DNA of 64,000 nucleotides from Natrinema salifodinae (GTDB lineage: Archaea > Halobacteriota > Halobacteria > Halobacteriales > Natrialbaceae): assembly GCF_900110455.1 (NCBI RefSeq), contig NZ_FOIS01000004.1, forward strand, positions 620,001 through 684,000. Direction: 5' to 3'. The position numbers were made by a program, and so were the translations under genes. This document shows positions 1 to 64,000 of this stretch, in pieces (positions within the stretch are counted from its first letter, which is position 1; every line of letters begins with the position of its first letter). The notes under the pieces were generated by a model, which saw only the letters and a program-made list of their open reading frames with translations, searched no databases and was not told where the DNA came from.

Positions 1-611
1 GATTCGACGTCGACCTACTCGAGGCCGTCGTCGGCGAGACCGAGTACGAACTGGCCGAGTGGGAAGAACAGGAGTTCGACGGGCTCTCGCCCGCCCTCGA
101 GGACGGCAAGATCGACGTCATTGCCGCGGCGATGACCATCACCGAGGAGCGACAGGAGACCTTCGAGTTCACCGACCCGTACCACAGCGCCGACCAGGCG
201 ATCCTCGTCCAGACGGGCAGCGACCTCCAGCCCGAATCGCTCGAGGACCTGGAGGGGACGACCGTCGGTGCCCAGAGCGGCACGACCGGTGCGGGGCTCG
301 TCGAGGACGACCTGATCGATCCGGGCCTGGTCGCCGAGGGAGACTACAACTCCTACGACAACTACGTGTTAGCGACGGAGGAACTCGAATCCGGGACGAT
401 CGACGCCGTCGTGCTCGACGATCCGGTCGCGGAGACGTTCGCGTCCGACCGCAACGTGGAGGTCGCCTTCATCGAGGAGACCGGTGAGGAGTTCGGCTTC
501 GCCATCCGACCGGACGACGGCGACCTCCTCGAGGCGCTCAACGAGGGCCTGGCCGCGGTCCGCGAGAGCGGCGAGTACGACGAGATCTCCGACGAGTGGT
601 TCAGCGGCTAA
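1..611 (+). CDS. Polar amino acid ABC transporter substrate-binding protein (3' part)
   Basis: The 5' end lies outside the window; the frame is open from base 3. The visible part is the two-lobe ligand-binding domain of solute-binding protein family 3: an MTITEER segment and FTDPY that are typical of the hinge region, then a second lobe with an AQSGTTG-like phosphate/amino-acid loop and a lysine-poor, acidic C-terminus ending in DEWFSG. The protein would sit outside the membrane, presumably Tat-exported and lipid-anchored, although that N-terminus is not visible. It is followed after 17 nt by its permease, so the operon assignment is secure. The ligand (Glu, Gln, His, Arg or cystine) cannot be read from this fragment. 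Confidence 0.9.
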   Translation, partial: FDVDLLEAVVGETEYELAEWEEQEFDGLSPALEDGKIDVIAAAMTITEERQETFEFTDPYHSADQAILVQTGSDLQPESLEDLEGTTVGAQSGTTGAGLVEDDLIDPGLVAEGDYNSYDNYVLATEELESGTIDAVVLDDPVAETFASDRNVEVAFIEETGEEFGFAIRPDDGDLLEALNEGLAAVRESGEYDEISDEWFSG

Positions 612-628
612 CCGAGAGACGGTAACAG

Positions 629-1495
629 ATGGATCTCACGCTCTGGCTGGGACAGGTTTTGGCGGCGCTCGCGAGACGGCCGGACGGCGCCCTCGCCGTC
701 GCGGAGACGGTCCCGGCACTGGTCGATTCGGTTGCGGCGAGACCGCCGCTTCAGCCCGACGACTGGACGTTCGTCGCCGAGAACGCCGACTACCTGCTCG
801 GGGGAACGGTACTCACAGTCCTCCTTACGGTGACCAGCCTCGTGCTCGGCTTCCTGCTTGGCTTTCCCGCGGGGGCGATCGAGGTGTACGGCGACGGCGC
901 CCTGCGGACGCTCGTTCGTAAGTTCGGCGTGGTGCTTCGCGGGACGCCGATCATCGTCATCATGATCTTCACTTTCTACGTGTTACCCATCGAGATCGTG
1001 ATCGATGCGGCGGTGCGGGTCTTGACGGCCGTCGACACCGTCCTCGGGCCGACGCCGTTTACCGTCCCGACGAGCGTGCCGGACGCCTTCATGGCGGCGA
1101 CGATCGCGCTCGGCTTCCGGAGCGCGGCCTACCAGTCCCAGATCTTCCGCGGCGCCGTCGAGAGCATCGACGAGGGCCAGATGGCCGCCGCCAGGTCGAT
1201 CGGAATGAGTCGCCTCGAGGGAATCCGACACGTGATCGTTCCCCAGGCGCTGCGCCGGAGCGTCCCCGGGTTCCAAAACGAGTTCACGATCGTGCTCAAG
1301 GACACCTCGATCGCGTTCGCGATCGGCCTGGCCGAACTGCTCAAGCGCAGCAACGATCTGTTTATCCAACAGACCACCGCGATCCTCGAAATCGTCCTCT
1401 TTATGAGCCTGATCTACTTCGTACTGACGTTCGTCGTCAATCGGGCACTCGACTACGGACGCAACTACTTCGCAATTCCAGGTGAATCGTCGTGA
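629..1495 (+). CDS. Polar amino acid ABC transporter permease (HisM/GlnP family)
   Basis: A 288-residue membrane protein with about five transmembrane segments. It has the cytoplasmic EAA loop that docks on the ATPase (GMSRLEGIRHVIVPQALRR, about residues 190-209) and the RGTPII segment typical of amino acid permeases. Residues 1-55 precede the core and are longer than usual for bacterial GlnP or HisM. Its stop codon overlaps the GTG of the ATPase gene by 4 nt, so the two are probably translationally coupled. It forms the channel for the upstream binding protein; a second, different permease lies at the operon end. Confidence 0.93.
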   Translation: MDLTLWLGQVLAALARRPDGALAVAETVPALVDSVAARPPLQPDDWTFVAENADYLLGGTVLTVLLTVTSLVLGFLLGFPAGAIEVYGDGALRTLVRKFGVVLRGTPIIVIMIFTFYVLPIEIVIDAAVRVLTAVDTVLGPTPFTVPTSVPDAFMAATIALGFRSAAYQSQIFRGAVESIDEGQMAAARSIGMSRLEGIRHVIVPQALRRSVPGFQNEFTIVLKDTSIAFAIGLAELLKRSNDLFIQQTTAILEIVLFMSLIYFVLTFVVNRALDYGRNYFAIPGESS

Positions 1496-2337
1496 CAGAC
1501 CCTCGGACGGACGACGCTAACGGACGTACAGTAGACGAACGACGCGGCGACGGTGACGGTGATCGGACCGCCCCGTCTGCGAGCGCGACGTCGGCGGAGC
1601 CGTTGTTGCGAATCGAGGACCTCCACAAGTCCTACGGGGCCGAGGAGGTCCTGCAGGGCGTTTCCCTCGAGATCGACCGCGGCGACGTCGAGGTGCTCGT
1701 CGGACCGAGCGGGAGCGGCAAGTCGACGCTGCTGCGGTGTCTCAACCGCTTGACCGAGATCGACAGCGGGCGTCTCTACCTCGGCGTCACCGAGGTGACG
1801 GCCCCGGACGCCGATCCGAACGAGATCCGCCAGCAGATCGGGATGGTCTTCCAGGACATCAACCTCTTTACCCACCTCACGGCCCGCGAGAACGTCACGC
1901 TCGGGCTCCGGAAAGTCCGGGGAATGGACGAAGCGAAAGCCCGCGAGCGGGCCGACGCCGAACTGGACCGCGTCGGCCTGGCCGACCAGGCGGACTCGTA
2001 CCCGGCACAGCTCTCGGGCGGCCAGAAACAGCGCGTCGGGATCGCCCGCGCGCTGGCGATGGATCCCGAGGTGATGCTGTTCGACGAGCCGACCAGCGCC
2101 TTAGACCCCGAACTGAGCAACGAGGTGCTCGCGGTGATGGACGAACTCGTCGCCGAGGGGATGACGATGGTCGTTGTCACCCACGAGATGCGTTTCGCAC
2201 GCGGCGCCGCCACCGGTATCACGTTCCTCGACGATGGACAGATCGTCGAGCGGGGGCCGCCCGAACGGCTGTTCGAGAACCCCGATCACGAGCGGACTGC
2301 CCGGTTCTTCGAGAGCATTCGCCACGACCATGACTGA
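1492..2337 (+). CDS. Polar amino acid ABC transporter ATP-binding protein (GlnQ family)
   Basis: A 281-residue ABC ATPase. Walker A is GPSGSGKST (residues 71-79), the signature is LSGGQKQRVGIARAL, Walker B is VMLFDEPTSALDPE and the switch His lies in VVVTHEM. About 35 disordered, acidic residues precede the ABC domain, so the true start could be further in; GTG at 1492 is chosen because it overlaps the preceding stop (ATGA-type coupling). It energises import with the permeases on either side. The gene overlaps the second permease by 8 nt. Confidence 0.95.
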   Translation: MTDPRTDDANGRTVDERRGDGDGDRTAPSASATSAEPLLRIEDLHKSYGAEEVLQGVSLEIDRGDVEVLVGPSGSGKSTLLRCLNRLTEIDSGRLYLGVTEVTAPDADPNEIRQQIGMVFQDINLFTHLTARENVTLGLRKVRGMDEAKARERADAELDRVGLADQADSYPAQLSGGQKQRVGIARALAMDPEVMLFDEPTSALDPELSNEVLAVMDELVAEGMTMVVVTHEMRFARGAATGITFLDDGQIVERGPPERLFENPDHERTARFFESIRHDHD

Positions 2338-3385
2338 GGGGACGGACGCCGCGACGGTAGGCGAGCGGGAGCCGGAGACCGGGACCGAGCCGCGACCGAC
2401 CGGCAGCGGCCGCGATCGGTTCCGCGGCTCGGTCGACCGCGCTGGACGACTGCTCGCGGTGCTCGCCGGCATCGTCTTCTGGGGCTGGCTGCTGACCCGC
2501 TGGCTCTACGCCTGGACGCTCGCGCGCTGGGGCATCGGCCCGGGCGCCGGCGAGAGTTTCTTCTCCCCGGCCCCGTTCGAGGCGCTGGCCGAAACGCTGG
2601 CGTCCGCAGCGACATCGCTCGGCCCGCTCGGGATTCCGATTGACTGGCTCGCGACTATGGCCGACGCGGCGGCGCTCGGTATCGAGATCGCCCCGGCGCT
2701 GGCGACCGGCGCCTGGTACACGGTTCTCCTGACGGCGGTCAGCATCGCGCTCGGGTTCTGCATCGCGGTCCCCGTGGCGATCCTGCGCGTCTACGGCGGC
2801 CCGATCCGGTGGGTCGCGCTCGCGTACACCGAACTGATCCGGGGAACGCCGCTGCTCGCACAGCTGTTCGTCCTCTACTACGGACTGCCGCTGTCGGTTT
2901 GGCTCAACGAGGTCGACGTCATCGGACGCGGGTTCGTCCCCGGGTACGCCTTCTGGATCGCCATCCTCGGGTTCACGATCAACGGCTCGGCGTACCAGGC
3001 CGAGTACATCCGCGGCGCCTTAGAGAGCGTCGACGAGGGACAGTTGACGGCCGCGCGCGCCATCGGCCTCTCGAAGGTCGAGGGCATTCGCCACGTCGTC
3101 CTGCCCCAGACGCTGCGGTACGCGATTCCGGCCTGGACGAACGAACTCGTCTACCTGATCAAGTACTCCTCGCTGGCCGGATTCATCACGGTGCCCGAGT
3201 TGTACTATCGCGGCAGTCGCATCGCCTCCTCGTCGCTGGAGTACACGTTGATCTTCGGGCTGCTCGCGATCGTCTACCTCGGCCTGGTCCTGACGGCGAC
3301 GAACGTCATGGGCCGCGTGGAACGCCGCGTCGCGGTCCCGGGACTCGGCGGCGCGGAGGGGCGCCAGCAGGGACCGAACGAGTGA
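2330..3385 (+). CDS. Second amino acid ABC transporter permease
   Basis: A 351-residue permease of the same HisM/GlnP family as the gene at 629, with RGTPLLAQLFVLYYGLP and the EAA loop LSKVEGIRHVVLPQTLRYA. The ATG at 2330 overlaps the end of the ATPase gene. The N-terminus (about 35 residues) is disordered, followed by an extra hydrophobic segment before the permease core. Two unlike permeases in one operon suggest a heterodimeric channel, as in HisQ/HisM; pairing of either with itself is not excluded. Confidence 0.93.
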   Translation: MTEGTDAATVGEREPETGTEPRPTGSGRDRFRGSVDRAGRLLAVLAGIVFWGWLLTRWLYAWTLARWGIGPGAGESFFSPAPFEALAETLASAATSLGPLGIPIDWLATMADAAALGIEIAPALATGAWYTVLLTAVSIALGFCIAVPVAILRVYGGPIRWVALAYTELIRGTPLLAQLFVLYYGLPLSVWLNEVDVIGRGFVPGYAFWIAILGFTINGSAYQAEYIRGALESVDEGQLTAARAIGLSKVEGIRHVVLPQTLRYAIPAWTNELVYLIKYSSLAGFITVPELYYRGSRIASSSLEYTLIFGLLAIVYLGLVLTATNVMGRVERRVAVPGLGGAEGRQQGPNE

Positions 3386-3400
3386 CGGCCGCGCTCGCAG

Positions 3401-4129
3401 TCAGTTCCGCGTCGACCGCGAGTTGTGCTCGTTTTCGGGCTCCGGCGGCGGCTCCACGCCTTCGATGGCCTCGGCGGCGTCGGTATCCTTCTCGACCTCG
3501 ACGTGCCAGCGGTCGATCTCGTCCTCGAACTCGGCGAGCCGGTCGGAGACGACGTCCTTGAGCTCGTCGTCGTTGACGTTGACCTCGAAGACGAACTGTT
3601 CGCCGTTGTCCGACCCACGTGCAGCCTGCTGGACGTTGGCGCTGACGAGTTCGTTGTCGAAGTAGTAGGGCGCGAGCTGGGTCATCACGCTCTGGTAGAC
3701 CGTGTCCTCGACTCGCCGCAGGGCCTTCCGCCCCGCGGAGTCGGCCGCGCGCGCGACGTAATCGATCGACTCTCGCCAGTTATCGACCGCGGCCTCGGCG
3801 TCGTCCTCCTCGAGTTGCTCGTACGACTCCGAGAGTTTCTCGCCGGCGGTCTTGATGTCCTCGTCCGGCTCCTTGCCGGCCTGCTCGCCCTTGCCCTCTT
3901 CGACGCTCGCCTGGTCGGCGGTCTTTTCGCTGACGTCGGCGTCTAAGGTCTCGTGGGCCTTCGGGCGCCACTCGTCCCACTCCTCGAAGGCGCGGGCCAA
4001 GTGCGCGTCGTCGGCCTGGTCGGGATCGTGGACGCCGGCGTCCCGAAGCGCGCGGGTAATGCGCTCGCCGTGTTCGACGATGTCGCCCCAGTCACCGCGG
4101 ATCTTGAACCCCGAGATGCTCTCTTCCAT
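3401..4129 (-). CDS. Conserved haloarchaeal acidic protein, function unknown
   Basis: A 242-residue soluble protein with no signal peptide or membrane segment. It opens with MEESISGFKIRGDW, has a highly charged helical middle (about residues 75-125) and a C-terminal region of alternating hydrophobic residues (about 150-215), then a Pro/Glu tail. It resembles a family confined to Halobacteria that I associate with DUF5828, but I cannot verify the accession. A TTTATA element at 4161-4167, about 35 nt upstream, fits a leaderless or short-leader transcript. It converges with the ABC operon, with 15 nt between the ends. Confidence 0.75.
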   Translation of the reverse strand: MEESISGFKIRGDWGDIVEHGERITRALRDAGVHDPDQADDAHLARAFEEWDEWRPKAHETLDADVSEKTADQASVEEGKGEQAGKEPDEDIKTAGEKLSESYEQLEEDDAEAAVDNWRESIDYVARAADSAGRKALRRVEDTVYQSVMTQLAPYYFDNELVSANVQQAARGSDNGEQFVFEVNVNDDELKDVVSDRLAEFEDEIDRWHVEVEKDTDAAEAIEGVEPPPEPENEHNSRSTRN

Positions 4130-4311
4130 TCGGCTGGCCGGGTGATAGCGCGCGGAAAGGTATAAACTTCTCTGCCGTCGGCTGCGCGGCCCGGCGAGTG
4201 CGGTCGATCAACGGCGACGGCGGTGACAGTGGCGACGCCGGTCGTGGCGCGGCGCTCGCGTCGAGGCGGTCGCCAGGCGGGTGCTGATGGCGGACCGCGA
4301 CTGCGAGTCGG

Positions 4312-5043
4312 TTAGTACTGGCCGCCCATCTGTTGCCCGCCCATTTGGCCGCCGGGCTGTTCCATTTGCTGGCCGCTCATCTGGCCGGTCTGTCGGCCGC
4401 TCATCGCCTGACTTTCCATCTGTTGTCCCCCGGACGGTCCCTGCGTTCCCATCGCCTGGCCGCCGCCGACCATTCCGAGCACCGTCGTACAGGAGTCGAT
4501 CGTGCGATTGATCGCCGAGATCGTTTCGGCGACGTGGGGGTGTTGCTGGTACTGCTGGAGTTCGGGGAGACTTTCTTCGGCGATTCGGATGAACGTGTCC
4601 GCGATCTCCGGGCCGAACATCGAGTCGCGCGCGATCAATTTCTCGTTGAACTCGGCCAGTTCGGCGATGTCGCGGCACATCGCCGCACACGTCGCGAGCT
4701 GTGGCCCCTCCGACGCGCACATCTTCGCACACCAGTCGGCGATGTGCGACAGTTCGGTGAAGTCCTCGAGCGCGATCCGCAGTTCGTTGGTGAGGTGGTT
4801 CTCGAACGTCATCCGACCCTGGGGCTGCGTCTGGGTGCCCATTTGCTGCCCGCTCATTCCCTGGCCCTGTGGCTCCATCATCTGGCCACCCATCTGCTGT
4901 CCACCGCTCATTGGTTGCTGACCGCCGGTCATCCCCTGCGCACCCATCTGCTGGCCGCCCGTCCCCTGTGTCGACTGCGGCGGCTGCCCGTACTGGTCGT
5001 CCATCTGACTCTGTCGGGGCTGTTGCTGGTACTGGTGACTCAT
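4312..5043 (-). CDS. Gln/Gly/Met-rich protein with a Cys-containing helical core
   Basis: A 243-residue protein. Residues 1-77 and 192-243 are low-complexity tails built from GGQQMG-like units, rich in Gln, Gly and Met. The folded core (about 78-190) is predicted helical and carries two CxxxC pairs, C105/C109 and C119/C123, plus C185, with His at 100, 168 and 170. The spacing recalls four-helix-bundle copper-storage or Cys-rich DUF326-type proteins, but fewer Cys are present. Met-rich tails are common in copper-handling proteins, so metal binding is a reasonable inference, not shown. A TTTAAT box at 5071-5076 lies about 30 nt upstream. No signal peptide, so cytoplasmic. Confidence 0.8.
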   Translation of the reverse strand: MSHQYQQQPRQSQMDDQYGQPPQSTQGTGGQQMGAQGMTGGQQPMSGGQQMGGQMMEPQGQGMSGQQMGTQTQPQGRMTFENHLTNELRIALEDFTELSHIADWCAKMCASEGPQLATCAAMCRDIAELAEFNEKLIARDSMFGPEIADTFIRIAEESLPELQQYQQHPHVAETISAINRTIDSCTTVLGMVGGGQAMGTQGPSGGQQMESQAMSGRQTGQMSGQQMEQPGGQMGGQQMGGQY

Positions 5044-5317
5044 TGTGGATCAACGCCCGCGAGGGCGTCCGGAGGTACGCCGATCTCGCGATTAAAGCGC
5101 GCTCACCGTTACGACCGTTTTCGCGCGCCAAACGTCGTTTTCCGATCGTCGTATCGCCGCTCGAATTTCGCTCGTAGCGCCGCTCATCGGGCAGTAAGTT
5201 CTGATTAGGAATTCCAAGTCCGTATTTCGCGGTCCGTTCCCGGCGTGTGATCGCCAGCCAGTGGCGTACCCGCGGTTGATCGATACTGTGAACTACCCGG
5301 CGAGTGGCTGTAGGGAT

Positions 5318-5995
5318 ATGCCGATCGAAGACCGGGACAACGCCTATCTCATCACGCACGCACTGGCGAAGGACACGCTCTCGCGCCTGCGCGACGTCGA
5401 GACCGAGCAGGTCAGCTTCCGAAAGGGCCTGGTGAAACTCGGTCGGATCTGCGGCTACGAGATCATCGACGGTCGGATGGAGACGGAGTACGTCGAGATC
5501 GAGACGCCCCTCGAACAGACGATGGGCGAGCGCGTTCGCGGACTCGACGACGTCGTGATCATCAACGTCCTGCGCGCGGCGACGCCGTTCGTCGAGGGAC
5601 TGTTGAAGGCGTTCCCCCGAGCGCGACAGGGCGTCATCAGCGCGAGCCGCGACGAGGAGGCCGGCCGCGCCGAGGACGGCTCGTTCCCCATCTCGGTCGA
5701 CTACGTGAAGCTGCCCGAGATCCACGAGGAGGACACGGTCATCATCGCCGACCCGATGCTCGCGACGGGGAGTACGATGTGTACCGTCCTCGATCACGTG
5801 ATCGAGAACTCGCCGGAGCCGGAGAACCTGATCGTCCTCTCGGCGGTCTCGGCCCCGGAGGGACTGCTCCGCGTCGGCGACGAGTTCTCGGAGGCCGACC
5901 TGCTGACGGTCTCGATCGACGACCGTCTCGACGATGACGGCTTCATCGTGCCCGGACTGGGCGACGCCGGCGACCGGGCGTTCCGGACGACGTAA
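5318..5995 (+). CDS. upp: Uracil phosphoribosyltransferase
   Basis: Makes UMP from uracil and PRPP in pyrimidine salvage. The 225-residue protein has the PRPP-binding loop [10 protein letters not shown], the uracil-binding tail with GDAGDR, and [20 protein letters not shown] in the core, all typical of UPRT. The ATG at 5318 is preferred to an upstream in-frame GTG at 5261 because [14 protein letters not shown] begins the conserved domain and gives the usual haloarchaeal length. A run of five T follows at 6027-6031. Confidence 0.95.
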
Positions 5996-6021
5996 TCGAC
6001 GGGCTCACCACACGGGTGCCG

Positions 6022-6032
6022 ACGGCTTTTTG
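6022..6032 (+). terminator. T-tract after upp
   Basis: GGCTTTTTG lies about 30 nt downstream of the upp stop and ahead of the cupin gene. Archaeal termination often uses such short T runs. No strong hairpin is seen. Confidence 0.35.
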
Positions 6033-6056
6033 CGGCCTGCCCCGAATCGACCCGCT

Positions 6057-6431
6057 ATGGCATACAGTGTCATCGACCCGGACGACTGCGACCGCGTCGA
6101 CGGGCGGCCGTGTGACCTCCGCCGGCTGAGCGACGCCGCCGGGCTGGACGAGATCGCGATCAACCGCTTCGACGCCGATCCCGGCGAACAACTTCCCCTG
6201 GCCTACCACTATCACGAGACGCAGGAAGAGGCGTTCGTGGTCCTTTCGGGGACGCTGCACGTCGAGACGCCCGAAGAGGAATTCACGGTCCCGGCGGGGT
6301 CGATGTTCGCGGTCGAACCCGAAGCGCCCCACCGGGCGTACAACCCCGAGGCCGCCGACGACTCGGTCTCGGTCGTCGCGATCGGCGCGCCGCCGGTCGA
6401 CGACGCCGTGCCGTACGAGCCCGACGGGTGA
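6057..6431 (+). CDS. Cupin-domain protein
   Basis: A 124-residue single-domain cupin. Motif 1 is visible as the YHYHETQEEAFVVLSG segment, with metal-ligand His and Glu, and motif 2 as PAGSMFAVEPEAPHRAYN with the C-terminal His. It probably binds a divalent metal; the substrate is unknown. Such small cupins in Halobacteria are usually annotated only as cupin-domain proteins. ATG at 6057 follows the T-tract, so it has its own promoter or leaky read-through from upp. Confidence 0.88.
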   Translation: MAYSVIDPDDCDRVDGRPCDLRRLSDAAGLDEIAINRFDADPGEQLPLAYHYHETQEEAFVVLSGTLHVETPEEEFTVPAGSMFAVEPEAPHRAYNPEAADDSVSVVAIGAPPVDDAVPYEPDG

Positions 6432-6452
6432 CCGATCCGGGCGTAGTTCGTC

Positions 6453-6656
6453 CTACTGGTTCGCTCCGCAGGTGTCGATCCCCAACAGCGCGTTGACCGG
6501 ACACCGCTGGATCACCGCCGTCGCGAGGATATCGCTGCCGGCGACGAACGCGAGGGTGCCGAGCGTTCGGTCCCGATTCCGGTAGCCGAGCAGAAGGAGC
6601 GTCGCTGCGAGGACGAACCGACCGATCCGATCGATGCCGCCCACGTTTTTCTCCAT
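6453..6656 (-). CDS. Small DUF2892-like (YgaP transmembrane type) membrane protein
   Basis: A 67-residue protein beginning MEKNVGGIDRIGR, with two hydrophobic segments and the ending CPVNALLGIDTC. This order (NxGxxDRxxR, two membrane helices, CPxxxxxGxxTC) is that of the DUF2892 inner-membrane family. An upstream in-frame ATG at 6668 would add four residues; 6656 matches the family start. It converges with the cupin gene. Role unknown; relatives sit near rhodanese or sulfur-handling genes, but none is adjacent here. Confidence 0.85.
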   Translation of the reverse strand: MEKNVGGIDRIGRFVLAATLLLLGYRNRDRTLGTLAFVAGSDILATAVIQRCPVNALLGIDTCGANQ

Positions 6657-6842
6657 ACGATATCTCACGAGCGTGTAGTAGGTATAAGTACCCTCCTCTC
6701 ATTTCCGGTCGAATCTCGGAGGCATCACTAACTTTCCCCCAATATTTGCGATTAGACATCTGTATAAATGAACGAACATTTCGTAATATTGGTCTACTAT
6801 ATCATTATGATCGACTATAACCGGACTACGATTGAAAATTAA

Positions 6843-6858
6843 AAATGTATATATAGCT
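6843..6858 (+). promoter_or_regulatory. TATA box of the TRAP operon in an AT-rich spacer
   Basis: TGTATATATAG at 6846-6856 is centred about 28 nt upstream of the ATG at 6879, which fits a leaderless transcript. The whole spacer 6657-6878 is strikingly AT-rich compared with the rest of the window. Confidence 0.75.
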
Positions 6859-6878
6859 CCCGTCATTACGCCACCAGT

Positions 6879-7829
6879 ATGTCACACGATTTCAACAGGC
6901 GGCATTTCGTGACGGCGGCCGGCGCCGTCGGGTTCGCCGGCCTGGCCGGCTGTCTCGGCGGTGAAGGGGCTGGAAACACGCTCTCGTGGTACGCCGGCGG
7001 TACCGGCGGCACGTACTATCCGCTCTCGAACAATTTCAAGTCGATCGTCGACGATAACACGGATTACTCGCTGCAGGTCGAATCGACCGGGGCGAGCCTC
7101 GAGAACGTCGGCAGTCTCAACCGCGAGGAAGCCGAGTTCGCGCTGATCCAAAACGACATCGCGTACTTCGCGGTCAACGGGACGGGCCACAAGGACCTCG
7201 AGGGGAACGCGATGGAGAACATCCGCGGCGTCGCGACGCTGTACCCCGAGACGATCCACGTCGTCACGCAGGCCGATTCGGGCATCGAGACCATCGAGGA
7301 CCTCGACGGCGCGACGGTCAACACCGGCGACCAGGGTAGCGGAACGCAGGTCAACGCGCTCCAGATCCTCGAGACCGCCGGCATCGAGGAGGGCGACTTC
7401 ACCGAACAGAACACCGACTTCGACACGGCGACCGACCAGCTCCGCGACGGCGACGTCGACGCCGCGTTCGTCGTCGGCGGCTGGCCGGTCGGCGCCGTCG
7501 AGAACCTCGCGAACAGCGCGGGCGTTTCGCTCGTCGAGATCGGCGGCGACCTCCGCGAGAGCATCATGAGCGAGGCCGAGTGGTTCGCCGAGGACACGGT
7601 TCCGGCCGGCACCTACGACGGTATCGACGAGGACGTCGAGACGGTGTCCGTGCAGGCGATGATCGCGACGCACTCGGGCGTCGACGAGGAGATCGTCGAA
7701 GCGGTGACCACGGCGATCTTCGACCACACCGGCGAGATCACGACCAAGGCGGACTTCATCGACGTCGAGACGGCGCAGGAGGGTATGCCGATCGACCTCC
7801 ACCCGGGCGCCGAAGCATACTTCGGGTAA
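6879..7829 (+). CDS. TRAP transporter solute-binding lipoprotein, TAXI family
   Basis: A 316-residue exported protein. The N-terminus has a Tat motif (NRRHFVTAAG, R7-R8) and a lipobox with Cys25 in GLAGCLGG, so it is a membrane-anchored lipoprotein. The mature part has the TAXI-family GGTGGTYYPLSN start, the TVNTGDQGSGT phosphate-type loop and a VGGWPVGA segment. It captures a substrate (glutamate, other dicarboxylates or unknown organic acids in this family) for the fused permease at 8424. First gene of a three-gene operon. Confidence 0.93.
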   Translation: MSHDFNRRHFVTAAGAVGFAGLAGCLGGEGAGNTLSWYAGGTGGTYYPLSNNFKSIVDDNTDYSLQVESTGASLENVGSLNREEAEFALIQNDIAYFAVNGTGHKDLEGNAMENIRGVATLYPETIHVVTQADSGIETIEDLDGATVNTGDQGSGTQVNALQILETAGIEEGDFTEQNTDFDTATDQLRDGDVDAAFVVGGWPVGAVENLANSAGVSLVEIGGDLRESIMSEAEWFAEDTVPAGTYDGIDEDVETVSVQAMIATHSGVDEEIVEAVTTAIFDHTGEITTKADFIDVETAQEGMPIDLHPGAEAYFG

Positions 7830-7867
7830 GCACAGCGCCAGCAGACCCCGATACGAATTTACTGCTC

Positions 7868-8389
7868 GTGAATCGATTGACATATCGCCGCGTGGCCGTG
7901 GCCGTTGCCGTCCTCGTACTGGCGGGAGCGACGGTGGCCGTCACCGCGACCGCGTCGACGGACAGAACGCTGGTCGTTACCGATGACGACACCGGCGAGC
8001 GACTGCTCTCGGTCTCGGTCGACGACGGCGACGAGGTAACGCTTTCGTACATGCACAGCGTCGAGCGGACGCCCGTCGAAGACGTCTACGTCGTCGACGG
8101 AACGCGGCTCCGGATGGTTCGGATGGTCTTTCACTCCTACGGGGCCGGCCTCCCCGCGACCGCCCCGGTCGAGCGGACCGACGAGGGGTTCGTGTACGAA
8201 TACGAGGAGTCCTACGAGGAACTCGGCGTCGTCCCCGGATCGATCGCCGACCATGACCTCATCGTCGACGGAGAGCGCTATGATCTGGCCGCGCTCGCCG
8301 ACGGCCCGGTCGTCCTTTCGATAACCGAACCCGGCCTCGTGGACGAACTCTTGCAGTCCGACGACCGATCGGCGGTGATAACCGGATGA
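7868..8389 (+). CDS. DUF1850 protein of the TAXI-TRAP operon
   Basis: A 173-residue protein with one N-terminal hydrophobic segment (about residues 7-27) and an extracytoplasmic domain carrying YMHSVERTPVEDVY, the recognisable core of DUF1850. This family is known to occur between TAXI binding proteins and fused TRAP permeases, exactly as here, and is presumed to be an accessory subunit. GTG at 7868 is taken as the start because it directly precedes the membrane segment; the frame is open further upstream but overlaps the binding-protein gene. Confidence 0.88.
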   Translation: MNRLTYRRVAVAVAVLVLAGATVAVTATASTDRTLVVTDDDTGERLLSVSVDDGDEVTLSYMHSVERTPVEDVYVVDGTRLRMVRMVFHSYGAGLPATAPVERTDEGFVYEYEESYEELGVVPGSIADHDLIVDGERYDLAALADGPVVLSITEPGLVDELLQSDDRSAVITG

Positions 8390-8423
8390 CCGATTCGATT
8401 CGCTGTACGACGAGATATTCACC

Positions 8424-10898
8424 ATGAGCGGAGACAACCACGATACGGAGTCCCTCTCGGAGGAGGAACAGGAGGAGCTGCTACAGGAGGTCGAACGAAA
8501 GCGATCCCATCGGGGTTTAGCGGCCGCCGTCGTCGCCCTGGTCGGGATCACGTTCTCGGCGTTTCAGATGTGGATCGCCGCCAACAGCTATCGGTTCGCA
8601 GCGACGATCCCGGGCGTCGGCGAGGTCGAAATCGCGTCGCTCCAGCCGCTGCAGGTGTACGCGATCCACGTGTCCTTCGCGCTGGTGCTCGCCTTCTTGC
8701 TGTTTCCGGCGACACGGGGCGACGGATTCGTCGCTCGCCAGCTCGGGGGAGTCGTCCCCGCAGTTCGCGACCGGCTCGGTCCCGAGAGTCCCGTGACGCA
8801 GGGCGTCGAGCGGCTCGCGGCCGGCGTTCGGTGGGCGGTGGCCGATCCCGAGCTACGGCGAATTACCCCGCTCGACGTCTGTCTCACCGTCCTCTCGGTG
8901 CTGCCGACCTACTACATCGTCACCGAGTACGAAGAGATCAGCCAGATGGCGACGTTCGGTATCCAGTCGGGGCAGCCGATCCAGGAGGTCTTTCCGCTGC
9001 TCGAACCGCTCGTCATGGGTATCGCCGCGCTCGGTCCGCCGGTCGACGAGTACGCCGGTCCGTTCCTGCTCGGTGCGCTCGGCATTCTCCTCGTGCTCGA
9101 GGCGACCCGCCGGACGCTCGGCGTCGTCCTCATGGCGCTGATCTCGCTGTTCATCGTCTACGCCCGCTGGGGGTACGTCATTCCGAGCGATTCGGCCATC
9201 GGAGCGCTGTCGATCCAGCCCGATACCTGGGGTAGCATCGTCTACAACCTCTGGTATACCACCGAAGCGGGCATCATGAGCACGCCCGTCTCCGTCAGCG
9301 TCCGCTTTATCTACATCTTCATCCTCTTCGGAGCGTTCCTCGAGATGAGCGGCGCCGGCAAGTGGTTCATCGACCTCGCCTACTCGCTGACCGGTACCAG
9401 GAAAGGCGGTCCGGCGAAGGCGAGCGTCGTCTCGAGCGGCTTCATGGGAATGCTCAGCGGCTCGTCGATCGCGAACACGGTGACGACGGGCGCATTCACG
9501 ATCCCGCTGATGAAGCGGTCGGGCTACTCCCCCGAGTTCTCCGGCGCCGTGGAGTCGTCCGCGTCGTCGGGCGGTCAGGTACTTCCGCCCGTGATGGGCG
9601 CGGCCGCGTTCCTCATCGTCGAATTCACCGGAACGGCGTACTCGGACGTGATCGTGGCCGCCACCCTACCCGCGATCGCCTTCTTCTTCGGGATGTGGGT
9701 GATGGTTCACTTCGAAGCGGTCCGCGGCGGTATCGGCGGGCTCTCGCGCGGCGAACTCCCCGACGGATTCGCGAAGTTCCGCGCTGGCTGGTTCTATCTC
9801 ATCCCGCTGGTCTTACTGCTGTACTTCCTGATCGTCGCTCGACTCTCGATCAACCGCGCCGGCTGGTACACGATCATCGCCGTCGTCGCGCTGATCGCAG
9901 TCGTGTCCGTCTACGACGACCGCCTGCTCGAACTCGACGACGGCGTCGACGAGTCCGGACGGCGAGTCGCATCGGCAGTCGGCCGCCCGTCACTTGCCGA
10001 GAACGCCGGCTATCAGTTCGGCGCGTTCATCCTGAAGTCGATGGACTCCGGCGCGCGAACTGCGACGACGGTCGTCATCGCCGTCGCCGCCGCAGGGGTC
10101 GTCCCGGGCGTCATCAGCGTCTCCGGGCTCGGGCCGAACCTCGCGGCGCTCATCGACGCCGTCAGCGGCGGGTCGATCCTGATCCTCCTCTCGCTGACGG
10201 GCGTCGCGGCGATCATCTTCGGGATGGGAATGCCCACGACCGCGATGTACATCATCCTGGTCGCGATGCTCGGCGGGCCGATGGAGGACCTCGGCGTCTG
10301 GGTCGTCGCGGCCCACCTCTTCGTCCTCTACTTCGGGCTGATGGCGGACGTCACGCCGCCGGTCGCCGTCGCCGCCTTCGCCGGCGCGGGCGTCGCCAAG
10401 GCCGACGAACTCAAGACCGCGACCGCCGCGTTCCTCCTCTCGCTGAACAAGATTCTCGTCCCGTTCGCGTTCGTCTTCTCGCCAGGCATCCTGCTCGCGC
10501 GAAACGTCGACGGTCAGTGGGGGGTCATCGGCTGGAGCGACGTGACGGATCTCGGGTTCTTCCTTCCCGAGGTTGTCGTCCCCATCGTCGGGATGTTCCT
10601 CGGCGTGTACGCGCTCGGCGTCACGATCATCGGCCACCAGTATGCGGCGGTCGATACCGGCCGGCGGACGCTGTACGCGATCGCATCGATCCTCCTGATG
10701 GTTCCGGAGGTCCCGCTGCTCGTCGTCGAAGGGCTGCTCGGGCTGGCCGGCGTCTCCGTCGGACTGGCGTCCTTCGGGGTGACGTTCCCGCTGCGCCTGG
10801 CCGGCCTGGCGATCCTCGTCTCGCTGTCGTACCGCAACTACTCTCGGGTGTCGGGCGCCGGCTCGGAGCCGGCCGCGCCGACGCCGGGTGACGCGTAG
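8424..10898 (+). CDS. Fused TRAP transporter permease (DctQ-DctM type, 4TM/12TM)
   Basis: An 824-residue polytopic protein. A short acidic, cytoplasmic N-terminus (about 30 residues) leads into a DctQ-like part, then the large DctM-like carrier with duplicated motifs such as GFMGMLSGSSIANTVTTG and the second-half GMGMPTTAMYIILVAMLGG. Fused permeases of this type work with TAXI binding proteins, and the binding protein lies two genes upstream. Transport is presumably driven by the sodium gradient. The last gene of the operon; a T5 run at 10934-10938 follows. Confidence 0.95.
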   Translation: MSGDNHDTESLSEEEQEELLQEVERKRSHRGLAAAVVALVGITFSAFQMWIAANSYRFAATIPGVGEVEIASLQPLQVYAIHVSFALVLAFLLFPATRGDGFVARQLGGVVPAVRDRLGPESPVTQGVERLAAGVRWAVADPELRRITPLDVCLTVLSVLPTYYIVTEYEEISQMATFGIQSGQPIQEVFPLLEPLVMGIAALGPPVDEYAGPFLLGALGILLVLEATRRTLGVVLMALISLFIVYARWGYVIPSDSAIGALSIQPDTWGSIVYNLWYTTEAGIMSTPVSVSVRFIYIFILFGAFLEMSGAGKWFIDLAYSLTGTRKGGPAKASVVSSGFMGMLSGSSIANTVTTGAFTIPLMKRSGYSPEFSGAVESSASSGGQVLPPVMGAAAFLIVEFTGTAYSDVIVAATLPAIAFFFGMWVMVHFEAVRGGIGGLSRGELPDGFAKFRAGWFYLIPLVLLLYFLIVARLSINRAGWYTIIAVVALIAVVSVYDDRLLELDDGVDESGRRVASAVGRPSLAENAGYQFGAFILKSMDSGARTATTVVIAVAAAGVVPGVISVSGLGPNLAALIDAVSGGSILILLSLTGVAAIIFGMGMPTTAMYIILVAMLGGPMEDLGVWVVAAHLFVLYFGLMADVTPPVAVAAFAGAGVAKADELKTATAAFLLSLNKILVPFAFVFSPGILLARNVDGQWGVIGWSDVTDLGFFLPEVVVPIVGMFLGVYALGVTIIGHQYAAVDTGRRTLYAIASILLMVPEVPLLVVEGLLGLAGVSVGLASFGVTFPLRLAGLAILVSLSYRNYSRVSGAGSEPAAPTPGDA

Positions 10899-10993
10899 CG
10901 CCGCCGGGCAGCGGACAGCGCTCGCCGGCGCTCTTTTTCGGATCGGTTCGCACACGCGTTAGAATTTTATCACTATCCGTCGTAGCCCCGTCC

Positions 10994-11887
10994 GTGTCCG
11001 ATCGAACCGCGGACGACGCGTCCGATCCCGGCGACCGCGACCGCACTCCCACCGACGAGGCCAGGCCGGACGCCGCCTTCCGGTTCGCCGTCGGCGGCTA
11101 CGTCGGCGTCCTCGCGGCGGGCCTGGCGGCCACCGTCGCGTCGCTCGCCGGTGCGGCTTCGATCGTCGTCGTGGGCGTGACCCTGATCGGCAGTCCGGTT
11201 GGGTGCCTCGCCGGCGTCGTTTTCGCGCGACGCGTCCGCGGACTTCCGATCCGACTCGGCCGGACCTGGCGGCGACGGACGGCGGTCGGGCTCCCGGCGG
11301 TTCCGTTCGGAGCGGTGGGTCTCGCCTCGATGCTGGCCTCGGTTGCGTTCCGATCGGGACTCGTCGCGCTCGCGTCGGCGTTTGCGATCACCATCGCGGG
11401 CTACGTCGTCACGCGGATGGCGCGGACCCGCTTCGTCGACGCGGTCACCGGCGACGAGCCCGCCGCGACGTGGCGGTGGGACCCGCCGGGAAGCCCCAGA
11501 CGGGACGCGCTCTTACTCCTCCTATGGCTCATTTTGAGCGCCGTCAACGCCGCCAGCGGCGAGTGGCTCGCCGCGCTCGCGTGGTTCGGAATCGCCGCCT
11601 TCTGGCTGGCCGGCGGGCTCGCCGAGGGCCGATGGTGGGTGGACGCGGTGGGCGCGACGCCCGAACTCCGCGTTCACGACGCCGGCCTTGTGATCCAACG
11701 GCCGTACGCGCGGTCGCTCGTGCCGTGGCGCGAGGTCTCGCACGTCCGCCTGCGCGAGGACGAACTCGTCCTGGACCGCGACCTCCGCGACGTGCGGTTC
11801 GATCGCGACGAACTGGCGGACCTCGAGGCCGTCCGGGCGGCCATCGATCGCCACCGCCAGGCCGGGTCGCCTGGCGCTCGGTCGTGA
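10994..11887 (+). CDS. Membrane protein with C-terminal PH-like domain
   Basis: A 297-residue protein: about 30 acidic disordered residues, four to six hydrophobic segments (about residues 35-75, 95-140 and 170-210), then a soluble C-terminal domain of about 75 residues that reads like a bacterial PH domain (short strands ending in a helix with LEAVRAAIDRH). GTG at 10994 lies about 27 nt after the box GAATTTTATC (10962-10971), supporting a leaderless start. I do not recognise a specific function. Confidence 0.8.
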   Translation: MSDRTADDASDPGDRDRTPTDEARPDAAFRFAVGGYVGVLAAGLAATVASLAGAASIVVVGVTLIGSPVGCLAGVVFARRVRGLPIRLGRTWRRRTAVGLPAVPFGAVGLASMLASVAFRSGLVALASAFAITIAGYVVTRMARTRFVDAVTGDEPAATWRWDPPGSPRRDALLLLLWLILSAVNAASGEWLAALAWFGIAAFWLAGGLAEGRWWVDAVGATPELRVHDAGLVIQRPYARSLVPWREVSHVRLREDELVLDRDLRDVRFDRDELADLEAVRAAIDRHRQAGSPGARS

Positions 11888-11939
11888 CGCTACGAACGGA
11901 CCCACCGAGCGTCGCCCGCTCCGTGGCGATTATTTGCGA

Positions 11940-12548
11940 TTATTCGAGGGCGGCCCGTCCGCTCGTCGCGCTCCGGAGCCGGTCTCGGAGCGCCTCGGCG
12001 TCGGCGACCGGGACGCGGACGTCGAAGGTGACGTCGGCCCCGTAATCGGCATCGAACTCGTACCCCTCGCTCTCTAGAATTCCGCGGACGGTTCCGGAAT
12101 CGTCGTACTCGACGGTGATCGCCAGGCGCTCCTGGGGCCGCTCTTCGACGACCCCGGCCTCCTCGACGGCCGCCGTGACCGCGCGGGAGTAGGCGCTGAC
12201 GAGCCCGCCGACGCCCAACTCCGTCCCGCCGAAGTAGCGGGTGACGACGACCGCGCAGTTCTCGATCTCCTGCTGGGCGAGGACGTTCAGCGCCGGCTTG
12301 CCCGCGGAGCTGGAGGGCTCGCCGTCGTCGCTCGAGTACTCGCGCAGAAACTCGCCGTCGGCGTCGGCCCGCACCCGATATGCGGGGACGTTGTGGGTGG
12401 CGTCGGCGTGCTCCTCGCGGATCGCGTCGACGAACGCCTCGGCGGCGTCGACGGATTCGACGGGCCGGACGTGACCGATGAACTCCGAGCCCTGAATAAC
12501 GAAGTCGGCGGTCGCGGGGGCCGCGACGGTCCGGTACGTTCCGCTCAT
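11940..12548 (-). CDS. IMPACT/YigZ family protein
   Basis: A 202-residue soluble protein with the YigZ/IMPACT N-terminal domain: FIGHVRPVESVDAAEAFV, HATHNVPAYRV and DGEPSSSAGKPALNVL, then VVVTRYFGGTELGVGGL. The C-terminal DUF1949-like ferredoxin fold is present (about residues 130-200). The family is linked to translation or stress regulation, but its molecular role in archaea is not settled. It converges with the PH-domain gene, with about 50 nt between the stops. Confidence 0.92.
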   Translation of the reverse strand: MSGTYRTVAAPATADFVIQGSEFIGHVRPVESVDAAEAFVDAIREEHADATHNVPAYRVRADADGEFLREYSSDDGEPSSSAGKPALNVLAQQEIENCAVVVTRYFGGTELGVGGLVSAYSRAVTAAVEEAGVVEERPQERLAITVEYDDSGTVRGILESEGYEFDADYGADVTFDVRVPVADAEALRDRLRSATSGRAALE

Positions 12549-12711
12549 AGCGGCGCTACTCCGGCCGGCGAAAAGAGCCCGTCGGTCGCCAGACCGCCGC
12601 AGTCGGCGGTCCTAACGCGATCGAAGTCCCCCGCGAGCCGCGGCTGCCGTGAGTCGCAGTCCGTCCCCTGCCACCCTTACGCTATTGTTCCCCCGTGTCA
12701 TCTGTGTACAT

Positions 12712-13137
12712 ATGGATGGCGACGCTATCGATCCGGAGCTGGCCGACGAACTGCGCAGCGTCTGTCGGACGACCGTCGGCGACGAACTCCGCAGTATCGC
12801 CTACTTCACCGAGGACGACGTCGAGCAGCTGTATCTCCGATCGGACCTCGAGCGGACGGCCGACCTGATCGGCTTCGCCGAGCATGAGCGGCTCGGCTTT
12901 CGCTCTCAGTCGGCCTATCGGAACACGCAACTCGGCGAGTACGCGGCGACGATCAGGATGTTCGAGAACGGGTACCTCTCGCGGGTCATCCGCGGCCCAC
13001 ACGGGGTCTGGGTGACGACCGACGACATGTCAATGGATCGGTTCGAGGAGTTGACCAGCGCGCTCGAAATCGTCCTCGACGACTTCGCGGATGCCGTCGA
13101 CGTCGAGAGCGCGGATACCGACGAGAGCAGCGACTGA
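12712..13137 (+). CDS. Conserved haloarchaeal protein, function unknown
   Basis: A 141-residue soluble protein that starts at an ATG in GTACATATGG. The core has the segments FTEDDVEQLYLRSDLE and VIRGPHGVWVTTDDM, and the tail is acidic. Similar short proteins are widespread in Halobacteria, often linked to a DUF7522-type name, which I cannot verify. No catalytic motif is visible. It converges with the ACT-regulator gene. Confidence 0.78.
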   Translation: MDGDAIDPELADELRSVCRTTVGDELRSIAYFTEDDVEQLYLRSDLERTADLIGFAEHERLGFRSQSAYRNTQLGEYAATIRMFENGYLSRVIRGPHGVWVTTDDMSMDRFEELTSALEIVLDDFADAVDVESADTDESSD

Positions 13138-13200
13138 TAGAGCGACGACTGATCGTGATTCGGGCCGGTCCCGGCATCCCGGTCGAAGCCCGCGGGCTCG

Positions 13201-13704
13201 TCACTGCAGTTCGATCTTCCGGACGAACTCGAGATCGCGCAGTTCGGTGATGACCTCGCCGGGTAGGTCCTGATCGGTGATCAGGTAGAGCTTCGGCTCG
13301 TCGGTGAACTCGGGATCTTCGCTGATGGTCTGGCGGATCGAAATCCCGTTGGTGGCCAGGGTTCCCGTGACCGTCGCGACGATCCCCTCCTGTTCGGCGT
13401 CGTCGGGCGTGATCGTGAGCACCGTCAGATCGAGCACCGGCGCCAGGTCCATCAGGCTCGGCACCTGGGAGATGTTCTGGAAGATGCGCCGGAGTTCGTG
13501 GTCTTCGAGGATGACGTCGGTCGTCGAGTCGACGACCCGCCGGTCGACGCCGATCTCGCGGGCGATCCCCGTGTTCGGAATCTCGATGCCGCCCGAGACG
13601 ACCCGGCCCTCGTCGTTGACGGAGAACCCCCGCTCGAGCAGCAGGCGGATCACGGCCTGTTGACTGGGGGAGCCCTCGAACTTCTCCATGATCTCGTCGA
13701 ACAT
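13201..13704 (-). CDS. ACT-domain regulator of amino acid metabolism (COG2150 type)
   Basis: A 167-residue protein with an N-terminal winged-helix-like half (residues 1-80, including EIPNTGIAREIGVDRRVVDS as the recognition region) and a C-terminal ACT domain (about 85-165). The order matches the archaeal COG2150 family. It probably senses an amino acid; the target genes are unknown, but hisB and hisA lie within 3 kb. Upstream on its strand, AACATTATAC at 13731-13740 serves as a TATA box about 30 nt before the start. Confidence 0.88.
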   Translation of the reverse strand: MFDEIMEKFEGSPSQQAVIRLLLERGFSVNDEGRVVSGGIEIPNTGIAREIGVDRRVVDSTTDVILEDHELRRIFQNISQVPSLMDLAPVLDLTVLTITPDDAEQEGIVATVTGTLATNGISIRQTISEDPEFTDEPKLYLITDQDLPGEVITELRDLEFVRKIELQ

Positions 13705-13870
13705 TCGTTAGCGGGTGTACGCGCGCTCCGGTATAATGTTCGGTGATCGATCGATCCCGATCGAGTCCGTCTCGGTGCGTCTTGTGCCCCGATCGATGCG
13801 GCGGGGAACCGCCGGCTCCGGAGCCGTCGTCTGACGGACACTTTTGTATCCGCCACCCAATACGTCCGGT

Positions 13871-14608
13871 ATGCGCGAACTGCGGAGTTGTGACTTCTGT
13901 GACGCTGACGCCGTCGGCACGTTCGAGATCGTGCCGCCCGAACTCGAGCCGACGGAGGCCGAACAGCGACGGGTCGTCCTCTGTCCGGACTGCCGGGAGC
14001 GACTCGAAGCACTGGTCGAACCGCTGCTCGCCCGTGCGGGTGCGGCCGTCGAGGAGACCGACGCGAGCGACGAGGACCACGACGGTAGCTCGGTCGTCGC
14101 GACCGCCGACGGATCGACGCGCACCCGTACCCGAACTGCCAGCCCGAACGCGACCGTTTCGGACGGGACCGACGGATCCGCGACGGAATCCGAACCCGAA
14201 CTGGACGACGACTCGAACTCCGCGTCGGGTCTCGAGGACGGAATCACGTTCGAGCGCGACGAGGCTGCGATCGACGGTGATGGCGGTGACGGCGGCAACG
14301 GAGCGTCGGACGCGACCGAATCGGAGCGCGCCGCGAGCGAGACGACCGACTCGGACGAGGCGTCGGCGACCGTCCCACTGATCGACGGTAACGGACCCGA
14401 CGGAGCCACCGAGACGAACCCCCCGACGGCCTACGGAAAGGTCCTCCGACTCCTTCACAATCGCGAGTTCCCCATGCAACGCAGCGCCGTCAAGGAACTG
14501 GCCGCGGGCGCCTACGACCTCGAGAACGACCAGGCCGAAGCGATCGTCGACTACGCCGTCGCGGACGGCGAGTTCACCGAGGAACGGGGGATGCTCCACC
14601 GGTCGTAG
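13871..14608 (+). CDS. Zinc-ribbon protein with long disordered linker
   Basis: A 245-residue protein in three parts. Residues 1-60 hold two CxxC pairs (CDFC and CPDC), a probable zinc ribbon. Residues about 60-185 are a Ser/Thr/Asp/Glu-rich disordered stretch. Residues 190-245 are a small helical domain with FPMQRSAVKELAAGAYDLEN. ATG at 13871 is about 27 nt after CTTTTGTATCC. Zinc binding is inferred from Cys spacing. Comparable proteins occur across Halobacteria without an assigned function. Confidence 0.8.
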   Translation: MRELRSCDFCDADAVGTFEIVPPELEPTEAEQRRVVLCPDCRERLEALVEPLLARAGAAVEETDASDEDHDGSSVVATADGSTRTRTRTASPNATVSDGTDGSATESEPELDDDSNSASGLEDGITFERDEAAIDGDGGDGGNGASDATESERAASETTDSDEASATVPLIDGNGPDGATETNPPTAYGKVLRLLHNREFPMQRSAVKELAAGAYDLENDQAEAIVDYAVADGEFTEERGMLHRS

Positions 14609-14647
14609 AGCGGTCAGTGATGGCCGAATCTCCCCGCTTCGCGCCGG

Positions 14648-15235
14648 TTATAGCGTCCCCTTCGTACTCGGTGTCCCTTCGCGGCGGTCGTCGATCCGGG
14701 TCGCGTCGTCGAGGGTCCGGGCCAGCGCCTTGAACAGCGCCTCGACCTCGTGGTGGGCGTTCTCGCCGGCGACCTCGAGGTGGAGCGTCAGCCCGGCGTT
14801 CATCGCCAGCGACTCCCCGAAGTGACGGGCCATGTCGCTGGTGAAGCCGCCGATCGAATCCTGGGAGAACTCCCCGTCGAAGTAGAACCGGGGACGACCG
14901 CTCACGTCGACGACGGCACCCGCGACCGCCTCGTCCAGCGGGACTTTCCGATCGGCGTACCGGACGATGCCGGCGCGGTCGCCGAGCGCCTGGTCGACCG
15001 CCTCGCCGAGGACGATCGCCACGTCCTCGACTGTGTGGTGGTCGTCGATCTCGAGGTCGCCGTCGCAGTCGACTTCGAGGTCGAACAGTCCGTGTTTGGC
15101 GAACGACGTCAGCATGTGATCGAAGAAGCCGATACCGGTGTCGACCGCGGCCGCGCCCGTGCCGTCGACGTCGAGGCTGCACTCGATCGACGTCTCGGCC
15201 GTCTCGCGGGTTACGGTTGCCGTTCGCTCGCTCAT
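14648..15235 (-). CDS. hisB: Imidazoleglycerol-phosphate dehydratase
   Basis: Dehydrates imidazole glycerol phosphate to imidazole acetol phosphate in histidine synthesis. The 195-residue protein is a stand-alone dehydratase with no phosphatase fusion, as usual in archaea. The metal-binding motif [12 protein letters not shown] and the second motif near the C-terminus ([15 protein letters not shown]) are intact, and GTGFFDHML appears as GIGFFDHML. hisA lies 0.9 kb away on the same strand and hisI is far off, so the pathway is scattered. Confidence 0.96.
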
Positions 15236-15510
15236 GACGAACTCATACCGGTCCCGCTACAAGGGGGTTCCGCTCGCCGGCGTCCGTGCGACGCCGACCG
15301 CCGCTCGGCCGACCGGATCCGGTCCGATCGGCCGAAATCGGAGAAACGGTTTCAAATCGGGTACTAAAACGTCTAACCACCTCTCCGCGGATATGAAACA
15401 GTAGGGAACCTCACACTACTGGCGTGAAACGGACCGAAACCGCGCCAATTTTCGCGCCGTTATATGAGTCCTGCAGTGAATGTCGTATTCGTGAAGAGGT
15501 GATCCGCCTC

Positions 15511-15783
15511 ATGTCCAGCCCCTCCCCCCTCTCGAACGAATCGATCGCCCCGTCGAGCCCCGAGACGGACCCAAAACGCGGCCACCGCCGCCATCGACTC
15601 GTCCGCTCGCTCAAACGCCCCGCACAGTTCCTGTCGTTCTGGGTCGCGATCGCGCTCCCCTTCGTCCACCTTCCGCTGCTCGCACAGGGTCTGGGCGATC
15701 CGGCAGTGACGCTGACGTTCGTCGTCCTGCTCGCGGTCAACGCCCTCGCCCTCTACGTCGGTCACGGCTACAATCAGCGCTGA
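15511..15783 (+). CDS. Small haloarchaeal membrane protein
   Basis: A 90-residue protein with a basic, Ser/Pro-rich N-terminus (about 40 residues) followed by two hydrophobic segments (about 42-60 and 64-83). A good Shine-Dalgarno-like GAGGTGAT lies at 15496-15503, which decides for ATG 15511 rather than the in-frame ATG at 15424. GTTATATGAG (about 15456) may be its TATA box, giving a leadered message. Function unknown. Confidence 0.75.
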   Translation: MSSPSPLSNESIAPSSPETDPKRGHRRHRLVRSLKRPAQFLSFWVAIALPFVHLPLLAQGLGDPAVTLTFVVLLAVNALALYVGHGYNQR

Positions 15784-16119
15784 ATGCAACTCGTCCTCTC
15801 GCCGAATTCGCGGTCCGCCGCTGTCGCCGCCCGTCTCCAGTTTCCCCGTACCGAATGAGTCGCTGTCACTCTCCGCCCGTCCGGTACTCGCCGGCGATTC
15901 CGCAGTCGCCACGACCGTGCGGATCCGAGAGCGATCCGATTCGACGCCGCTCACTCGTCGCGGGTATCGGTTATCCGAACCCAGTCTTCGGTACCGCTCT
16001 CAGGAATCTCTCTGTCGGGGTCGAACTGTTCGAAACCGACCGTCTCGTAGTCGGGCACCAGGCCGCGTCGGCAGCGCAACGAGCGGTGACCCGATCGACG
16101 GTCGATTCGGAGCGCCCGA
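15784..16119. other. Spacer between the small membrane protein and hisA
   Basis: A 336-nt stretch between convergent genes. No complete gene is evident on the plus strand. On the minus strand a short frame with normal haloarchaeal codon use ends at 15951 (separate entry). The rest (15784-15950) shows nothing I can name. Confidence 0.5.
15951..16058 (-). CDS. Possible short ORF or gene remnant downstream of hisA
   Basis: Read on the minus strand, the frame ends in ESGTEDWVRITDTRDE and a stop at 15951, with a GTG at 16058 that would give 35 residues (MPDYETVGFEQF at the start). The frame stays open upstream through a CRRG segment into the end of hisA without an ATG. Its amino acids and GC-rich third positions look coding. 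It could be a small protein, or the tail of a decayed gene. I do not recognise the family. Confidence 0.3.
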   Translation of the reverse strand: MPDYETVGFEQFDPDREIPESGTEDWVRITDTRDE

Positions 16120-16854
16120 TCAGTCCTCGACCGCGGTCTGTGCGTCTTCGAGCGTGAAGTTTCCTTCGTAGAGCGCGCTGCCGACGACCACGGCCGCTGC
16201 GCTGGCGTCCGCGAGCGCCCGCACGTCGTCGAGCGTCGCGACGCCGCCGCTGGCGATCACGGGGATGTCGGTTGCGTCGACCAGGTCGCGGACGGGCTCG
16301 GTCGCGACCCCCTCGAGTCGGCCCTCGACGTCGACGTTGGTAAAGAGGATCGCGGCGGCCCCGAGGTCCTCGTATCGCTCGGCGGCCTCGACGGGGCTGA
16401 TCCCCGCGCCCTCGGTCCAGCCCTCGACGACGACCTCGCCGTCTTTCGCGTCCAGACTAACGACCACGCTGTCGGGGTGAGACTCGCTGATCTCGCCGAC
16501 GATAGCCGGATTCTCCACTGCCGCGGTGCCGAGGATGACGCGGTCGACGCCGCGCTCGAGCAGGTCGACGGCGTCGGCAGCGGTGCGGATACCCCCGCCC
16601 AGCTGCGTCGGCACGTCGACGGCGTCGATCACCGCGTCGATGGCGTCGTCGTTCGCCCGCTCGCCCTCGAAGGCACCGTCGAGGTCGACCAGGTGCAGCG
16701 TCTCCGCACCGGCGTCGAGCCACCGCCTGGCGGCCTCGACGGGCTCGCCGTAGGTCTTCTCCGTGCCGCGTTCGCCCTGAACGAGCTGGACGACCTCGCC
16801 GTCTTGGATGTCGACCGCCGGAATCACCTCGAACGCCTCGCCGTCGGTGTTCAT
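16120..16854 (-). CDS. hisA: ProFAR isomerase of histidine synthesis
   Basis: 1-(5-phosphoribosyl)-5-[(5-phosphoribosylamino)methylideneamino]imidazole-4-carboxamide isomerase. The 244-residue TIM barrel carries the N-terminal catalytic Asp in IPAVDIQDG, the LHLVDLDGA strand, QLGGGIRT and VIASGGVATLDD phosphate-binding loops. FTNVDVEGRLEG holds the second-half acid segment. A TTTACTC box lies about 25-30 nt upstream of ATG 16854. It stands apart from hisF and hisH, neither of which is in the window. Confidence 0.95.
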   Translation of the reverse strand: MNTDGEAFEVIPAVDIQDGEVVQLVQGERGTEKTYGEPVEAARRWLDAGAETLHLVDLDGAFEGERANDDAIDAVIDAVDVPTQLGGGIRTAADAVDLLERGVDRVILGTAAVENPAIVGEISESHPDSVVVSLDAKDGEVVVEGWTEGAGISPVEAAERYEDLGAAAILFTNVDVEGRLEGVATEPVRDLVDATDIPVIASGGVATLDDVRALADASAAAVVVGSALYEGNFTLEDAQTAVED

Positions 16855-16977
16855 ACGCGAGTGAGCGCGCCCGGCGCGAGTAAAGGCGACGATTTCGCCG
16901 AACGATCATCGCTGCGACACTGTTTCGATTCCCGACGGAATTATTACATGTGTGGTTGGTGTGGATCGTACCGTACG

Positions 16978-18840
16978 ATGTCGGTGTCGGGGTACGTTCC
17001 GCTCGTACAGGAGCCGCTGGCTCAGCCGGAGCTGACGACGGACATTCTCGTCGTCTTCGGCGTCGTCGCCTTCGCGATCGCGCTGTTCGTCACGGAACGC
17101 CTGCCGATCGACGTGACCGCCATCCTGCTGATCGTGGTCCTGGTCGTGTTAGAGCCCTGGACCGGCATCGATCCGGAGACCGGCATCTCGGGGTTCGCGA
17201 ACGAGGCGACGATCACCGTGCTGGCGATGCTCATCCTGAGCGGCGGGATCAGCCGGACCGGCGTGGTACAGGAGTTGGGGCGGCGGATGGCCTCCTTCGC
17301 GGGCGAGAGCATCCGGAAGCAGCTGTTCGCGACCGTCGTAGCCACCAGTCCCGTCTCCGGGTTCCTGAACAACACGCCCGTGGTCGCGCTGCTCGTGCCG
17401 GTCGTCACCGACGTCGCGAACCGGGGGAACACCTCGCCGTCGAAGCTGCTCATCCCGCTGTCGTACGCCTCGCAGGTCGGCGGGATGCTCACGCTTATCG
17501 GAACATCGACGAACATCCTCGCCAGCGACGTCTCGGCGCGGCTCGGCACGCAGTACCCCGAACTCCACCGGTTCTCGATGTTCGAGTTCACGCAACTGGG
17601 CGTCCTGGTCGTCCTCGCCGGCGGGCTCTACCTGATCTTTGTCGGTCACTACCTCCTGCCCGAACGGGTGCCGCCGCGGGCGGACTACCTCGAGGAGTAC
17701 GCGGTCGAGGACTACGTCGCCGACGTGGCCGTCGTCCCCGGGTCGCCGCTCGCGGGCGCGACAGTCGGCGACGCGACCGACGCACTCGGCGACGAGATCG
17801 ACGTCGTCCAGGTCATCCGTGCGGCGGACCGCTCGATCGCACCCCGCCGAGACACCCGACTCGAGGAGGGCGACGTCCTGGTCGTCCGCACGAACAGGAC
17901 CGCGATCACGGCCCTGGAGGACGCGCCAGGAGTCGAACCCGTCGGGCGCCCGGAGTCCGCCGCCGCCGATCTCTCGTCGGACGGCGGGGGGATCATCACG
18001 GAACTGGTCGTCTCGCTGGACTCGCGGCTCGTCGGCGAACGGCTCGATCCCGAGGCGTTCCGCGAGGAGTTCGGCGCGGCCGTTCTCGGCCTCCGTCGCC
18101 ACGGCTCGCTCGTCGGCGAACGGATCGTCGGCCGACGGCTCGACGTCGGCGACACGCTGCTCGTCCAGGCGCCGCCGGACACGCTCGATCGGCTCGCCAG
18201 GCGGGACGACGTGATCGTCGCCCGCGAATCGGCCCGGCCCGAGTACCGGTCGGACAAGGCGCCGATCGCCATCGCAATCATGATCGGCGTCGTCGCCGTC
18301 GCCGCCCTCGAGATATACCCGATCCTGATCTCCGCGCTCGCGGGCGTCGTCGCGATGGTCGTCGCGGGCGTCCTCGAGCCCAACGAACTCTACGACGCCG
18401 TCGAGTGGAACATCATCTTCCTGCTGGCGGGCGTGATCCCGCTCGGTATCGCGCTCGAGGGGACGGGAGCGGCCGCCTATATCGCCTTCCTGGTCGTCCA
18501 ATCGGCCGGCTTCCTGCCGACGATCGTCGTGCTGTGGCTGTTCTACATCACGACGGGTCTGATCACGGAGGTTATTAGCAACAACGCCAGCGTCGTCCTC
18601 CTGATTCCGGTCGCTGCGGCCGCCGCGACCGGGATCGACGCGAACCCCTTCGCGTTCGTGCTCGCCGTGACGTTCGCCGCGAGCACGGCCTTCCTGGGCC
18701 CGATCGGCTACCAGACGAACCTGTTCGTCTACGGGCCCGGCGGCTACCGGTTCGGCGATTACTTCCGGATCGGCGCGCCGCTGCAACTGCTGCTGTCGGT
18801 CGTCACCGTCGCCGGCATCGCGTTCTTCTGGGGCGTTTGA
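16978..18840 (+). CDS. SLC13/DASS-family carrier with two RCK_C (TrkA-C) domains
   Basis: A 620-residue membrane protein. The N-terminal half has the family pattern of substrate-gate SNT-like loops (GFLNNTPVVALLVPVV and GTSTNILASD). Two cytoplasmic RCK_C domains follow at about residues 248-317 and 341-417, and a second membrane half has NNASVVLLIPVA and FLGPIGYQTNLFVYGPGGY. Proteins with this order are sodium-coupled anion carriers, often annotated for sulfate. ATG 16978 is preferred to 16948 because the TATA-like GAATTATTAC (16938-16947) is too close to the latter. The true anion is unknown. Confidence 0.9.
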   Translation: MSVSGYVPLVQEPLAQPELTTDILVVFGVVAFAIALFVTERLPIDVTAILLIVVLVVLEPWTGIDPETGISGFANEATITVLAMLILSGGISRTGVVQELGRRMASFAGESIRKQLFATVVATSPVSGFLNNTPVVALLVPVVTDVANRGNTSPSKLLIPLSYASQVGGMLTLIGTSTNILASDVSARLGTQYPELHRFSMFEFTQLGVLVVLAGGLYLIFVGHYLLPERVPPRADYLEEYAVEDYVADVAVVPGSPLAGATVGDATDALGDEIDVVQVIRAADRSIAPRRDTRLEEGDVLVVRTNRTAITALEDAPGVEPVGRPESAAADLSSDGGGIITELVVSLDSRLVGERLDPEAFREEFGAAVLGLRRHGSLVGERIVGRRLDVGDTLLVQAPPDTLDRLARRDDVIVARESARPEYRSDKAPIAIAIMIGVVAVAALEIYPILISALAGVVAMVVAGVLEPNELYDAVEWNIIFLLAGVIPLGIALEGTGAAAYIAFLVVQSAGFLPTIVVLWLFYITTGLITEVISNNASVVLLIPVAAAAATGIDANPFAFVLAVTFAASTAFLGPIGYQTNLFVYGPGGYRFGDYFRIGAPLQLLLSVVTVAGIAFFWGV

Positions 18841-18922
18841 ATCCCCTTCACCCTCGATCTCGACCGCTCTCGGCGTGCGCTGACCGAACGACACTTCCGC
18901 CAGTGCGTCGGACGGTCCGGTA

Positions 18923-19591
18923 ATGACGATTCTCGAGGCGCAGCACCTCACGCGCGTCGTCGATGACGAGCGGATCGTCGACGACGTCTCCGTTACGATT
19001 TCCGAGTCCGACGTGCTGGTCGTGGTCGGCCCCTCCGGCGCGGGCAAGTCGTCGCTGCTCCGCCTGCTCAACCGACTCGACGAGCCGACCGAGGGGACGG
19101 TCCTGTTCGAGGGGACGGACTACCGGTCGATCCCCCCGCGGACGCTCCGCCAGCGGATCGGCCTGGTTCCCCAAGATCCCGCACTGGTCCCGGGCACCGT
19201 CGCCGAGAACGTCGCCCGCGGCGCGATCCTCCGAGACGAGTCGGTCGACGACGCCGCGGTCGAGCGACTGCTCGAGCGACTCGGCCTGGCGGACTACACC
19301 GACCGCGACGTCGAGGACCTCTCGGGCGGCGAGAAACAGCGCGTCGCCATCGCGCGCACGCTCTACAACGAGCCGGACGTCCTCCTCCTCGACGAGCCGA
19401 CGTCACATCTCGATCCGGACTCCGAGGAGCGCGTCGAGGCGCTGCTCTCGGAGCTCATCCGCGACCTCGATCTCACCGTCGTATTGGTCACCCACGACGA
19501 GGACCAGGCCCGTCGGTTCGGCGAACGGGTGCTGGCACTTCGTGACGGCGTCGTCGACCGCGTCGGGCCGGTCGAGGAGGTGTTGGCCTGA
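18923..19591 (+). CDS. ABC transporter ATP-binding protein, FetA-like
   Basis: A 222-residue stand-alone ABC ATPase with Walker A GPSGAGKSS, the signature LSGGEKQRVAIARTL, Walker B VLLLDEPTSHLDPD and the H-loop in VTHDEDQ. It ends in an overlap with the permease gene at 19591 (stop and start share one base, TGATG), so the pair is coupled. The partner belongs to the FetB/UPF0014 family, which in E. coli forms an iron exporter. Phosphate-type annotation is an alternative because PstB is similar in sequence. Confidence 0.9.
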   Translation: MTILEAQHLTRVVDDERIVDDVSVTISESDVLVVVGPSGAGKSSLLRLLNRLDEPTEGTVLFEGTDYRSIPPRTLRQRIGLVPQDPALVPGTVAENVARGAILRDESVDDAAVERLLERLGLADYTDRDVEDLSGGEKQRVAIARTLYNEPDVLLLDEPTSHLDPDSEERVEALLSELIRDLDLTVVLVTHDEDQARRFGERVLALRDGVVDRVGPVEEVLA

Positions 19592-20409
19592 TGGATGCTC
19601 TCGGCGGGTTCTTCGAACAGTTCACCGATCCGGTGCTTCTCACCGGGCTCGCGCAGGTCGCCGTCGCGGCCGTTCTCGCCGCCCTCGTCGTCGGCCTCTC
19701 GCACGTCCGCGGGCTTGCCCTCGAGCGCGAACTCGGCGTCGCGCTGGTCCGCGGGCTCGTCCAGATCGTCGCGATGGGATCGATCGTCGGCCTGTTGCTC
19801 ACCGTCGACTTCGCCTGGAGCGCGGTCATCCTCCTCGGCATGATGGGCGGCGCGACGTGGATCTCGAAGAACCGCGGCGCGGGCCTTCCCGGCGTGGTGC
19901 GGGTCTCGTTCGTCGCGATTCTCTTCGGCGCGGGGCTCGTGATCGTCACGATGACGCTCGCGGGAGCGATCGAGGCGACCGTTCGGAACCTGGTCCCGGT
20001 CGGGAGCATGATCATCGCCAACGCCATGCAGATCAACTCGCTGGCGCTCGATCGGTTCAAGAGTGAAATTCAGTCGAACCGGCCCGAGATCGAGGCCGAC
20101 CTGGCGCTCGGGGCGCCCCCGCAGGCGGTCGTCTCACGCCACGTCAAGACCGGCGTCCGGGCGTCGCTGATCCCGACGATCGACTCGTTGAAGAGCCTCG
20201 GCTGGGTCTGGATTCCGGGGATCATGGCCGGGATGATCCTCGGCGGCGAGAATCCCATCTACGCCGCGCTCTATCAGTTCGTCATCATGGCGATGATCTT
20301 CGCCGCCGGCGGCCTGACGAGCGTGACCAGCAGCCTGCTGATCGGCACGTACGTCTTCACCGACGCCGAGCAACTGAAGCCGATCGACGCGGCGGCGGAC
20401 GAGTCGTGA
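19591..20409 (+). CDS. ABC transporter permease, FetB/UPF0014 family
   Basis: A 272-residue membrane protein with about seven hydrophobic segments. The family marks are LVRGLVQIVAMGSIVGLLL near the N-terminus, the GSMIIANAMQINSLAL segment, and the cytoplasmic part with VKTGVRASLIPTIDSLKSLG and PGIMAGMILGGENP. In E. coli, FetAB exports iron under oxidative stress; the substrate here is inferred only by family. Genes 18923 and 19591 form a complete two-gene transporter. Confidence 0.92.
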   Translation: MDALGGFFEQFTDPVLLTGLAQVAVAAVLAALVVGLSHVRGLALERELGVALVRGLVQIVAMGSIVGLLLTVDFAWSAVILLGMMGGATWISKNRGAGLPGVVRVSFVAILFGAGLVIVTMTLAGAIEATVRNLVPVGSMIIANAMQINSLALDRFKSEIQSNRPEIEADLALGAPPQAVVSRHVKTGVRASLIPTIDSLKSLGWVWIPGIMAGMILGGENPIYAALYQFVIMAMIFAAGGLTSVTSSLLIGTYVFTDAEQLKPIDAAADES

Positions 20410-20542
20410 TCGCGGGCCGGTACGGATACGTTAGCGGACCCGCGTTCTACGCGCCGTGACGTCGTTCGCGAGGTCGGCCAGGCGGCCGTGGCTCGCCGAC
20501 CGCGCCTTCCGGTAACGACCTCGCTTCGAATCGAATAGGCGT

Positions 20543-20551
20543 GTTTTTAGT
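20543..20551 (+). promoter_or_regulatory. TATA box of the first PiT gene
   Basis: GTTTTTAGT lies about 27 nt upstream of the GTG at 20575. The spacing indicates a leaderless transcript starting at or near that GTG. Confidence 0.6.
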
Positions 20552-20574
20552 ATCGGATATCGTGACTTCCGAAT

Positions 20575-21759
20575 GTGAACGCGGAACCGCTGCTTGTGAT
20601 CGGGATCCTTACCGCGATTTTCGTCGGCTACAACATCGGCGGCTCGACGACCGGGCCCGCGTTCGGGCCCGCGGTCGGCGCCAACGTGATCACGAAACTG
20701 ATGGCGGCCGCACTGATGTCGGTCTTCTTCTTCGTCGGGGCGATCACGATCGGCCCGGCGGTCGTCGACACGCTCGGTCGGGAACTCGTCACCGACACGT
20801 CGGTGTTTACGATGCGCTCGAACGTCGCCGTCCTCTTTTTCATCGGGGGCGCGCTGTTCGTCGGCAACTACACTGGCGTTCCCGCCTCGACCTCGATGAC
20901 CGCGGTCGGCGCGATCGCCGCGCTCGGGTTCGCGACCGGCGAACTCAACTGGGACGTGCTCGGCGAGATCGTCGTCTGGTGGATCGTCGCGCCGATCGTC
21001 GGCTTCTGGGTCGCCGGCATGGTTGGGCGCTACTTCTACCCCCGGCTCAACGCCTGGGTCGCCATCGAGGAGAAACAGGGGGGACGGCCGATGGTGACGG
21101 TCGATCGCTCGAGCCTTGTCCCGCGGCTCCAATTCGGCGCCGGCGCCGACCGCCGGGAAATCACGGGCGCGCTAATCGTCGTCGCCATCGGCTGTCTGAT
21201 GGGCTTTTCCTCGGGGACGAGCAACATCGCCAACGCGATCGCGCCGATCTACGGCACCGGCGACGTCGACATGGTGACGCTGATCCTGATCGGGTCGGCC
21301 GCGGTCGCCGTCGGCTGTTTCACGATCGCCCGCCGAACGCTGGACACGCTCGGAAACGACATCACGAACCTCCCGCTGACGGCGGCGATCGTCGTCGCGG
21401 TCATCAGTTCGGGAATCGTCGTCGGCCTCTCGTCGATCGGCATTCCCGCGAGCTTCGTCGTCATCGCGACGATGAGCATCATCGGCCTGGGCTGGGGCCG
21501 GGCTACCCGGACGACGACGCTGTCCGGGGTCCGGGCCGGCGAGGAGACGCGCGTCTCGGTCGGCGCGCTGACGGCCGAGGAGGAGGGCGAACGCTCTCCC
21601 AAGATCGGCGAGGAGGAACCCGAGGACATCCCAAAGGCGTCGGACCTGTTCGACCCCTCGACGACGGCCCGCGTGATCCTCATGCAGAACGTGGTGCCGG
21701 CGATCTCGACGATCGGCGCCTACCTCACCTTCCGGTTCGTTCCGATCTTCGGTTTCTGA
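20575..21759 (+). CDS. Inorganic phosphate transporter, PiT family (first copy)
   Basis: A 394-residue membrane protein with two repeated halves separated by a cytoplasmic stretch, as in PiT carriers. The second-half signature reads GTSNIANAIAP, where most PiT proteins have GSNDVANAIAP; the first half has GYNIGGSTTGPAFGPAVGAN. A charged loop (about residues 320-370) precedes the last membrane helix. The next gene is a paralogue. Phosphate is the likely substrate, coupled to sodium or protons, but the altered signature leaves room for another anion. Confidence 0.88.
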   Translation: MNAEPLLVIGILTAIFVGYNIGGSTTGPAFGPAVGANVITKLMAAALMSVFFFVGAITIGPAVVDTLGRELVTDTSVFTMRSNVAVLFFIGGALFVGNYTGVPASTSMTAVGAIAALGFATGELNWDVLGEIVVWWIVAPIVGFWVAGMVGRYFYPRLNAWVAIEEKQGGRPMVTVDRSSLVPRLQFGAGADRREITGALIVVAIGCLMGFSSGTSNIANAIAPIYGTGDVDMVTLILIGSAAVAVGCFTIARRTLDTLGNDITNLPLTAAIVVAVISSGIVVGLSSIGIPASFVVIATMSIIGLGWGRATRTTTLSGVRAGEETRVSVGALTAEEEGERSPKIGEEEPEDIPKASDLFDPSTTARVILMQNVVPAISTIGAYLTFRFVPIFGF

Positions 21760-21825
21760 CAGAACCATCGCCGTCGCTTCTCGCGCTCGATCGACCGACC
21801 GATTTCCCGACCACATCTATTGCGG

Positions 21826-21844
21826 CCGATGATATTCATATCGG
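21826..21844. promoter_or_regulatory. Palindromic AT-rich element upstream of the second PiT gene
   Basis: The segment contains GATATTCATATC (21831-21842), arms of 5 nt around TC, nested in CCGAT...ATCGG (21826-21844). It lies about 45-60 nt before the ATG at 21887, a position suited to a regulator binding upstream of the promoter. It could also be a chance palindrome. Confidence 0.3.
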
Positions 21845-21886
21845 CTTCCCGAAACGTCTTTTCCCGCGGGGAGACTGGCTTCGGGT

Positions 21887-23068
21887 ATGGTATCTGCGAT
21901 TCTCCTCGTCGGGATCGTCGTGGCGATCTTCGTCGGATTCAACATCGGCGGCTCGTCGACGGGGATCGCCTGGGGGCCGGCCGTCGGCGCGGGCGTCATT
22001 GGCAAGACGGCGGCCGCGGCCCTCATGTCCGTCTTCGTCTTCGTCGGCGGCTGGACCGTCGGCCGCAACGTCATCGACACGATGGGCAGCGACATCGTCC
22101 CGCCGGAGATCTTCACCCTGCAGGCCAGCATCGTCGTCCTGTTTTTCATCGGCTTGGGGATGCTGATCGCGAACCTCTTCGGCGTCCCCGTCCCCACGTC
22201 GATGACCGCCGTCGGCGCGATCGCCGGCCTGGGCCTGGCCACCGGCACGCTGGACATGGTCGTGATGGGACGGATCATCTCGTGGTGGGTCGTCACGCCG
22301 ATTATCGCCTTCTGGATCGGCGGGATCGTCGGGCGCTACTTCTACCCGTATCTCGACCGGTACTTCGAGATCCGCCAGTCCGAGGGGCCGCTGCTCGCGC
22401 TCGATCGGTCCGGTGCGATCCCGACGCCGGTGCTCGGCCCGGGCACGACGGTAAAAGAGCTCGCGACGACGGTCCTGATCGTCGTCATCGCGTGTTACAT
22501 GGCCTTCGGCGCGGGCGCGAGCAACGTCGCGAACGCGGTCGCGCCCCTGGTCGGCAGCGGCGCGCTCGATATCGGTGGCTACGACGGAACCGACCTCGGC
22601 ATCGCCATCGGCGCGGTCGCGATCAGCCTCGGCGGGTTCACGATCGCCAGGCGCACGATGGAAGCGGTCGGCAACGACCTCACCGAACTCCCGCTGCTCG
22701 CCGCGCTGATCGTCGCCGTCACCGCCGCCTCGATCACCACCATCCTCTCATCGATCGGCATCCCGATCAGCCTGGTGATGGCGACGGTGATGACGATCGT
22801 CGGCCTCGGCTGGGGCCGGGCCAGCCGTACCGCCAGCATCGCCGGCCTCGCGCGAGGCGAGGACACCCTCGAGCTCTCGACGAACGTCCTCACCCAGGAG
22901 ACGCCCAACGAAGTACCCAAGATCGGCGAGGAAGATCCCGAGGACGTCATCGACGCCGACGACCTGGTCCGCCCGGACGCCGTCGCGCGGTTCGTCGTCT
23001 TCTGGATCATCGGCCCCTCCGCGTCGGCCGGCCTGGCGTACGCATTTTTCCTCGTGGTTCCGATCTGA
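21887..23068 (+). CDS. Inorganic phosphate transporter, PiT family (second copy)
   Basis: A 393-residue paralogue of the gene at 20575, with the same order of halves: GFNIGGSSTGIAWGPAVGAG at the start, GASNVANAVAPLVGSG as the second signature, and a charged loop ending in the same KIGEEDPEDV-like phrase. The two are clearly duplicates but well diverged. The spacer of 127 nt suggests its own promoter. Having two may give different affinities or ion coupling; that is inference. Confidence 0.88.
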   Translation: MVSAILLVGIVVAIFVGFNIGGSSTGIAWGPAVGAGVIGKTAAAALMSVFVFVGGWTVGRNVIDTMGSDIVPPEIFTLQASIVVLFFIGLGMLIANLFGVPVPTSMTAVGAIAGLGLATGTLDMVVMGRIISWWVVTPIIAFWIGGIVGRYFYPYLDRYFEIRQSEGPLLALDRSGAIPTPVLGPGTTVKELATTVLIVVIACYMAFGAGASNVANAVAPLVGSGALDIGGYDGTDLGIAIGAVAISLGGFTIARRTMEAVGNDLTELPLLAALIVAVTAASITTILSSIGIPISLVMATVMTIVGLGWGRASRTASIAGLARGEDTLELSTNVLTQETPNEVPKIGEEDPEDVIDADDLVRPDAVARFVVFWIIGPSASAGLAYAFFLVVPI

Positions 23069-23385
23069 GTCGGAACCGATTGAGGACGATCGGGAATAGT
23101 CGGGCCGAATGGTGACGTTCTCCGGGACCGTTCGCGGCCCGTTCTCGCCGCGACCGCGGTGTCACGAACCCGATCCCGATCGTCCGAATCATGCCCGGTT
23201 TCGGATGGGGCAAGTACTGCGATCTCCGTCCGGATTGTCGAAATATTTCTCATTTCTCTTCCGATCTGCCGACCTTTGTTCAACGAATGTGGGCATTCTT
23301 TCGCTCGAAGTGCCCAGTCTCGGCTCAAAGACAATTTAGGACTGAACAGCAAGCTATACCAGTGCGGCCCTCGAACCGCCGAGTG
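23069..23385. other. Spacer upstream of the ferredoxin gene
   Basis: No convincing gene in 317 nt. AT content rises towards the end, and CAATTTAGGA at about 23329-23338, some 50 nt before ATG 23386, is a possible TATA element giving a leader of roughly 25 nt. Frames open here on the plus strand are upstream extensions of the ferredoxin frame, without family support. Confidence 0.5.
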
Positions 23386-23775
23386 ATGCCCACGGTAGAA
23401 TACCTCAACTACGAAGTACTGGACGACCAGGGCTGGGAGATGGACGACGACGACCTCTTCGGGGAGGCCGCTGACGCCGGTCTCGACGAGGAGGACTACG
23501 GCACGCTCGACGTCGCCGAGGGCGAGTACATCCTCGAGGCGGCCGAGGCGCAGGGCTACGACTGGCCCTTCTCGTGCCGCGCAGGTGCCTGTGCGAACTG
23601 TGCGGCGATCGTCTTCGATGGCGAGATCGACATGGACATGCAGCAGATCCTCTCGGACGAGGAAGTCGAGGAGAAGAACGTCCGCCTGACCTGCATCGGT
23701 TCGCCCGAAACCGACGAGGTCAAGATCGTCTACAACGCCAAGCACCTCGACTACCTGCAGAACCGCGTCATCTAA
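23386..23775 (+). CDS. 2Fe-2S ferredoxin, halobacterial plant-type
   Basis: A 129-residue ferredoxin. The four cluster ligands are C64, C69, C72 (CRAGACANC) and C103 (RLTCIGSP). Residues 14-45 hold the acidic insertion typical of halophilic ferredoxins, absent from plant or cyanobacterial forms, which stabilises the fold in high salt. In Halobacteria the main ferredoxin accepts electrons from 2-oxoacid oxidoreductases. ATG 23386 starts the conserved [10 protein letters not shown]; the longer frame upstream is not supported. Confidence 0.96.
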
Positions 23776-23776
23776 G

Positions 23777-23814
23777 GCCGACGGCCGTTTCGAGGCCGCG
23801 ACGACGATTTTTTC
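23777..23814 (+). terminator. Terminator after the ferredoxin gene
   Basis: Self-complementary GGCCGACGGCC is followed by a second GGCC and a T6 run at 23808-23813, directly downstream of the ferredoxin stop. A T-run of this length is a good archaeal terminator. Confidence 0.55.
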
Positions 23815-24038
23815 GACCGGAGACGGGAGCCGACCGCCGCGTCACGCGTACCCGTGAGCACGCGGTTCGATCGGGGAGCCGAAACGGGGCGGCGCCGCCG
23901 ACGCCCGTCTGCGCGACCGCGCCTCTCGCTTCCGCTCTACTCCGTCGATAGGTCCGCTCGATACCGCGTCGTGTTCGTCGCCCAGTGCTCGCCGGCGCGC
24001 TTTCGCTTCGTCCGATGTCGTCGCTTCTCGTCCGCGGC

Positions 24039-25286
24039 TCAATCGTCCGAGATGTGGAAGTTCGGCGACTCGGACCGCGGCGCTGCCTCCTCGAGGAACC
24101 GTACCGACGGACTCGCGACGAACGCCATGAGCGAGGCGAGAAACACCGGGGTGATACTCGCGCCGTCCGTCAGCGCGATCGCGATGAGCGCCGACGAGAG
24201 CGGCGTCCCCGTCACGACCGAGTTGAACGCTGCCATTCCGGTGAGCATCGCTAACGCCGGCGGGAGACCGGGCACGACGAGCGCCGCCGCCTGACCGACG
24301 AGCGCGCCCATGAACATGTGGGGGATGATGAGGCCGCCGATCCAGTTCCCGTGAATCGTGAACGCGGCGGCGACCATGACCGCGCCGAGGGTCAGTAGCA
24401 GCGTTCCGAGCGAGAAGCTTCCGTCCAGCAAGACGTTCATCTTCGACCCGCCGTAGAAGTACGAGAGGGGAACGAGCCAACCGAGAACGCCGATGACCGC
24501 GCCCGCGACCGTCGTCTTGACGTACACGGCCGGCGACAGCCGACGGAACGCGCCGCCGATCGACGAGAACAGCCGCGTATACACGAGCCCGAACGGGATA
24601 CAGACGGCGCCGATGCCGACGGCCCACCCCAACTGCGGGAGCGTCGGCGGCACGAACGACGCCGTTTCCCAGACCGGAAACAGGTGCATCCCGCCGAGCG
24701 TGACCTCGGTCAGGTAGCCGGCGAACGACGCGACGAACGTCGGAATGATCGCCTCGTAGTACTCGAGCCCGCGCCTGTGGGGGAGTTCGAGCCAGAGGAG
24801 CGCCCCGCCGATCGGCGCGCCGAGGATCGTTCCGAACCCCGCCCCCATGCCGGCCAGCGTCAGGAGCTTCGTGGAGTTGTCGAAGCCGAACAGATCCGAG
24901 ACGTACGTTCCGAACGAGCCGCCGACGACGGACATGACTCCTTCGGGGCCCGCGTTCTGTCCGGCGACCAGGCCGATCAGACCGACGGGGAGGATCGGCA
25001 CGTTGTCCTCGAGATCGACGCGACCTCCAGTGTGGAACTGCTGAACGAGCGCGGCGAGCGCTCCCGGGTAGAACGTGGTGTAGAGAATCCCGCCGATGAG
25101 AATCCCCGCGCCGATACTCACGGGAACGCGCCAGTACGTCGCACCGAAGAGCTCCCAGAGGTGATGTTTCAGAAAGAGCCAGACGACGCGAAACGCCGTG
25201 GCGACGAGCCCGACGCCGACGCCCAAGATGGCGGCGACGACGAGCATGTGATGAAAATCGCGTTCGTTCAACTGAACGTAATTCAT
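24039..25286 (-). CDS. ClC-family chloride channel or Cl-/H+ exchanger
   Basis: A 415-residue membrane protein with about ten helices. ClC marks are GPEG (the GxEGx motif; E115 would be the gating glutamate), GAGFGTILGAPIGGALLWLEL, and GGLIIPHMFMGALVG in place of the usual GxFxP loop. There is no C-terminal CBS pair. It would move chloride or a related halide; the near-molar chloride inside haloarchaeal cells makes such a carrier plausible. TTTAC at 25317-25321 on its strand may serve as the promoter. UspA and HPP genes follow upstream on the same strand. Confidence 0.9.
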   Translation of the reverse strand: MNYVQLNERDFHHMLVVAAILGVGVGLVATAFRVVWLFLKHHLWELFGATYWRVPVSIGAGILIGGILYTTFYPGALAALVQQFHTGGRVDLEDNVPILPVGLIGLVAGQNAGPEGVMSVVGGSFGTYVSDLFGFDNSTKLLTLAGMGAGFGTILGAPIGGALLWLELPHRRGLEYYEAIIPTFVASFAGYLTEVTLGGMHLFPVWETASFVPPTLPQLGWAVGIGAVCIPFGLVYTRLFSSIGGAFRRLSPAVYVKTTVAGAVIGVLGWLVPLSYFYGGSKMNVLLDGSFSLGTLLLTLGAVMVAAAFTIHGNWIGGLIIPHMFMGALVGQAAALVVPGLPPALAMLTGMAAFNSVVTGTPLSSALIAIALTDGASITPVFLASLMAFVASPSVRFLEEAAPRSESPNFHISDD

Positions 25287-25341
25287 TACGGGCCGATAGC
25301 GCCGGGGGCGACACCAGGTTTACGTTCTCGCCCCGCTGATC

Positions 25342-25764
25342 TCACCGCTGGACCGCGAGGACGGGAACCGCTCCGTCTCGGAGGACGCGTTCGGTGACGC
25401 TTCCCATGAGGAATCGACCGACGCCGGAGCGGCCGTGCGTTCCCATCACGAGAAGATCGATATCGTGCTCGTCGGCGTACGCCAGAATCGTTCGAGCGGG
25501 GTCACCTATTTCGACGGCTCCGACCGCGTCGATATCGCGCGAGAGCGCTTCGTCGACGATGCGGCGGGTCGAGTCGGTTCCCTCCTCGCGGAGCGTTTCG
25601 AGCTTCTCGGTCCCCTGCCCGACGATGGTGGTACTGTCGCTCTTTTCGACGACCGCGAGGACGTGGACGGTCGCGTCGTATCGCTCTCCCAGGCTGTAGG
25701 CGTGGTTCGCCGCGTCCATCGCCGCCTCGCTCCCGTCGGTCGGTACGAGCAGTGCGTCGTACAT
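25342..25764 (-). CDS. Universal stress protein (UspA family)
   Basis: A 140-residue UspA-fold protein: MYDALLVPTDGSEAA at the start, GDPARTILAYADEHDIDLLV, and the ATP-binding signature GTHGRSGVGRFLMGSVTERV, which has the GxxG(x9)G(S/T) form of ATP-binding members. ATG 25764 is chosen over an upstream in-frame start because CATATTAGTT (25788-25797) lies at TATA distance. It sits between the ClC and HPP genes on the same strand, suggesting a shared role in ion stress. Confidence 0.93.
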   Translation of the reverse strand: MYDALLVPTDGSEAAMDAANHAYSLGERYDATVHVLAVVEKSDSTTIVGQGTEKLETLREEGTDSTRRIVDEALSRDIDAVGAVEIGDPARTILAYADEHDIDLLVMGTHGRSGVGRFLMGSVTERVLRDGAVPVLAVQR

Positions 25765-25828
25765 ACTCCTAATACGACCCGGAATCAACTAATATGCTGG
25801 CGAGGTTCGCCGTCAGTCGGAGTCGACA

Positions 25829-26335
25829 TTAGCGTCCGATCGAGATGTAGTCGCCGACCGATTGTTCGCGGAGCACCAGTTTGTGGACGCCGACGAGAAC
25901 GACAACGGCGAGCATGATGGACGCGCTGTCGGCGAGCGACGTGAGGAACCCGAGCGAGACGATTAACGTCGTCGCACAGGCCGGCGGGTGGACCGTGTCG
26001 GTCGCGAGCATCGCGCCCGTCGTGATCATCACGGCGAGCACGCCGCTAACGGCGAGCCGTAACTGCGCGGACGAGAGCATCGGCGCGGCCGTCATGACGT
26101 TAAGGCCGGGCGCGACGGTGTGGTAGGCGATCCAGCCGGCCGCGACGCCGATGAAGTGGCCGCCGATCACGCGCCGCGGGGCGGTCACCTCGCCGTCCCG
26201 GACGGTGGCCAGCAGGAAGGCGGACGGACCGAGACTCGGAAAAATGAGCGTCCGACCGGTAACCCAGGCGAGCGCGCCCAAAATCGTGAGAAGTACGCCG
26301 GCATATAGGGTCGAAAATGCCGCGCCCTCCCTCAT
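25829..26335 (-). CDS. HPP-family integral membrane protein
   Basis: A 168-residue protein with four to five hydrophobic segments. It carries the family's FPSLGPSAFLL segment and the defining HPP triad in TDTVHPPACATTL. Some HPP proteins are nitrite transporters in chloroplasts and cyanobacteria; for archaea the substrate is unknown. It precedes the UspA and ClC genes on the same strand, with about 65 nt to UspA. Confidence 0.88.
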   Translation of the reverse strand: MREGAAFSTLYAGVLLTILGALAWVTGRTLIFPSLGPSAFLLATVRDGEVTAPRRVIGGHFIGVAAGWIAYHTVAPGLNVMTAAPMLSSAQLRLAVSGVLAVMITTGAMLATDTVHPPACATTLIVSLGFLTSLADSASIMLAVVVLVGVHKLVLREQSVGDYISIGR

Positions 26336-26525
26336 ACGGATAGCATTATCGTACGGACGGATAGGTGTTCACCCGGCAGCGATAGCCGCTGCGTGCCCGC
26401 CGTTCGAATACCGAATTCCCTCTTCGCTTCGTCCCGTCGGATCAGTCCGGCGGCTCCGACGTCCGCTCTTGCGAGTCCCGACGCGAGCCGAAAACGTAAC
26501 GGTACCGCGCTCCGGAGGGCCTGTC

Positions 26526-27587
26526 GTGACGCTCGCTGGCGCCGTTGCGACGGGCCCGGACCTCCTTCGGCTCGTCGCCGTTCCCGTCTTCGCCTGGACC
26601 GCCCTCCGCGACGTCGAGACCAGACGCGTCTCGAGTGTCGTCTGGATTCCCCTCGCCGTGTTCGGGGCCGCGCTGTTGGCCTGGGACGGGTGGCTCGCGT
26701 GGACGGCCGGCGGCACCGCCTGGACCCACGAGTTTCTGCTTCCGACGGCGATCAGCCTAGGCCTGGTCGTCCCCATCGCGTACCTGTTCTGGTGGGTTGG
26801 CGGCTTCGGCGGGGCCGACGCGAAGGCGTTGCTCGTGCTCGCCGTGCTCTTCCCGACGTTTCCGGAGTACACGGTGGGTCCGCTGACCGTTCCGCTCGAG
26901 ATGACCCCGATCGGGCCGTTCTCCTTTACGATCCTGACCAACGCCGTCCTCGTGGGGGTCGTCCTGCCGCTCGCGCTCGCCGTTCGCAACGCCGTCGCGG
27001 GCCGGATCGCCCCGGTTATGTTCGTCGGCTGGCCGATCGTCTGGGACGAGCTACCGGAGACCCACGGCCGCCTGCTCGAGACGCCGTCGGGTCTCTCCCG
27101 CGGCGGACTCGACCTCGATGCGTTGCGGATGTACCTCCGCTGGCGCGGGCTCTCGCTGGCCGACCTGCGCGCCGATCCCGACCGGTACCGCGATCCGGCG
27201 ACGCTTCCGGACGAGCCGAACCCGCCGACCGACGGGGCCGTGACCGCGGACGCGGCCGATGCGACGGCCCACCCCGACGGCGGCACGATCGATTCGAGTG
27301 CCGAGCCCGACGCTGACTTGGACCGGCCTGGCGCTGCCGTCGGGCCCGCCGTCGCCGACGCTCCCGCGTCGGAGTATAACGACCCCTGGGGCGCCGACGC
27401 CTTCCTCGAGGACATCGAGGGCTCGGCCTACGGGACGACTCCCGAGACGCTTCGCGAGGGCCTCGACGTGATCGCGAGCGAGGACGCGGTCTGGATCTCG
27501 CCCGGCACGCCGTTTCTCGTTCCCGTGTTCGTCGGCCTGGTGATCGCGCTGGTCTACGGCGACCTGTTGTTAGGGACGCTGTTCTGA
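26526..27587 (+). CDS. Prepilin/preflagellin peptidase, A24 family
   Basis: A 353-residue aspartic membrane peptidase that would cleave class III signal peptides of pilins or archaellins. Catalytic aspartates are probably the Asp in DVETRRVSS (N-terminal) and the Asp in GGADAKALL, the haloarchaeal form of GxGD. Between the core (about residues 1-175) and a final membrane helix (about 325-350) lies a long acidic insertion with low-complexity stretches (about 215-300). GTG 26526 starts just before the first helix; the frame is open far upstream without support. No pilin or archaellin genes adjoin it. Confidence 0.85.
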   Translation: MTLAGAVATGPDLLRLVAVPVFAWTALRDVETRRVSSVVWIPLAVFGAALLAWDGWLAWTAGGTAWTHEFLLPTAISLGLVVPIAYLFWWVGGFGGADAKALLVLAVLFPTFPEYTVGPLTVPLEMTPIGPFSFTILTNAVLVGVVLPLALAVRNAVAGRIAPVMFVGWPIVWDELPETHGRLLETPSGLSRGGLDLDALRMYLRWRGLSLADLRADPDRYRDPATLPDEPNPPTDGAVTADAADATAHPDGGTIDSSAEPDADLDRPGAAVGPAVADAPASEYNDPWGADAFLEDIEGSAYGTTPETLREGLDVIASEDAVWISPGTPFLVPVFVGLVIALVYGDLLLGTLF

Positions 27588-27597
27588 GTTCGACCCG

Positions 27598-27825
27598 TTA
27601 CAGCGTCCGCTCGTACAGCGGCACGAGCACCGTCCAGAGGAGCACGAACGCGACGCCGACGCCGATCAGTGCCAGCCACGGATCTCCGCGACCGGTCGGC
27701 ACGCCGGTCGAGAGAAGGACGAAGGTTCCGACGAACAGCAGACAACAGACGAGGACGCTGCCGAGTTCGAGGACCGTGGCGACGGGGTGGGCGCGAAACT
27801 GCGCGACGATGCCGGCGAGGGCCAT
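27598..27825 (-). CDS. Small two-helix membrane protein
   Basis: A 75-residue protein with two hydrophobic segments (about residues 17-40 and 48-68) separated by a short GRGDP turn. It converges with the peptidase gene, leaving 10 nt. Its C-terminus is basic. Similar short proteins recur in Halobacteria; no function is known to me. Confidence 0.7.
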   Translation of the reverse strand: MALAGIVAQFRAHPVATVLELGSVLVCCLLFVGTFVLLSTGVPTGRGDPWLALIGVGVAFVLLWTVLVPLYERTL

Positions 27826-27919
27826 ACTCGAGGCTCGCGCGGGGACGGCAAAAACGTCACGGCGGTTCGAGGTCGCGCTCGGGTTCGAACTCCGCCGACG
27901 AGCAGTCGCTCCGTCCGCG

Positions 27920-28339
27920 TTAGGTGCGTGATTCGATGTCCGCGGCGATCTCGTCGAGTTCGTCGTCGCCGAGGTCGGGGCGGTCGCCGACGACCCCGTG
28001 GATGGGGCCGCCGCCGTCGCCCTCGAAGCGGGGGACGATGTGACAGTGGACGTGGGGGACCTCTTGCCCGGCCGCCTCGCCGTTGTTGAACGCGACGGTC
28101 GTCGCGTCGGCGTCGACGGCCTCCTCGACGGCGGGGACCATGCGGTGAACGGTGTCGTAGAGGTCCGCCGCGACGTCCTCGGGGACGTCGTTCAGCCGTT
28201 CGTACTCGTCCCTGGGGATCACCAGCGTGTGGCCCGGCGCCAGCGGGTTGGCGTCCAGAAAGGCGACCGTCGTCTCGTCCTCGTACACGATGCGCGCGGG
28301 GATCTCCCCCTCGACGATCTGGCTGAAGATCGTACTCAT
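27920..28339 (-). CDS. HIT-family nucleotide hydrolase
   Basis: A 139-residue HIT-domain protein with the triad HVHCHIV (H96, H98, H100), the nucleophile region expected of Hint-type AMP-lysine hydrolases, and the N-terminal IFSQIVEGEIPARIVYED that begins most HIT proteins. The substrate is likely a nucleoside phosphoramidate or dinucleoside polyphosphate. Soluble. No operon partner. Confidence 0.93.
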   Translation of the reverse strand: MSTIFSQIVEGEIPARIVYEDETTVAFLDANPLAPGHTLVIPRDEYERLNDVPEDVAADLYDTVHRMVPAVEEAVDADATTVAFNNGEAAGQEVPHVHCHIVPRFEGDGGGPIHGVVGDRPDLGDDELDEIAADIESRT

Positions 28340-28663
28340 ACGCCAGTGTGCATCGCGTTGCCGTATGAAGGTTTCCCGCCAGCGCGCTCGACGCGCCCGC
28401 CTGGCGGGACCGGTTCGGCCGTCGGCGCGTGCGGACCCGCGGCGCCGCCGAACGGTCGCCGAGTGACAGTCGATCGAGTTGCAATTATCTGCAGAACGGC
28501 CGATCTCTGTAAAATTTTTCGCGTATTGCTAGCCTAGAGTACTACAAATGTTAATACTACGGCGGCTATAGATTCTGCTCTAGAATCGTACGCGCTCGGG
28601 AACGGGTCGCCCGCCCGGCCGGCACGATAGCGCTCGCGACCGTTCCCGTCAGGAGATTTCCCC
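28340..28663. other. AT-rich regulatory spacer ahead of the polyol-phosphate locus
   Basis: A 324-nt divergent spacer. The stretch 28488-28585 is AT-rich and contains TAAAATTTTTC and TTAATACTAC, either of which could be a TATA element. AGGAG at 28650-28654, eight nt before the ATG at 28664, indicates a leadered message with a true Shine-Dalgarno site, unlike most genes here. Confidence 0.5.
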
Positions 28664-29650
28664 ATGGTAGAGGTACTGTACGCCATCGAACGACCGTTCA
28701 TGCGGAAGACATTCGAAGCGATCGATCGGCACGTCGGCGTCGAGTCGGCGTTCGTCCCGGTCCGTGCCGATGCGCGCGGCTGTAGCGACCGCATCACCGA
28801 AATCGAGGTCGACGATCCCAGCGCGGTCGACGAGAACGTGCGCTCGATCGACCCCTCCGTCGTCGTGTACAACCACCGGTTCGGCATCGAGCGGTTCTCG
28901 TTCTACGAGGAGTATCCGCTCGTCCACGTCCGCCACGGCGCGTCGATCGGTCGCGGCGAACGCTCGGTCACGGCGGAGACGATCCTCGAGCACGTCGCCG
29001 TCGCGCTCGCGCCTGGCGAGCGCTGGGCGGCGGCGTATCGGGCCGCCGCACCGCCCGACGTGCGGGTCGTCGTCGTCGGCATTCCGGAAGCCGACGCGCT
29101 GGTCGGCGCGCCGCCGCCCCGCGACCGCCGGGTGCTGTACGCGCCGACCAACTACCTGGTCGGCCGCGGAGCGTACGTCAACACCGCCCGCTCGGTCGTC
29201 GAGTGCTTCGCGAACACGGCGTACGAACTCCTCTTTCGCCCGCACCCGACCGATCGACGCGAAGGGCCCGGCCTGGCCGTCACCCGCGAGTGTAGAGAGC
29301 GGATCGCCGACCTCCCGAACGTCGTCTTCGATACGGCGACGACGCCGACCGAGAGCATGCGTCGATCGGACGTGCTAATTTCGGACTACTCCGGCTCGAT
29401 CGCCGAGTGGCTCCACACCGGCCGGCCGCTCGTGCAACTGACGGACATCGACGCGCCGGACCGCGAGGTGCCGCGAATCGGCGTTACGACGGACGCGATC
29501 GATCTCGACCTCGTCGCCGACCTGTACCGCAACGGCGAGCCCGCCGACGCGAGACGGCGACGAGCGTCGTGGCTCGACGACCTCGGCATTCCGATGGACG
29601 GACGAGCCGGCGAGCGCGCCGCCACGGAGGTGTGCCGATGCGCGGCGTGA
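28664..29650 (+). CDS. CDP-glycerol glycerophosphotransferase-like enzyme
   Basis: A 328-residue protein of the TagB/TagF type (PF04464-like), which moves glycerol- or ribitol-phosphate from the CDP-activated form to a growing polymer. Recognisable parts are LLFRPHPTDRR (about residue 187), the phosphate-contact region, and DVLISDYSGSIAEWL (about residue 234). The N-terminal half is diverged, and no membrane-binding basic helix is obvious. A nucleotidyltransferase gene overlaps its end by 13 nt, so the pair is coupled. This points to a polyol-phosphate polymer or glycan modification; the real acceptor is unknown. Confidence 0.82.
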   Translation: MVEVLYAIERPFMRKTFEAIDRHVGVESAFVPVRADARGCSDRITEIEVDDPSAVDENVRSIDPSVVVYNHRFGIERFSFYEEYPLVHVRHGASIGRGERSVTAETILEHVAVALAPGERWAAAYRAAAPPDVRVVVVGIPEADALVGAPPPRDRRVLYAPTNYLVGRGAYVNTARSVVECFANTAYELLFRPHPTDRREGPGLAVTRECRERIADLPNVVFDTATTPTESMRRSDVLISDYSGSIAEWLHTGRPLVQLTDIDAPDREVPRIGVTTDAIDLDLVADLYRNGEPADARRRRASWLDDLGIPMDGRAGERAATEVCRCAA

Positions 29651-30318
29651 TCCTGGCCGCGGGCCGCGGGCGGCGAATGGGACGCTACACCGACGACGTC
29701 CCGAAGGCCTTCCTCGAGTTCGACGGTCGAACGCTGTACGATCGCCAACGCGCCCTGCTCGACCCGCACGTAGACGGGACGAGCGTCGTGCTGGGGTACC
29801 GCCACGAGACCGTTCTCGACCGATTCGATCCCGAGGATCCGATCGTCCTCGAGACGTGGGACCGACACGAGAACGCCGCGTCGCTGCTCCTCGCGCTCAG
29901 GCGTATCGACGACGACGTGGTGATCCTGAACGGCGACGTGCTCGTCGACGAGCGCGAAGTGGGCCGGCTGACCGACCAGTTCGACGCCCTCGAGGGCCGT
30001 CTCAACCTCGTCGGGTGTCTCCCCGGGATTCAGAACAGGGAGACGGCGATCCGCTGGGACGACTCGGGACGCGTCACTGACTACGGACTCATCGAGGGCA
30101 ACCAGCACGCGGGCTTCGGAATCGTGAGCCGCGATCACCGGGCGGCGGCGATCCGGATCCTGCGCGAGCGACTCCACGACTGGTATCCCTGCGTCTACCC
30201 CCGGACGCCAACTCGGCCGATGTTGCTCCCGGACGGCCGACACGTCGAGATCAATCGACCGGCCGATCTCGAGCGGGCCAGGCGGTGGCTCGCCTCTGAG
30301 CAGATCCGGTGTGCGTGA
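29638..30318 (+). CDS. Sugar/polyol-phosphate nucleotidyltransferase
   Basis: A 226-residue NTP-transferase-fold enzyme. The nucleotide-binding loop is VILAAGRGRRMG (residues 4-15), followed by PKAFLEFDG and a metal-binding LNGDVLVDE. Such enzymes activate sugar or alditol phosphates as CDP, UDP or dTDP derivatives. The position directly behind the phosphotransferase gene suggests that it makes the CDP-polyol used there. Choline-phosphate (LicC-like) or sugar-phosphate use is an alternative. It could not be assigned from sequence alone. Confidence 0.85.
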   Translation: MRGVILAAGRGRRMGRYTDDVPKAFLEFDGRTLYDRQRALLDPHVDGTSVVLGYRHETVLDRFDPEDPIVLETWDRHENAASLLLALRRIDDDVVILNGDVLVDEREVGRLTDQFDALEGRLNLVGCLPGIQNRETAIRWDDSGRVTDYGLIEGNQHAGFGIVSRDHRAAAIRILRERLHDWYPCVYPRTPTRPMLLPDGRHVEINRPADLERARRWLASEQIRCA

Positions 30319-30446
30319 TCGCGGTCGGACGGCCGCACAGTCGCGTCGCCGCGACAGTTCTGTTTCGGAAAAATTCTGTTCAATTGTCCGCATTCGAGGG
30401 TTAAAACCAAAATATTGATTGCCAGCGGCTTCCGGGATCCGGGTAG

Positions 30447-31139
30447 ATGGAGATTATCGGCCATCGTGGCTGCGCAGATCAGGTCCCGGAAAACACACTC
30501 CTCGCGATCCGCGAAGCCGCCCGCCGGCTGCCGGCTGTCGAGATCGACGTTCGGCGGTGCGGATCGGGCGAACTAGTTGCGTTTCACGACGAGACCCTCG
30601 AGCGCGTCACCGGCGCGGACGGCCGCGTCGCGGAGACGCCGTGGACCGACCTCCGCGACTTGGAGGTGCTCGAGTCCGGCGAGTCGATCCCGCGACTCGA
30701 GACGGTCCTTCGAGCCGTTCCGGACGACGTGACCGTCCAGATCGAACTGAAAGAACGGGGGATCGCGTCGGACACGCTGCAGTTGGCGATGACGACCGGC
30801 GCCGACGTCCGGGTCTCGTCGTTTCTCCCCGAGGCGCTCGCGGAGATCGAGTCGACCTATCTGAACGTTCCGAACGGGCTGCTCTTCGGCGACGAACCCG
30901 AGGCGAACCTCTCGCGGGCCGACGACCTCGACTGTACGCACGTGTTCCCACACTACGACCTCTGCGTCGAAACTGATATCGTGTCCGCCGCCCGCGAGCG
31001 CGGGTACGACGTCATCGCCTGGAAGGCCGCGCAGACGACGGACGACGTCCGCACGCTCCGCGAGGCGGGCGTCGACGGCGTCACCGCCGATCGGTGGGAC
31101 GTCGCACCGCCTTCGCTTCGGATGAGCGCCGAATCTTAG
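30447..31139 (+). CDS. Glycerophosphodiester phosphodiesterase
   Basis: A 230-residue GDPD-fold enzyme that hydrolyses glycerophosphodiesters to glycerol 3-phosphate and an alcohol. The catalytic HRG (H6-G8) is followed by E32 and D34 (VEIDVRR), H47 in LVAFHD and the acidic IELKE strand. TATA-like AAAATATTG (about 30409-30417) precedes the ATG at 30447. No signal peptide, so it acts in the cytoplasm, on soluble products or lipid-derived material. Its place next to the phosphotransferase pair fits turnover of the same polymer, though other uses are likely too. Confidence 0.9.
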   Translation: MEIIGHRGCADQVPENTLLAIREAARRLPAVEIDVRRCGSGELVAFHDETLERVTGADGRVAETPWTDLRDLEVLESGESIPRLETVLRAVPDDVTVQIELKERGIASDTLQLAMTTGADVRVSSFLPEALAEIESTYLNVPNGLLFGDEPEANLSRADDLDCTHVFPHYDLCVETDIVSAARERGYDVIAWKAAQTTDDVRTLREAGVDGVTADRWDVAPPSLRMSAES

Positions 31140-31219
31140 CGGCCGTAGGACTCGCGTAACCGTTTTCTCGCGGTCCCGAAACGAACTCCCTCAGCGGCCC
31201 GCGCCGGCCGCCCCGACGG

Positions 31220-31933
31220 TCAGTCGTCGGCCGCGCGTCCGCACAGGTCCTCGAGCGTCTCGCCGATCTCGGCGAGGTACTCCGCCGGTTCGTACCCTAG
31301 ACGACCGATCCAGACGTCCTGATACGACGGATGGAGGATCGGAACGAGGACGACGTCGAGTCGCTCGCAGCGGACGGGATCGAGCACGCTGTCGATAAAC
31401 CCGTCCAGGTCGCGGTCCTCGGCCGCAAGCACCGTCTTCGTCGCATGCTTGCCGGTCGCGAGGACGACCGTCGGTTCGATCGTTTCGAGTTCGGTCAGTA
31501 GGTGGGTACGGCAGTTCGCCCGCTCCTCGGGCGTCGGCTCGCGGTTCGTGATCGAGTCGTCCGCGCTCGCGGCTTCACCGCTCGCAGACGAGGCGCGTGG
31601 CTCCTCGCTCGCGGGAAAGCACTTCACCGCGTTCGTGTAGTAGGCTCGGTCGCCGAAGCCGATCCGCTCGAGCATCCGGCGGATGCGCCGCCCGGAGTGG
31701 CGCGAGGTGTAGGCTCGGCCGGTCCAGTTGCCTCCCTGCCAGCGGTCGGCGTCGGGGTTGCCGTTGCCGGGGGCCTCGCCGACGACCACGATGTCGGCGT
31801 CGAGACTCCCCGTTCCCCAGGAGATGCACTCGCGGGCGTCGGCGAGCGCGGGACAGCGGTCGCAGTCGGGTTCGAGGACGTTGCGGGTGGTCGGGTAGGG
31901 CGGGTCGTCGGTGTTCGAATCGGAGGCGGGCAC
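31220..31933 (-). CDS. Uracil-DNA glycosylase-family protein (4Fe-4S type)
   Basis: A 237-residue protein of the UDG superfamily. A possible 4Fe-4S set is C24, C27, C36 and C105 (PDCDRCPAL, ARECIS, NAVKCFP). The glycosylase motifs are VVVGEAPG (residues 50-56) and ILHPSYQDVW near the C-terminus. The loop after GEAPG has NWTGRAYTSRHSGRR, different from family-4 UDGs, so the exact family and lesion specificity remain open. Its role would be base excision of uracil from deaminated DNA. Confidence 0.85.
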   Translation of the reverse strand: MPASDSNTDDPPYPTTRNVLEPDCDRCPALADARECISWGTGSLDADIVVVGEAPGNGNPDADRWQGGNWTGRAYTSRHSGRRIRRMLERIGFGDRAYYTNAVKCFPASEEPRASSASGEAASADDSITNREPTPEERANCRTHLLTELETIEPTVVLATGKHATKTVLAAEDRDLDGFIDSVLDPVRCERLDVVLVPILHPSYQDVWIGRLGYEPAEYLAEIGETLEDLCGRAADD

Positions 31934-32074
31934 ACACGAGGGTACGGCCGCAGGCGTTTAGCCTGGTCGGTTCGCCGCGAGCGTCGCCAGGCGCGGGTTG
32001 TGGCTCGCATCGCTGTCGGGCCGCGGCGCGCGAGGGGACAGGTTTACCTTGGACGGGTGGGTACAGGGGCGGTA

Positions 32075-32305
32075 ATGACATCGATCGGTCCGGAACTGCT
32101 TGCGGAATCACTTTCGTTGCTCGTCTACACGGTCGTCGCCGGCGTGTTGACGGTTGGGGGCGTGCTCGTCGAACACGCGAGTCTCCAGCACTACGGGGCC
32201 GGCGAGGCGATGATCGCGCTGTGGCTGGCCGCCCTCGGCGGCGTCATGCTCTACGCCGGCGCGTACGGGCTCGGCTACCAGAAGGTCCTCTCGGAGTTCG
32301 TCTGA
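32075..32305 (+). CDS. Small haloarchaeal membrane protein
   Basis: A 76-residue protein with two hydrophobic segments (about residues 12-32 and 45-66), starting at ATG 32075. It lies just upstream of ileS, with about 65 nt between. Small proteins like this are common and uncharacterised in Halobacteria. The longer in-frame ORF upstream overlaps the opposite-strand UDG gene and is a shadow. Confidence 0.7.
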   Translation: MTSIGPELLAESLSLLVYTVVAGVLTVGGVLVEHASLQHYGAGEAMIALWLAALGGVMLYAGAYGLGYQKVLSEFV

Positions 32306-32370
32306 GCGGCCGACGGATTCGGACCTGCAATATCGATTCCTCTTTACTGTCGGAGGCGATTAGGTCGGGT

Positions 32371-35300
32371 ATGAGCAGGTTCGGCGAGGTCGACGACCAG
32401 TACGATCCGCACGAGTTAGAACGGCGGGTCTTCGACTACTGGGACGACGTCGACGCCTACGAACAGACGGTCGAGCACCGATCGGACGGCGAATCCTTCT
32501 TCTTCGTCGACGGCCCGCCGTACACCTCGGGGTCGGCGCACATGGGGACCACCTGGAACAAGTCCCTGAAGGACGTATACCTCCGATTCCACCGGATGCA
32601 GGGGTACGACGTCACCGACCGCCCGGGCTACGACATGCACGGGCTCCCCATCGAGACCCGCGTCGAGGAGCGCCTGGGATTCGAGAACAAGAAGGACATC
32701 GAGGAGTACGGCGAGGAGAACTTCATCGAGGCCTGCAAGGAGTACGCCGAAGAGCAACTCGAGGGCCTCCAGGCGGACTTCCAGGACTTCGGCGTCTGGA
32801 TGGACTGGGACGACCCCTACAAGACGGTCTCCCCCGAGTACATGGAGGCCGCCTGGTGGGGCTTCTCGAACGCCGCCGACCGCGGCCTGGTCGAGAAGGG
32901 GCATCGCTCCATTTCGCAGTGTCCCCGCTGCGAGACCGCCATCGCGAACAACGAGGTCGAGTACGAGGACGTTGAGGACCCCTCGATCTACGTCAAGTTC
33001 GACCTCGCCGAGCGCGAGGGCTCGATCGTCATCTGGACGACGACGCCCTGGACCGTTCCGGCGAACACCTTCGTAGCGGTCGACGAGGAGGGCGACTACG
33101 TCGGCGTCCGCGCGGAGAAGGACGGCGAGGAAGAACTGCTGTACGTCGCCGAAGCCAAACACGAGGAAGTCCTGCGCGAGGGCCGCTACGACGACTACGA
33201 GGTCGTCGAAGAACTCTCCGGCGAGGAATTGCTCGGCTGGTCGTACGATCATCCGCTCGCCGAGGAAGTTCCGGACCACGTCGACGCCGAGGGCGCCTTC
33301 CAGGTCTACGACGCCGACTACGTCGACACCCACGGCGATGGCACCGGCCTCGTCCACTCCGCGCCTGGCCACGGTGAGGTCGACTTCGAGCGCGGCCGCG
33401 AACTCGGCTTCCCGGTCTTCTGTCCCGTCGGCGGCGACGGCGTCTACACCGAGGAAGCGGGCAAGTACGAGGGGCAGTTCGTCAAGGACGCCGACGACGA
33501 GATCATCGCGGACTTAGACGAGAACGACGCCCTGCTCGCCTCGGGGACGGTCACCCACAGCTACGGCCACTGCTGGCGCTGTGACACGGGTATCCTCCAG
33601 ATCGTCACCGACCAGTGGTTCATCACGATCACGGACATCAAAGACGACCTCCTCGAGAACATCGAGGACAGCGAGTGGCACCCCGACTGGGCGCGGGACA
33701 ACCGCTTCCGCGACTTCGTCGAGGAGGCTCCCGACTGGAACGTCTCGCGCCAGCGCTACTGGGGCATCCCGCTGCCGGTCTGGACGCCCGAGGACCGCGA
33801 CGACGACGAAGACATGATCGTCGTCTCGACGCGCGAGGAACTCGCCGAGCGGGTCGATCAGGATATCGACCCCGAGGAAGTCGACCTCCACAAGGACACG
33901 GTCGACGAGTTGACGATCACCGAGGAGGACACCACCTATACGCGCGTCCCCGACGTGTTCGACGTCTGGCTCGACTCCTCGATCGCCTCCTGGGGGACGC
34001 TGAACTACCCCGAGGACGACAGCCGGTTCGACGAGCTCTGGCCCGCGGACTTCATCCTCGAGGCCCACGACCAGACCCGCGGCTGGTTCTGGTCCCAGCT
34101 CGGCATGGGCACCGCCGCGCTCGGCGACATCCCCTACGAGGAGGTGCTGATGCACGGCCACGCGCTCATGCCCGACGGGCGCGCGATGTCCAAGTCCAAG
34201 GACATCCTGATCGACCCCCACGAGGCCATCGATCGCCACGGCCGGGACGTCATGCGGATGTTCCTCCTGTCGAACAACCCGCAGGGCGACGACATGCGAT
34301 TCTCCTGGGACGGCATGCAGACGATGGAGAACCACCTCCGGACCCTGTGGAACGTCTTCCGGTTCCCGCTGCCGTACATGCGCTTAGACGAGTTCGATCC
34401 ACAGAAGGTCACTCTCGAGGACGTCGACGACGACCTCGAACTCATCGACGAGTGGGTGCTCGCCCGCTTGCAGTCCACGAAGGCCGAGATGACCGACGCC
34501 TTCGAGGAGCGCCGCCAGGACAAGGCCCTGAACGCGCTCATCGAGTTCGTCGTCGAGGACGTCTCGCGGTTCTACGTCCAGGCCGTCCGCGAGCGCATGT
34601 GGGAGGAAGACGACAGCGCCTCCAAGCGGGCCGCCTACGCGACGATCTACCGCGTCCTCCGGGAGACGGTCGCGCTGCTCGCGCCGTACGCGCCGTTCAT
34701 CAGCGAGGAGATCTACGGCACCCTCACGGGTGACGAGGAGTACGACACCGTCCACATGTGCGACTGGCCCGAGGTGGACGAGTACTGGGAGGACGAGCAG
34801 CTCGAGGACGACGTCGAACTCCTGCGCGCCATCGAGGAGGCCGGCGCGAACGCCCGCCAGCAGGCCGGCCGCAAGCTTCGCTGGCCCGTCCCGCGGGTCG
34901 TCGTCGCCGCCGCCGACGACCGCGTCGTCGAAGCCGTCGAGCGCCACACCGACCTGCTCGCCGACCGGCTCAACGCCCGCGACGTCGAACTCGTCTCGCC
35001 CGACGACCGCTGGGGCGAACTGCAGTACAGCGCCGAGGCCGACATGAGCGAACTCGGCCCCGCCTTCGGCGACCGCGCCGGCCAGGTGATGAACGCGCTC
35101 AACGAGGCCCGCATCGACGAGCCGAACCTCGATGCGCTCGAGGACGCCGTCGCAGACGTCCTCGACGCCGACGAGGAGATTACCGACGAGATGGTCTCGT
35201 TCGTCACCCAGACGCCCGACGGCGTCGCCGGCACGGCCTTCGGCACCGACGGCGACGACCGCGGCGTCGCCTACGTCGACGCCTCGCTGACCGACGACAT

Positions 35301-35577
35301 CGAGAGCGAGGGCTACGCCCGCGAGGTCATCCGCCGCGTCCAGGAGATGCGCAAGGACCTCGACTTAGACGTCGAGGAGCGGATCGCGCTCGACCTCGAG
35401 ATCGCAGACGACCGCGTGGCCGGCCTGGTCGCCGAGCGCGAGGACCTGATCAGCGAGGAGGTCCGCGCCGACGAACTCCGCGCGGTCGAGGACGGCCACC
35501 GCAAGGGGTGGGACGTCGAAGACGTGACGATGGAGATCGCGATCGAGCCGCTGGCGGCCGCCGAAGCGTCGGATTAA
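32371..35577 (+). CDS. ileS: Isoleucyl-tRNA synthetase
   Basis: A 1068-residue class Ia synthetase. The ATP-binding HIGH-type motif reads HMGT (residues 57-60) within YTSGSAHMGTTWNK, the haloarchaeal variant, and KMSKS reads MSKSK (about 607). The editing CP1 domain (about 190-400) includes TTTPWTVPANT. The C-terminal anticodon-binding region and tail are full length. ATG 32371 starts MSRFGEVDDQYDP, the usual beginning. A T-rich terminator follows at 35662-35680. The long frame upstream has no support. Confidence 0.97.
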   Translation: MSRFGEVDDQYDPHELERRVFDYWDDVDAYEQTVEHRSDGESFFFVDGPPYTSGSAHMGTTWNKSLKDVYLRFHRMQGYDVTDRPGYDMHGLPIETRVEERLGFENKKDIEEYGEENFIEACKEYAEEQLEGLQADFQDFGVWMDWDDPYKTVSPEYMEAAWWGFSNAADRGLVEKGHRSISQCPRCETAIANNEVEYEDVEDPSIYVKFDLAEREGSIVIWTTTPWTVPANTFVAVDEEGDYVGVRAEKDGEEELLYVAEAKHEEVLREGRYDDYEVVEELSGEELLGWSYDHPLAEEVPDHVDAEGAFQVYDADYVDTHGDGTGLVHSAPGHGEVDFERGRELGFPVFCPVGGDGVYTEEAGKYEGQFVKDADDEIIADLDENDALLASGTVTHSYGHCWRCDTGILQIVTDQWFITITDIKDDLLENIEDSEWHPDWARDNRFRDFVEEAPDWNVSRQRYWGIPLPVWTPEDRDDDEDMIVVSTREELAERVDQDIDPEEVDLHKDTVDELTITEEDTTYTRVPDVFDVWLDSSIASWGTLNYPEDDSRFDELWPADFILEAHDQTRGWFWSQLGMGTAALGDIPYEEVLMHGHALMPDGRAMSKSKDILIDPHEAIDRHGRDVMRMFLLSNNPQGDDMRFSWDGMQTMENHLRTLWNVFRFPLPYMRLDEFDPQKVTLEDVDDDLELIDEWVLARLQSTKAEMTDAFEERRQDKALNALIEFVVEDVSRFYVQAVRERMWEEDDSASKRAAYATIYRVLRETVALLAPYAPFISEEIYGTLTGDEEYDTVHMCDWPEVDEYWEDEQLEDDVELLRAIEEAGANARQQAGRKLRWPVPRVVVAAADDRVVEAVERHTDLLADRLNARDVELVSPDDRWGELQYSAEADMSELGPAFGDRAGQVMNALNEARIDEPNLDALEDAVADVLDADEEITDEMVSFVTQTPDGVAGTAFGTDGDDRGVAYVDASLTDDIESEGYAREVIRRVQEMRKDLDLDVEERIALDLEIADDRVAGLVAEREDLISEEVRADELRAVEDGHRKGWDVEDVTMEIAIEPLAAAEASD

Positions 35578-35659
35578 GCGCCGCTGAGCGGTCGAGGGCT
35601 GAGCGAACGCGACGCCCTCGGAAGCGAACGGGCGCTTACACCCGTGAGCAGCGAAGCGG

Positions 35660-35720
35660 ACTTTTTGGGACAGATTTTTTGCGTGAGTGCTCGCTCACGA
35701 CGTGAGCGACTCGAACGGAA
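35660..35720. terminator. T-tracts and hairpin between ileS and the SDR gene
   Basis: Two T runs (35662-35666 and 35675-35680) are followed by an inverted repeat around CGTGAG...CTCACG (from 35682). Both the ileS transcript and the converging SDR transcript could end here. Confidence 0.5.
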
Positions 35721-35762
35721 AACGGAGAACGCCGAGGCTCGGACTCCCGAAAACCAGCCGAA

Positions 35763-36572
35763 TCAGAGGACGTCCTGGGTGATGCCGCCGTCGACTTTGA
35801 CCGCCTCACCGGTGATGTTGCGGTTCTCGGCGAAGAAGACGGCGAGCCGACCCATGTCTTCGGGTTTCTGGTCGCGGTGGAGGGGAATCGACCGCTGGAT
35901 CGTCTCCTCGTAGGACTCCTCGCTCGCGGGAGAGAGGACGTCGCGCCACATCGGCGTGTCGACGATTCCCGGACAGATCGCGTTGACGGTGACGTCGTCC
36001 TCGGCGAGTTCGAGTGCGAGCGTCTTCGTGAGCGCCATCACGGCGTGTTTCGACGACGCGTAGTGCCCGATCCCCGCGGCGCTGATCTCGCCCGCGATGG
36101 ACGCGGTATTGATGATGGAGCCACCGTCTTTGAGCTCCGGAATGGCGGCGCGCGAACAGAGGAATGTGCCCTTCGCGTTGACGTCCATGACGGCGTCCCA
36201 CTCGCCCTCGTCCATTTCCTCGATCGGCGAGTGCGTGATGATTCCGGCGTTGTTTACGAGAATATCGAGTCGACCGAATTCATCGAGCGCGGTTTCGATC
36301 ATCGCCTCGGCCTGGTCCGCGTCCGTGACGTCACACTCGACGATCAGCGTCTCGGAACCCGTCTCCCCCTCGATCTCGTCGGCGAGTTCTGTGACGCTGT
36401 CGACGTTGTCCGGCTTCGAGTCGTCGTCGGCCGACGATTCCGTGACGCCGATGTCGGCGATGACGACGTCACAACCCGCCGCGGCCAACTCCCGCGTAAT
36501 GCCACCGCCGATATCTCCTGCGGCGCCGGTGACGATAGCGACCGTTCCATCGAGGTCTTCTTTCTCGACCAT
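35763..36572 (-). CDS. SDR-family NAD(P)-dependent oxidoreductase
   Basis: A 269-residue classical short-chain dehydrogenase. The Rossmann loop is TGAAGDIGGGI, NNAG reads LVNNAGI, and the catalytic Tyr-Lys lie in YASSK with an upstream Ser in TASIAG. An acidic insert (about residues 45-65) is a halophilic addition. Asp38 of VVIADIG after the second strand suggests NAD rather than NADP. The substrate is unknown; 3-oxoacyl or polyol dehydrogenases are nearest by eye. A TTTTACAC box lies about 25-30 nt upstream. Confidence 0.92.
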   Translation of the reverse strand: MVEKEDLDGTVAIVTGAAGDIGGGITRELAAAGCDVVIADIGVTESSADDDSKPDNVDSVTELADEIEGETGSETLIVECDVTDADQAEAMIETALDEFGRLDILVNNAGIITHSPIEEMDEGEWDAVMDVNAKGTFLCSRAAIPELKDGGSIINTASIAGEISAAGIGHYASSKHAVMALTKTLALELAEDDVTVNAICPGIVDTPMWRDVLSPASEESYEETIQRSIPLHRDQKPEDMGRLAVFFAENRNITGEAVKVDGGITQDVL

Positions 36573-36746
36573 ACGTGTCCCTCACCGACTCCGTGTAAAA
36601 CTCTACTTCAGGATCGCCGGATTTGCGACTCGGAACGACAGTCGCCGGAATCGATATCCGGTACCGTTTTGTCGTCGAACACATCTATCTACTGATAGGT
36701 AACGCCACCACAAAAGTCTTACCCGCTGACTCACCAGAGCCGAGTA

Positions 36747-38894
36747 GTGACGTCTCGGGTCGCCGTCTTCGCATTCGTCGTCTTGCTCGTCGGCAGCCTC
36801 CCGGCCGCCGTCGTCGCGGCCGGACCGGTCCGAGCGACGGACGCCAGTGCGGGATCGACACTGCCTGGCGACGCCGCTCTCGGCAGCGATCCCGTCGAAT
36901 CGATCGCCGCCGGAACGACCGATTCGGCGGCCACGACCGGCGGCGCAGCGGATGTGCTCCACCGGACGACGGTCCTCCGGCATCGACCGGCGGATCCCGA
37001 CGATTTCGAGGCGGAGACGACGTTCCGCGTCCCGGACTCGGTCACGCAGTTCGAGATCGACCTCGAGCGGGGCGCGGCCGTCGAATCGACCGCGGGGTTC
37101 GAGCGGATCGGCGACGGGACCTACCGGTGGACCGAGGACACCGACGAGCCGACGATACGGTATACGATGCCGGCCGATCGGCGCGGCGACGTCGAAGAGC
37201 GGGGGACCGATTCCGGGAGCGGTGCGAGCGCGACCGCCGGTTCCGGTGCCGGTGCGCTTGACGACGGCTACACCTTCGTCGACACCGGCGACTGGGCCGT
37301 CGTTCCCGTCCCCGACATCGGGATCACGCTGCGCCGGACCGAGCCGGTCGGGATCGAGGAGGCGGTGACCGTCGACGGGCCGGGCGCGACCGGCGGCGAC
37401 ATCGCCTTTTTCGGGTCGGTAACGGAGTACGAGCGCGACGCCGACGGCGAGACGATCCGCCTGGTCGTCCCCGACGACACGGACCTTCGGGAGTCGCCGG
37501 ATGCGATCCTCGCGGCCGTCGCGGACGCGAGCGGGCGGCTCGACGTCGGCATGCAGGGCGACGAGGTGTTCATGGTCGCGGTTCCGAACGAGGTCGACTG
37601 GGGCCCGCGGGGCCTGCAGTACGGCCGCTCGGACGCCTGGGTGGTCGACGACGCGACGCTCGACGAGCCAAATCCGGTCTGGCTCCACGAGTACGTCCAC
37701 GCGCGCCAGCGCTACTCCAGCGCGGACGGCGCGACCGCCCCCGAGGTCGAGTGGCTCGTCGAAGGCCAGGCCGACTACTACGCGGGGCTGCTCGCTCTCG
37801 AGGGCGGCCGCGCCGACTTCGGCGACTTCGCCCGGCTCCTCGAACGGGGCGAGCGCTCACCCTACGCCGACGGCGTCCTCGTCGATCGCTCGACGTGGAC
37901 CGACGACCGCACCCACTACGTCAAGGGGGCGCTCGTCTACGGCGAGATCGACCGCCGACTGCGGCTCGCGACCGACGGCGACCGCACGCTCGAGGACGTG
38001 TTCCGAACGCTGAACGCCCGCGACGGGACGGTAACGGAGGCCGACTTCCTCCGGGCCGTCGAGGACGCCGGCGGAGCGGAGGTCCGCGCGGTCGCCGAGC
38101 AATACACGCGGACCGAGGCGACCCCGGAGATGTGGACCCGGTCGCAGCACCGGGCCGCCTTCGACCGACCGGTCGCCGACTTCGAGTACGGGTTCAGGGA
38201 CGAGTCGATCGACGTCGGTGGCCAGGCGTGGGAGCGCTGGCCCGCCGCCGAGACGGACGGCGTCGACGGGACCCGCGACGTGATCGCGGTTCCGGCCGGC
38301 GAATCCGTCTCTCTCCCCGTTGCGGTCGCAAACGCCGGCGATCGCGAGGGGACCTACGACGCGACCCTGCAAATCGACGGCCGGGTGGTCGACCACCGAC
38401 AGGGACCGCTCGCACCGGAAGAGCGGGCGACCCACCGCCTGTCGTGGACGCCGACCAGGCCAGGCGAGTACGAGGTGCGCGTCGGCTCGGAGCGCCTGAC
38501 CGCGGTCGTCCGCTCGGCCGCGAGCGTGACCGTCACCGACCTGGCGGTCACCCCCGACCGCGCCGATCCCGGCGAGCCGGTGACGGCGACCGCGACGGTC
38601 GCGGCCACCGGCGAGCGGCCCGCGGCGGCCGTCCTCGAGTTCCGAACCGTCGACGGCGTCGCCGCCGAACGGCCGGTGGCGATCCGGCCTGGCGAGTCGG
38701 CGACGGTCGAAGCGGACCTTCGATTCGACGACGGGGGTCGGTACGAAATCACCGTCGGCGATCGAACGGTCACGGTCGGCGTCGGCGGGCCGCTTTCGGA
38801 GCTCGAATCGATGCCCGGGTTCGGCGTCTCGGCGGCACTCGTCGCCGTGACGGCGGCGCTTGCGGGTGCGCTGATGGCTCGGCGCCGTTGCTGA
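36747..38894 (+). CDS. Exported gluzincin-like metallopeptidase with PGF-CTERM anchor
   Basis: A 715-residue secreted protein. A Sec signal covers about the first 25 residues. H314ExxH318 with E339 (WLVEGQADYY) is the zinc-binding pattern of gluzincins. The C-terminal half has about two beta-rich domains of CARDB-like repeats (about 490-680). The last 27 residues carry PGFGVSAALVAV, a hydrophobic stretch and an RRRC end, the PGF-CTERM signal cut by archaeosortase A, after which the protein is lipid-anchored. GTG 36747 lies about 27 nt after AAGTCTTACC. Peptidase activity is inferred from the motif, not shown. Confidence 0.85.
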   Translation: MTSRVAVFAFVVLLVGSLPAAVVAAGPVRATDASAGSTLPGDAALGSDPVESIAAGTTDSAATTGGAADVLHRTTVLRHRPADPDDFEAETTFRVPDSVTQFEIDLERGAAVESTAGFERIGDGTYRWTEDTDEPTIRYTMPADRRGDVEERGTDSGSGASATAGSGAGALDDGYTFVDTGDWAVVPVPDIGITLRRTEPVGIEEAVTVDGPGATGGDIAFFGSVTEYERDADGETIRLVVPDDTDLRESPDAILAAVADASGRLDVGMQGDEVFMVAVPNEVDWGPRGLQYGRSDAWVVDDATLDEPNPVWLHEYVHARQRYSSADGATAPEVEWLVEGQADYYAGLLALEGGRADFGDFARLLERGERSPYADGVLVDRSTWTDDRTHYVKGALVYGEIDRRLRLATDGDRTLEDVFRTLNARDGTVTEADFLRAVEDAGGAEVRAVAEQYTRTEATPEMWTRSQHRAAFDRPVADFEYGFRDESIDVGGQAWERWPAAETDGVDGTRDVIAVPAGESVSLPVAVANAGDREGTYDATLQIDGRVVDHRQGPLAPEERATHRLSWTPTRPGEYEVRVGSERLTAVVRSAASVTVTDLAVTPDRADPGEPVTATATVAATGERPAAAVLEFRTVDGVAAERPVAIRPGESATVEADLRFDDGGRYEITVGDRTVTVGVGGPLSELESMPGFGVSAALVAVTAALAGALMARRRC

Positions 38895-39006
38895 AGTCGC
38901 TGAGGATGCTTGCGCGAGGAGTCGAGAGGGTCGGACGGGATCCGACTGCGGTGTGGAGACGGGGTTTACGGTCCGTCGACGAGAACCAGAGCGACCGCGA
39001 CCGCTG

Positions 39007-39546
39007 CTAGTCGAAGTCGACGCGGAACCGGCAGACGTCGACGCCGTCGTCGACGCAGGCCACCTTCGTGACGGTCCCGTCGGCGTCGAAAGCGGCGACG
39101 AACCCCTCGAGAATGCCGTGGGCCAGGCCGCAGTACCGCCGGTCGCGGTGGGTATCGTACGTGACGGTCACCCGATCCGATTCGCGCGTCGTGGCGAGGG
39201 CCGGCAGCGACGTTTCCGCGGTTGCGGCGTCGACGTCGTCGGAGACGTCCTCGAGCGAGTCGAGCAGTTCGGGTAGCTCCCACTCGCGACGGAAGTGGGC
39301 GTTGAACGTCGAGAGGAGCTCCGGCGCGAGGGTTCGACCGAAGTCGCGTTCGATCGCGGTCCTGTCCTGAGTGGCCATCGTCGAGAGAGTCTCGAGGATA
39401 GCGTCGATCTCCGAATCGTCGTAGTTGGTGACGGGGAGGTATAGCTGCGGCTCGAGTCCGGACCGTTCGACGATCGTGTCCCAGGTGTCGTCGTCGGTCC
39501 GCTCGACGACGTACTCCTTGAGGCTCTTGTGGACGATTCCGTGCAT
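39007..39546 (-). CDS. Heme NO-binding (HNOB)-domain protein, possibly heme-free
   Basis: A 179-residue stand-alone protein beginning MHGIVHKSLKEYVVER, the recognisable start of the HNOB/H-NOX domain. The YxSxR heme-propionate motif appears as Y130-D-T-H-R134, followed by GLAHGILEGF. The proximal His, expected near residues 98-106, is missing: that stretch is SLEDVSDDV. H84 or a Cys (C139, C164, C172) could substitute. Haloarchaeal members may therefore bind a different cofactor or none. ATG 39546 is preferred over an upstream frame that overlaps a divergent region. It sits next to prs without shared direction of function. Confidence 0.8.
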   Translation of the reverse strand: MHGIVHKSLKEYVVERTDDDTWDTIVERSGLEPQLYLPVTNYDDSEIDAILETLSTMATQDRTAIERDFGRTLAPELLSTFNAHFRREWELPELLDSLEDVSDDVDAATAETSLPALATTRESDRVTVTYDTHRDRRYCGLAHGILEGFVAAFDADGTVTKVACVDDGVDVCRFRVDFD

Positions 39547-39668
39547 CGGCTCGATCAGTTGGTCGCGACGTCCGCGGCGTCGCCGTTGGACTCGTTCCGG
39601 CCGTCGGTCGCCGGTCGTGGGACGCGCTAACACCCAGATCAGAGTCTGGAGACCACTTAATCGTTTAC

Positions 39669-40532
39669 TTACAGATGGGCGGCGAGAACCGGCGCGACGG
39701 AGACGGTCTCGACGCCGCGCTCGATGGTATCGGTGCCGTAGATCGCTTCGACACCGGCCCGCGAGAGCTTCGTAACGGCGTCGCGGGCCAGCAGCGGGTG
39801 GACGCAGGTGACGAAGACCCGGCCGACGTCCCGTTCCCGGAGTACGCCGACGGCCTCGCTCATCGTCGAGCCCGTCGCGATAATGTCGTCGACGACGACG
39901 ACGTCGCGGCCGGCCACATCCACGTCGCTCGGCAAGATTTCGACCTCGGTGCCCGAGTGGCGGGTCTTCTCGAAGTAGTCCGTCTCGCCCGCGCCGTAGG
40001 CCTCCCGGACGGTCTCCGCCAGGCCGATCGCGCCCGCGTCGGGCGAGAGGAACACGGGGTCGGCGAGGTTCTCGGGCAGCGGCTCGGCCAGGCGGCCCGC
40101 GGCTTCGACGGCGGTCGCGGTCGGCTCGAAGAACTCGCAGACGGCCTCCTCGTGGGGGTCGACGGTGAGCACGCGGTCCGCGCCGGTCGAAATCGCGCGC
40201 GCGATCGCGCGCGCGGAGACGGGATGTCCGTCTTCGAAGGCCCGATCCTGCCGAGCGTAGCCCATGTACGGCAGGACGGTGACGACCTCCTTGACGCCGG
40301 CCTCGCGGACGGCGTCTTGCAGCTGGAGCACCTCGAGGTGGGCGTCGCTCGAGACGGTCGACGCGACGATGACTGCCCGCTCGGGAACGGGGTCGGCCTC
40401 GGCGACGCCAGGCGCGGCGGCGAGCAGTTCGCCGTCGGGGAAGCGGTCGTAGTCGACGGCGGCGAGTGGTTCCTCGAGTTCGCGTGCGAGCGCCGCGGCG
40501 AGGGCCTGCGACGCGGATCCGCTGACGATCAT
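39669..40532 (-). CDS. prs: Ribose-phosphate pyrophosphokinase
   Basis: Makes PRPP from ribose 5-phosphate and ATP for purine, pyrimidine and histidine synthesis. The 287-residue protein is the archaeal short form: PYMGYARQDRAF with the ATP/flag loop, LSPDAGAIGL, and the PRPP loop VVVDDIIATGSTMSE. It is followed on the same strand, toward higher coordinates, by an HVO_0234-like beta-propeller gene, an arrangement I recall from other haloarchaea. PRPP feeds upp and the his enzymes in this window. Confidence 0.96.
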   Translation of the reverse strand: MIVSGSASQALAAALARELEEPLAAVDYDRFPDGELLAAAPGVAEADPVPERAVIVASTVSSDAHLEVLQLQDAVREAGVKEVVTVLPYMGYARQDRAFEDGHPVSARAIARAISTGADRVLTVDPHEEAVCEFFEPTATAVEAAGRLAEPLPENLADPVFLSPDAGAIGLAETVREAYGAGETDYFEKTRHSGTEVEILPSDVDVAGRDVVVVDDIIATGSTMSEAVGVLRERDVGRVFVTCVHPLLARDAVTKLSRAGVEAIYGTDTIERGVETVSVAPVLAAHL

Positions 40533-40643
40533 ATGCGGTTCGACAGGCCGCGGAGTAAACCAGTTTTCGTTCTCCCGGTCGCTCGTTCGCCGGCCGCGAA
40601 GGTGTTCAGCGACGGCCGGCGGTCGGCGCTCGACCGCCTCGGC

Positions 40644-41537
40644 TCACTCGTTCTCGTTCGCTGGCATCGTCGCCGGAACCGCCATCCCCGCCACGTCGGT
40701 GACGCCGAGCGTTTGCGTCCGCCAGCCGTCGTCGCTCGCCGCCAGGAACGTGCCGTCCTCGGCGACGGCGTAGACCTCGTCGCCGTAGCCGAAGCCGACG
40801 ATCCGCTCGGACGCCTGGTACCCGTCGGCGTCCCTCCATTCGCTGTCGCCGTCGACGTCCGCGTCGGGCGCGTACTCGTAGACCGTTCCGTCCGTGACGG
40901 CGTGGGCGCGCTCGATGCGGCCGGGCTGCGAGCGCGGGTCCGCCGCGACGGTCACGAACGCTCCGTCGAGGCACTCCATCCAGCCGTTGCCGAGTTTGTA
41001 GAGTCCCTCGGCGGTGGCGGCCAGCGGGGCGCCGGCAGCCGAGACGTCCCGGACGTCGGTCAGACCGGCGTGATCGAGGCGGCCGTCCTGAACGCGGTAG
41101 ACGCCGTCGTCGGTGCCGATCAGATCGCCGTCGATCGCGCGGACCGGCGCAACGGTCTCGTCCGCGAGGGTGGTCCACTCGTCGCTGCCGGCGGCGCGAC
41201 ACGCGACGCGGCCGTCCGGAGCGGCCGCGAGCAGGTCGCCGTCCGCGTCGTAGCCGACGGCGACCGCCGGGCCGAAGCCGGTTTCGTCGAAGGTCTCCTC
41301 AGCGTCGGTCCCGGTCGCGTCCGCGAGCGAACACACGCGGACGTCCTCGTCGGTCGCGATGGCCACGGCGTCGCGGGTCGCCGCGACGTCGCGGGCGGTA
41401 CAGCGGTCACAGAAGCCGAATTCGCCGACGGTGTCGCCGGCGACGCGGACGCGGACGACCCCCATCGCGCTCGCGACGTAGGCGGTGATCGCCCCTTCGC
41501 GGTCGCCGTAGACACGCTTCTCCTCGATCGAGTCCAT
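40644..41537 (-). CDS. HVO_0234-family beta-propeller protein
   Basis: A 297-residue protein composed of repeated short strands ending in Asp/Gly turns (about six to seven blades), starting MDSIEEKRVYGDREG. It resembles the HVO_0234 family found upstream of prs in Haloferax. A Cys pair (CDRC, about residue 43-46) stands out in the first blades. Function unknown; the link to prs is conserved synteny, which may mean a regulatory or scaffold role, not an established one. Confidence 0.82.
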   Translation of the reverse strand: MDSIEEKRVYGDREGAITAYVASAMGVVRVRVAGDTVGEFGFCDRCTARDVAATRDAVAIATDEDVRVCSLADATGTDAEETFDETGFGPAVAVGYDADGDLLAAAPDGRVACRAAGSDEWTTLADETVAPVRAIDGDLIGTDDGVYRVQDGRLDHAGLTDVRDVSAAGAPLAATAEGLYKLGNGWMECLDGAFVTVAADPRSQPGRIERAHAVTDGTVYEYAPDADVDGDSEWRDADGYQASERIVGFGYGDEVYAVAEDGTFLAASDDGWRTQTLGVTDVAGMAVPATMPANENE

Positions 41538-41664
41538 ACGGGACCGTTGTCGGGGCGGGCCGAAAACGTTCCGTCGTTTCGTCCGGTTTCATCTTGTCTT
41601 CCGTCTGCGCCTCGCGGGACGCTTCGGAACCCCTTTGAGGTGGCCGGTTCGACTAGCCGTTAAG

Positions 41665-43041
41665 ATGCAAGTCTTCGGATCGAGCGGGACGCGGGGCGTC
41701 GCCAACGAAGAGCTGACGCCCGCGTTCGTCCTGCGCGTCGCGAAAGCGGCGGGGACGATCTGGGGCGACGGTCGCGGTGGGGACCGCGTCGCTATCGCCC
41801 GCGACACTCGCCACACCGGCCGGATGCTGGCCGACGCCGCCACCAGTGGTCTGGCGAGTACGGGAACCGACGTCGACCGCCTCGGAGTCGTTCCCACGCC
41901 GGGGGCACAGGCGTACGCCGAACGGGAAGGGGTGCCGGTGATGGTCATCACCGCCTCGCACAATCCGCCGCAGTACAACGGCGTCAAACTCGTTGGCCGC
42001 GACGGCGTCGAACTCGCCGTCGCGGACCTCGAGCGGATCGAGGAGACGCTGCTCACGGAATCGTTCACCGTCGCGCCCTGGGACGAGACGGGACGAGTCC
42101 GCGAGATCGACGGCGTGCGCCGGGCGTACATCGAGGAACTGCTCGCGGCCGTCGACCGCGAAACGATCGCCGACGCCGACCTCACGATCGCGCTCGATCC
42201 CGGCCACGGCGCGGGCTCGCTGACCAGCCCCGAGTTCTTCCGGGAGCTTGGCTGTCGGGTCGTCACCGTCAACAGCCAGGCCGACGGCCACTTCCCCGGC
42301 CGCGATCCCGAGCCGATCCCGGACAATCTCTCGGATCTGGGCAAGCTCGTCCGCGCGACCGACGCCGACGTCGGGATCGCCCACGACGGGGACGCCGACC
42401 GCGCGATCTTCTTCGACGAGAACGGCGAGTACGTCGAGGGCGACGCCACCCTCGCCGCCCTGGCCGCCGCCGAACTCGAATCCGGCGATACCACCGTCTC
42501 CGCGGTCAACGTCTCCCAACGGCTCGTCGACGTCGTCACCGAGGTCGGCGCCGACCTCGAACTGACCCCGATCGGCTCGACGAACATCATCACCCGCATC
42601 GAGGAACTCGAGGACAAAGGCCAGCGGGTGCCGATCGCGGGCGAGGGCAACGGGGGGATCTTCTTCCCGAGCTACCGGCTCTCCCGGGACGGCGCCTACA
42701 CCGCCGCGCGGTTCCTCGAACTGGTCGCCGAGCGCCCGGTCAGCGAGATCGTCGCCCCCTACGGCGGCTACGTCAACGTCCGGCGCAACGTCGAGTACGA
42801 ATCGACCGCCGAACGCGACGCGATGCTCGACGCGGCGGCCCACCAGGCCCAGATATCCGACGCCGAACTCAACACCCGCGACGGCTACCGGCTCGATTAC
42901 GGCGACGCCTGGGTCCTCGCCCGGCCCTCGGGGACCGAGCCGCTCGTCCGGATCTACGCCGAGGCCCGCGACGGCGACCGCGCCGAGGAACTCGCAGGCG
43001 ACATGTACGACGCGCTGATCGAGGCGAAGGCCGAGGCCTGA
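41665..43041 (+). CDS. glmM: Phosphoglucosamine mutase
   Basis: A 458-residue alpha-D-phosphohexomutase. The phospho-Ser loop is ITASHNPPQYNG, the metal site is AHDGDADRAIFF, the sugar loop is GEGNGGIFFP and the C-terminal phosphate loop has ARPSGTEPLVRIY. GlmM-type enzymes interconvert glucosamine 6- and 1-phosphate for UDP-GlcNAc; archaeal members may also use glucose or mannose phosphate. ATG 41665 starts MQVFGSSGTRGVANE; an upstream in-frame ATG (41635) adds ten non-conserved residues. Confidence 0.93.
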   Translation: MQVFGSSGTRGVANEELTPAFVLRVAKAAGTIWGDGRGGDRVAIARDTRHTGRMLADAATSGLASTGTDVDRLGVVPTPGAQAYAEREGVPVMVITASHNPPQYNGVKLVGRDGVELAVADLERIEETLLTESFTVAPWDETGRVREIDGVRRAYIEELLAAVDRETIADADLTIALDPGHGAGSLTSPEFFRELGCRVVTVNSQADGHFPGRDPEPIPDNLSDLGKLVRATDADVGIAHDGDADRAIFFDENGEYVEGDATLAALAAAELESGDTTVSAVNVSQRLVDVVTEVGADLELTPIGSTNIITRIEELEDKGQRVPIAGEGNGGIFFPSYRLSRDGAYTAARFLELVAERPVSEIVAPYGGYVNVRRNVEYESTAERDAMLDAAAHQAQISDAELNTRDGYRLDYGDAWVLARPSGTEPLVRIYAEARDGDRAEELAGDMYDALIEAKAEA

Positions 43042-43051
43042 CGCTCGGATT

Positions 43052-43462
43052 CTATTCTCGTTCCCCTCGCGAAACGATCGTCACCGGAATCGTGGCGCGT
43101 CGCGTGACCGCTTCGGCGACGCTGCCGAGCAGCACCCGCGAGACGCCCGCTTTTCCTTCGCTCCCCATGACGATCGCGTCGACGTCCGCCTCGTCGACGT
43201 ACTCCAAGATCGCGTCCGCCGGTCCGGACCCTTCGATGACGGCCGTCTCGACCGTCCGATCGTTCTCGTCGGCGATTGCGCGGGCGTCGTCGAAGAAGTC
43301 GGGATCCCGATCCGCCGAGACAGTGCCCCCGTAGTCGGCTTCGAGGTCGTCGATCGCATGAACCACCGTCACCCGCTCGGCGGGCACCCACTCCAGGGCG
43401 TGTTCGAGGGCCGCCCGCGCCGTCTCGGAGTCGTCCATCGGAACGAGCACGTGTCTTGGCAT
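43052..43462 (-). CDS. Universal stress protein (UspA family, second copy)
   Basis: A 136-residue UspA-fold protein beginning MPRHVLVPMDDSETA. The ATP-binding signature reads GSEGKAGVSRVLLGSVAEAV, with a changed GxxG part (GSEGKAG), so nucleotide binding is less certain than in the copy at 25342. It converges with glmM, leaving about 10 nt. Function is presumably in stress physiology, as for the family. Confidence 0.9.
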   Translation of the reverse strand: MPRHVLVPMDDSETARAALEHALEWVPAERVTVVHAIDDLEADYGGTVSADRDPDFFDDARAIADENDRTVETAVIEGSGPADAILEYVDEADVDAIVMGSEGKAGVSRVLLGSVAEAVTRRATIPVTIVSRGERE

Positions 43463-43541
43463 ACGCGATCCTTCGAGCGGCGACGGCTAAAAATCGGGGT
43501 CGACAGTCCGGTGCAGACGAACGTCGGCGATGCAGTGTCGC

Positions 43542-44717
43542 TCAGACCGGGTCGTCGACGTCCAGCGCCGCTTCGAGCCGCTCCCGCTCCGTCCGCAGGG
43601 ACTCGAGTTCGGCCTCGACGCGACCGTCCGCCAGGCGCTCCCGTTCCGCCGGCGACAACTGGGCGACAGCCTGGGCCGCGGTCTGGAGCCGGTCGTAGTC
43701 GTGATCGGTCGCGAGCAGCCGGACCCCGCGCAGCGCCGCGACCGTCTCCTCGTCGGCGACGCGGGCGACGAACGGCTGATACTCCCGCGTCCGACAGCGA
43801 AGGGCGCCGGCCGGTTCGGGCGGCCAGGCGACCGTCAGCGGCTCGGCGTCGATCCCCTCGAGGAACGTCTGCTGGGTCGCCACCGACCGCTTGAGCTCGT
43901 CCGCGCTGTCGACGTAGTGGGAGAGCTTCGACCGGGAGTAGTCGGCGTACTCGAGCAGTTCGGGAATCGTGTACTCGCCGGCGTCGGTCTCGCGGACGTA
44001 GCGGGCCAGATCTGCTGGCGGCCGCTCGTAGTCGACGAACGGATACCAGCGGCTCCGCTCGAGGAGGGCGAAGACCTTCCGGGCCGACGCCTCGAGCCGG
44101 TAGTCGGCGAACGCTTCGCGGATCGCGGCGTTGTAGTCCTCGATCGGGTCCCGGAGGCGCTCGACCGGCGCGTTCAGATCGGCTGTCGCCAGGTCGAGCA
44201 GCCGCTCGCGCTCGTCGATCTCGTCGTCGATCGCCCGCAGGCGCTTGCTCGCGTCCGTGCGCGCCTCCGCGAGGGTCTCGCGGGCGGCCTCGCGTTCGTC
44301 GATCATGTCGGCGTACCGGCTCGCCGGATCGAGCGCCTCGCGGGCCCGCTCGAAGTCGCGCTCGCTGAGCCGGCGCTTGTCGATCGCATCGAGGGCGCCG
44401 TCGAACGCGTCGCGCGCCGCGAGGTCGTCGGCCAGGCCGGAGACGAGCGACTCGAATTTCCCCTCGAGTTCGATGTAGGCCTGGAAGTTCTCCTTGCCCG
44501 TCCCGGTCGCGCGATCGACGTAGTCGTCTAACAGGGCCGTCGCGTTCCGGTAGGCGGTCGCGGCCTCCTCGACGGCGTCGGCGCCCTCGTCGTCGATCCG
44601 CCGGCGGGCCGTCTCGAACCGGTCGCGCGCGGCCTCGAGTGCCTCGAGCGGGGTCGCTCCGTCGCCGTCGGTGCCGGCGTCCGAGCCCGCGTCGGACGGA
44701 TGGACGCGCTCGCTCAT
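43542..44717 (-). CDS. Coiled-coil haloarchaeal protein paired with hisI
   Basis: A 391-residue acidic protein, mostly helical, with heptad-like repeats and short loops, such as EREAARETLAEARTDASKR in the middle. No signal peptide or membrane helix. The gene starts 4 nt after the hisI stop, so the two are almost surely cotranscribed. The family is restricted to Halobacteria; I associate it with DUF7118 without proof. There is no known histidine-pathway function in this protein, so co-expression may be a convenience of the locus. Confidence 0.8.
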   Translation of the reverse strand: MSERVHPSDAGSDAGTDGDGATPLEALEAARDRFETARRRIDDEGADAVEEAATAYRNATALLDDYVDRATGTGKENFQAYIELEGKFESLVSGLADDLAARDAFDGALDAIDKRRLSERDFERAREALDPASRYADMIDEREAARETLAEARTDASKRLRAIDDEIDERERLLDLATADLNAPVERLRDPIEDYNAAIREAFADYRLEASARKVFALLERSRWYPFVDYERPPADLARYVRETDAGEYTIPELLEYADYSRSKLSHYVDSADELKRSVATQQTFLEGIDAEPLTVAWPPEPAGALRCRTREYQPFVARVADEETVAALRGVRLLATDHDYDRLQTAAQAVAQLSPAERERLADGRVEAELESLRTERERLEAALDVDDPV

Positions 44718-44721
44718 CCGT

Positions 44722-45093
44722 TCAGTCCTCGTAGACGGCCTCGGGGTCGAATACCCGTTCCCCGACGTTTTCGCCCTCGATCGTCCGGTAGAAACACGAC
44801 CGATGGCCGGTGTGGCACGCGCCGCCGTCCTGATCGACCAGGTAGAGGAGGGTGTCGGCGTCGCAGTCGACTCGGATCTCCTCGACCGCCTGGCTGTGGC
44901 CGCTCGTCGCCCCCTTCTCCCAGAGTTCGTCGCGGCTCCGGGAGTAGTAGTGGGCCCGGCCTGTCTCGCGGGTCCGTCGGAGGGCCTCCGGCGAGACGTA
45001 CGCGAGCATGAGCACCTCGCCGGTGTCGGCGTCCTGTGCGACGGCGGGGACGAGTCCGTCCTCGCCGAACTCGACCGAAACGTCGTCGTCCAT
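44722..45093 (-). CDS. hisI: Phosphoribosyl-AMP cyclohydrolase
   Basis: Opens the purine ring of PR-AMP in histidine synthesis. The 123-residue protein is a stand-alone HisI with the metal-binding [11 protein letters not shown] and [11 protein letters not shown] motifs, no HisE fusion. ATG 45093 gives the usual start [13 protein letters not shown]; a longer frame upstream is not conserved. Downstream on its strand is the coiled-coil gene with a 4-nt gap. Confidence 0.96.
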
Positions 45094-45206
45094 ACTCGAG
45101 GTGTTGTTCGTCCGGGCGATAGGTCTTTTGCCGCGGTTGGCGGCGGTGCAAATTTCGAACCGGTCGGTCGCCGCCCCTCGATTCACCAAAAATCAGCCGA
45201 GCCGCG

Positions 45207-45476
45207 TTACCTCCCCGTCCAGCTCCACCGGGCGAGGGCGGCGAGCCCGATCGCGGCCAGCACGACCCCGACGGTCACGCCGAGCGTGACGACGGTGGTC
45301 GTCGACGCCGCGACCAGGCCCGAGACCAGCATGAGTCCGACGACCAGCACCACCAGGCCGAAGATCGATGCGATCGCGATCCCGGTGCCCTCTCGAATTC
45401 CCCACATCGTGTCCGCGGCGTCCTCGCGGGCGCTCTCCGTCGGTTCCCGTCCCGGTTCTCTGTACGGTGTTGCCAT
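45207..45476 (-). CDS. Small two-helix membrane protein
   Basis: An 89-residue protein with a short polar N-terminus (about 30 residues, PGREP-like) and two hydrophobic segments (about residues 33-55 and 61-82), ending in a basic RWSWTGR. Similar short proteins occur in Halobacteria. No motif gives a function. Confidence 0.7.
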   Translation of the reverse strand: MATPYREPGREPTESAREDAADTMWGIREGTGIAIASIFGLVVLVVGLMLVSGLVAASTTTVVTLGVTVGVVLAAIGLAALARWSWTGR

Positions 45477-45630
45477 GTCTCTCGCCTCCTACAGTACGTA
45501 GGCGTGCGGGGGAGATAAACGGCATTCACGACGGGCCGGACTGTCCGGCCCGTGACCCGTTCGCACGGTCGAACACGGGTTGAGGACGTGAACGAAAACG
45601 GGACGAAAACGGAACGAAAACGGAACGAGA

Positions 45631-47217
45631 CTACGCCTGGCCGTTCAGCGTGATGTCGTTGATGCCGATGATCCGCTCGTCGGCTTCGAGTTCCTCCTTC
45701 GCGTCCGCGGGGACGTCGCTGTCGACGTTGTAGACGGTCAGGGCCTCGCCGCCGATGGTTTCGCGGGCGTTGAACATCCCGGCGATGTTGACGTCGTAGT
45801 CGCCCATGACGCTGCCGATGAGACCGATGACGCCCGGCTCGTCGGTGTTGCGCGCGATGACCATCCGACCGTGGGGGATGGCGTCGACGCGGTAGCCGTC
45901 GATGCGGACGATCCGCGGGTCGTCGCCCGCGAACAGCGTCCCGTCGACCGAGACCTCGTTTTCGCCGTTGCTGACGGTCACCGAGATCAGGCTCTGGAAG
46001 TCCTCGGCCCGGCGGGTCTTGGACTCGGTGACGTCGACGCCCCGATCCTCGGCGATCTGGGGCGCGTTGACCGCGTTGACCTGCCATTCGAGAGGTTCGA
46101 AGACGCCCTTGAGCGCGGAGGCGGTGACGAACTCGACGTCCTCGTCGGCGATGTCGCCCTCGTAGACGACCTCGACGTCCTCGATGCGGCCGTCGAGCAG
46201 CTGGGCGGCGACCTTACCGGCGGTCTCGGCGATGTCGATGTACGGTTCGACGCGCGGGAACGCGCTCTCGTCGATCGACGGGGCGTTCAGGGCGTTGGCG
46301 ACCGGTTCGCCGACGATCGCGGCGTTGACCTGTTCAGCCGTCGAGGTGGCGACGTTCTCCTGGGCGGCCTCCGTCGAGGCGCCGAGGTGGGGCGTGACGA
46401 CGATCTCGTCGTGTTCGAGCAGCGGCGAGTCGTCCGCGAGCGGCTCCTCGGCGAAGACGTCGAGCGCCGCGCCGGCCAGCGTCCCGTCCTCGACTTTCGC
46501 CGCGAGGGCGTTCTCGTCGACGACGCCGCCGCGGGCGCAGTTGATGAGGTAGCCGTCGCCAAGCAGGTCGAGTTCGTCCTCGCTGATCAGCCCTTCCGTC
46601 TCGGGCGTCAGCGGCGTGTGGACGGTCAGGAAGTCAGCGCGTTCGAGGCTCGCCTCGAGATCGACGAGTTCGGCGCCGATGCGGTCGGCGCGCTCCTCGC
46701 TGATGTAGGGGTCGTAGGCGACGATGTTCATGCCCAGCGAGTCGAGCTTCTTGGCGACCTCCTGACCGACGCGGCCGAGGCCGACGACGCCCAGCGTCTT
46801 GCCGTTGAGTTCGGCGCCGAGGTAGTCGCTTTTCGCCCACTCGCCGTTCTTCAGGCGGATGTGGGCCTGCGGGATCGAGCGGGCGGCTGCGAACGTCATC
46901 GCGACGGTGTGCTCGGCGGCCGCGCGAACGTTCCCTTCGGGGGCGTTGGCGACGATAACGCCGTGGTCGGTCGCGGCATCGATGTCGATGTTGTCGACGC
47001 CGATCCCGGCGCGGCCGACGATGACCAGATCGTCGGCGGCCTCGAAGACCTCCTCGGTGACCTCGGTCCCGGAGCGGACGATCAGTCCGTTAGCGTCCGA
47101 GACTGCCCGGAGGAGGTCCTCTCCCTCGAGTTCGTAGCCCGTTTCGACCTCGTGGCCGGCGTCACGCAGTACGTCCAGACCCGCGTCGGCGATCGGATCC
47201 GTGACGAGAACCTTCAT
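45631..47217 (-). CDS. serA: D-3-phosphoglycerate dehydrogenase
   Basis: First step of serine synthesis from 3-phosphoglycerate. The 528-residue type-1 SerA has the NAD loop LGVVGLGRVGQEV, the catalytic RGGVVDE segment, the allosteric substrate-binding domain (about 320-450) and a C-terminal ACT domain (about 455-525) with RNTDEPGVIGLIG. TTTAC at 47241-47245 lies about 27 nt upstream of ATG 47217 for a leaderless transcript. SerB is at 51838, 4 kb away; serC is not seen. Confidence 0.96.
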   Translation of the reverse strand: MKVLVTDPIADAGLDVLRDAGHEVETGYELEGEDLLRAVSDANGLIVRSGTEVTEEVFEAADDLVIVGRAGIGVDNIDIDAATDHGVIVANAPEGNVRAAAEHTVAMTFAAARSIPQAHIRLKNGEWAKSDYLGAELNGKTLGVVGLGRVGQEVAKKLDSLGMNIVAYDPYISEERADRIGAELVDLEASLERADFLTVHTPLTPETEGLISEDELDLLGDGYLINCARGGVVDENALAAKVEDGTLAGAALDVFAEEPLADDSPLLEHDEIVVTPHLGASTEAAQENVATSTAEQVNAAIVGEPVANALNAPSIDESAFPRVEPYIDIAETAGKVAAQLLDGRIEDVEVVYEGDIADEDVEFVTASALKGVFEPLEWQVNAVNAPQIAEDRGVDVTESKTRRAEDFQSLISVTVSNGENEVSVDGTLFAGDDPRIVRIDGYRVDAIPHGRMVIARNTDEPGVIGLIGSVMGDYDVNIAGMFNARETIGGEALTVYNVDSDVPADAKEELEADERIIGINDITLNGQA

Positions 47218-48303
47218 GCGCGAAGCAACCGTGCGAAGAACGTAAACCCTTCCGTTGTCGATAGCGACGGCAAAAACTACCTCAAGGTACCTCGAAGAGC
47301 GCCGGCCGCTGCCGCCCGCACGAACCGTCGACGACGGATCCCTCGAACGGGAGGACGCCCCTCATCGTTACCACCTACCGTTGCCGACGTCGATTACACG
47401 AGGGGCCCGTAAAGTTGCTACCGTTTGCGAGATACTGCACTGTTGCCTTCGGGGACCGATACGCTACGTCGCCGATTACCGTTCCAAAGGGGATTTTTCC
47501 CGGTGACCGATGCCGTGACGACCGTTCCGGTTCCGTCCTGGGATCGATTTCGCGGGAACGACCGTTACCGCGGCTCAGCGGTGTGATAGACGACTGTTTC
47601 GAGCCGTCTTGCCCGCCGCCGGTGTGCGGCGAGTGCCTCGCTCGGAGCGCAGTTAACGCCGCGTCGGTCCGGACGGACGGGTAACCGATTGACGGCCGGC
47701 GTTCGCCTCTCAAAACGCGTGACTGTCGTCGGGACGCGCGTTCCGCTCGCGACGCATCTCGGCGCTATCATGTTCGGAACGTTCACCCGGAATGTGACGA
47801 TTTCCGTACCAATCATGCGTCGCCATCGGAACCGGTTCGGTCGGCGATTCGAGCGCAGAGTCGAGCCGAATCAGTCCGGTCGATCGTTCGCGATTACGGA
47901 TGCTTACAAACCGGTATCGCTCAGACATTCGTCGTGTACTTCCGCCTGGTATCTTGTAACTGGCTGTCCTCGCCCGATATGTAGCGTTCAGCCGCCGCAG
48001 CCATTGTTCCCTCTCTTCGACGACTCAATTCCCTGCTGTCGGCCGCGAACTGAATCGGTACGATTTCCGATATCAACAGGATCGCAACAGATCGACGCAA
48101 ACTGGCGTTTCCGAGGGCGCAATTGTCAGTGCTGTTGTCTCCCTGCAAACGGCGAATCGGTCGCAACGAACGTCTCTCGAACGCAATCACTCGCCGATAC
48201 TCCCAGTCTCATTAAATTAATTGATACGGAATGAAACGGTCGCCGGCGTTTATTCAACAACTCAGCCAAGGTCTCGACGCCCTGTTTGGGCGTGAGAGCA
48301 AAA
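47218..48303. other. 1.1-kb spacer without convincing genes
   Basis: Between divergent serA and the three-paralogue cluster. Short frames on both strands lack family features. GC is lower than in neighbours, especially from 47905 on. TTAAATTAAT at 48212-48221 is a strong TATA candidate for the paralogue operon, about 85 nt before its ATG, implying a leader of about 60 nt. A small hairpin (47567-47582, ACCGC...GCGGT) is present. The rest may be a regulatory or decayed region; I see no transposase or ncRNA fold I can name. Confidence 0.55.
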
Positions 48304-48879
48304 ATGAGCGAACAAGACACGACAGGCGACTCGAGACGGTCGTTCATGGCGAAGGGTGCCCTCGCGGCGGGCGCGCTGACGCTCGGAACGGGCGCCTTCG
48401 GGACCGCGACAGTCGGTGCACAGGATGATCAAGTAGCGGTCTTCGCGAACAATTTCTATCCCCAGGCGAGTTTCGACGTCCTCGCGCAGCTCGAGACGAG
48501 TACGACGGTCGAAATCCTACAGGTGGACGGAGAAACTGTTTCGGAGATCTCTCAGCCCGACGAGTGGGCCGGTCACATTATCCGATACGACATCGGCCAG
48601 GAATCGGGGATCACGTCGTTCCTCTTCGTGCGCGGCCAGAGCCTGAGCACCGATGACAGCGGGACGATCGGCGAGGACGCGTCGGTGCTGAACTCGGATC
48701 TGAACCTCCTCAGTGCGTCGATTGACAGCGGAACGACGGGCGATACCGACACGATCGAGGAGGACACGGACGACGATAACGGCGCCATCGAAGAGGACAC
48801 GGACGACAACGGCGTCCTCGAGGAGGAGACCGAGAATGAGACTGAGAACGAGACAACCGTGGAAACGGAGAGTGAATAA
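48304..48879 (+). CDS. Tat-exported member of a tandem paralogue family
   Basis: A 191-residue protein. It has a Tat signal (DSRRSFMAKGALAAG, R11-R12) without a lipobox, so it should be released outside. The mature core of about 85 residues is shared with the next two genes: SFDVLAQLETSTTVEILQ, ISQPDEWAGHIIRYD and a FLFVRG segment. The last about 50 residues are Asp/Glu/Thr-rich, partly repeated (EEDTDD), a likely halophilic linker or tail. I do not recognise the family. The next gene begins two nt after its stop. Confidence 0.82.
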   Translation: MSEQDTTGDSRRSFMAKGALAAGALTLGTGAFGTATVGAQDDQVAVFANNFYPQASFDVLAQLETSTTVEILQVDGETVSEISQPDEWAGHIIRYDIGQESGITSFLFVRGQSLSTDDSGTIGEDASVLNSDLNLLSASIDSGTTGDTDTIEEDTDDDNGAIEEDTDDNGVLEEETENETENETTVETESE

Positions 48880-48881
48880 CG

Positions 48882-49208
48882 ATGGTGCAAGATGAAGAAG
48901 GGCGAGTCCTGGCCTTCACGTACGATTACGAAGCCGAAGAGTCGTTCGACGTCGTCGCACAACTCGAGACGAGCACGACCGTGAACATCCTCCAGACCGC
49001 CGACGAGGAGACCGTTCCGGAGATCTCCCAACCGGACGAATACACCGGTCACATCATCCGATACCAGGTCGATGACGGCCCGGAGGGTCCCACGACCCTC
49101 CTGTTCGTCCGTGACGGGAGCATCGACTCCGGTGAGAGCGCGACGCTCGGCGAAGACGCGACGATGTTCAGTACGCGACTGAACCTCATCGCCACGACGC
49201 TCGAGTAG
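48882..49208 (+). CDS. Cytoplasmic short paralogue of the tandem family
   Basis: A 108-residue protein, essentially just the shared core: SFDVVAQLETSTTVNILQ, ISQPDEYTGHIIRY, LLFVRDGS and the ending TRLNLIATTLE. No signal peptide. It starts 2 nt after the preceding stop, so it is co-translated. Identity with the upstream mature core is high by eye, which suggests recent duplication. A single small beta-rich domain is likely. Function unknown. Confidence 0.8.
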   Translation: MVQDEEGRVLAFTYDYEAEESFDVVAQLETSTTVNILQTADEETVPEISQPDEYTGHIIRYQVDDGPEGPTTLLFVRDGSIDSGESATLGEDATMFSTRLNLIATTLE

Positions 49209-49309
49209 CGACCCGCCGTTCATTTTTAGCGTCGTCTCGGTCGCCGACCTCGTGTGCGGGTCCCATCGGTCCGGCCGTCACCGAAACCGCTACCAACGTA
49301 TCACCGACC

Positions 49310-49840
49310 ATGACCGCCGATTGGAGAACGAACGAGACGGACGAATCGGACGAGCGAGCAGACGCGTCCTCGACCGACACAGCGAACCAGCGGACGGTAG
49401 CCGCCAGCGCGGTCATCGTCGGATCGTCCGCGTCGATCGAGAAGCGCACCGACGCCACCGCTGGCGACGACCAGTCGTCAGCGGCGTCGACCGCGGAAGC
49501 GGAGGTCGAATCGAATTCCAGTCAACTGGTGTTGATCCCCATGACCGAGTACCGGCCGGGACTGACCCTGCGAGTCGTCGAGCGGCTTCCCGCGCCGATC
49601 GCCGTCCAACTCCTTCGGCTGCCGAACGACGAAACCGTTCCCGTCCTCGAACGTCCCGACGAGTACACAGGCTACGTCGCCCGCGCCGAGGTCGAGGAGG
49701 ACTTAGTCCGTTCGACGACGGTCGTCTTCACGCGCGAGTCGCTCGAAAGTGGAGCGTGCTACACGTTCGAGGCCGACGCGCAGGTGTTCAGTTCGCCGTT
49801 GCACCTGTTCCGGGCGACCGCCAGGCGCGTCGAGTGCTAG
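49310..49840 (+). CDS. Third paralogue with a long disordered N-terminus
   Basis: A 176-residue protein. Residues 1-75 are Ser/Thr/Ala/Asp-rich and disordered, and the remaining 100 residues match the shared core in weaker form: RLPNDETVPVLERPDEYTGY, VVFTRESLESGA and FSSPLHLFRATARR. It has no clear signal peptide. The distance of about 100 nt to the second paralogue may allow a separate promoter. It is the most diverged member, perhaps with a different partner. Confidence 0.72.
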   Translation: MTADWRTNETDESDERADASSTDTANQRTVAASAVIVGSSASIEKRTDATAGDDQSSAASTAEAEVESNSSQLVLIPMTEYRPGLTLRVVERLPAPIAVQLLRLPNDETVPVLERPDEYTGYVARAEVEEDLVRSTTVVFTRESLESGACYTFEADAQVFSSPLHLFRATARRVEC

Positions 49841-49936
49841 GGTCGGGGTCGCGGAGCGTCTCGGTCTCCGTTCCACCCGCCTCGGTTCACGACCGATCGG
49901 CGCCGAACCGACGGCGACCGGGTCGTCTGTCGCCGG

Positions 49937-50833
49937 TCAGAGCGTGATCAACGCCGCGCCGCCGACGACCAGCGCCGCGCCGCCGACGACGCCTCTCGTC
50001 ACTCGCTCGACGTCACGGAGGAGGACGGCCGCGAAGACGACGGTGAACAGCGGTGCGGTCGCGACCAGCGGATCGACGACCGCGATCCGGCCGTCCTCCA
50101 GGCCGAGTGCGACCATCAGCGAGAGCATCGCGACGGTCGTCAGCAGGCCGCTGCCGACGAAGTAGCGGTACGACGCTCTCGGCTTGGCGAGCGAGCCCGC
50201 ACCGCCGCGGGCCAGGACGTACGCGACCAGGGCGACTAGGCCGGCCGTCTCGTTGATCGCGACCGTTTCGAGCGCCGATAGCGGCGTTTCGAGCATACCG
50301 TACCGGCGGCTGACGTTCGCGACGGCGAAGGTGGCCGCGGCGGCGATCGGCCACAGCAGGTCCCGCGGGGACCAGCCCGCGAGGTCGCCGCCCTTCGAGG
50401 CCGTCAGCAGGGCGAGGCCGGCGACGAGGACGACGATGCCGACGCCAGTCACGGGGCCGAGCGGCTCGCCGAGCGCCACCAGCGCGATCAGGGTCGCGAA
50501 CAGCGGACGCGTGCTGAGGATCGTGCTGTTGATGCTGGCGCCGACCCGATCGACGCCGACGAAGATCGTGATTCGTCCGAGGGCGGTGCCGACCACGCCC
50601 GCGAACGCGAAGACGGCCAGCGTCTCGGGCGTCAGCCCCGCGAAGGCCGACTGCCCGTACAGCGCCGCGATGGCGAGCCAGTAGCACGTCGAGTCGACGA
50701 TCACGACGACCAGCGACGCCTGGACGGCCCCGCCCCCGGCGGCCATCCCTCGCTTCTCGAAGATCGGGGACAGCCCCCAGAGGACGGCAGGGAGCATGGC
50801 GAGCGCGACGACTTCGAGCGCCGGGCTCGTCAT
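49937..50833 (-). CDS. EamA/DMT-family transporter
   Basis: A 298-residue membrane protein with ten hydrophobic segments and the internal two-fold repeat of EamA carriers, e.g. LPAVLWGLSPIFEKRGM in the first half and FAVANVSRRYGML in the second. ATG 50833 is used; an in-frame TTG at 50836 adds one residue only. It exports or imports small metabolites by proton or sodium exchange; substrate unknown. Confidence 0.9.
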   Translation of the reverse strand: MTSPALEVVALAMLPAVLWGLSPIFEKRGMAAGGGAVQASLVVVIVDSTCYWLAIAALYGQSAFAGLTPETLAVFAFAGVVGTALGRITIFVGVDRVGASINSTILSTRPLFATLIALVALGEPLGPVTGVGIVVLVAGLALLTASKGGDLAGWSPRDLLWPIAAAATFAVANVSRRYGMLETPLSALETVAINETAGLVALVAYVLARGGAGSLAKPRASYRYFVGSGLLTTVAMLSLMVALGLEDGRIAVVDPLVATAPLFTVVFAAVLLRDVERVTRGVVGGAALVVGGAALITL

Positions 50834-50963
50834 CAACGCGGCTCACCCGACTGCGACGGATCGGTCATCGGTGATAGTGGGTGACTGCGGCGGGTCAACG
50901 TTGTGGTAGCAGCGTCATTCTGCGGCGGTAGCGGTTTGCGGCCCGCGGTGTGACTCGCCCCCG

Positions 50964-51692
50964 TCAGTCGCCGTCGTCGACCAGATCGATCGGCCCCGCC
51001 TCGAGTAGCTGCGGAAGTGTAGCTACGATACCGCCGATTCCGGCGAACACGAGCGCGGTTCGTCCGATCGAGACGACCGTCGCGAGGTCGAGCGCGGCGG
51101 CGATCGTCTCCGCCTGGTCGGGCCGGCTCGGGTCGCCTGGCGTCCACCTGGCGATCGCTCCGAGGGCGACGGTCGAGGCCGTGTACGTCAGGACGAGCGC
51201 GCCGACCGCCAGCGCCCCGTCGCGGCGCGTCTCGAGGCGGACGTGGCGGCCGAGGAGATAGCCGGCAGCGAGCAGGACTACGGCCGGCACCAGCGCCGTC
51301 AATTGCGTCGCGAGGCCGATGCCGGTCGCGGCGATGGCGGTCTCGATCGGCTCGCCGCCGCGCTCGATCGTCGCGCCGTGGTTCGCGAGCGTGGACAGAC
51401 CGGTCATTACCAAGCGACCCGGCCCCGCTTGCCCGTACCTGCCGACTGCGTCCATCGTCGCGACCAGGTGGTACAGTACGCCGACTGCGATCGCGAACGC
51501 GCCCGCGCCCGCGACGGCGCCGGCTTTCCAGGGTGCGACGGCCGCGATCGGCCGCTCGCTTCCGGTCGGCCCGTCGCCGTCGGTTCCGTTGCCGCCGTCG
51601 TTCCGGTCGGCTTCGCCCTCGTCCTCGGCGGACGGACGCTCGTCCTCGAGACTGGGACCCTTGTCGTACTCGAACCGTCGATTCGACGACAT
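50964..51692 (-). CDS. Haloarchaeal membrane protein, function unknown
   Basis: A 242-residue protein. About 55 acidic disordered residues (many Asp, Gly and Glu) precede four hydrophobic segments: about residues 58-80, 125-150, 162-185 and 207-230. CGTATTATCC at 51713-51722 lies about 27 nt upstream, a good leaderless promoter. There is no recognised domain. It is divergent from serB. Confidence 0.75.
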   Translation of the reverse strand: MSSNRRFEYDKGPSLEDERPSAEDEGEADRNDGGNGTDGDGPTGSERPIAAVAPWKAGAVAGAGAFAIAVGVLYHLVATMDAVGRYGQAGPGRLVMTGLSTLANHGATIERGGEPIETAIAATGIGLATQLTALVPAVVLLAAGYLLGRHVRLETRRDGALAVGALVLTYTASTVALGAIARWTPGDPSRPDQAETIAAALDLATVVSIGRTALVFAGIGGIVATLPQLLEAGPIDLVDDGD

Positions 51693-51837
51693 ATGTCCGG
51701 AAACGGAGGCGGGTGGATAATACGTTTCGGTCGATGCGGCTGTGCAATCAGCCGCCGACTGGCGGGCCGAGGCGACGACGCGGCTGCGCGGTGGGAAACC
51801 TGAACTGGTTTATCCGGGGACCATCAATCGGCGACCG

Positions 51838-52488
51838 ATGACAGTCGTCGCTTTCGACTTCGACGGGACGCTTTCGGACTCTGAGATGACGGTGTTGCTC
51901 GGCGACCGGCGCGGCGTCGCCGAGGACATGGACGAAATCACCGAGCGCGCGATGAACGACGAGATCGACTACGCCGAGAGCCTGCACAAGCGCGCAGCCC
52001 TGCTCGAGGCACTCCCCCGCGAAGACGCCGCGGCCGCCTTCGACGAGGTCGTCCTCCGCGAGGGCGCCGCCGACCTCATCGCGGAGTTGAACGAGGCCGG
52101 CATCACGACCGCGATCCTCACCGGCGGGTTCGAGCGCGGCGTCGCGGCCGCCTTAGAGCGCGAAGGCGTCTCCGTCGACCACATCGTCTCGAACCGTCTC
52201 CCGATGAACGACGACGGAACCGAACTGACCGGCGAGGTCGACGGCCCCCTCATCGAGGGGACCAAGGACGACGCGCTCGCGGCCCTGGCCGACGACGTCG
52301 GCGTCGACCTCGCCGAAACCGTCGCGGTCGGCGACGGCGCCAACGACCTCCCGATGCTCGAGGTCGCCGGCCTGGCGATCGGCTTCGATCCGAAGCCGGC
52401 GGTCGAGCCGCACTGTGACGTCGTCGTCACGTCGATGGCCGAGGCGCGGGAGACCCTGGTCGAGGAGGGGCACCTCACCGATCGCTGA
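51838..52488 (+). CDS. serB: Phosphoserine phosphatase
   Basis: Last step of serine synthesis. The 216-residue HAD-superfamily protein has motif I DFDGTLSDSE with the Asp nucleophile, motif II ILTGGFERG, a Lys in GTKDDAL and motif III VGDGANDLPML. The GDGANDLPML phrase favours SerB over other HAD-IB enzymes. ATG 51838 follows TGGTTTATCC (51807-51816) by about 27 nt. It completes serine synthesis with serA, 4 kb away on the other strand. Confidence 0.93.
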   Translation: MTVVAFDFDGTLSDSEMTVLLGDRRGVAEDMDEITERAMNDEIDYAESLHKRAALLEALPREDAAAAFDEVVLREGAADLIAELNEAGITTAILTGGFERGVAAALEREGVSVDHIVSNRLPMNDDGTELTGEVDGPLIEGTKDDALAALADDVGVDLAETVAVGDGANDLPMLEVAGLAIGFDPKPAVEPHCDVVVTSMAEARETLVEEGHLTDR

Positions 52489-52688
52489 ACCGAACGAATA
52501 ATAACTAGTTTCGCGGTTGTAATCGCCAGTTGTCCTCTCGCGGAAAATCCCGATCCGCAGCTAGCGGGCCCCGGTTGCAGCGCTTCCCCGTTTCAGCCGT
52601 ATCGTCCGTTTTCGATGAATGTAAGGCCTAAGATCCCATTTCTGGACCGTGTGAGTTTTAACTACGGATCGAGTAAGTGCTGATGATG

Positions 52689-53075
52689 ATGTGGCAAGAC
52701 CTCGTGTTCATGGTTGGGAGCAGCCTCTCGATCATCTTCCTCGCCCCGACGCTCCGCGATTCGAGCGCACGGGTCCCGCTCGGCACCAGTCTACCGTCGA
52801 TGGGGATCGGGTTCACCTACAGCATGACGTTCTTCACGCTGGGGATGACCTTCTCCGCCGCGGGCGCGTTCGCCGCCGGAACGATGTGGTCGCTGATCGC
52901 CCTGTTCCGCTCGCCCCAGGGGATCTCGCTCGCACTGTTCGGTCGCGAGAACCTCGCGCTGTTCGTCTCCGACCTGCAGTACTGGCTCGCTCGCCGCCGC
53001 TCGAACGACTCGAACGCCAACCAATACGTCTCCGCCGACCCCGCCCTCGCCCACGGTCAGGGAGACGGTCGCTAA
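52689..53075 (+). CDS. Conserved haloarchaeal membrane protein
   Basis: A 128-residue protein with three hydrophobic segments within the first 80 residues and a hydrophilic tail, beginning MWQDLVFMVGSS. The start is one of several close ATGs (52683, 52686, 52689); 52689 gives the conserved form. The TATA-like GTTTTAACT at 52655-52663 lies about 27-34 nt upstream. The family is widespread in Halobacteria with no known function. Confidence 0.75.
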   Translation: MWQDLVFMVGSSLSIIFLAPTLRDSSARVPLGTSLPSMGIGFTYSMTFFTLGMTFSAAGAFAAGTMWSLIALFRSPQGISLALFGRENLALFVSDLQYWLARRRSNDSNANQYVSADPALAHGQGDGR

Positions 53076-53243
53076 TCGCTACCGTTTCGGAACTCCTCTT
53101 CCTCTCTCCGTCTTCTTCCCCTCTCCGTCCCTCGATGCGTCTCTTCGATTCTCGGCCTCTCTCCGTTCTTCTCCGTCCTTGCGTCACGGCGCTTCAAAAA
53201 ATCGTACTACAAGAAACGTTGTCGGGCCGGGTTACACCGGTGG

Positions 53244-54041
53244 TTACCGTTCGTTGACCGCGGTAACGGCGGTCTCGACCGCGTCACGCCACTGGGTGAG
53301 CAGTCCGCCGGCGGCCGCGAGGACGGCCGGGACGACGATCCCGCCGAACAGGATCGCGTCGATCGTCGCCGGACCGAACTCGACGTCGCTGATGACGTTG
53401 CCCTCGTCGTTGAAGAACTGGCTGTACTCGAGGGTCGCCACGTTGCCGAGGCTGGTCGACGAATCGCCGACGAGCGTCTGCACGAGCACGTCCTCGGAGT
53501 AGGTGTGGGTCATCAGGAACGCGGCGATCACCGCGAACGCGAGATACGGCGGGACGGCCGTCACGCCGGCTTTGACTGCTTCGACGGCGTCGTCGGCCTC
53601 GGTGTACCTCGCGACGGCGTATCCGGCGGCGACTACGGCGCCGACCGTCGCCAGGAAGAGGACCGTATCGATCAGGAAGAATGGCGGATTGGCGATGGCG
53701 GCGACGTTGTTCGGCGCGTCGGTGATCGTCGCGGACTCTCCCGCAGCCTCGAATCCGACGCCGAACGATGCGACGTAGCTCCAGCCAGCCGCCACCCACG
53801 AACTCACCAGGTCCGTGGCGACCACCGCCATGTCGTCGCTCGTCTGCTCCAGCGTGATCTCGGGCGTCGTCCGTGCGGACGCCACGAGCGTCACGAACAG
53901 GTGCGCGAAGTACGTCGCGACTACCGCGATCGCGCCGAACACCGCTCCCTCTTTGACGGGCAGGTCGCTTTCGTCGTCCTGTCGCCCCCGCTGCTGGTCT
54001 GCCGATTCCTCCTCGTAATCGAGCTGCTCCTCGGTTGACAT
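53244..54041 (-). CDS. Haloarchaeal membrane protein, function unknown
   Basis: A 265-residue protein with a short acidic N-terminus, about four hydrophobic segments (about residues 34-57, 112-140, 158-180 and 218-240) and an extracytoplasmic loop (about 57-105). ATG 54041 follows the box AATATTATAA (54063-54072) at leaderless distance. Like the gene at 50964 it pairs an acidic tail with four membrane segments, but I cannot confirm homology. Role unknown. Confidence 0.75.
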   Translation of the reverse strand: MSTEEQLDYEEESADQQRGRQDDESDLPVKEGAVFGAIAVVATYFAHLFVTLVASARTTPEITLEQTSDDMAVVATDLVSSWVAAGWSYVASFGVGFEAAGESATITDAPNNVAAIANPPFFLIDTVLFLATVGAVVAAGYAVARYTEADDAVEAVKAGVTAVPPYLAFAVIAAFLMTHTYSEDVLVQTLVGDSSTSLGNVATLEYSQFFNDEGNVISDVEFGPATIDAILFGGIVVPAVLAAAGGLLTQWRDAVETAVTAVNER

Positions 54042-54179
54042 CACCGATACGTCAAATAGGAGAATATTATAAGTTACGAGAAATTCTCTCAAGGCTAGGG
54101 TATCACAGGGGTGAGATGACGGCGGAACGGGGCGCTCGATGACGAACTATTTCTATCAGAAATTAGTATCGACAACTGA

Positions 54180-55430
54180 CTACTCGGAAAACAGACTCGT
54201 ATGCACCGGCGCGAACTCGCCGGTGTCGTCGGTCTCGGGCTCGGTGTCGGTGATCGCCCGACCCGCGAGTCCGTCCGCGAGCAGGCCCGACAGCGGCGGC
54301 CCGACTTTCTCCGGCTCGACCAGGAAGGCGTCGTGACCGTGATCGGACTCGACCACGTGGTGAGCCACGTCGACCTCCGCCTCTCGGCAGGCCTCGGCCA
54401 GTGACTCCGCCTGGTCGACCGTGAAGTGCCAGTCGCCGGTAAACGACACCAGAAGGAGCTCCCCCTCGAAGGCCGCGAGCGCGTCGGCGTCGCCCTCGTA
54501 GCCCGCCGAGAGGTCGAAGTCGTCCATCGCGCGGGTCATGTAGAGGTAGCTGTTCGCGTCGAACCGGTCGACGAACTTGTCGGCCTGGTAGTCCAGGTAG
54601 GACTCGACCTCCCGGTACGGGAAGAATGCGGCCGCGGGGTCCGGCGTCTCCTCGCGGACGGTCTCCCGACCCGCCGATCGGCGGCCGAACTTGCGGGCCA
54701 TCGAGTCCTTCGAGAGATACATGATGTGGCCGATCTGGCGCGCGCGGGCCAGGCCGTCCTCGGGTTCGGGGCCGCCGTAGTAGTGGCCCCCGTTCCAGTT
54801 CGGGTCGGACGTGATCGCCCGCCGGGCGACGGTATCGAGCGCGAGACACTGCGCGTCGAGGCGGGCGGCGGTCGCGACCGCGGCGGCGCGGTCGACGTCG
54901 TCGGGGTAGCGTCGCAGCCAGTCTAAGACGTTCATCCCGCCGACGCTGCCGCCGACGACGGCGCGGAGTCGCCCGATGCCGAGTTCGTCCAGCAGCCGCC
55001 GCTGGGCGCGGGTCCAGTCGCCGACCGTGACCGGCGGGAAGTCGGTGCCGTAGGGCTCGCCCGTTTCGGGGTTCTCGCTGGCGGGGCCGGTCGTCCCGTA
55101 ACAGGAGCCGGGCGCGTTCGCGCAGACGACGAAGTACTCGCTGGTGTCGATTGCCTTCCCGGGGCCGACGACGTCGCCCCACCAGGCGCGGGCCTGGCCG
55201 GCGGTGTCGTCGCCGGCGTCGGGGCGGCGCGCGACGTGGGAACTGCCGGTCAGCGCGTGACAGATCAGGACGGCGTTGCTTTCGGGCTGCACCCGATCGC
55301 TCGCGGAGCGTGGCTCCGCGCTGTCGCCGGTGAACTCGCCGTAGGTCTCGTAGGCGACCTCGAGCGAGGGGATCGTCTCGCCGGACTCGAATCGAAACTC
55401 CCCGAGGTCGACGGTGTCTCTCGTCGTCAC
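54180..55430 (-). CDS. metX: Homoserine O-acetyltransferase
   Basis: Makes O-acetylhomoserine (or O-succinylhomoserine) for methionine synthesis. The 416-residue alpha/beta-hydrolase has the nucleophile elbow [12 protein letters not shown] with the catalytic Ser, an Asp in the [11 protein letters not shown] region and the catalytic His in [14 protein letters not shown] or ATG starts near 55430 overlap the end of metY by 4 nt, so the genes are coupled, metY first. Acyl-donor specificity cannot be read by eye. Confidence 0.94.
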
Positions 55431-56770
55431 GGACGCTCACCCGCTCCTCGACAGGCGCGTGTGGCCGCGTCGATCGCCTGCTCGAGATCGGCCAGGATGT
55501 CCGCGGGGTCCTCGATCCCGACCGACATCCGGATCAGGTCCTCCGTGACGCCGGCTTCCTCCCGTTCTTCCGGCGAGAGCTGGCCGTGGGTCGTGCTGGC
55601 GGGGTGGATCACGAGCGTCTTCGCGTCGCCGATGTTCGCGAGGAACTGAGCGACCTCGACGTTCTCGCAGAAGGCCTTGCCGGCCTCGAACCCCTCCCTA
55701 AGTCCGAACGCGACCATACCGCCGTAGTCGTCGAGGTACCGCCGCGCGTTGTCGTGGGTCGGGTGGTCCTCGAGCCCGGGGTAGGTGACCCAGGCGACGT
55801 CCTCGTGGTCGTCGAGGTACTCCGCGACGATCGCGGCGTTCTCGCAGTGTTTCTCGACGCGCAGGGGCATGGACTCGAGTCCCTGAAGGGTCTGCCAGGC
55901 GTCGAACGGTGACTGCTGGTTGCCGAGGCTGCGCAGCGAGCGGAACCTGGCCGCGGCGGCGAACGGCGCCTCGGGGAAGTCCCGTGAGAAGTCGACGTCG
56001 GGGTAGGCGTGGTTCGGCCCCGCGATCTCGTCGTAGCCGTGCTCGCCCCAGGGGAAGGTGCCGCCGTCGACGAGGACGCCGCCGACCGTGGTCCCGGAGC
56101 CGTGGAGCCACTTGGTCGTCGACTCCCAGACGACGTCGGCGCCGTGCTCGAGCGGCCGGCAGAGGGCGGGCGTCGCGAAGGTGTTGTCCACGACCAGCGG
56201 GACGCCGTTGTCGTGGGCGATCTCGGCGACGCGCTCGAAGTCGGGCGTGACCAGCGAGGGGTTGCCGACCGTCTCGACGTGGACGAAGGCGGTGTCCTCG
56301 TCGATGGCGTCCACGTATTCGTCGTACTCGCGGGTCGGGACGAACCGCGTCTCGATGTCCCGTCGGCTCGCGGTCTTCGAGAAGTAGGCCGTGGTCCCGC
56401 CGTAGGTGTCGGTCGAGCAGACTACGTTGTCGCCCGCTTCCGCGAGGATCAGGACCGCGGCGTCGAGCGCCGCCATGCCGCTGGCCGTCGCGACCGCGTC
56501 CGCGCCGCCTTCGAGGGCCGCCAGGCGCTTCTCGAGCGTGCGGACGGTCGGATTCGCGATGCGAGAGTAGATGTAGCCGTCGTCTTCGAGCGCGTACCGG
56601 TCGGCGGCGGTGTCGGCGTCCTCGAAGACGTAGGAGGTCGTCTGGTAGATCGGGGGTGCCATCGCGCCGGTCTCCGGATCGGGGGACTGGCCGGCGTGGA
56701 CGCTGCGCGTCCCGAGTCCGCGCTCGTTGTCGGAATCGGAGTCGTGCCCGTCGCTCGCGTCGTCGCTCAT
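55427..56770 (-). CDS. metY: O-acetylhomoserine sulfhydrylase
   Basis: Joins O-acetylhomoserine with sulfide to give homocysteine. The 447-residue PLP enzyme of the Cys/Met metabolism family has the Lys in [37 protein letters not shown], and the C-terminal [18 protein letters not shown] 56770 is chosen because a 12-bp palindrome and TATA box lie right upstream and the longer frame overlaps another gene's region. Together with metX it forms the direct-sulfhydrylation route; the metE/metH step lies elsewhere. Confidence 0.94.
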
Positions 56771-56774
56771 GTTT

Positions 56775-56803
56775 AGTATGCATACTACTCCAGGGACATA
56801 TGC
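56775..56803 (-). promoter_or_regulatory. Palindrome and TATA box of metYX
   Basis: AGTATGCATACT (56775-56786) is a perfect 12-bp palindrome, 4 nt before the metY ATG, and GCATATGTC (56796-56804) lies about 29 nt upstream as TATA. An operator over the transcription start would let a repressor block the operon directly. Confidence 0.6.
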
Positions 56804-56970
56804 GTCGCAGTAACGGCAAAATCCGCGGACTAGAGAATGCCACTCACGAAGGGTCGTCGCGTCACCCGACGCGGAAGCCGCCGTCTCCGAAAGCGAGATC
56901 TCTGCTCCCTCGTCGGTCCGTTTCGCTCGCAGGCCCAACTCCTACTGAGCGCCGGGGAGTCCGTCGATGC

Positions 56971-57309
56971 GTGCAAACCGTTTTCCACCTCATCGCCGAC
57001 GATCCGGAGCAGCAACGGACCGCACTCACCATCGCCGAGAACCTCACGCAGGACGAGTCCGTCGAGATGGACGATATCGCCATCGTCGCCCAGGCCGAGG
57101 GGATCGAGCCGCTGACGGCCGGCGGCGACGGCAGCGACGCGGTCGAATCGCTACTGGACGCGGGCGTCGCGGTCAAAGCCTGCGGGAACACCCTCGACCT
57201 GAAGGATCTCGCGGAATCCGATCTCGTCGACGGCGTCGAGACCGTCCCCTCCGGCGGCGGCGAACTCACCAGGCTGCAGAGCGAGGGCTACGCGTACATC
57301 CGGCCGTAG
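56971..57309 (+). CDS. DsrE-family protein
   Basis: A 112-residue single-domain protein of the DsrE/DsrF-like (YchN) fold, beginning MQTVFHLIADDPEQQRTAL, with KACGNTLDLKDLAESDLVDG in the C-terminal half. The Cys in the KACGNTL segment is the conserved sulfur-relay position. GTG 56971 is the start; the frame is open further upstream but unsupported. Divergent from metY, so possibly linked with sulfur metabolism; that is context, not proof. It overlaps the convergent lipoprotein gene at the end by 22 nt. Confidence 0.85.
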   Translation: MQTVFHLIADDPEQQRTALTIAENLTQDESVEMDDIAIVAQAEGIEPLTAGGDGSDAVESLLDAGVAVKACGNTLDLKDLAESDLVDGVETVPSGGGELTRLQSEGYAYIRP

Positions 57310-57866
57310 CGCCCCGTCGCTCCGCGCTCGCTGAGTTGCAGGTAGACGTCGAGCGTGGTATCCGCGTTGATCAGCCGCGCTTCGGCGCGATACCGCGCGA
57401 GGGTCGTCTCCGCGCCCAGGATCGAGACGGACGATTCGTCGACGGACTCGACGTCCTCGAGTTCGTCGTACCGGTCCTGAATAAGCTCGACCAAATCGTC
57501 GGTCGAGTAGTCACCGACGGGGTTGAACGTCTTCCCGAGGACCGACACCTGCGGCGTCGAGAGGACGGCGACGACCGCGGCCTGGATCCGGGTTAGCCCG
57601 ACCGCGTCGAGCGAGACGGCCCGGTCGTACTCGGCGTACCAGTTCCGGGCTTCGATGGTGCGTTCGATCCCGAAGCGACTGACGGTCCGCTCGATAACGA
57701 GCTCGTCGACGGTGTGTTCGTCGTAGCCGGTCCCGTCGAGCGTCGTCCCGGCGATCGTCGCCGGCGCCGAAGCCAGCGAGTCCCGGACGGTCCCGGTACA
57801 GCCGGCGACGAGTCCGCTTCCGGCAGCCGCGCCCGCCGCGAGTAGGTGCCTGCGCGTGACTGTCAT
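57288..57866 (-). CDS. Tat lipoprotein, function unknown
   Basis: A 192-residue exported protein with a Tat motif (TRRHLLAAGA) and lipobox Cys23 in GLVAGCTG, so membrane-anchored outside. The mature domain has strands with GTGYDEHTVDELVIERTV and VGDYSTDDLVELIQDRYD. I associate similar haloarchaeal lipoproteins with DUF6517, unverified. An ATTTTC box lies about 29 nt upstream of ATG 57866. Its 3' end overlaps the DsrE gene by 22 nt. Confidence 0.82.
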   Translation of the reverse strand: MTVTRRHLLAAGAAAGSGLVAGCTGTVRDSLASAPATIAGTTLDGTGYDEHTVDELVIERTVSRFGIERTIEARNWYAEYDRAVSLDAVGLTRIQAAVVAVLSTPQVSVLGKTFNPVGDYSTDDLVELIQDRYDELEDVESVDESSVSILGAETTLARYRAEARLINADTTLDVYLQLSERGATGRYGRMYA

Positions 57867-58009
57867 CGGAGAGGTCACGTCGGCTGAGACCGAAAATGCA
57901 TCGATCCGACAAGCAGTGTGGTTGGGAGTGACAGGATCCTGCGACACGTTCGCGGGACGATTTCGCCGAGACGATCGATTTGATAGGCTCGTAGCGCCAA
58001 GGGGCGCTC

Positions 58010-59248
58010 GTGCACTCGAGTGACCGCGACCGGGCCGTACTCGCCGCCCTCGTCTTCGCGGTGTTGTTCTCGCAGGTGTTGCTGTATCCGGGCGTGGCGA
58101 CGCTCGTGGCGGCGCTGGGTGCCGACGCCTCCGCGTCGGCGCTCGCCGCGACGCCGCTCGACGCGAGCATGTGGTTCCTCGTCGCGGAGTTCGCCGCCTA
58201 CGTCGCCTTCGTCGGCGTCTGGGGCCTGGCGAGCGACGCGACCGGTCGCCGCGCGCCCTTCATCGTCGTCGGCTCGCTGGCCGGGGCCGTCGGTTACGTC
58301 GCCCTCGCGGCCGTCCCGCTCGTGGGCTCGATCCCCTTCGAGGGCGTCCTCCTCGTGCGAATCTTCCAGGGCGCGATGACCATCGGCGCGTTCTCCCTGA
58401 CGATGACCATGCTGATGGACCTCCGGGGCGGTCACGGCCGGAACATGGGAGCGGCGGGGATCGCCATCGGTCTCGGCGCCGCCCTCGGCGCGCCCGTCGG
58501 CGGGCAACTGACGGAGTTTCACCCGCTCGCCCCGTTGCTCGTCGCCGGCGGGTTGCTCGTCTGCGTGGGGGGCCTCGTCTCTCGGGTCGGGGACCGCGCG
58601 CCAGGCGCCGACGACCGTCGGACCGCCCGCGCGCTCGTCGAGAACGTCCGACAGCGGCCGACGCTGTCGATCCCCTACGCGTTCGGGTTCGTCGATCGGC
58701 TCACCGCAGGCTTTTTCGCGCTCGTCGGGACGCTGTATTTCCAGGAGACGTTCGGCCTCGACGCCGGGGCGACCGGGCTCTTGCTGGCGTGTTTCTTCGC
58801 GCCGTTCGCCCTCTTGCAGTACCCGATGGGGGCCCTCTCGGACCGGATCGGCCGGACGATCCCGATCGTCGTCGGCTCGCTATGTTACGGCGGCGGCATC
58901 CTCGTCGTCGGGGCTGCGCCCTCGGTCCCGACCGCCGCGGCCGCGATGGTCGGCGTCGGCGTCCTCGGCGCGCTGGTTTCCCCCGCGACGATGGCGCTGG
59001 TGACGGACCTGGCCGACGAGAGCGAGCGCGGGATCGCGATGGCGGGGTTCAATCTCGCCGGGAGCCTGGGGTTTCTCAGCGGGTTCCTCGTCGGCGGGAT
59101 CGTCGCCGGCGCCCACGGCTACGACCTGGCCTTTCTGGTCGTCGGCGGCCTCGAGATCGCGATCGCCGTCGTCACGGTGCCCGTGTTCCTGCGACTCTCG
59201 CTCGAGCGGGCCGAACGATTCAGGCCAGGTGACCGGGGCGACGCCTGA
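58010..59248 (+). CDS. MFS transporter
   Basis: A 412-residue 12-helix major facilitator. The first-half motif-A equivalent reads GLASDATGRRAPFIV and the second-half one is GALSDRIGRTIPIV. GTG 58010 starts right after TTGATAGG (57980-57987), a TATA-type site. Drug or metabolite export are both possible; no substrate-specific motif is visible. Confidence 0.92.
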   Translation: MHSSDRDRAVLAALVFAVLFSQVLLYPGVATLVAALGADASASALAATPLDASMWFLVAEFAAYVAFVGVWGLASDATGRRAPFIVVGSLAGAVGYVALAAVPLVGSIPFEGVLLVRIFQGAMTIGAFSLTMTMLMDLRGGHGRNMGAAGIAIGLGAALGAPVGGQLTEFHPLAPLLVAGGLLVCVGGLVSRVGDRAPGADDRRTARALVENVRQRPTLSIPYAFGFVDRLTAGFFALVGTLYFQETFGLDAGATGLLLACFFAPFALLQYPMGALSDRIGRTIPIVVGSLCYGGGILVVGAAPSVPTAAAAMVGVGVLGALVSPATMALVTDLADESERGIAMAGFNLAGSLGFLSGFLVGGIVAGAHGYDLAFLVVGGLEIAIAVVTVPVFLRLSLERAERFRPGDRGDA

Positions 59249-59375
59249 CCGACCGCTAGCGACTGTCGAACCGAACGCCCGCCGGAGACTGTAATTCGTT
59301 TCTTGTGTATGCAGTCACATAACACTGTAACCGAGAAGGTATCAATTTTTATGTGCGAGGGACCAACTCCCGGTG

Positions 59376-59918
59376 ATGGCACGAGATAATCCGATCTCAC
59401 GGCGGACAGCGATGAAGCTCACGGGAGCGGCGGCCTCGACCGCGCTCGTCGCCGGCTGCAGCAGCGGCGGCGACGGCGACGACGGCGGGGACGGCAGCGG
59501 TGACGGGGACAGTGGCGGCGAAACCTACACGATCGAGTCCGGTACGGAGATCCTGTTCCGCGCCGAGAACATGTCCTGGCACGGGAAGAACCCGTCTGAC
59601 ATCGAAGACGTCGAAAACCCGACGATCGAGCTCACCGAGGGCGAAACCTACACGATCGGTTGGGACGAGGGCGACGGCAGCGGCCACAACTTCGAAATCT
59701 GGAACGACAACGAAGAGATTGTTGAAGATTACACGACGGATACCATTTCCGAGCCGGGCGACAGTCAGGTTTACGAGATCGAGGTCACAAGCGAGATGGC
59801 CGAATACGTCTGCGACCCCCACTCCACGTCCGGTATGCGTGGCACCATCGAGACCACGAGCGGTGACGGCGGCGATGGCGGCGACAGCGGTAACGAGTCC
59901 AACGAATCCAGCGAGTGA
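59376..59918 (+). CDS. Halocyanin-like copper lipoprotein
   Basis: A 180-residue exported blue-copper protein. The N-terminus has a Tat motif (ISRRTAMK), and Cys28 of VAGCSS is the lipobox. A Gly/Asp/Ser-rich linker (about 30-50) leads to one plastocyanin-like domain with copper ligands His104, Cys146, His149 and Met154 (CDPHSTSGM). Halocyanins carry electrons near the membrane respiratory chain. TTTTTATG (59346-59353) is a TATA site at leaderless distance. The C-terminus is a Gly/Asp/Asn-rich tail. Confidence 0.93.
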   Translation: MARDNPISRRTAMKLTGAAASTALVAGCSSGGDGDDGGDGSGDGDSGGETYTIESGTEILFRAENMSWHGKNPSDIEDVENPTIELTEGETYTIGWDEGDGSGHNFEIWNDNEEIVEDYTTDTISEPGDSQVYEIEVTSEMAEYVCDPHSTSGMRGTIETTSGDGGDGGDSGNESNESSE

Positions 59919-60216
59919 GGTCGCCGATTAACGGCTCTCGGCACGGCGTCTGCTGCCGCAGCCGATAAACCCGCTACACTTCCCGTTCTTCTGATCGCTT
60001 TTCGTGACCGCGGTTATCCGTCCCGTCACGATTGGCGGGGACACGTCCATACTCCGTCCGGTTCGCTTCGATACAATCTGCCGCATTATGTGCCGGTCTC
60101 ACCCCGGACGCCTTCCTCGCGGGGGTCGCTCCACCAGTCGGCCGTCCCGTTCTCGATGCGGCATCAAAAGTACCATACCGTCTCGTGAACCAGTAGGCCG
60201 TACTCAGGTGGTTTCC

Positions 60217-61329
60217 GTGACTAAGAAACGCGAATACAAAGCCAACTATCCCGACAAGACGCTGTACATCCCGGGCCCGACCGAGGTGCGCGAGGACGTC
60301 ATCGCGGAGATGAGCCAGCCGATGTTCGGCCACCGGATGGACCGGATGACCGACCTCTATACGACCATCGTCGAGGACACCAAGACGTTCCTCGACACCG
60401 ACAACGACGTCATCGTCCTCACGGGCTCGGGGACCGAGTTCATGGAGAGCTCGATCCTCAACCTCGTCGACGAGGACGTCCTCGTGACGACCTGCGGCAG
60501 CTTCAGCGAGCGCCAGGCGAACGTCGCCGAGCGGCTCGGCAAGAACGTCGACACCCTCGAGTACGAGTGGGGCCAGGCGGTCAAGCCCGAGGGGGTCCGC
60601 GACGCCCTCGAAGAAAGCGACACCGACTACGACGCCGTCACCTGCGTGATGAACGAGTCCTCGACCGGCGTCCGGAATCCGATCGAGGAGATCGGCGACG
60701 TCGTCGCGGAGTATCCGGACACCTACTTCATCGTCGACGCCGTCTCGGCGCTGGGCGGCGACTACGTCGACATCGACCAGCACAACATCGACGTCATCTT
60801 CACGTCGGTCCAGAAGGCCTTCGCCATGCCGCCGGGCCTGGCGGTCTGCGTCGTCAGCGACGAGGCCTACGAGCGCGAACTCGAGAGCGAGTCGGCGTCG
60901 TGGTACGGCGGCTTCCAGCGGTCGCTCGACTACTACGATCGAAAGGGCCAGACCCACTCCACGCCGGCGATTCCCGTCATGCTGGCCTACCGCAAGCAGA
61001 TGAAACACATGCTCGAGGAGGGCCACGACGCGCGCGATCAGCGCCACCGGGAGATGGCCGAGTACACGCGCGAGTGGGCCCGCGAGCACTTCGATATGTT
61101 CCCCGAGGAGGGCTACGAGTCTCAGACGGTGAGCTGTATCGAGAACACGCAGGGGATCGACGTCGCCGCGACCATCGAGGCCGTCTCCGAGGAGTACGAC
61201 ATGGTCTTCTCGAACGGCTACGGCTCGCAACTCGGCGAGGAGACGTTCCGCATCGGCCACATGGGCGAACACGACCGCGAGTCGATCGAGGCGCTGACCG
61301 ACGCCATCGAAGACGTCGCCGGGTTGTAA
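60217..61329 (+). CDS. Class V PLP aminotransferase (alanine-glyoxylate/serine-pyruvate type)
   Basis: A 370-residue protein of fold type I, class V. It has YIPGPTEVREDV at the N-terminus, GSGTEFMESS in the PLP-phosphate region, DAVSALGGDYVD with the cofactor Asp, and SVQKAFAMPPGL with the Schiff-base Lys. GTG 60217 (MTKKREYKANY) is the start; another in-frame GTG is at 60208. The substrate may be alanine, serine or glyoxylate; many haloarchaeal members are annotated with serine-glyoxylate or alanine-glyoxylate activity. Cytoplasmic. Confidence 0.9.
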   Translation: MTKKREYKANYPDKTLYIPGPTEVREDVIAEMSQPMFGHRMDRMTDLYTTIVEDTKTFLDTDNDVIVLTGSGTEFMESSILNLVDEDVLVTTCGSFSERQANVAERLGKNVDTLEYEWGQAVKPEGVRDALEESDTDYDAVTCVMNESSTGVRNPIEEIGDVVAEYPDTYFIVDAVSALGGDYVDIDQHNIDVIFTSVQKAFAMPPGLAVCVVSDEAYERELESESASWYGGFQRSLDYYDRKGQTHSTPAIPVMLAYRKQMKHMLEEGHDARDQRHREMAEYTREWAREHFDMFPEEGYESQTVSCIENTQGIDVAATIEAVSEEYDMVFSNGYGSQLGEETFRIGHMGEHDRESIEALTDAIEDVAGL

Positions 61330-61464
61330 CGCGTCGCTCGACGGCGACAATCGAAATCGGGCCGCACACATCCGTAGCGACGACCGCCTGGCGCCCGGAG
61401 TCGCGTCGGAGGGTCTCTCTAAATCGAAGGAGATTTTATTTCTCCGACAGGACGGTCCGTAGTC

Positions 61465-61887
61465 ATGTATTCGCGTCGGCGCGTCCTTCAACTGGGAAGT
61501 GCCTCCGTACTCGCAGGGCTGGCCGGATGGACGGTACTGACCGTTACCGGGGGAATCGGATTCAGACTCAGGAATTACACGAGCGAATCCTACGAGGCGC
61601 GCGTCACAATCGAATTCTACGGCCGAACGGCGTTCGAGCGGACGTATCGATTACCGGCCGCGAGCGGAGCGGACCCGTTCGTCCGCACGGAGAAGAACGC
61701 TATCTCGAACGCTCCGAACGGAGCGACCTATACCGCCACCCTATTTCTCGACGGCAAAGCGGAACAAACCATCAGCGCGACCGTGGACTGCACCGACCGC
61801 GACGAACAAGAGATCGACGAAGAAATCGATATCGACGTCGGATTCGGCGGAGACGATTCGATTCTGATGGCTGATTCCAACTGTTAG
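61465..61887 (+). CDS. Tat-signal exported protein, function unknown
   Basis: A 140-residue protein with a Tat-type N-terminus (SRRRVLQLGSASVLAG) and no lipobox, so it may be released or kept by an uncut signal. The mature part is beta-rich, with YTSESYEARVTIEF and a loop ending at FVRTEKNAIS, perhaps an immunoglobulin-like fold. Two Cys near the end may form a disulfide. ATTTTATTT at 61433-61441 is at TATA distance. I do not recognise the family. Confidence 0.8.
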   Translation: MYSRRRVLQLGSASVLAGLAGWTVLTVTGGIGFRLRNYTSESYEARVTIEFYGRTAFERTYRLPAASGADPFVRTEKNAISNAPNGATYTATLFLDGKAEQTISATVDCTDRDEQEIDEEIDIDVGFGGDDSILMADSNC

Positions 61888-62020
61888 ATTTGTACGCGTA
61901 CTGCTCAGCGCCCTTCACCTCGTCCGAACACCGTCTCAAAAAACGTCAGTGCGATAGCGCCGTCCGATCGGTTTCGACGGCGACACTACCGCGATGACGG
62001 CTCGCCGTTCCGAGGGGGTG

Positions 62021-62266
62021 TCACTCCGCTTCCGTCGGAGAGCGCGTCCCGGGATCGGTCGCGACCGCGATCATCCCGATCCCGGCGACGCAGTCGGGGC
62101 AGTACGACCGGGTAACGGCTTCGTAGCGGTCGTCGAGTGCGGGACACGGCTCGCTCGAGAGGCGGATCATCCGGTCGTCATAAATCGACTCGCCGCAGCG
62201 ATGGCAGGCGTCTGCGAGGGGGTCGTCGACGCTCGTCGCGTCGGCGTCGCCGCTTCTGGCGGTCAT
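62021..62266 (-). CDS. Small CxxC zinc-binding protein
   Basis: An 81-residue protein with CHRCGE and, after about 35 residues, CPDCVAG. The four Cys form a probable zinc ribbon, and C at LSSEPCPAL may add to it. It starts at ATG 62266; the frame extends upstream without support. Similar short zinc proteins are common in Halobacteria. The last 20 residues are polar. Function unknown. Confidence 0.75.
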   Translation of the reverse strand: MTARSGDADATSVDDPLADACHRCGESIYDDRMIRLSSEPCPALDDRYEAVTRSYCPDCVAGIGMIAVATDPGTRSPTEAE

Positions 62267-62981
62267 CGTCACGGCCTCCGTGGTCGTCGACCGGAAGACT
62301 GCTGATCGAGGCGGTGTCGATCCGCGCGGCTCCGGCTTCGACTCCGGGCTCGACTTCGACTCCGTCTCCAACTCCGACTCGCGGCGGTGCGGCCGCCGTC
62401 GGGGGATGCGAGTTGATCGCGAACGATACCGCTCCGTCGTGCGAGACCTTTTTGTCTCGGTAGCAGTAATGGAAACATGGCAACCAAGTGCTCGCTTGGA
62501 AGCCACACGTCTCGGGTGTTCCTGCACCCGGGGCATTTCGTACGCATGCCCCCGCGTCCGGTTTTGGAGCGCGCGGCTTCCATCGTGACAGATGATCTGA
62601 ATTATAATATAACTACTGGTGGCCGTCGGAAGAAGGTCTCTATCACGGGACGCTCTCGGCGAACGCCGTCGGCGCTCGCGGGCCGACGATTGACCCGAAA
62701 CGAGCGTAGCGAGCGGAGGGACGGAGGAATGTTCTTGCGAGCGACCGCGAACGAGCGCTCGGAAGACGCGAAACGTCTTCCGACGCGTTTGATCGAAACT
62801 GCACCGAGCGAAGCTCCGCGATGCCCAACCGGTGCTCCGCACTCGGTTGCTAATTTTGCGAAGAGCGTCACGTGGTGTGGCGAAGCCACCAGCGCGACAG
62901 ACCGTGGTTCGAAACGCCGTCGGCGTTTCGTCACCGCGAAAGACGCGTCGCGTCTTTCGAACGACAGCGGAAAATTTCGAG
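62267..62981. other. Long spacer between the zinc protein and aIF-1A
   Basis: A 715-nt stretch without a well-supported gene. AT-rich GAATTATAATATAAC at 62598-62612 is a strong TATA for the minus strand, about 27 nt before an ATG at 62583. The frame there (104 residues, CPGCRN near the start) becomes Arg/Ser-rich and looks non-coding after about 45 residues. A second minus frame ending near 62180 has coding-like third positions. One decayed gene with a frameshift is possible. The part 62640-62981 is dense in hairpins. Confidence 0.5.
62761..62959. repeat. Cluster of short perfect inverted repeats
   Basis: At least four hairpins: 62761-62781 (8-nt arms GGAAGACG/CGTCTTCC), about 62877-62890 (GTGGC-GAA-GCCAC), 62910-62930 (10-nt arms CGAAACGCCG/CGGCGTTTCG) and 62937-62959 (11-nt arms CGAAAGACGCG/CGCGTCTTTCG). 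GAA and single-T loops dominate. Confidence 0.7.
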
Positions 62982-63272
62982 TTACTGAATGTGGCCTTCT
63001 TCCCGAAGCTGGTCGGCCTCGCTCTTTTCGTAGCGCCAGGTGATGTCCGCTTTCTCGTCCTGCCAGTCCCAGGGCTCGACGAGGACGACGTCGTCCTCAC
63101 GGATCCAGATGCGCTTTTGCATCTTGCCCGGGATGCGTGCGGTGCGCTCTGTCCCGTCGGCGCAGCGTACTTTCACCCGATTCGCCCCGAGCATGTCCGT
63201 GACGGTCGCGAAGACCTCGTCGTCCTCTGGCATTCGGAGGTTCTTCCGCCCACCGTTACCGTCGTCGCTCAT
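62982..63272 (-). CDS. eif1A: Translation initiation factor aIF-1A
   Basis: A 96-residue S1/OB-fold initiation factor. It has [20 protein letters not shown] as the OB core, [18 protein letters not shown], and [18 protein letters not shown] at the C-terminus. It binds the small ribosomal subunit and helps to place initiator tRNA. Its TATA elements lie at 63296-63310. The protein is essential and conserved; one copy is seen here. Confidence 0.97.
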
Positions 63273-63295
63273 GGCCGCAGATTGACGGCCGAGCG

Positions 63296-63310
63296 GTTTA
63301 ATCCTTTATA
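63296..63310 (-). promoter_or_regulatory. TATA region of the aIF-1A gene
   Basis: On the minus strand TATAAAGGATTAAAC lies about 25-38 nt upstream of ATG 63272. Either TATAAA or TTAAAC could be the box; the second is at the exact leaderless distance. Confidence 0.65.
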
Positions 63311-63409
63311 CCCCTCTCGAGTACCGGGTACCGGTCACCGGCGACCGGGACCGCCGCCCGGAGCACGGAAACCGCGCCGCTTATTCCGCTCGGCTCTGCA
63401 GGCCTGCGT

Positions 63410-63589
63410 ATGTTGCAGAATCTCGGCGCGCTCGGTATCGTCGGACTCGTGATCCTGATCGCCGGCATCGCGCTCATCGCGTACGCGAACCTCGTGATCG
63501 CCGTCGGCATGGCGCTCGTCCTCGCCGGCCTGGGCCTGGTCGTCAAGTCGCTGATCTCGGGGATGCTCCAGAATTTCGGAATGTTCTAA
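63410..63589 (+). CDS. Short haloarchaeal membrane protein
   Basis: A 59-residue protein with two hydrophobic segments covering nearly all of it, from MLQNLGALGIVGL to GMLQNFGMF. It is of the type I associate with DUF7470 in Halobacteria, unverified. TTATTCC at 63381-63387 fits a leaderless promoter about 27 nt upstream. Function unknown. Confidence 0.78.
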   Translation: MLQNLGALGIVGLVILIAGIALIAYANLVIAVGMALVLAGLGLVVKSLISGMLQNFGMF

Positions 63590-63683
63590 ATCGCGATCCG
63601 CGTCGCGGTCAGAAGCCGATCCCGACCCCGATGCCGGGGTACTGAGGTACAAGCGTTTTGCAACTGGCTCCCGTCGTGCCGAT

Positions 63684-63944
63684 ATGGGATACACGCTTCA
63701 GTACTACGACCTGGTCCTGGTCTGTATCGCGGCGAGTCTCGGGATCGGCGCCGGCATCGGCTACGCGACGCCGGTCCCGTATCCGGCCGCGATCGCGGCG
63801 CTGGGGTTCGTCGCGATCGGCTTCATCGGGCACGCGCTGTTCGTCAATGGGCCGGTCGACGACACCGAGGATCTGGTCGAAGAGGTCGAACTCGAAGAGG
63901 TGCCACAGGTGCTGTCGCCGGTGGAATCGGAGCCGGAAACGTAG
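63684..63944 (+). CDS. Small membrane protein with acidic tail
   Basis: An 86-residue protein with two hydrophobic segments (about residues 10-30 and 35-55) and an acidic cytoplasmic tail of about 30 residues. Starts at ATG 63684; AGCGTTTTGC (63653-63662) is a weak TATA at about 27 nt. It may be cotranscribed with the 59-residue gene upstream. Function unknown. Confidence 0.72.
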   Translation: MGYTLQYYDLVLVCIAASLGIGAGIGYATPVPYPAAIAALGFVAIGFIGHALFVNGPVDDTEDLVEEVELEEVPQVLSPVESEPET

Positions 63945-63965
63945 CGGTCGTCGTCCGACCGCGAC

Positions 63966-64000
63966 TCAGGCCTCGTTGTCCCCGGCTCGGTGCTCGCTGA
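63966..64000 (-). CDS. Possible 3' end of a minus-strand gene
   Basis: Read on the minus strand the last 35 bases give SEHRAGDNEA and a TGA stop at 63966-63968. An acidic C-terminus of this kind would suit a haloarchaeal protein. Only ten residues are in view, so this is a guess from frame and stop position. Confidence 0.3.
   Translation of the reverse strand, partial: SEHRAGDNEA

Follow-up and report, generated by a model that had tools for sequence, protein, structure and literature searches.

The window, a 64,000-nucleotide stretch of the Natrinema salifodinae genome, carries three adjacent genes whose products share one domain, alignable over ~97 residues in all three copies. Copy 1 (48304–48879, + strand) encodes a Tat signal (aa 1–39), a beta core (aa 44–139; 48433–48720) and a low-complexity, acidic tail with N-x-T sequons; its Tat motif reads SRRSFMAK, and its score with the TAT_signal_seq model, 13 bits, is below that model's cut-off of 16.7 bits. 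Copy 2 (48882–49208, +), whose ATG lies 2 nt beyond the stop of copy 1, is the bare core with neither signal nor tail, and copy 3 (49310–49840, +) joins a long front to a core (49529–49840) that is the most divergent of the paralogues and has the same predicted fold. Copies 1 and 2 are 52% identical over 102 residues (E 8e-32) and copies 2 and 3 are 36% identical over 98 residues (E 9e-17), both matches being far above chance, and the 4.27-Mb genome of the window holds exactly these three copies and no fourth. The preliminary description was accurate as to the layout: three neighbours with one core, the 2-nt spacing of the first two, and the Tat signal and acidic tail of copy 1 are all present. 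Its picture of copy 3 calls for revision. The front of this gene (49310–49528), described as disordered and taken to mark a separately designed ‘long’ form, is indeed modelled with low confidence, but it is not merely disordered, for it holds the remains of a Tat signal, ANQRTVAASAVIVGSSAS, where the Natribaculum orthologue (L083) has an intact STRRSFLNYDALAASALVIG; the front is a decayed signal plus a disordered linker. A serA-like phosphoglycerate dehydrogenase gene (45631–47217, −) and a serB-like phosphatase gene (51742–52488, +) flank the cluster on opposite strands, an arrangement that is not kept beside the family elsewhere.

A lineage-restricted domain family

The AlphaFold2 models of copy 2 (mean pLDDT 84, pTM 0.75) and copy 3 (pLDDT 85–97 in the core, 49–66 in the first ~70 residues) show the same order of elements, strand-strand-helix-five-strand, that is, seven strands and a helix, and a small beta-domain is thus predicted with confidence. 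Foldseek searches against the PDB and the viral models of BFVD returned nothing with E < 0.001, the nearest structures to copy 2 being small OB/SH3-like barrels, all with E > 0.1, and the modelled domain may possibly represent a new fold. An SH3b identity is not supported at the profile level: SH3_3 (PF08239) matches weakly in three of 42 family members (best E 0.0044), its score of 17.6 bits falls short of the 27-bit gathering threshold, and the matched stretch includes a helix of the predicted structure, whose seven strands compare with five in an SH3 barrel.

That the family was an unrecognised one, as had been proposed, is borne out, no match above threshold being found in Pfam, NCBIfam, PHROGs, PADLOC or PDB sequences; vWA-TerF (0.09) and Trichosurin (0.67) are examples of the sub-threshold matches. 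PADLOC likewise gave no known defence family that would indicate an anti-phage or toxin-immunity system, and none of the viral or phage records searched contains the family, so that a viral or phage origin found no support. Some members, including ones on Natrinema, Natribaculum and Haladaptatus plasmids, are labelled by PGAP as ‘calcium-binding protein’ or ‘twin-arginine translocation signal domain-containing protein’. Both names are annotations rather than tests; no calcium-binding model matches, and neither Pfam nor NCBIfam detects a calcium-binding (RTX-type) repeat or domain in the three window proteins.

A 42-member profile finds the family in 72 of 125 Natrialbaceae genomes, representing 22 of 29 genera, and in 65 of 391 genomes drawn from the class, all of them Natrialbaceae or Haladaptataceae (f17), to which it is confined among the genomes searched. 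It is missing from 53 of the 125 Natrialbaceae genomes, and some relatives carry one or two copies only. The order of an exported, tailed copy, a bare copy and a long copy is seen in 18 genomes from about 10 genera, including Halovivax and Saliphagus, by a hand count from the family tables; three further genomes share this order, but their copy 2 signal has decayed instead of being deleted. At the right end of a contig in another genome (L112; G083, contig C14), a copy 1/2 region that is damaged or incomplete, its core matching in frame only in part, precedes an intact copy 3. In the family tree, which is weakly resolved (175 rows on only 97 columns), separate groups are supported for copy 1 (16 rows, SH-aLRT 95), copy 2 (18 rows, 97) and copy 3 (21 rows, 98), and the bare copies of Saliphagus and G029 group with their own neighbours, a pattern that points to independent loss or to gene conversion. 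None of the flanking genes of the window recurs beside the cluster in relatives; the three genes therefore travel as a unit, and we rejected gene neighbours as a guide to function. Many Natrinema relatives have a different set of copies, adjoining housekeeping genes, purD and aconitase-like ones among them. We conclude that this is a real, lineage-restricted and undescribed family with a conserved operon logic.

Signal peptides and coupling of paired copies

Members fall into three signal states: an SRRxF-type Tat signal, a signal-like region without the RR pair (variants SRHS, SRYS, SSDS, TGQS, TEQS and SKRS) and no signal at all. RR was assigned by a text heuristic corrected by eye. Among the 32 coupled pairs, defined by a stop and a start no more than 15 nt apart, the first gene has RR in every case and the second is without it in 28; the figure becomes 29 once L149 is corrected, its GKRR lacking Tat context and hence not being scored as RR. 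No family-bearing genome is without an RR copy; in G083, the seeming exception, it is supplied by L111, which is nearly a duplicate of L087. With copy 3 left out, the tree calls for a minimum of 15 changes of RR state. In a distant clade (L140, L142, L145, L149 and L155), the tailed copy has lost RR and the tailless first copy keeps it, and because the tail roles are thus reversed, the rule follows pairing and not the type of tail. It is not without exceptions, since at least seven pairs bear two RR signals (L040, L043, L122, L126, L137, L148 and L152).

From copy 2 of the triple the signal is wholly missing, and the protein begins with MVQDD, MALQEDGN or MTQD, the N-terminus expected of mature copy 1; in the window, the corresponding start, MVQDEEGR, is the counterpart of mature copy 1 (QDDQ). 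In other lineages, the RR-less partner still has a region resembling a signal, together with an AxA-Q cleavage site. Such regions are more than debris, being under purifying selection: their dN/dS in three groups of Natrinema is 0.25, 0.24 and 0.29, similar to the 0.21–0.27 of the cores, all values being approximate, from pooled pairwise counts. The tails of at least 20 residues contain 86 N-x-S/T sequons versus 39.5 (sd 5.6) when shuffled, an excess that fits an extracellular, potentially glycosylated tail, although short-repeat expansion may account for some of it.

Copies 1 and 2 are also linked at the level of translation signals. The last codons of copy 1 contain a Shine-Dalgarno sequence for copy 2 (GGAGAGTGA; 48867–48875, +), which in most relatives reads GGAGGTGA just before the stop and in the distant clade is replaced at the same position by ACGGAGGTC. 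Together with the 2-nt spacing, this suggests that the two proteins are likely synthesized as a pair. The coupling is not universal, because many pairs in Natrinema are separated by about 600 nt and have a promoter for each gene.

A promoter motif shared with sugar dehydrogenase genes

Upstream of copy 1 lies a promoter motif composed of an upstream box and a TATA-like box, GAAACGGTCG-N6-TTTAT (48233–48253, +). The general form, GRAACRRTSG-N6-YTTAT, precedes copy 1 and the unlinked copies in relatives and is followed by a short hairpin and GTGAGAG. A model of the family promoter (R1) matches 48231–48303 with an E value of 8.5e-13, the next best match in the window's genome having an E value of 0.3. 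The pattern GRAACRRTSGNNNNNNYTTAT occurs 120 times in the 125 Natrialbaceae genomes versus three times in the reversed control (sums over a per-genome table); with a spacer of 7 instead of 6, the pattern has no matches. We found no published description of the motif in the literature searched.

About half of the sites lie at family genes, as expected, since the pattern was drawn from the family itself. By contrast, 34 of the 50 non-family sites examined lie upstream of a gene for a Tat-type cupredoxin-GSDH (glucose/sorbosone dehydrogenase); Pfam, run on two of these proteins, shows GSDH (PF07995) and plastocyanin (PF00127) domains. One such site is in the window's own genome (contig C1, 937268–937288; L163, L166), and others fall within the loci L173–L175, L182–L186, L191, L195–L197, L200, L205–L221 and L235–L243. 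These dehydrogenases likewise carry a Tat-type signal; they are otherwise unrelated to the family, to which only the promoter motif ties them. The dehydrogenase matches provide independent evidence that points to shared regulation, and the apparent link is the first functional lead for the family.

In one genus, the motif also precedes a gene for an HVO_0163-type winged-helix regulator (L207 in G073 and L240 in G075), a protein that could be the autoregulated regulator of the putative motif regulon. Other genes downstream of the motif encode SPW-repeat proteins (L180, L242), a TspO/MBR protein (L233) and, as judged by eye, an HtrA-like protease, a DsbA-like thioredoxin and a Cys-rich small protein (L230, L239 and L202, fragments with no Pfam match). 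These minor cases hint at a surface or redox theme; each is a single case and possibly due to chance.

The leader of copy 1 contains a hairpin, ACGCCC-TGTTT-GGGCGT (48277–48293, +; −19.1 kcal/mol, z −3.9), directly 5′ of the Shine-Dalgarno-like GTGAGAG (48292–48298). A stem of the CCCC/GGGG type can be drawn in all 78 collected family leaders, which were partly picked by a pattern that includes the stem. Hairpins clearly above shuffled controls are limited to the window and one Natrinema; the other folded leaders are weak, a covariation count on the MAFFT alignment carried no information because the alignment misplaces the stem registers, and Rfam has no match to the leader above its gathering score. 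We therefore do not claim a conserved leader RNA structure. Stem-loops also precede the Shine-Dalgarno sequence in leaders of the motif regulon and are long in type-B GSDH leaders (L182, L184 and L174).

Proposed joint Tat export and competing explanations

Our tentative reading, to which we give somewhat less than an even chance, is that the cluster is a single operon encoding a secreted system of several small, paralogous beta-domain proteins, from which a hetero-oligomer leaves the cell through Tat on a single signal, as a ‘hitchhiker’ complex. Copy 2, and perhaps copy 3, would fold onto copy 1 in the cytoplasm during co-translation, and the folded hetero-oligomer would cross the Tat translocase on the signal peptide of copy 1. 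Outside, the acidic or Gly/Asn-rich, potentially glycosylated tail of copy 1 might keep the complex soluble or attached to the surface, and the setting in which the complex acts would also be that of the cupredoxin-GSDH sugar dehydrogenases, which Tat exports and whose genes have the same promoter motif. Joint export is the simplest single account of the complementary signal loss, the translational coupling, a copy 2 that starts as the mature form would, and the preserved gene order. The broader proposition, that these are paralogues of a lineage-restricted extracellular domain with a fold not in the PDB, exported pre-assembled on a single RR signal that was repeatedly lost from either partner, is more doubtful still. 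Tat carries a large share of the secreted proteins of haloarchaea (PMC2910488, PMC2945643), and hitchhiking through this pathway is established for HybOC and PaoABC (PMC4273604, PMC10924467). As in the E. coli HybOC hydrogenase and PaoABC aldehyde oxidoreductase, an RR subunit is encoded here beside a partner without a functional Tat signal, the former in all of the coupled pairs and the latter in 28–29 of the 32. However, the partners in those enzymes are unrelated, cofactor-loaded subunits, whereas here they are paralogues of one small domain from which the signal was lost repeatedly, and export in trans is something we infer for the family.

Several observations count against joint export, namely the pairs with two RR signals, the incomplete coupling and the fact that a domain without a signal, taken alone, is most simply cytosolic. 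In the main rival, copies 2 and 3 would remain cytosolic and work with copy 1 there, either as a dedicated chaperone or holding partner before its export or as a cytosolic counterpart with a self-protecting, immunity-like role. Tat substrates must fold before export, and a copy 2 without a signal, a copy 3 with a decayed one and the coupling of copies 1 and 2, which are probably made together, all agree with this scenario. We nevertheless consider it rather unlikely, because RR-less partners elsewhere keep a selected signal-like region (dN/dS 0.24–0.29) and an AxA-Q site, unexpected in cytosolic proteins, the RR-less partner is the tailed one in one clade, and no defence or immunity family is matched in PADLOC. 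The preliminary description had placed copy 2 in the cytoplasm; co-export accords no less well with the repeated disappearance of the signal, which affects only copies paired with one that still bears it. The same selection on RR-less regions could instead mean that these copies leave on their own signals, through Sec or a relaxed, weak Tat, where the h-region is kept, the bare copy of the triple being a later, separate event with a role of its own. Signals with a single Arg, KR or no Arg, some retaining KK/KR plus the h-region, would suit this improbable alternative, but the h-regions are still Tat-like, rich in Ala and Gly, the bare copy is left unexplained, and in Haloferax RR-to-KK changes have served to block export by Tat (PMC2945643).

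Plain tandem duplication, with redundant extra copies under little specific constraint, would account for the relatives with one or two copies and for the genomes that lack the family. We regard it as very improbable given three supported orthogroups held in order across genera, the embedded Shine-Dalgarno sequence with its fixed 2-nt spacing, and a core dN/dS of about 0.2–0.3 in the unlinked pairs measured. The earlier suggestion that the copies are partners in one process rather than a matter of dosage is accordingly upheld insofar as partnership is favoured by the coupling, by a single promoter in common and by co-occurrence whatever the gene context; as for a specific role, nothing was found for adhesion, inhibition, immunity or a pore.

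What is new, if confirmed, is a known export arrangement in a version built from paralogues. Tat hitchhiking has so far been represented by a few enzyme complexes with unrelated partners, and a paralogous family with many inferred signal losses would show when a signal peptide becomes dispensable, and would do so in haloarchaea, which export chiefly through Tat. If joint export is true, the family would constitute a natural evolutionary record of archaeal Tat hitchhiking, tied by a promoter motif to secreted PQQ-type sugar dehydrogenases. The motif appears to define a small and specific candidate archaeal regulon, and its presence at the cupredoxin-GSDH genes may offer the first testable physiological setting for this undescribed family.
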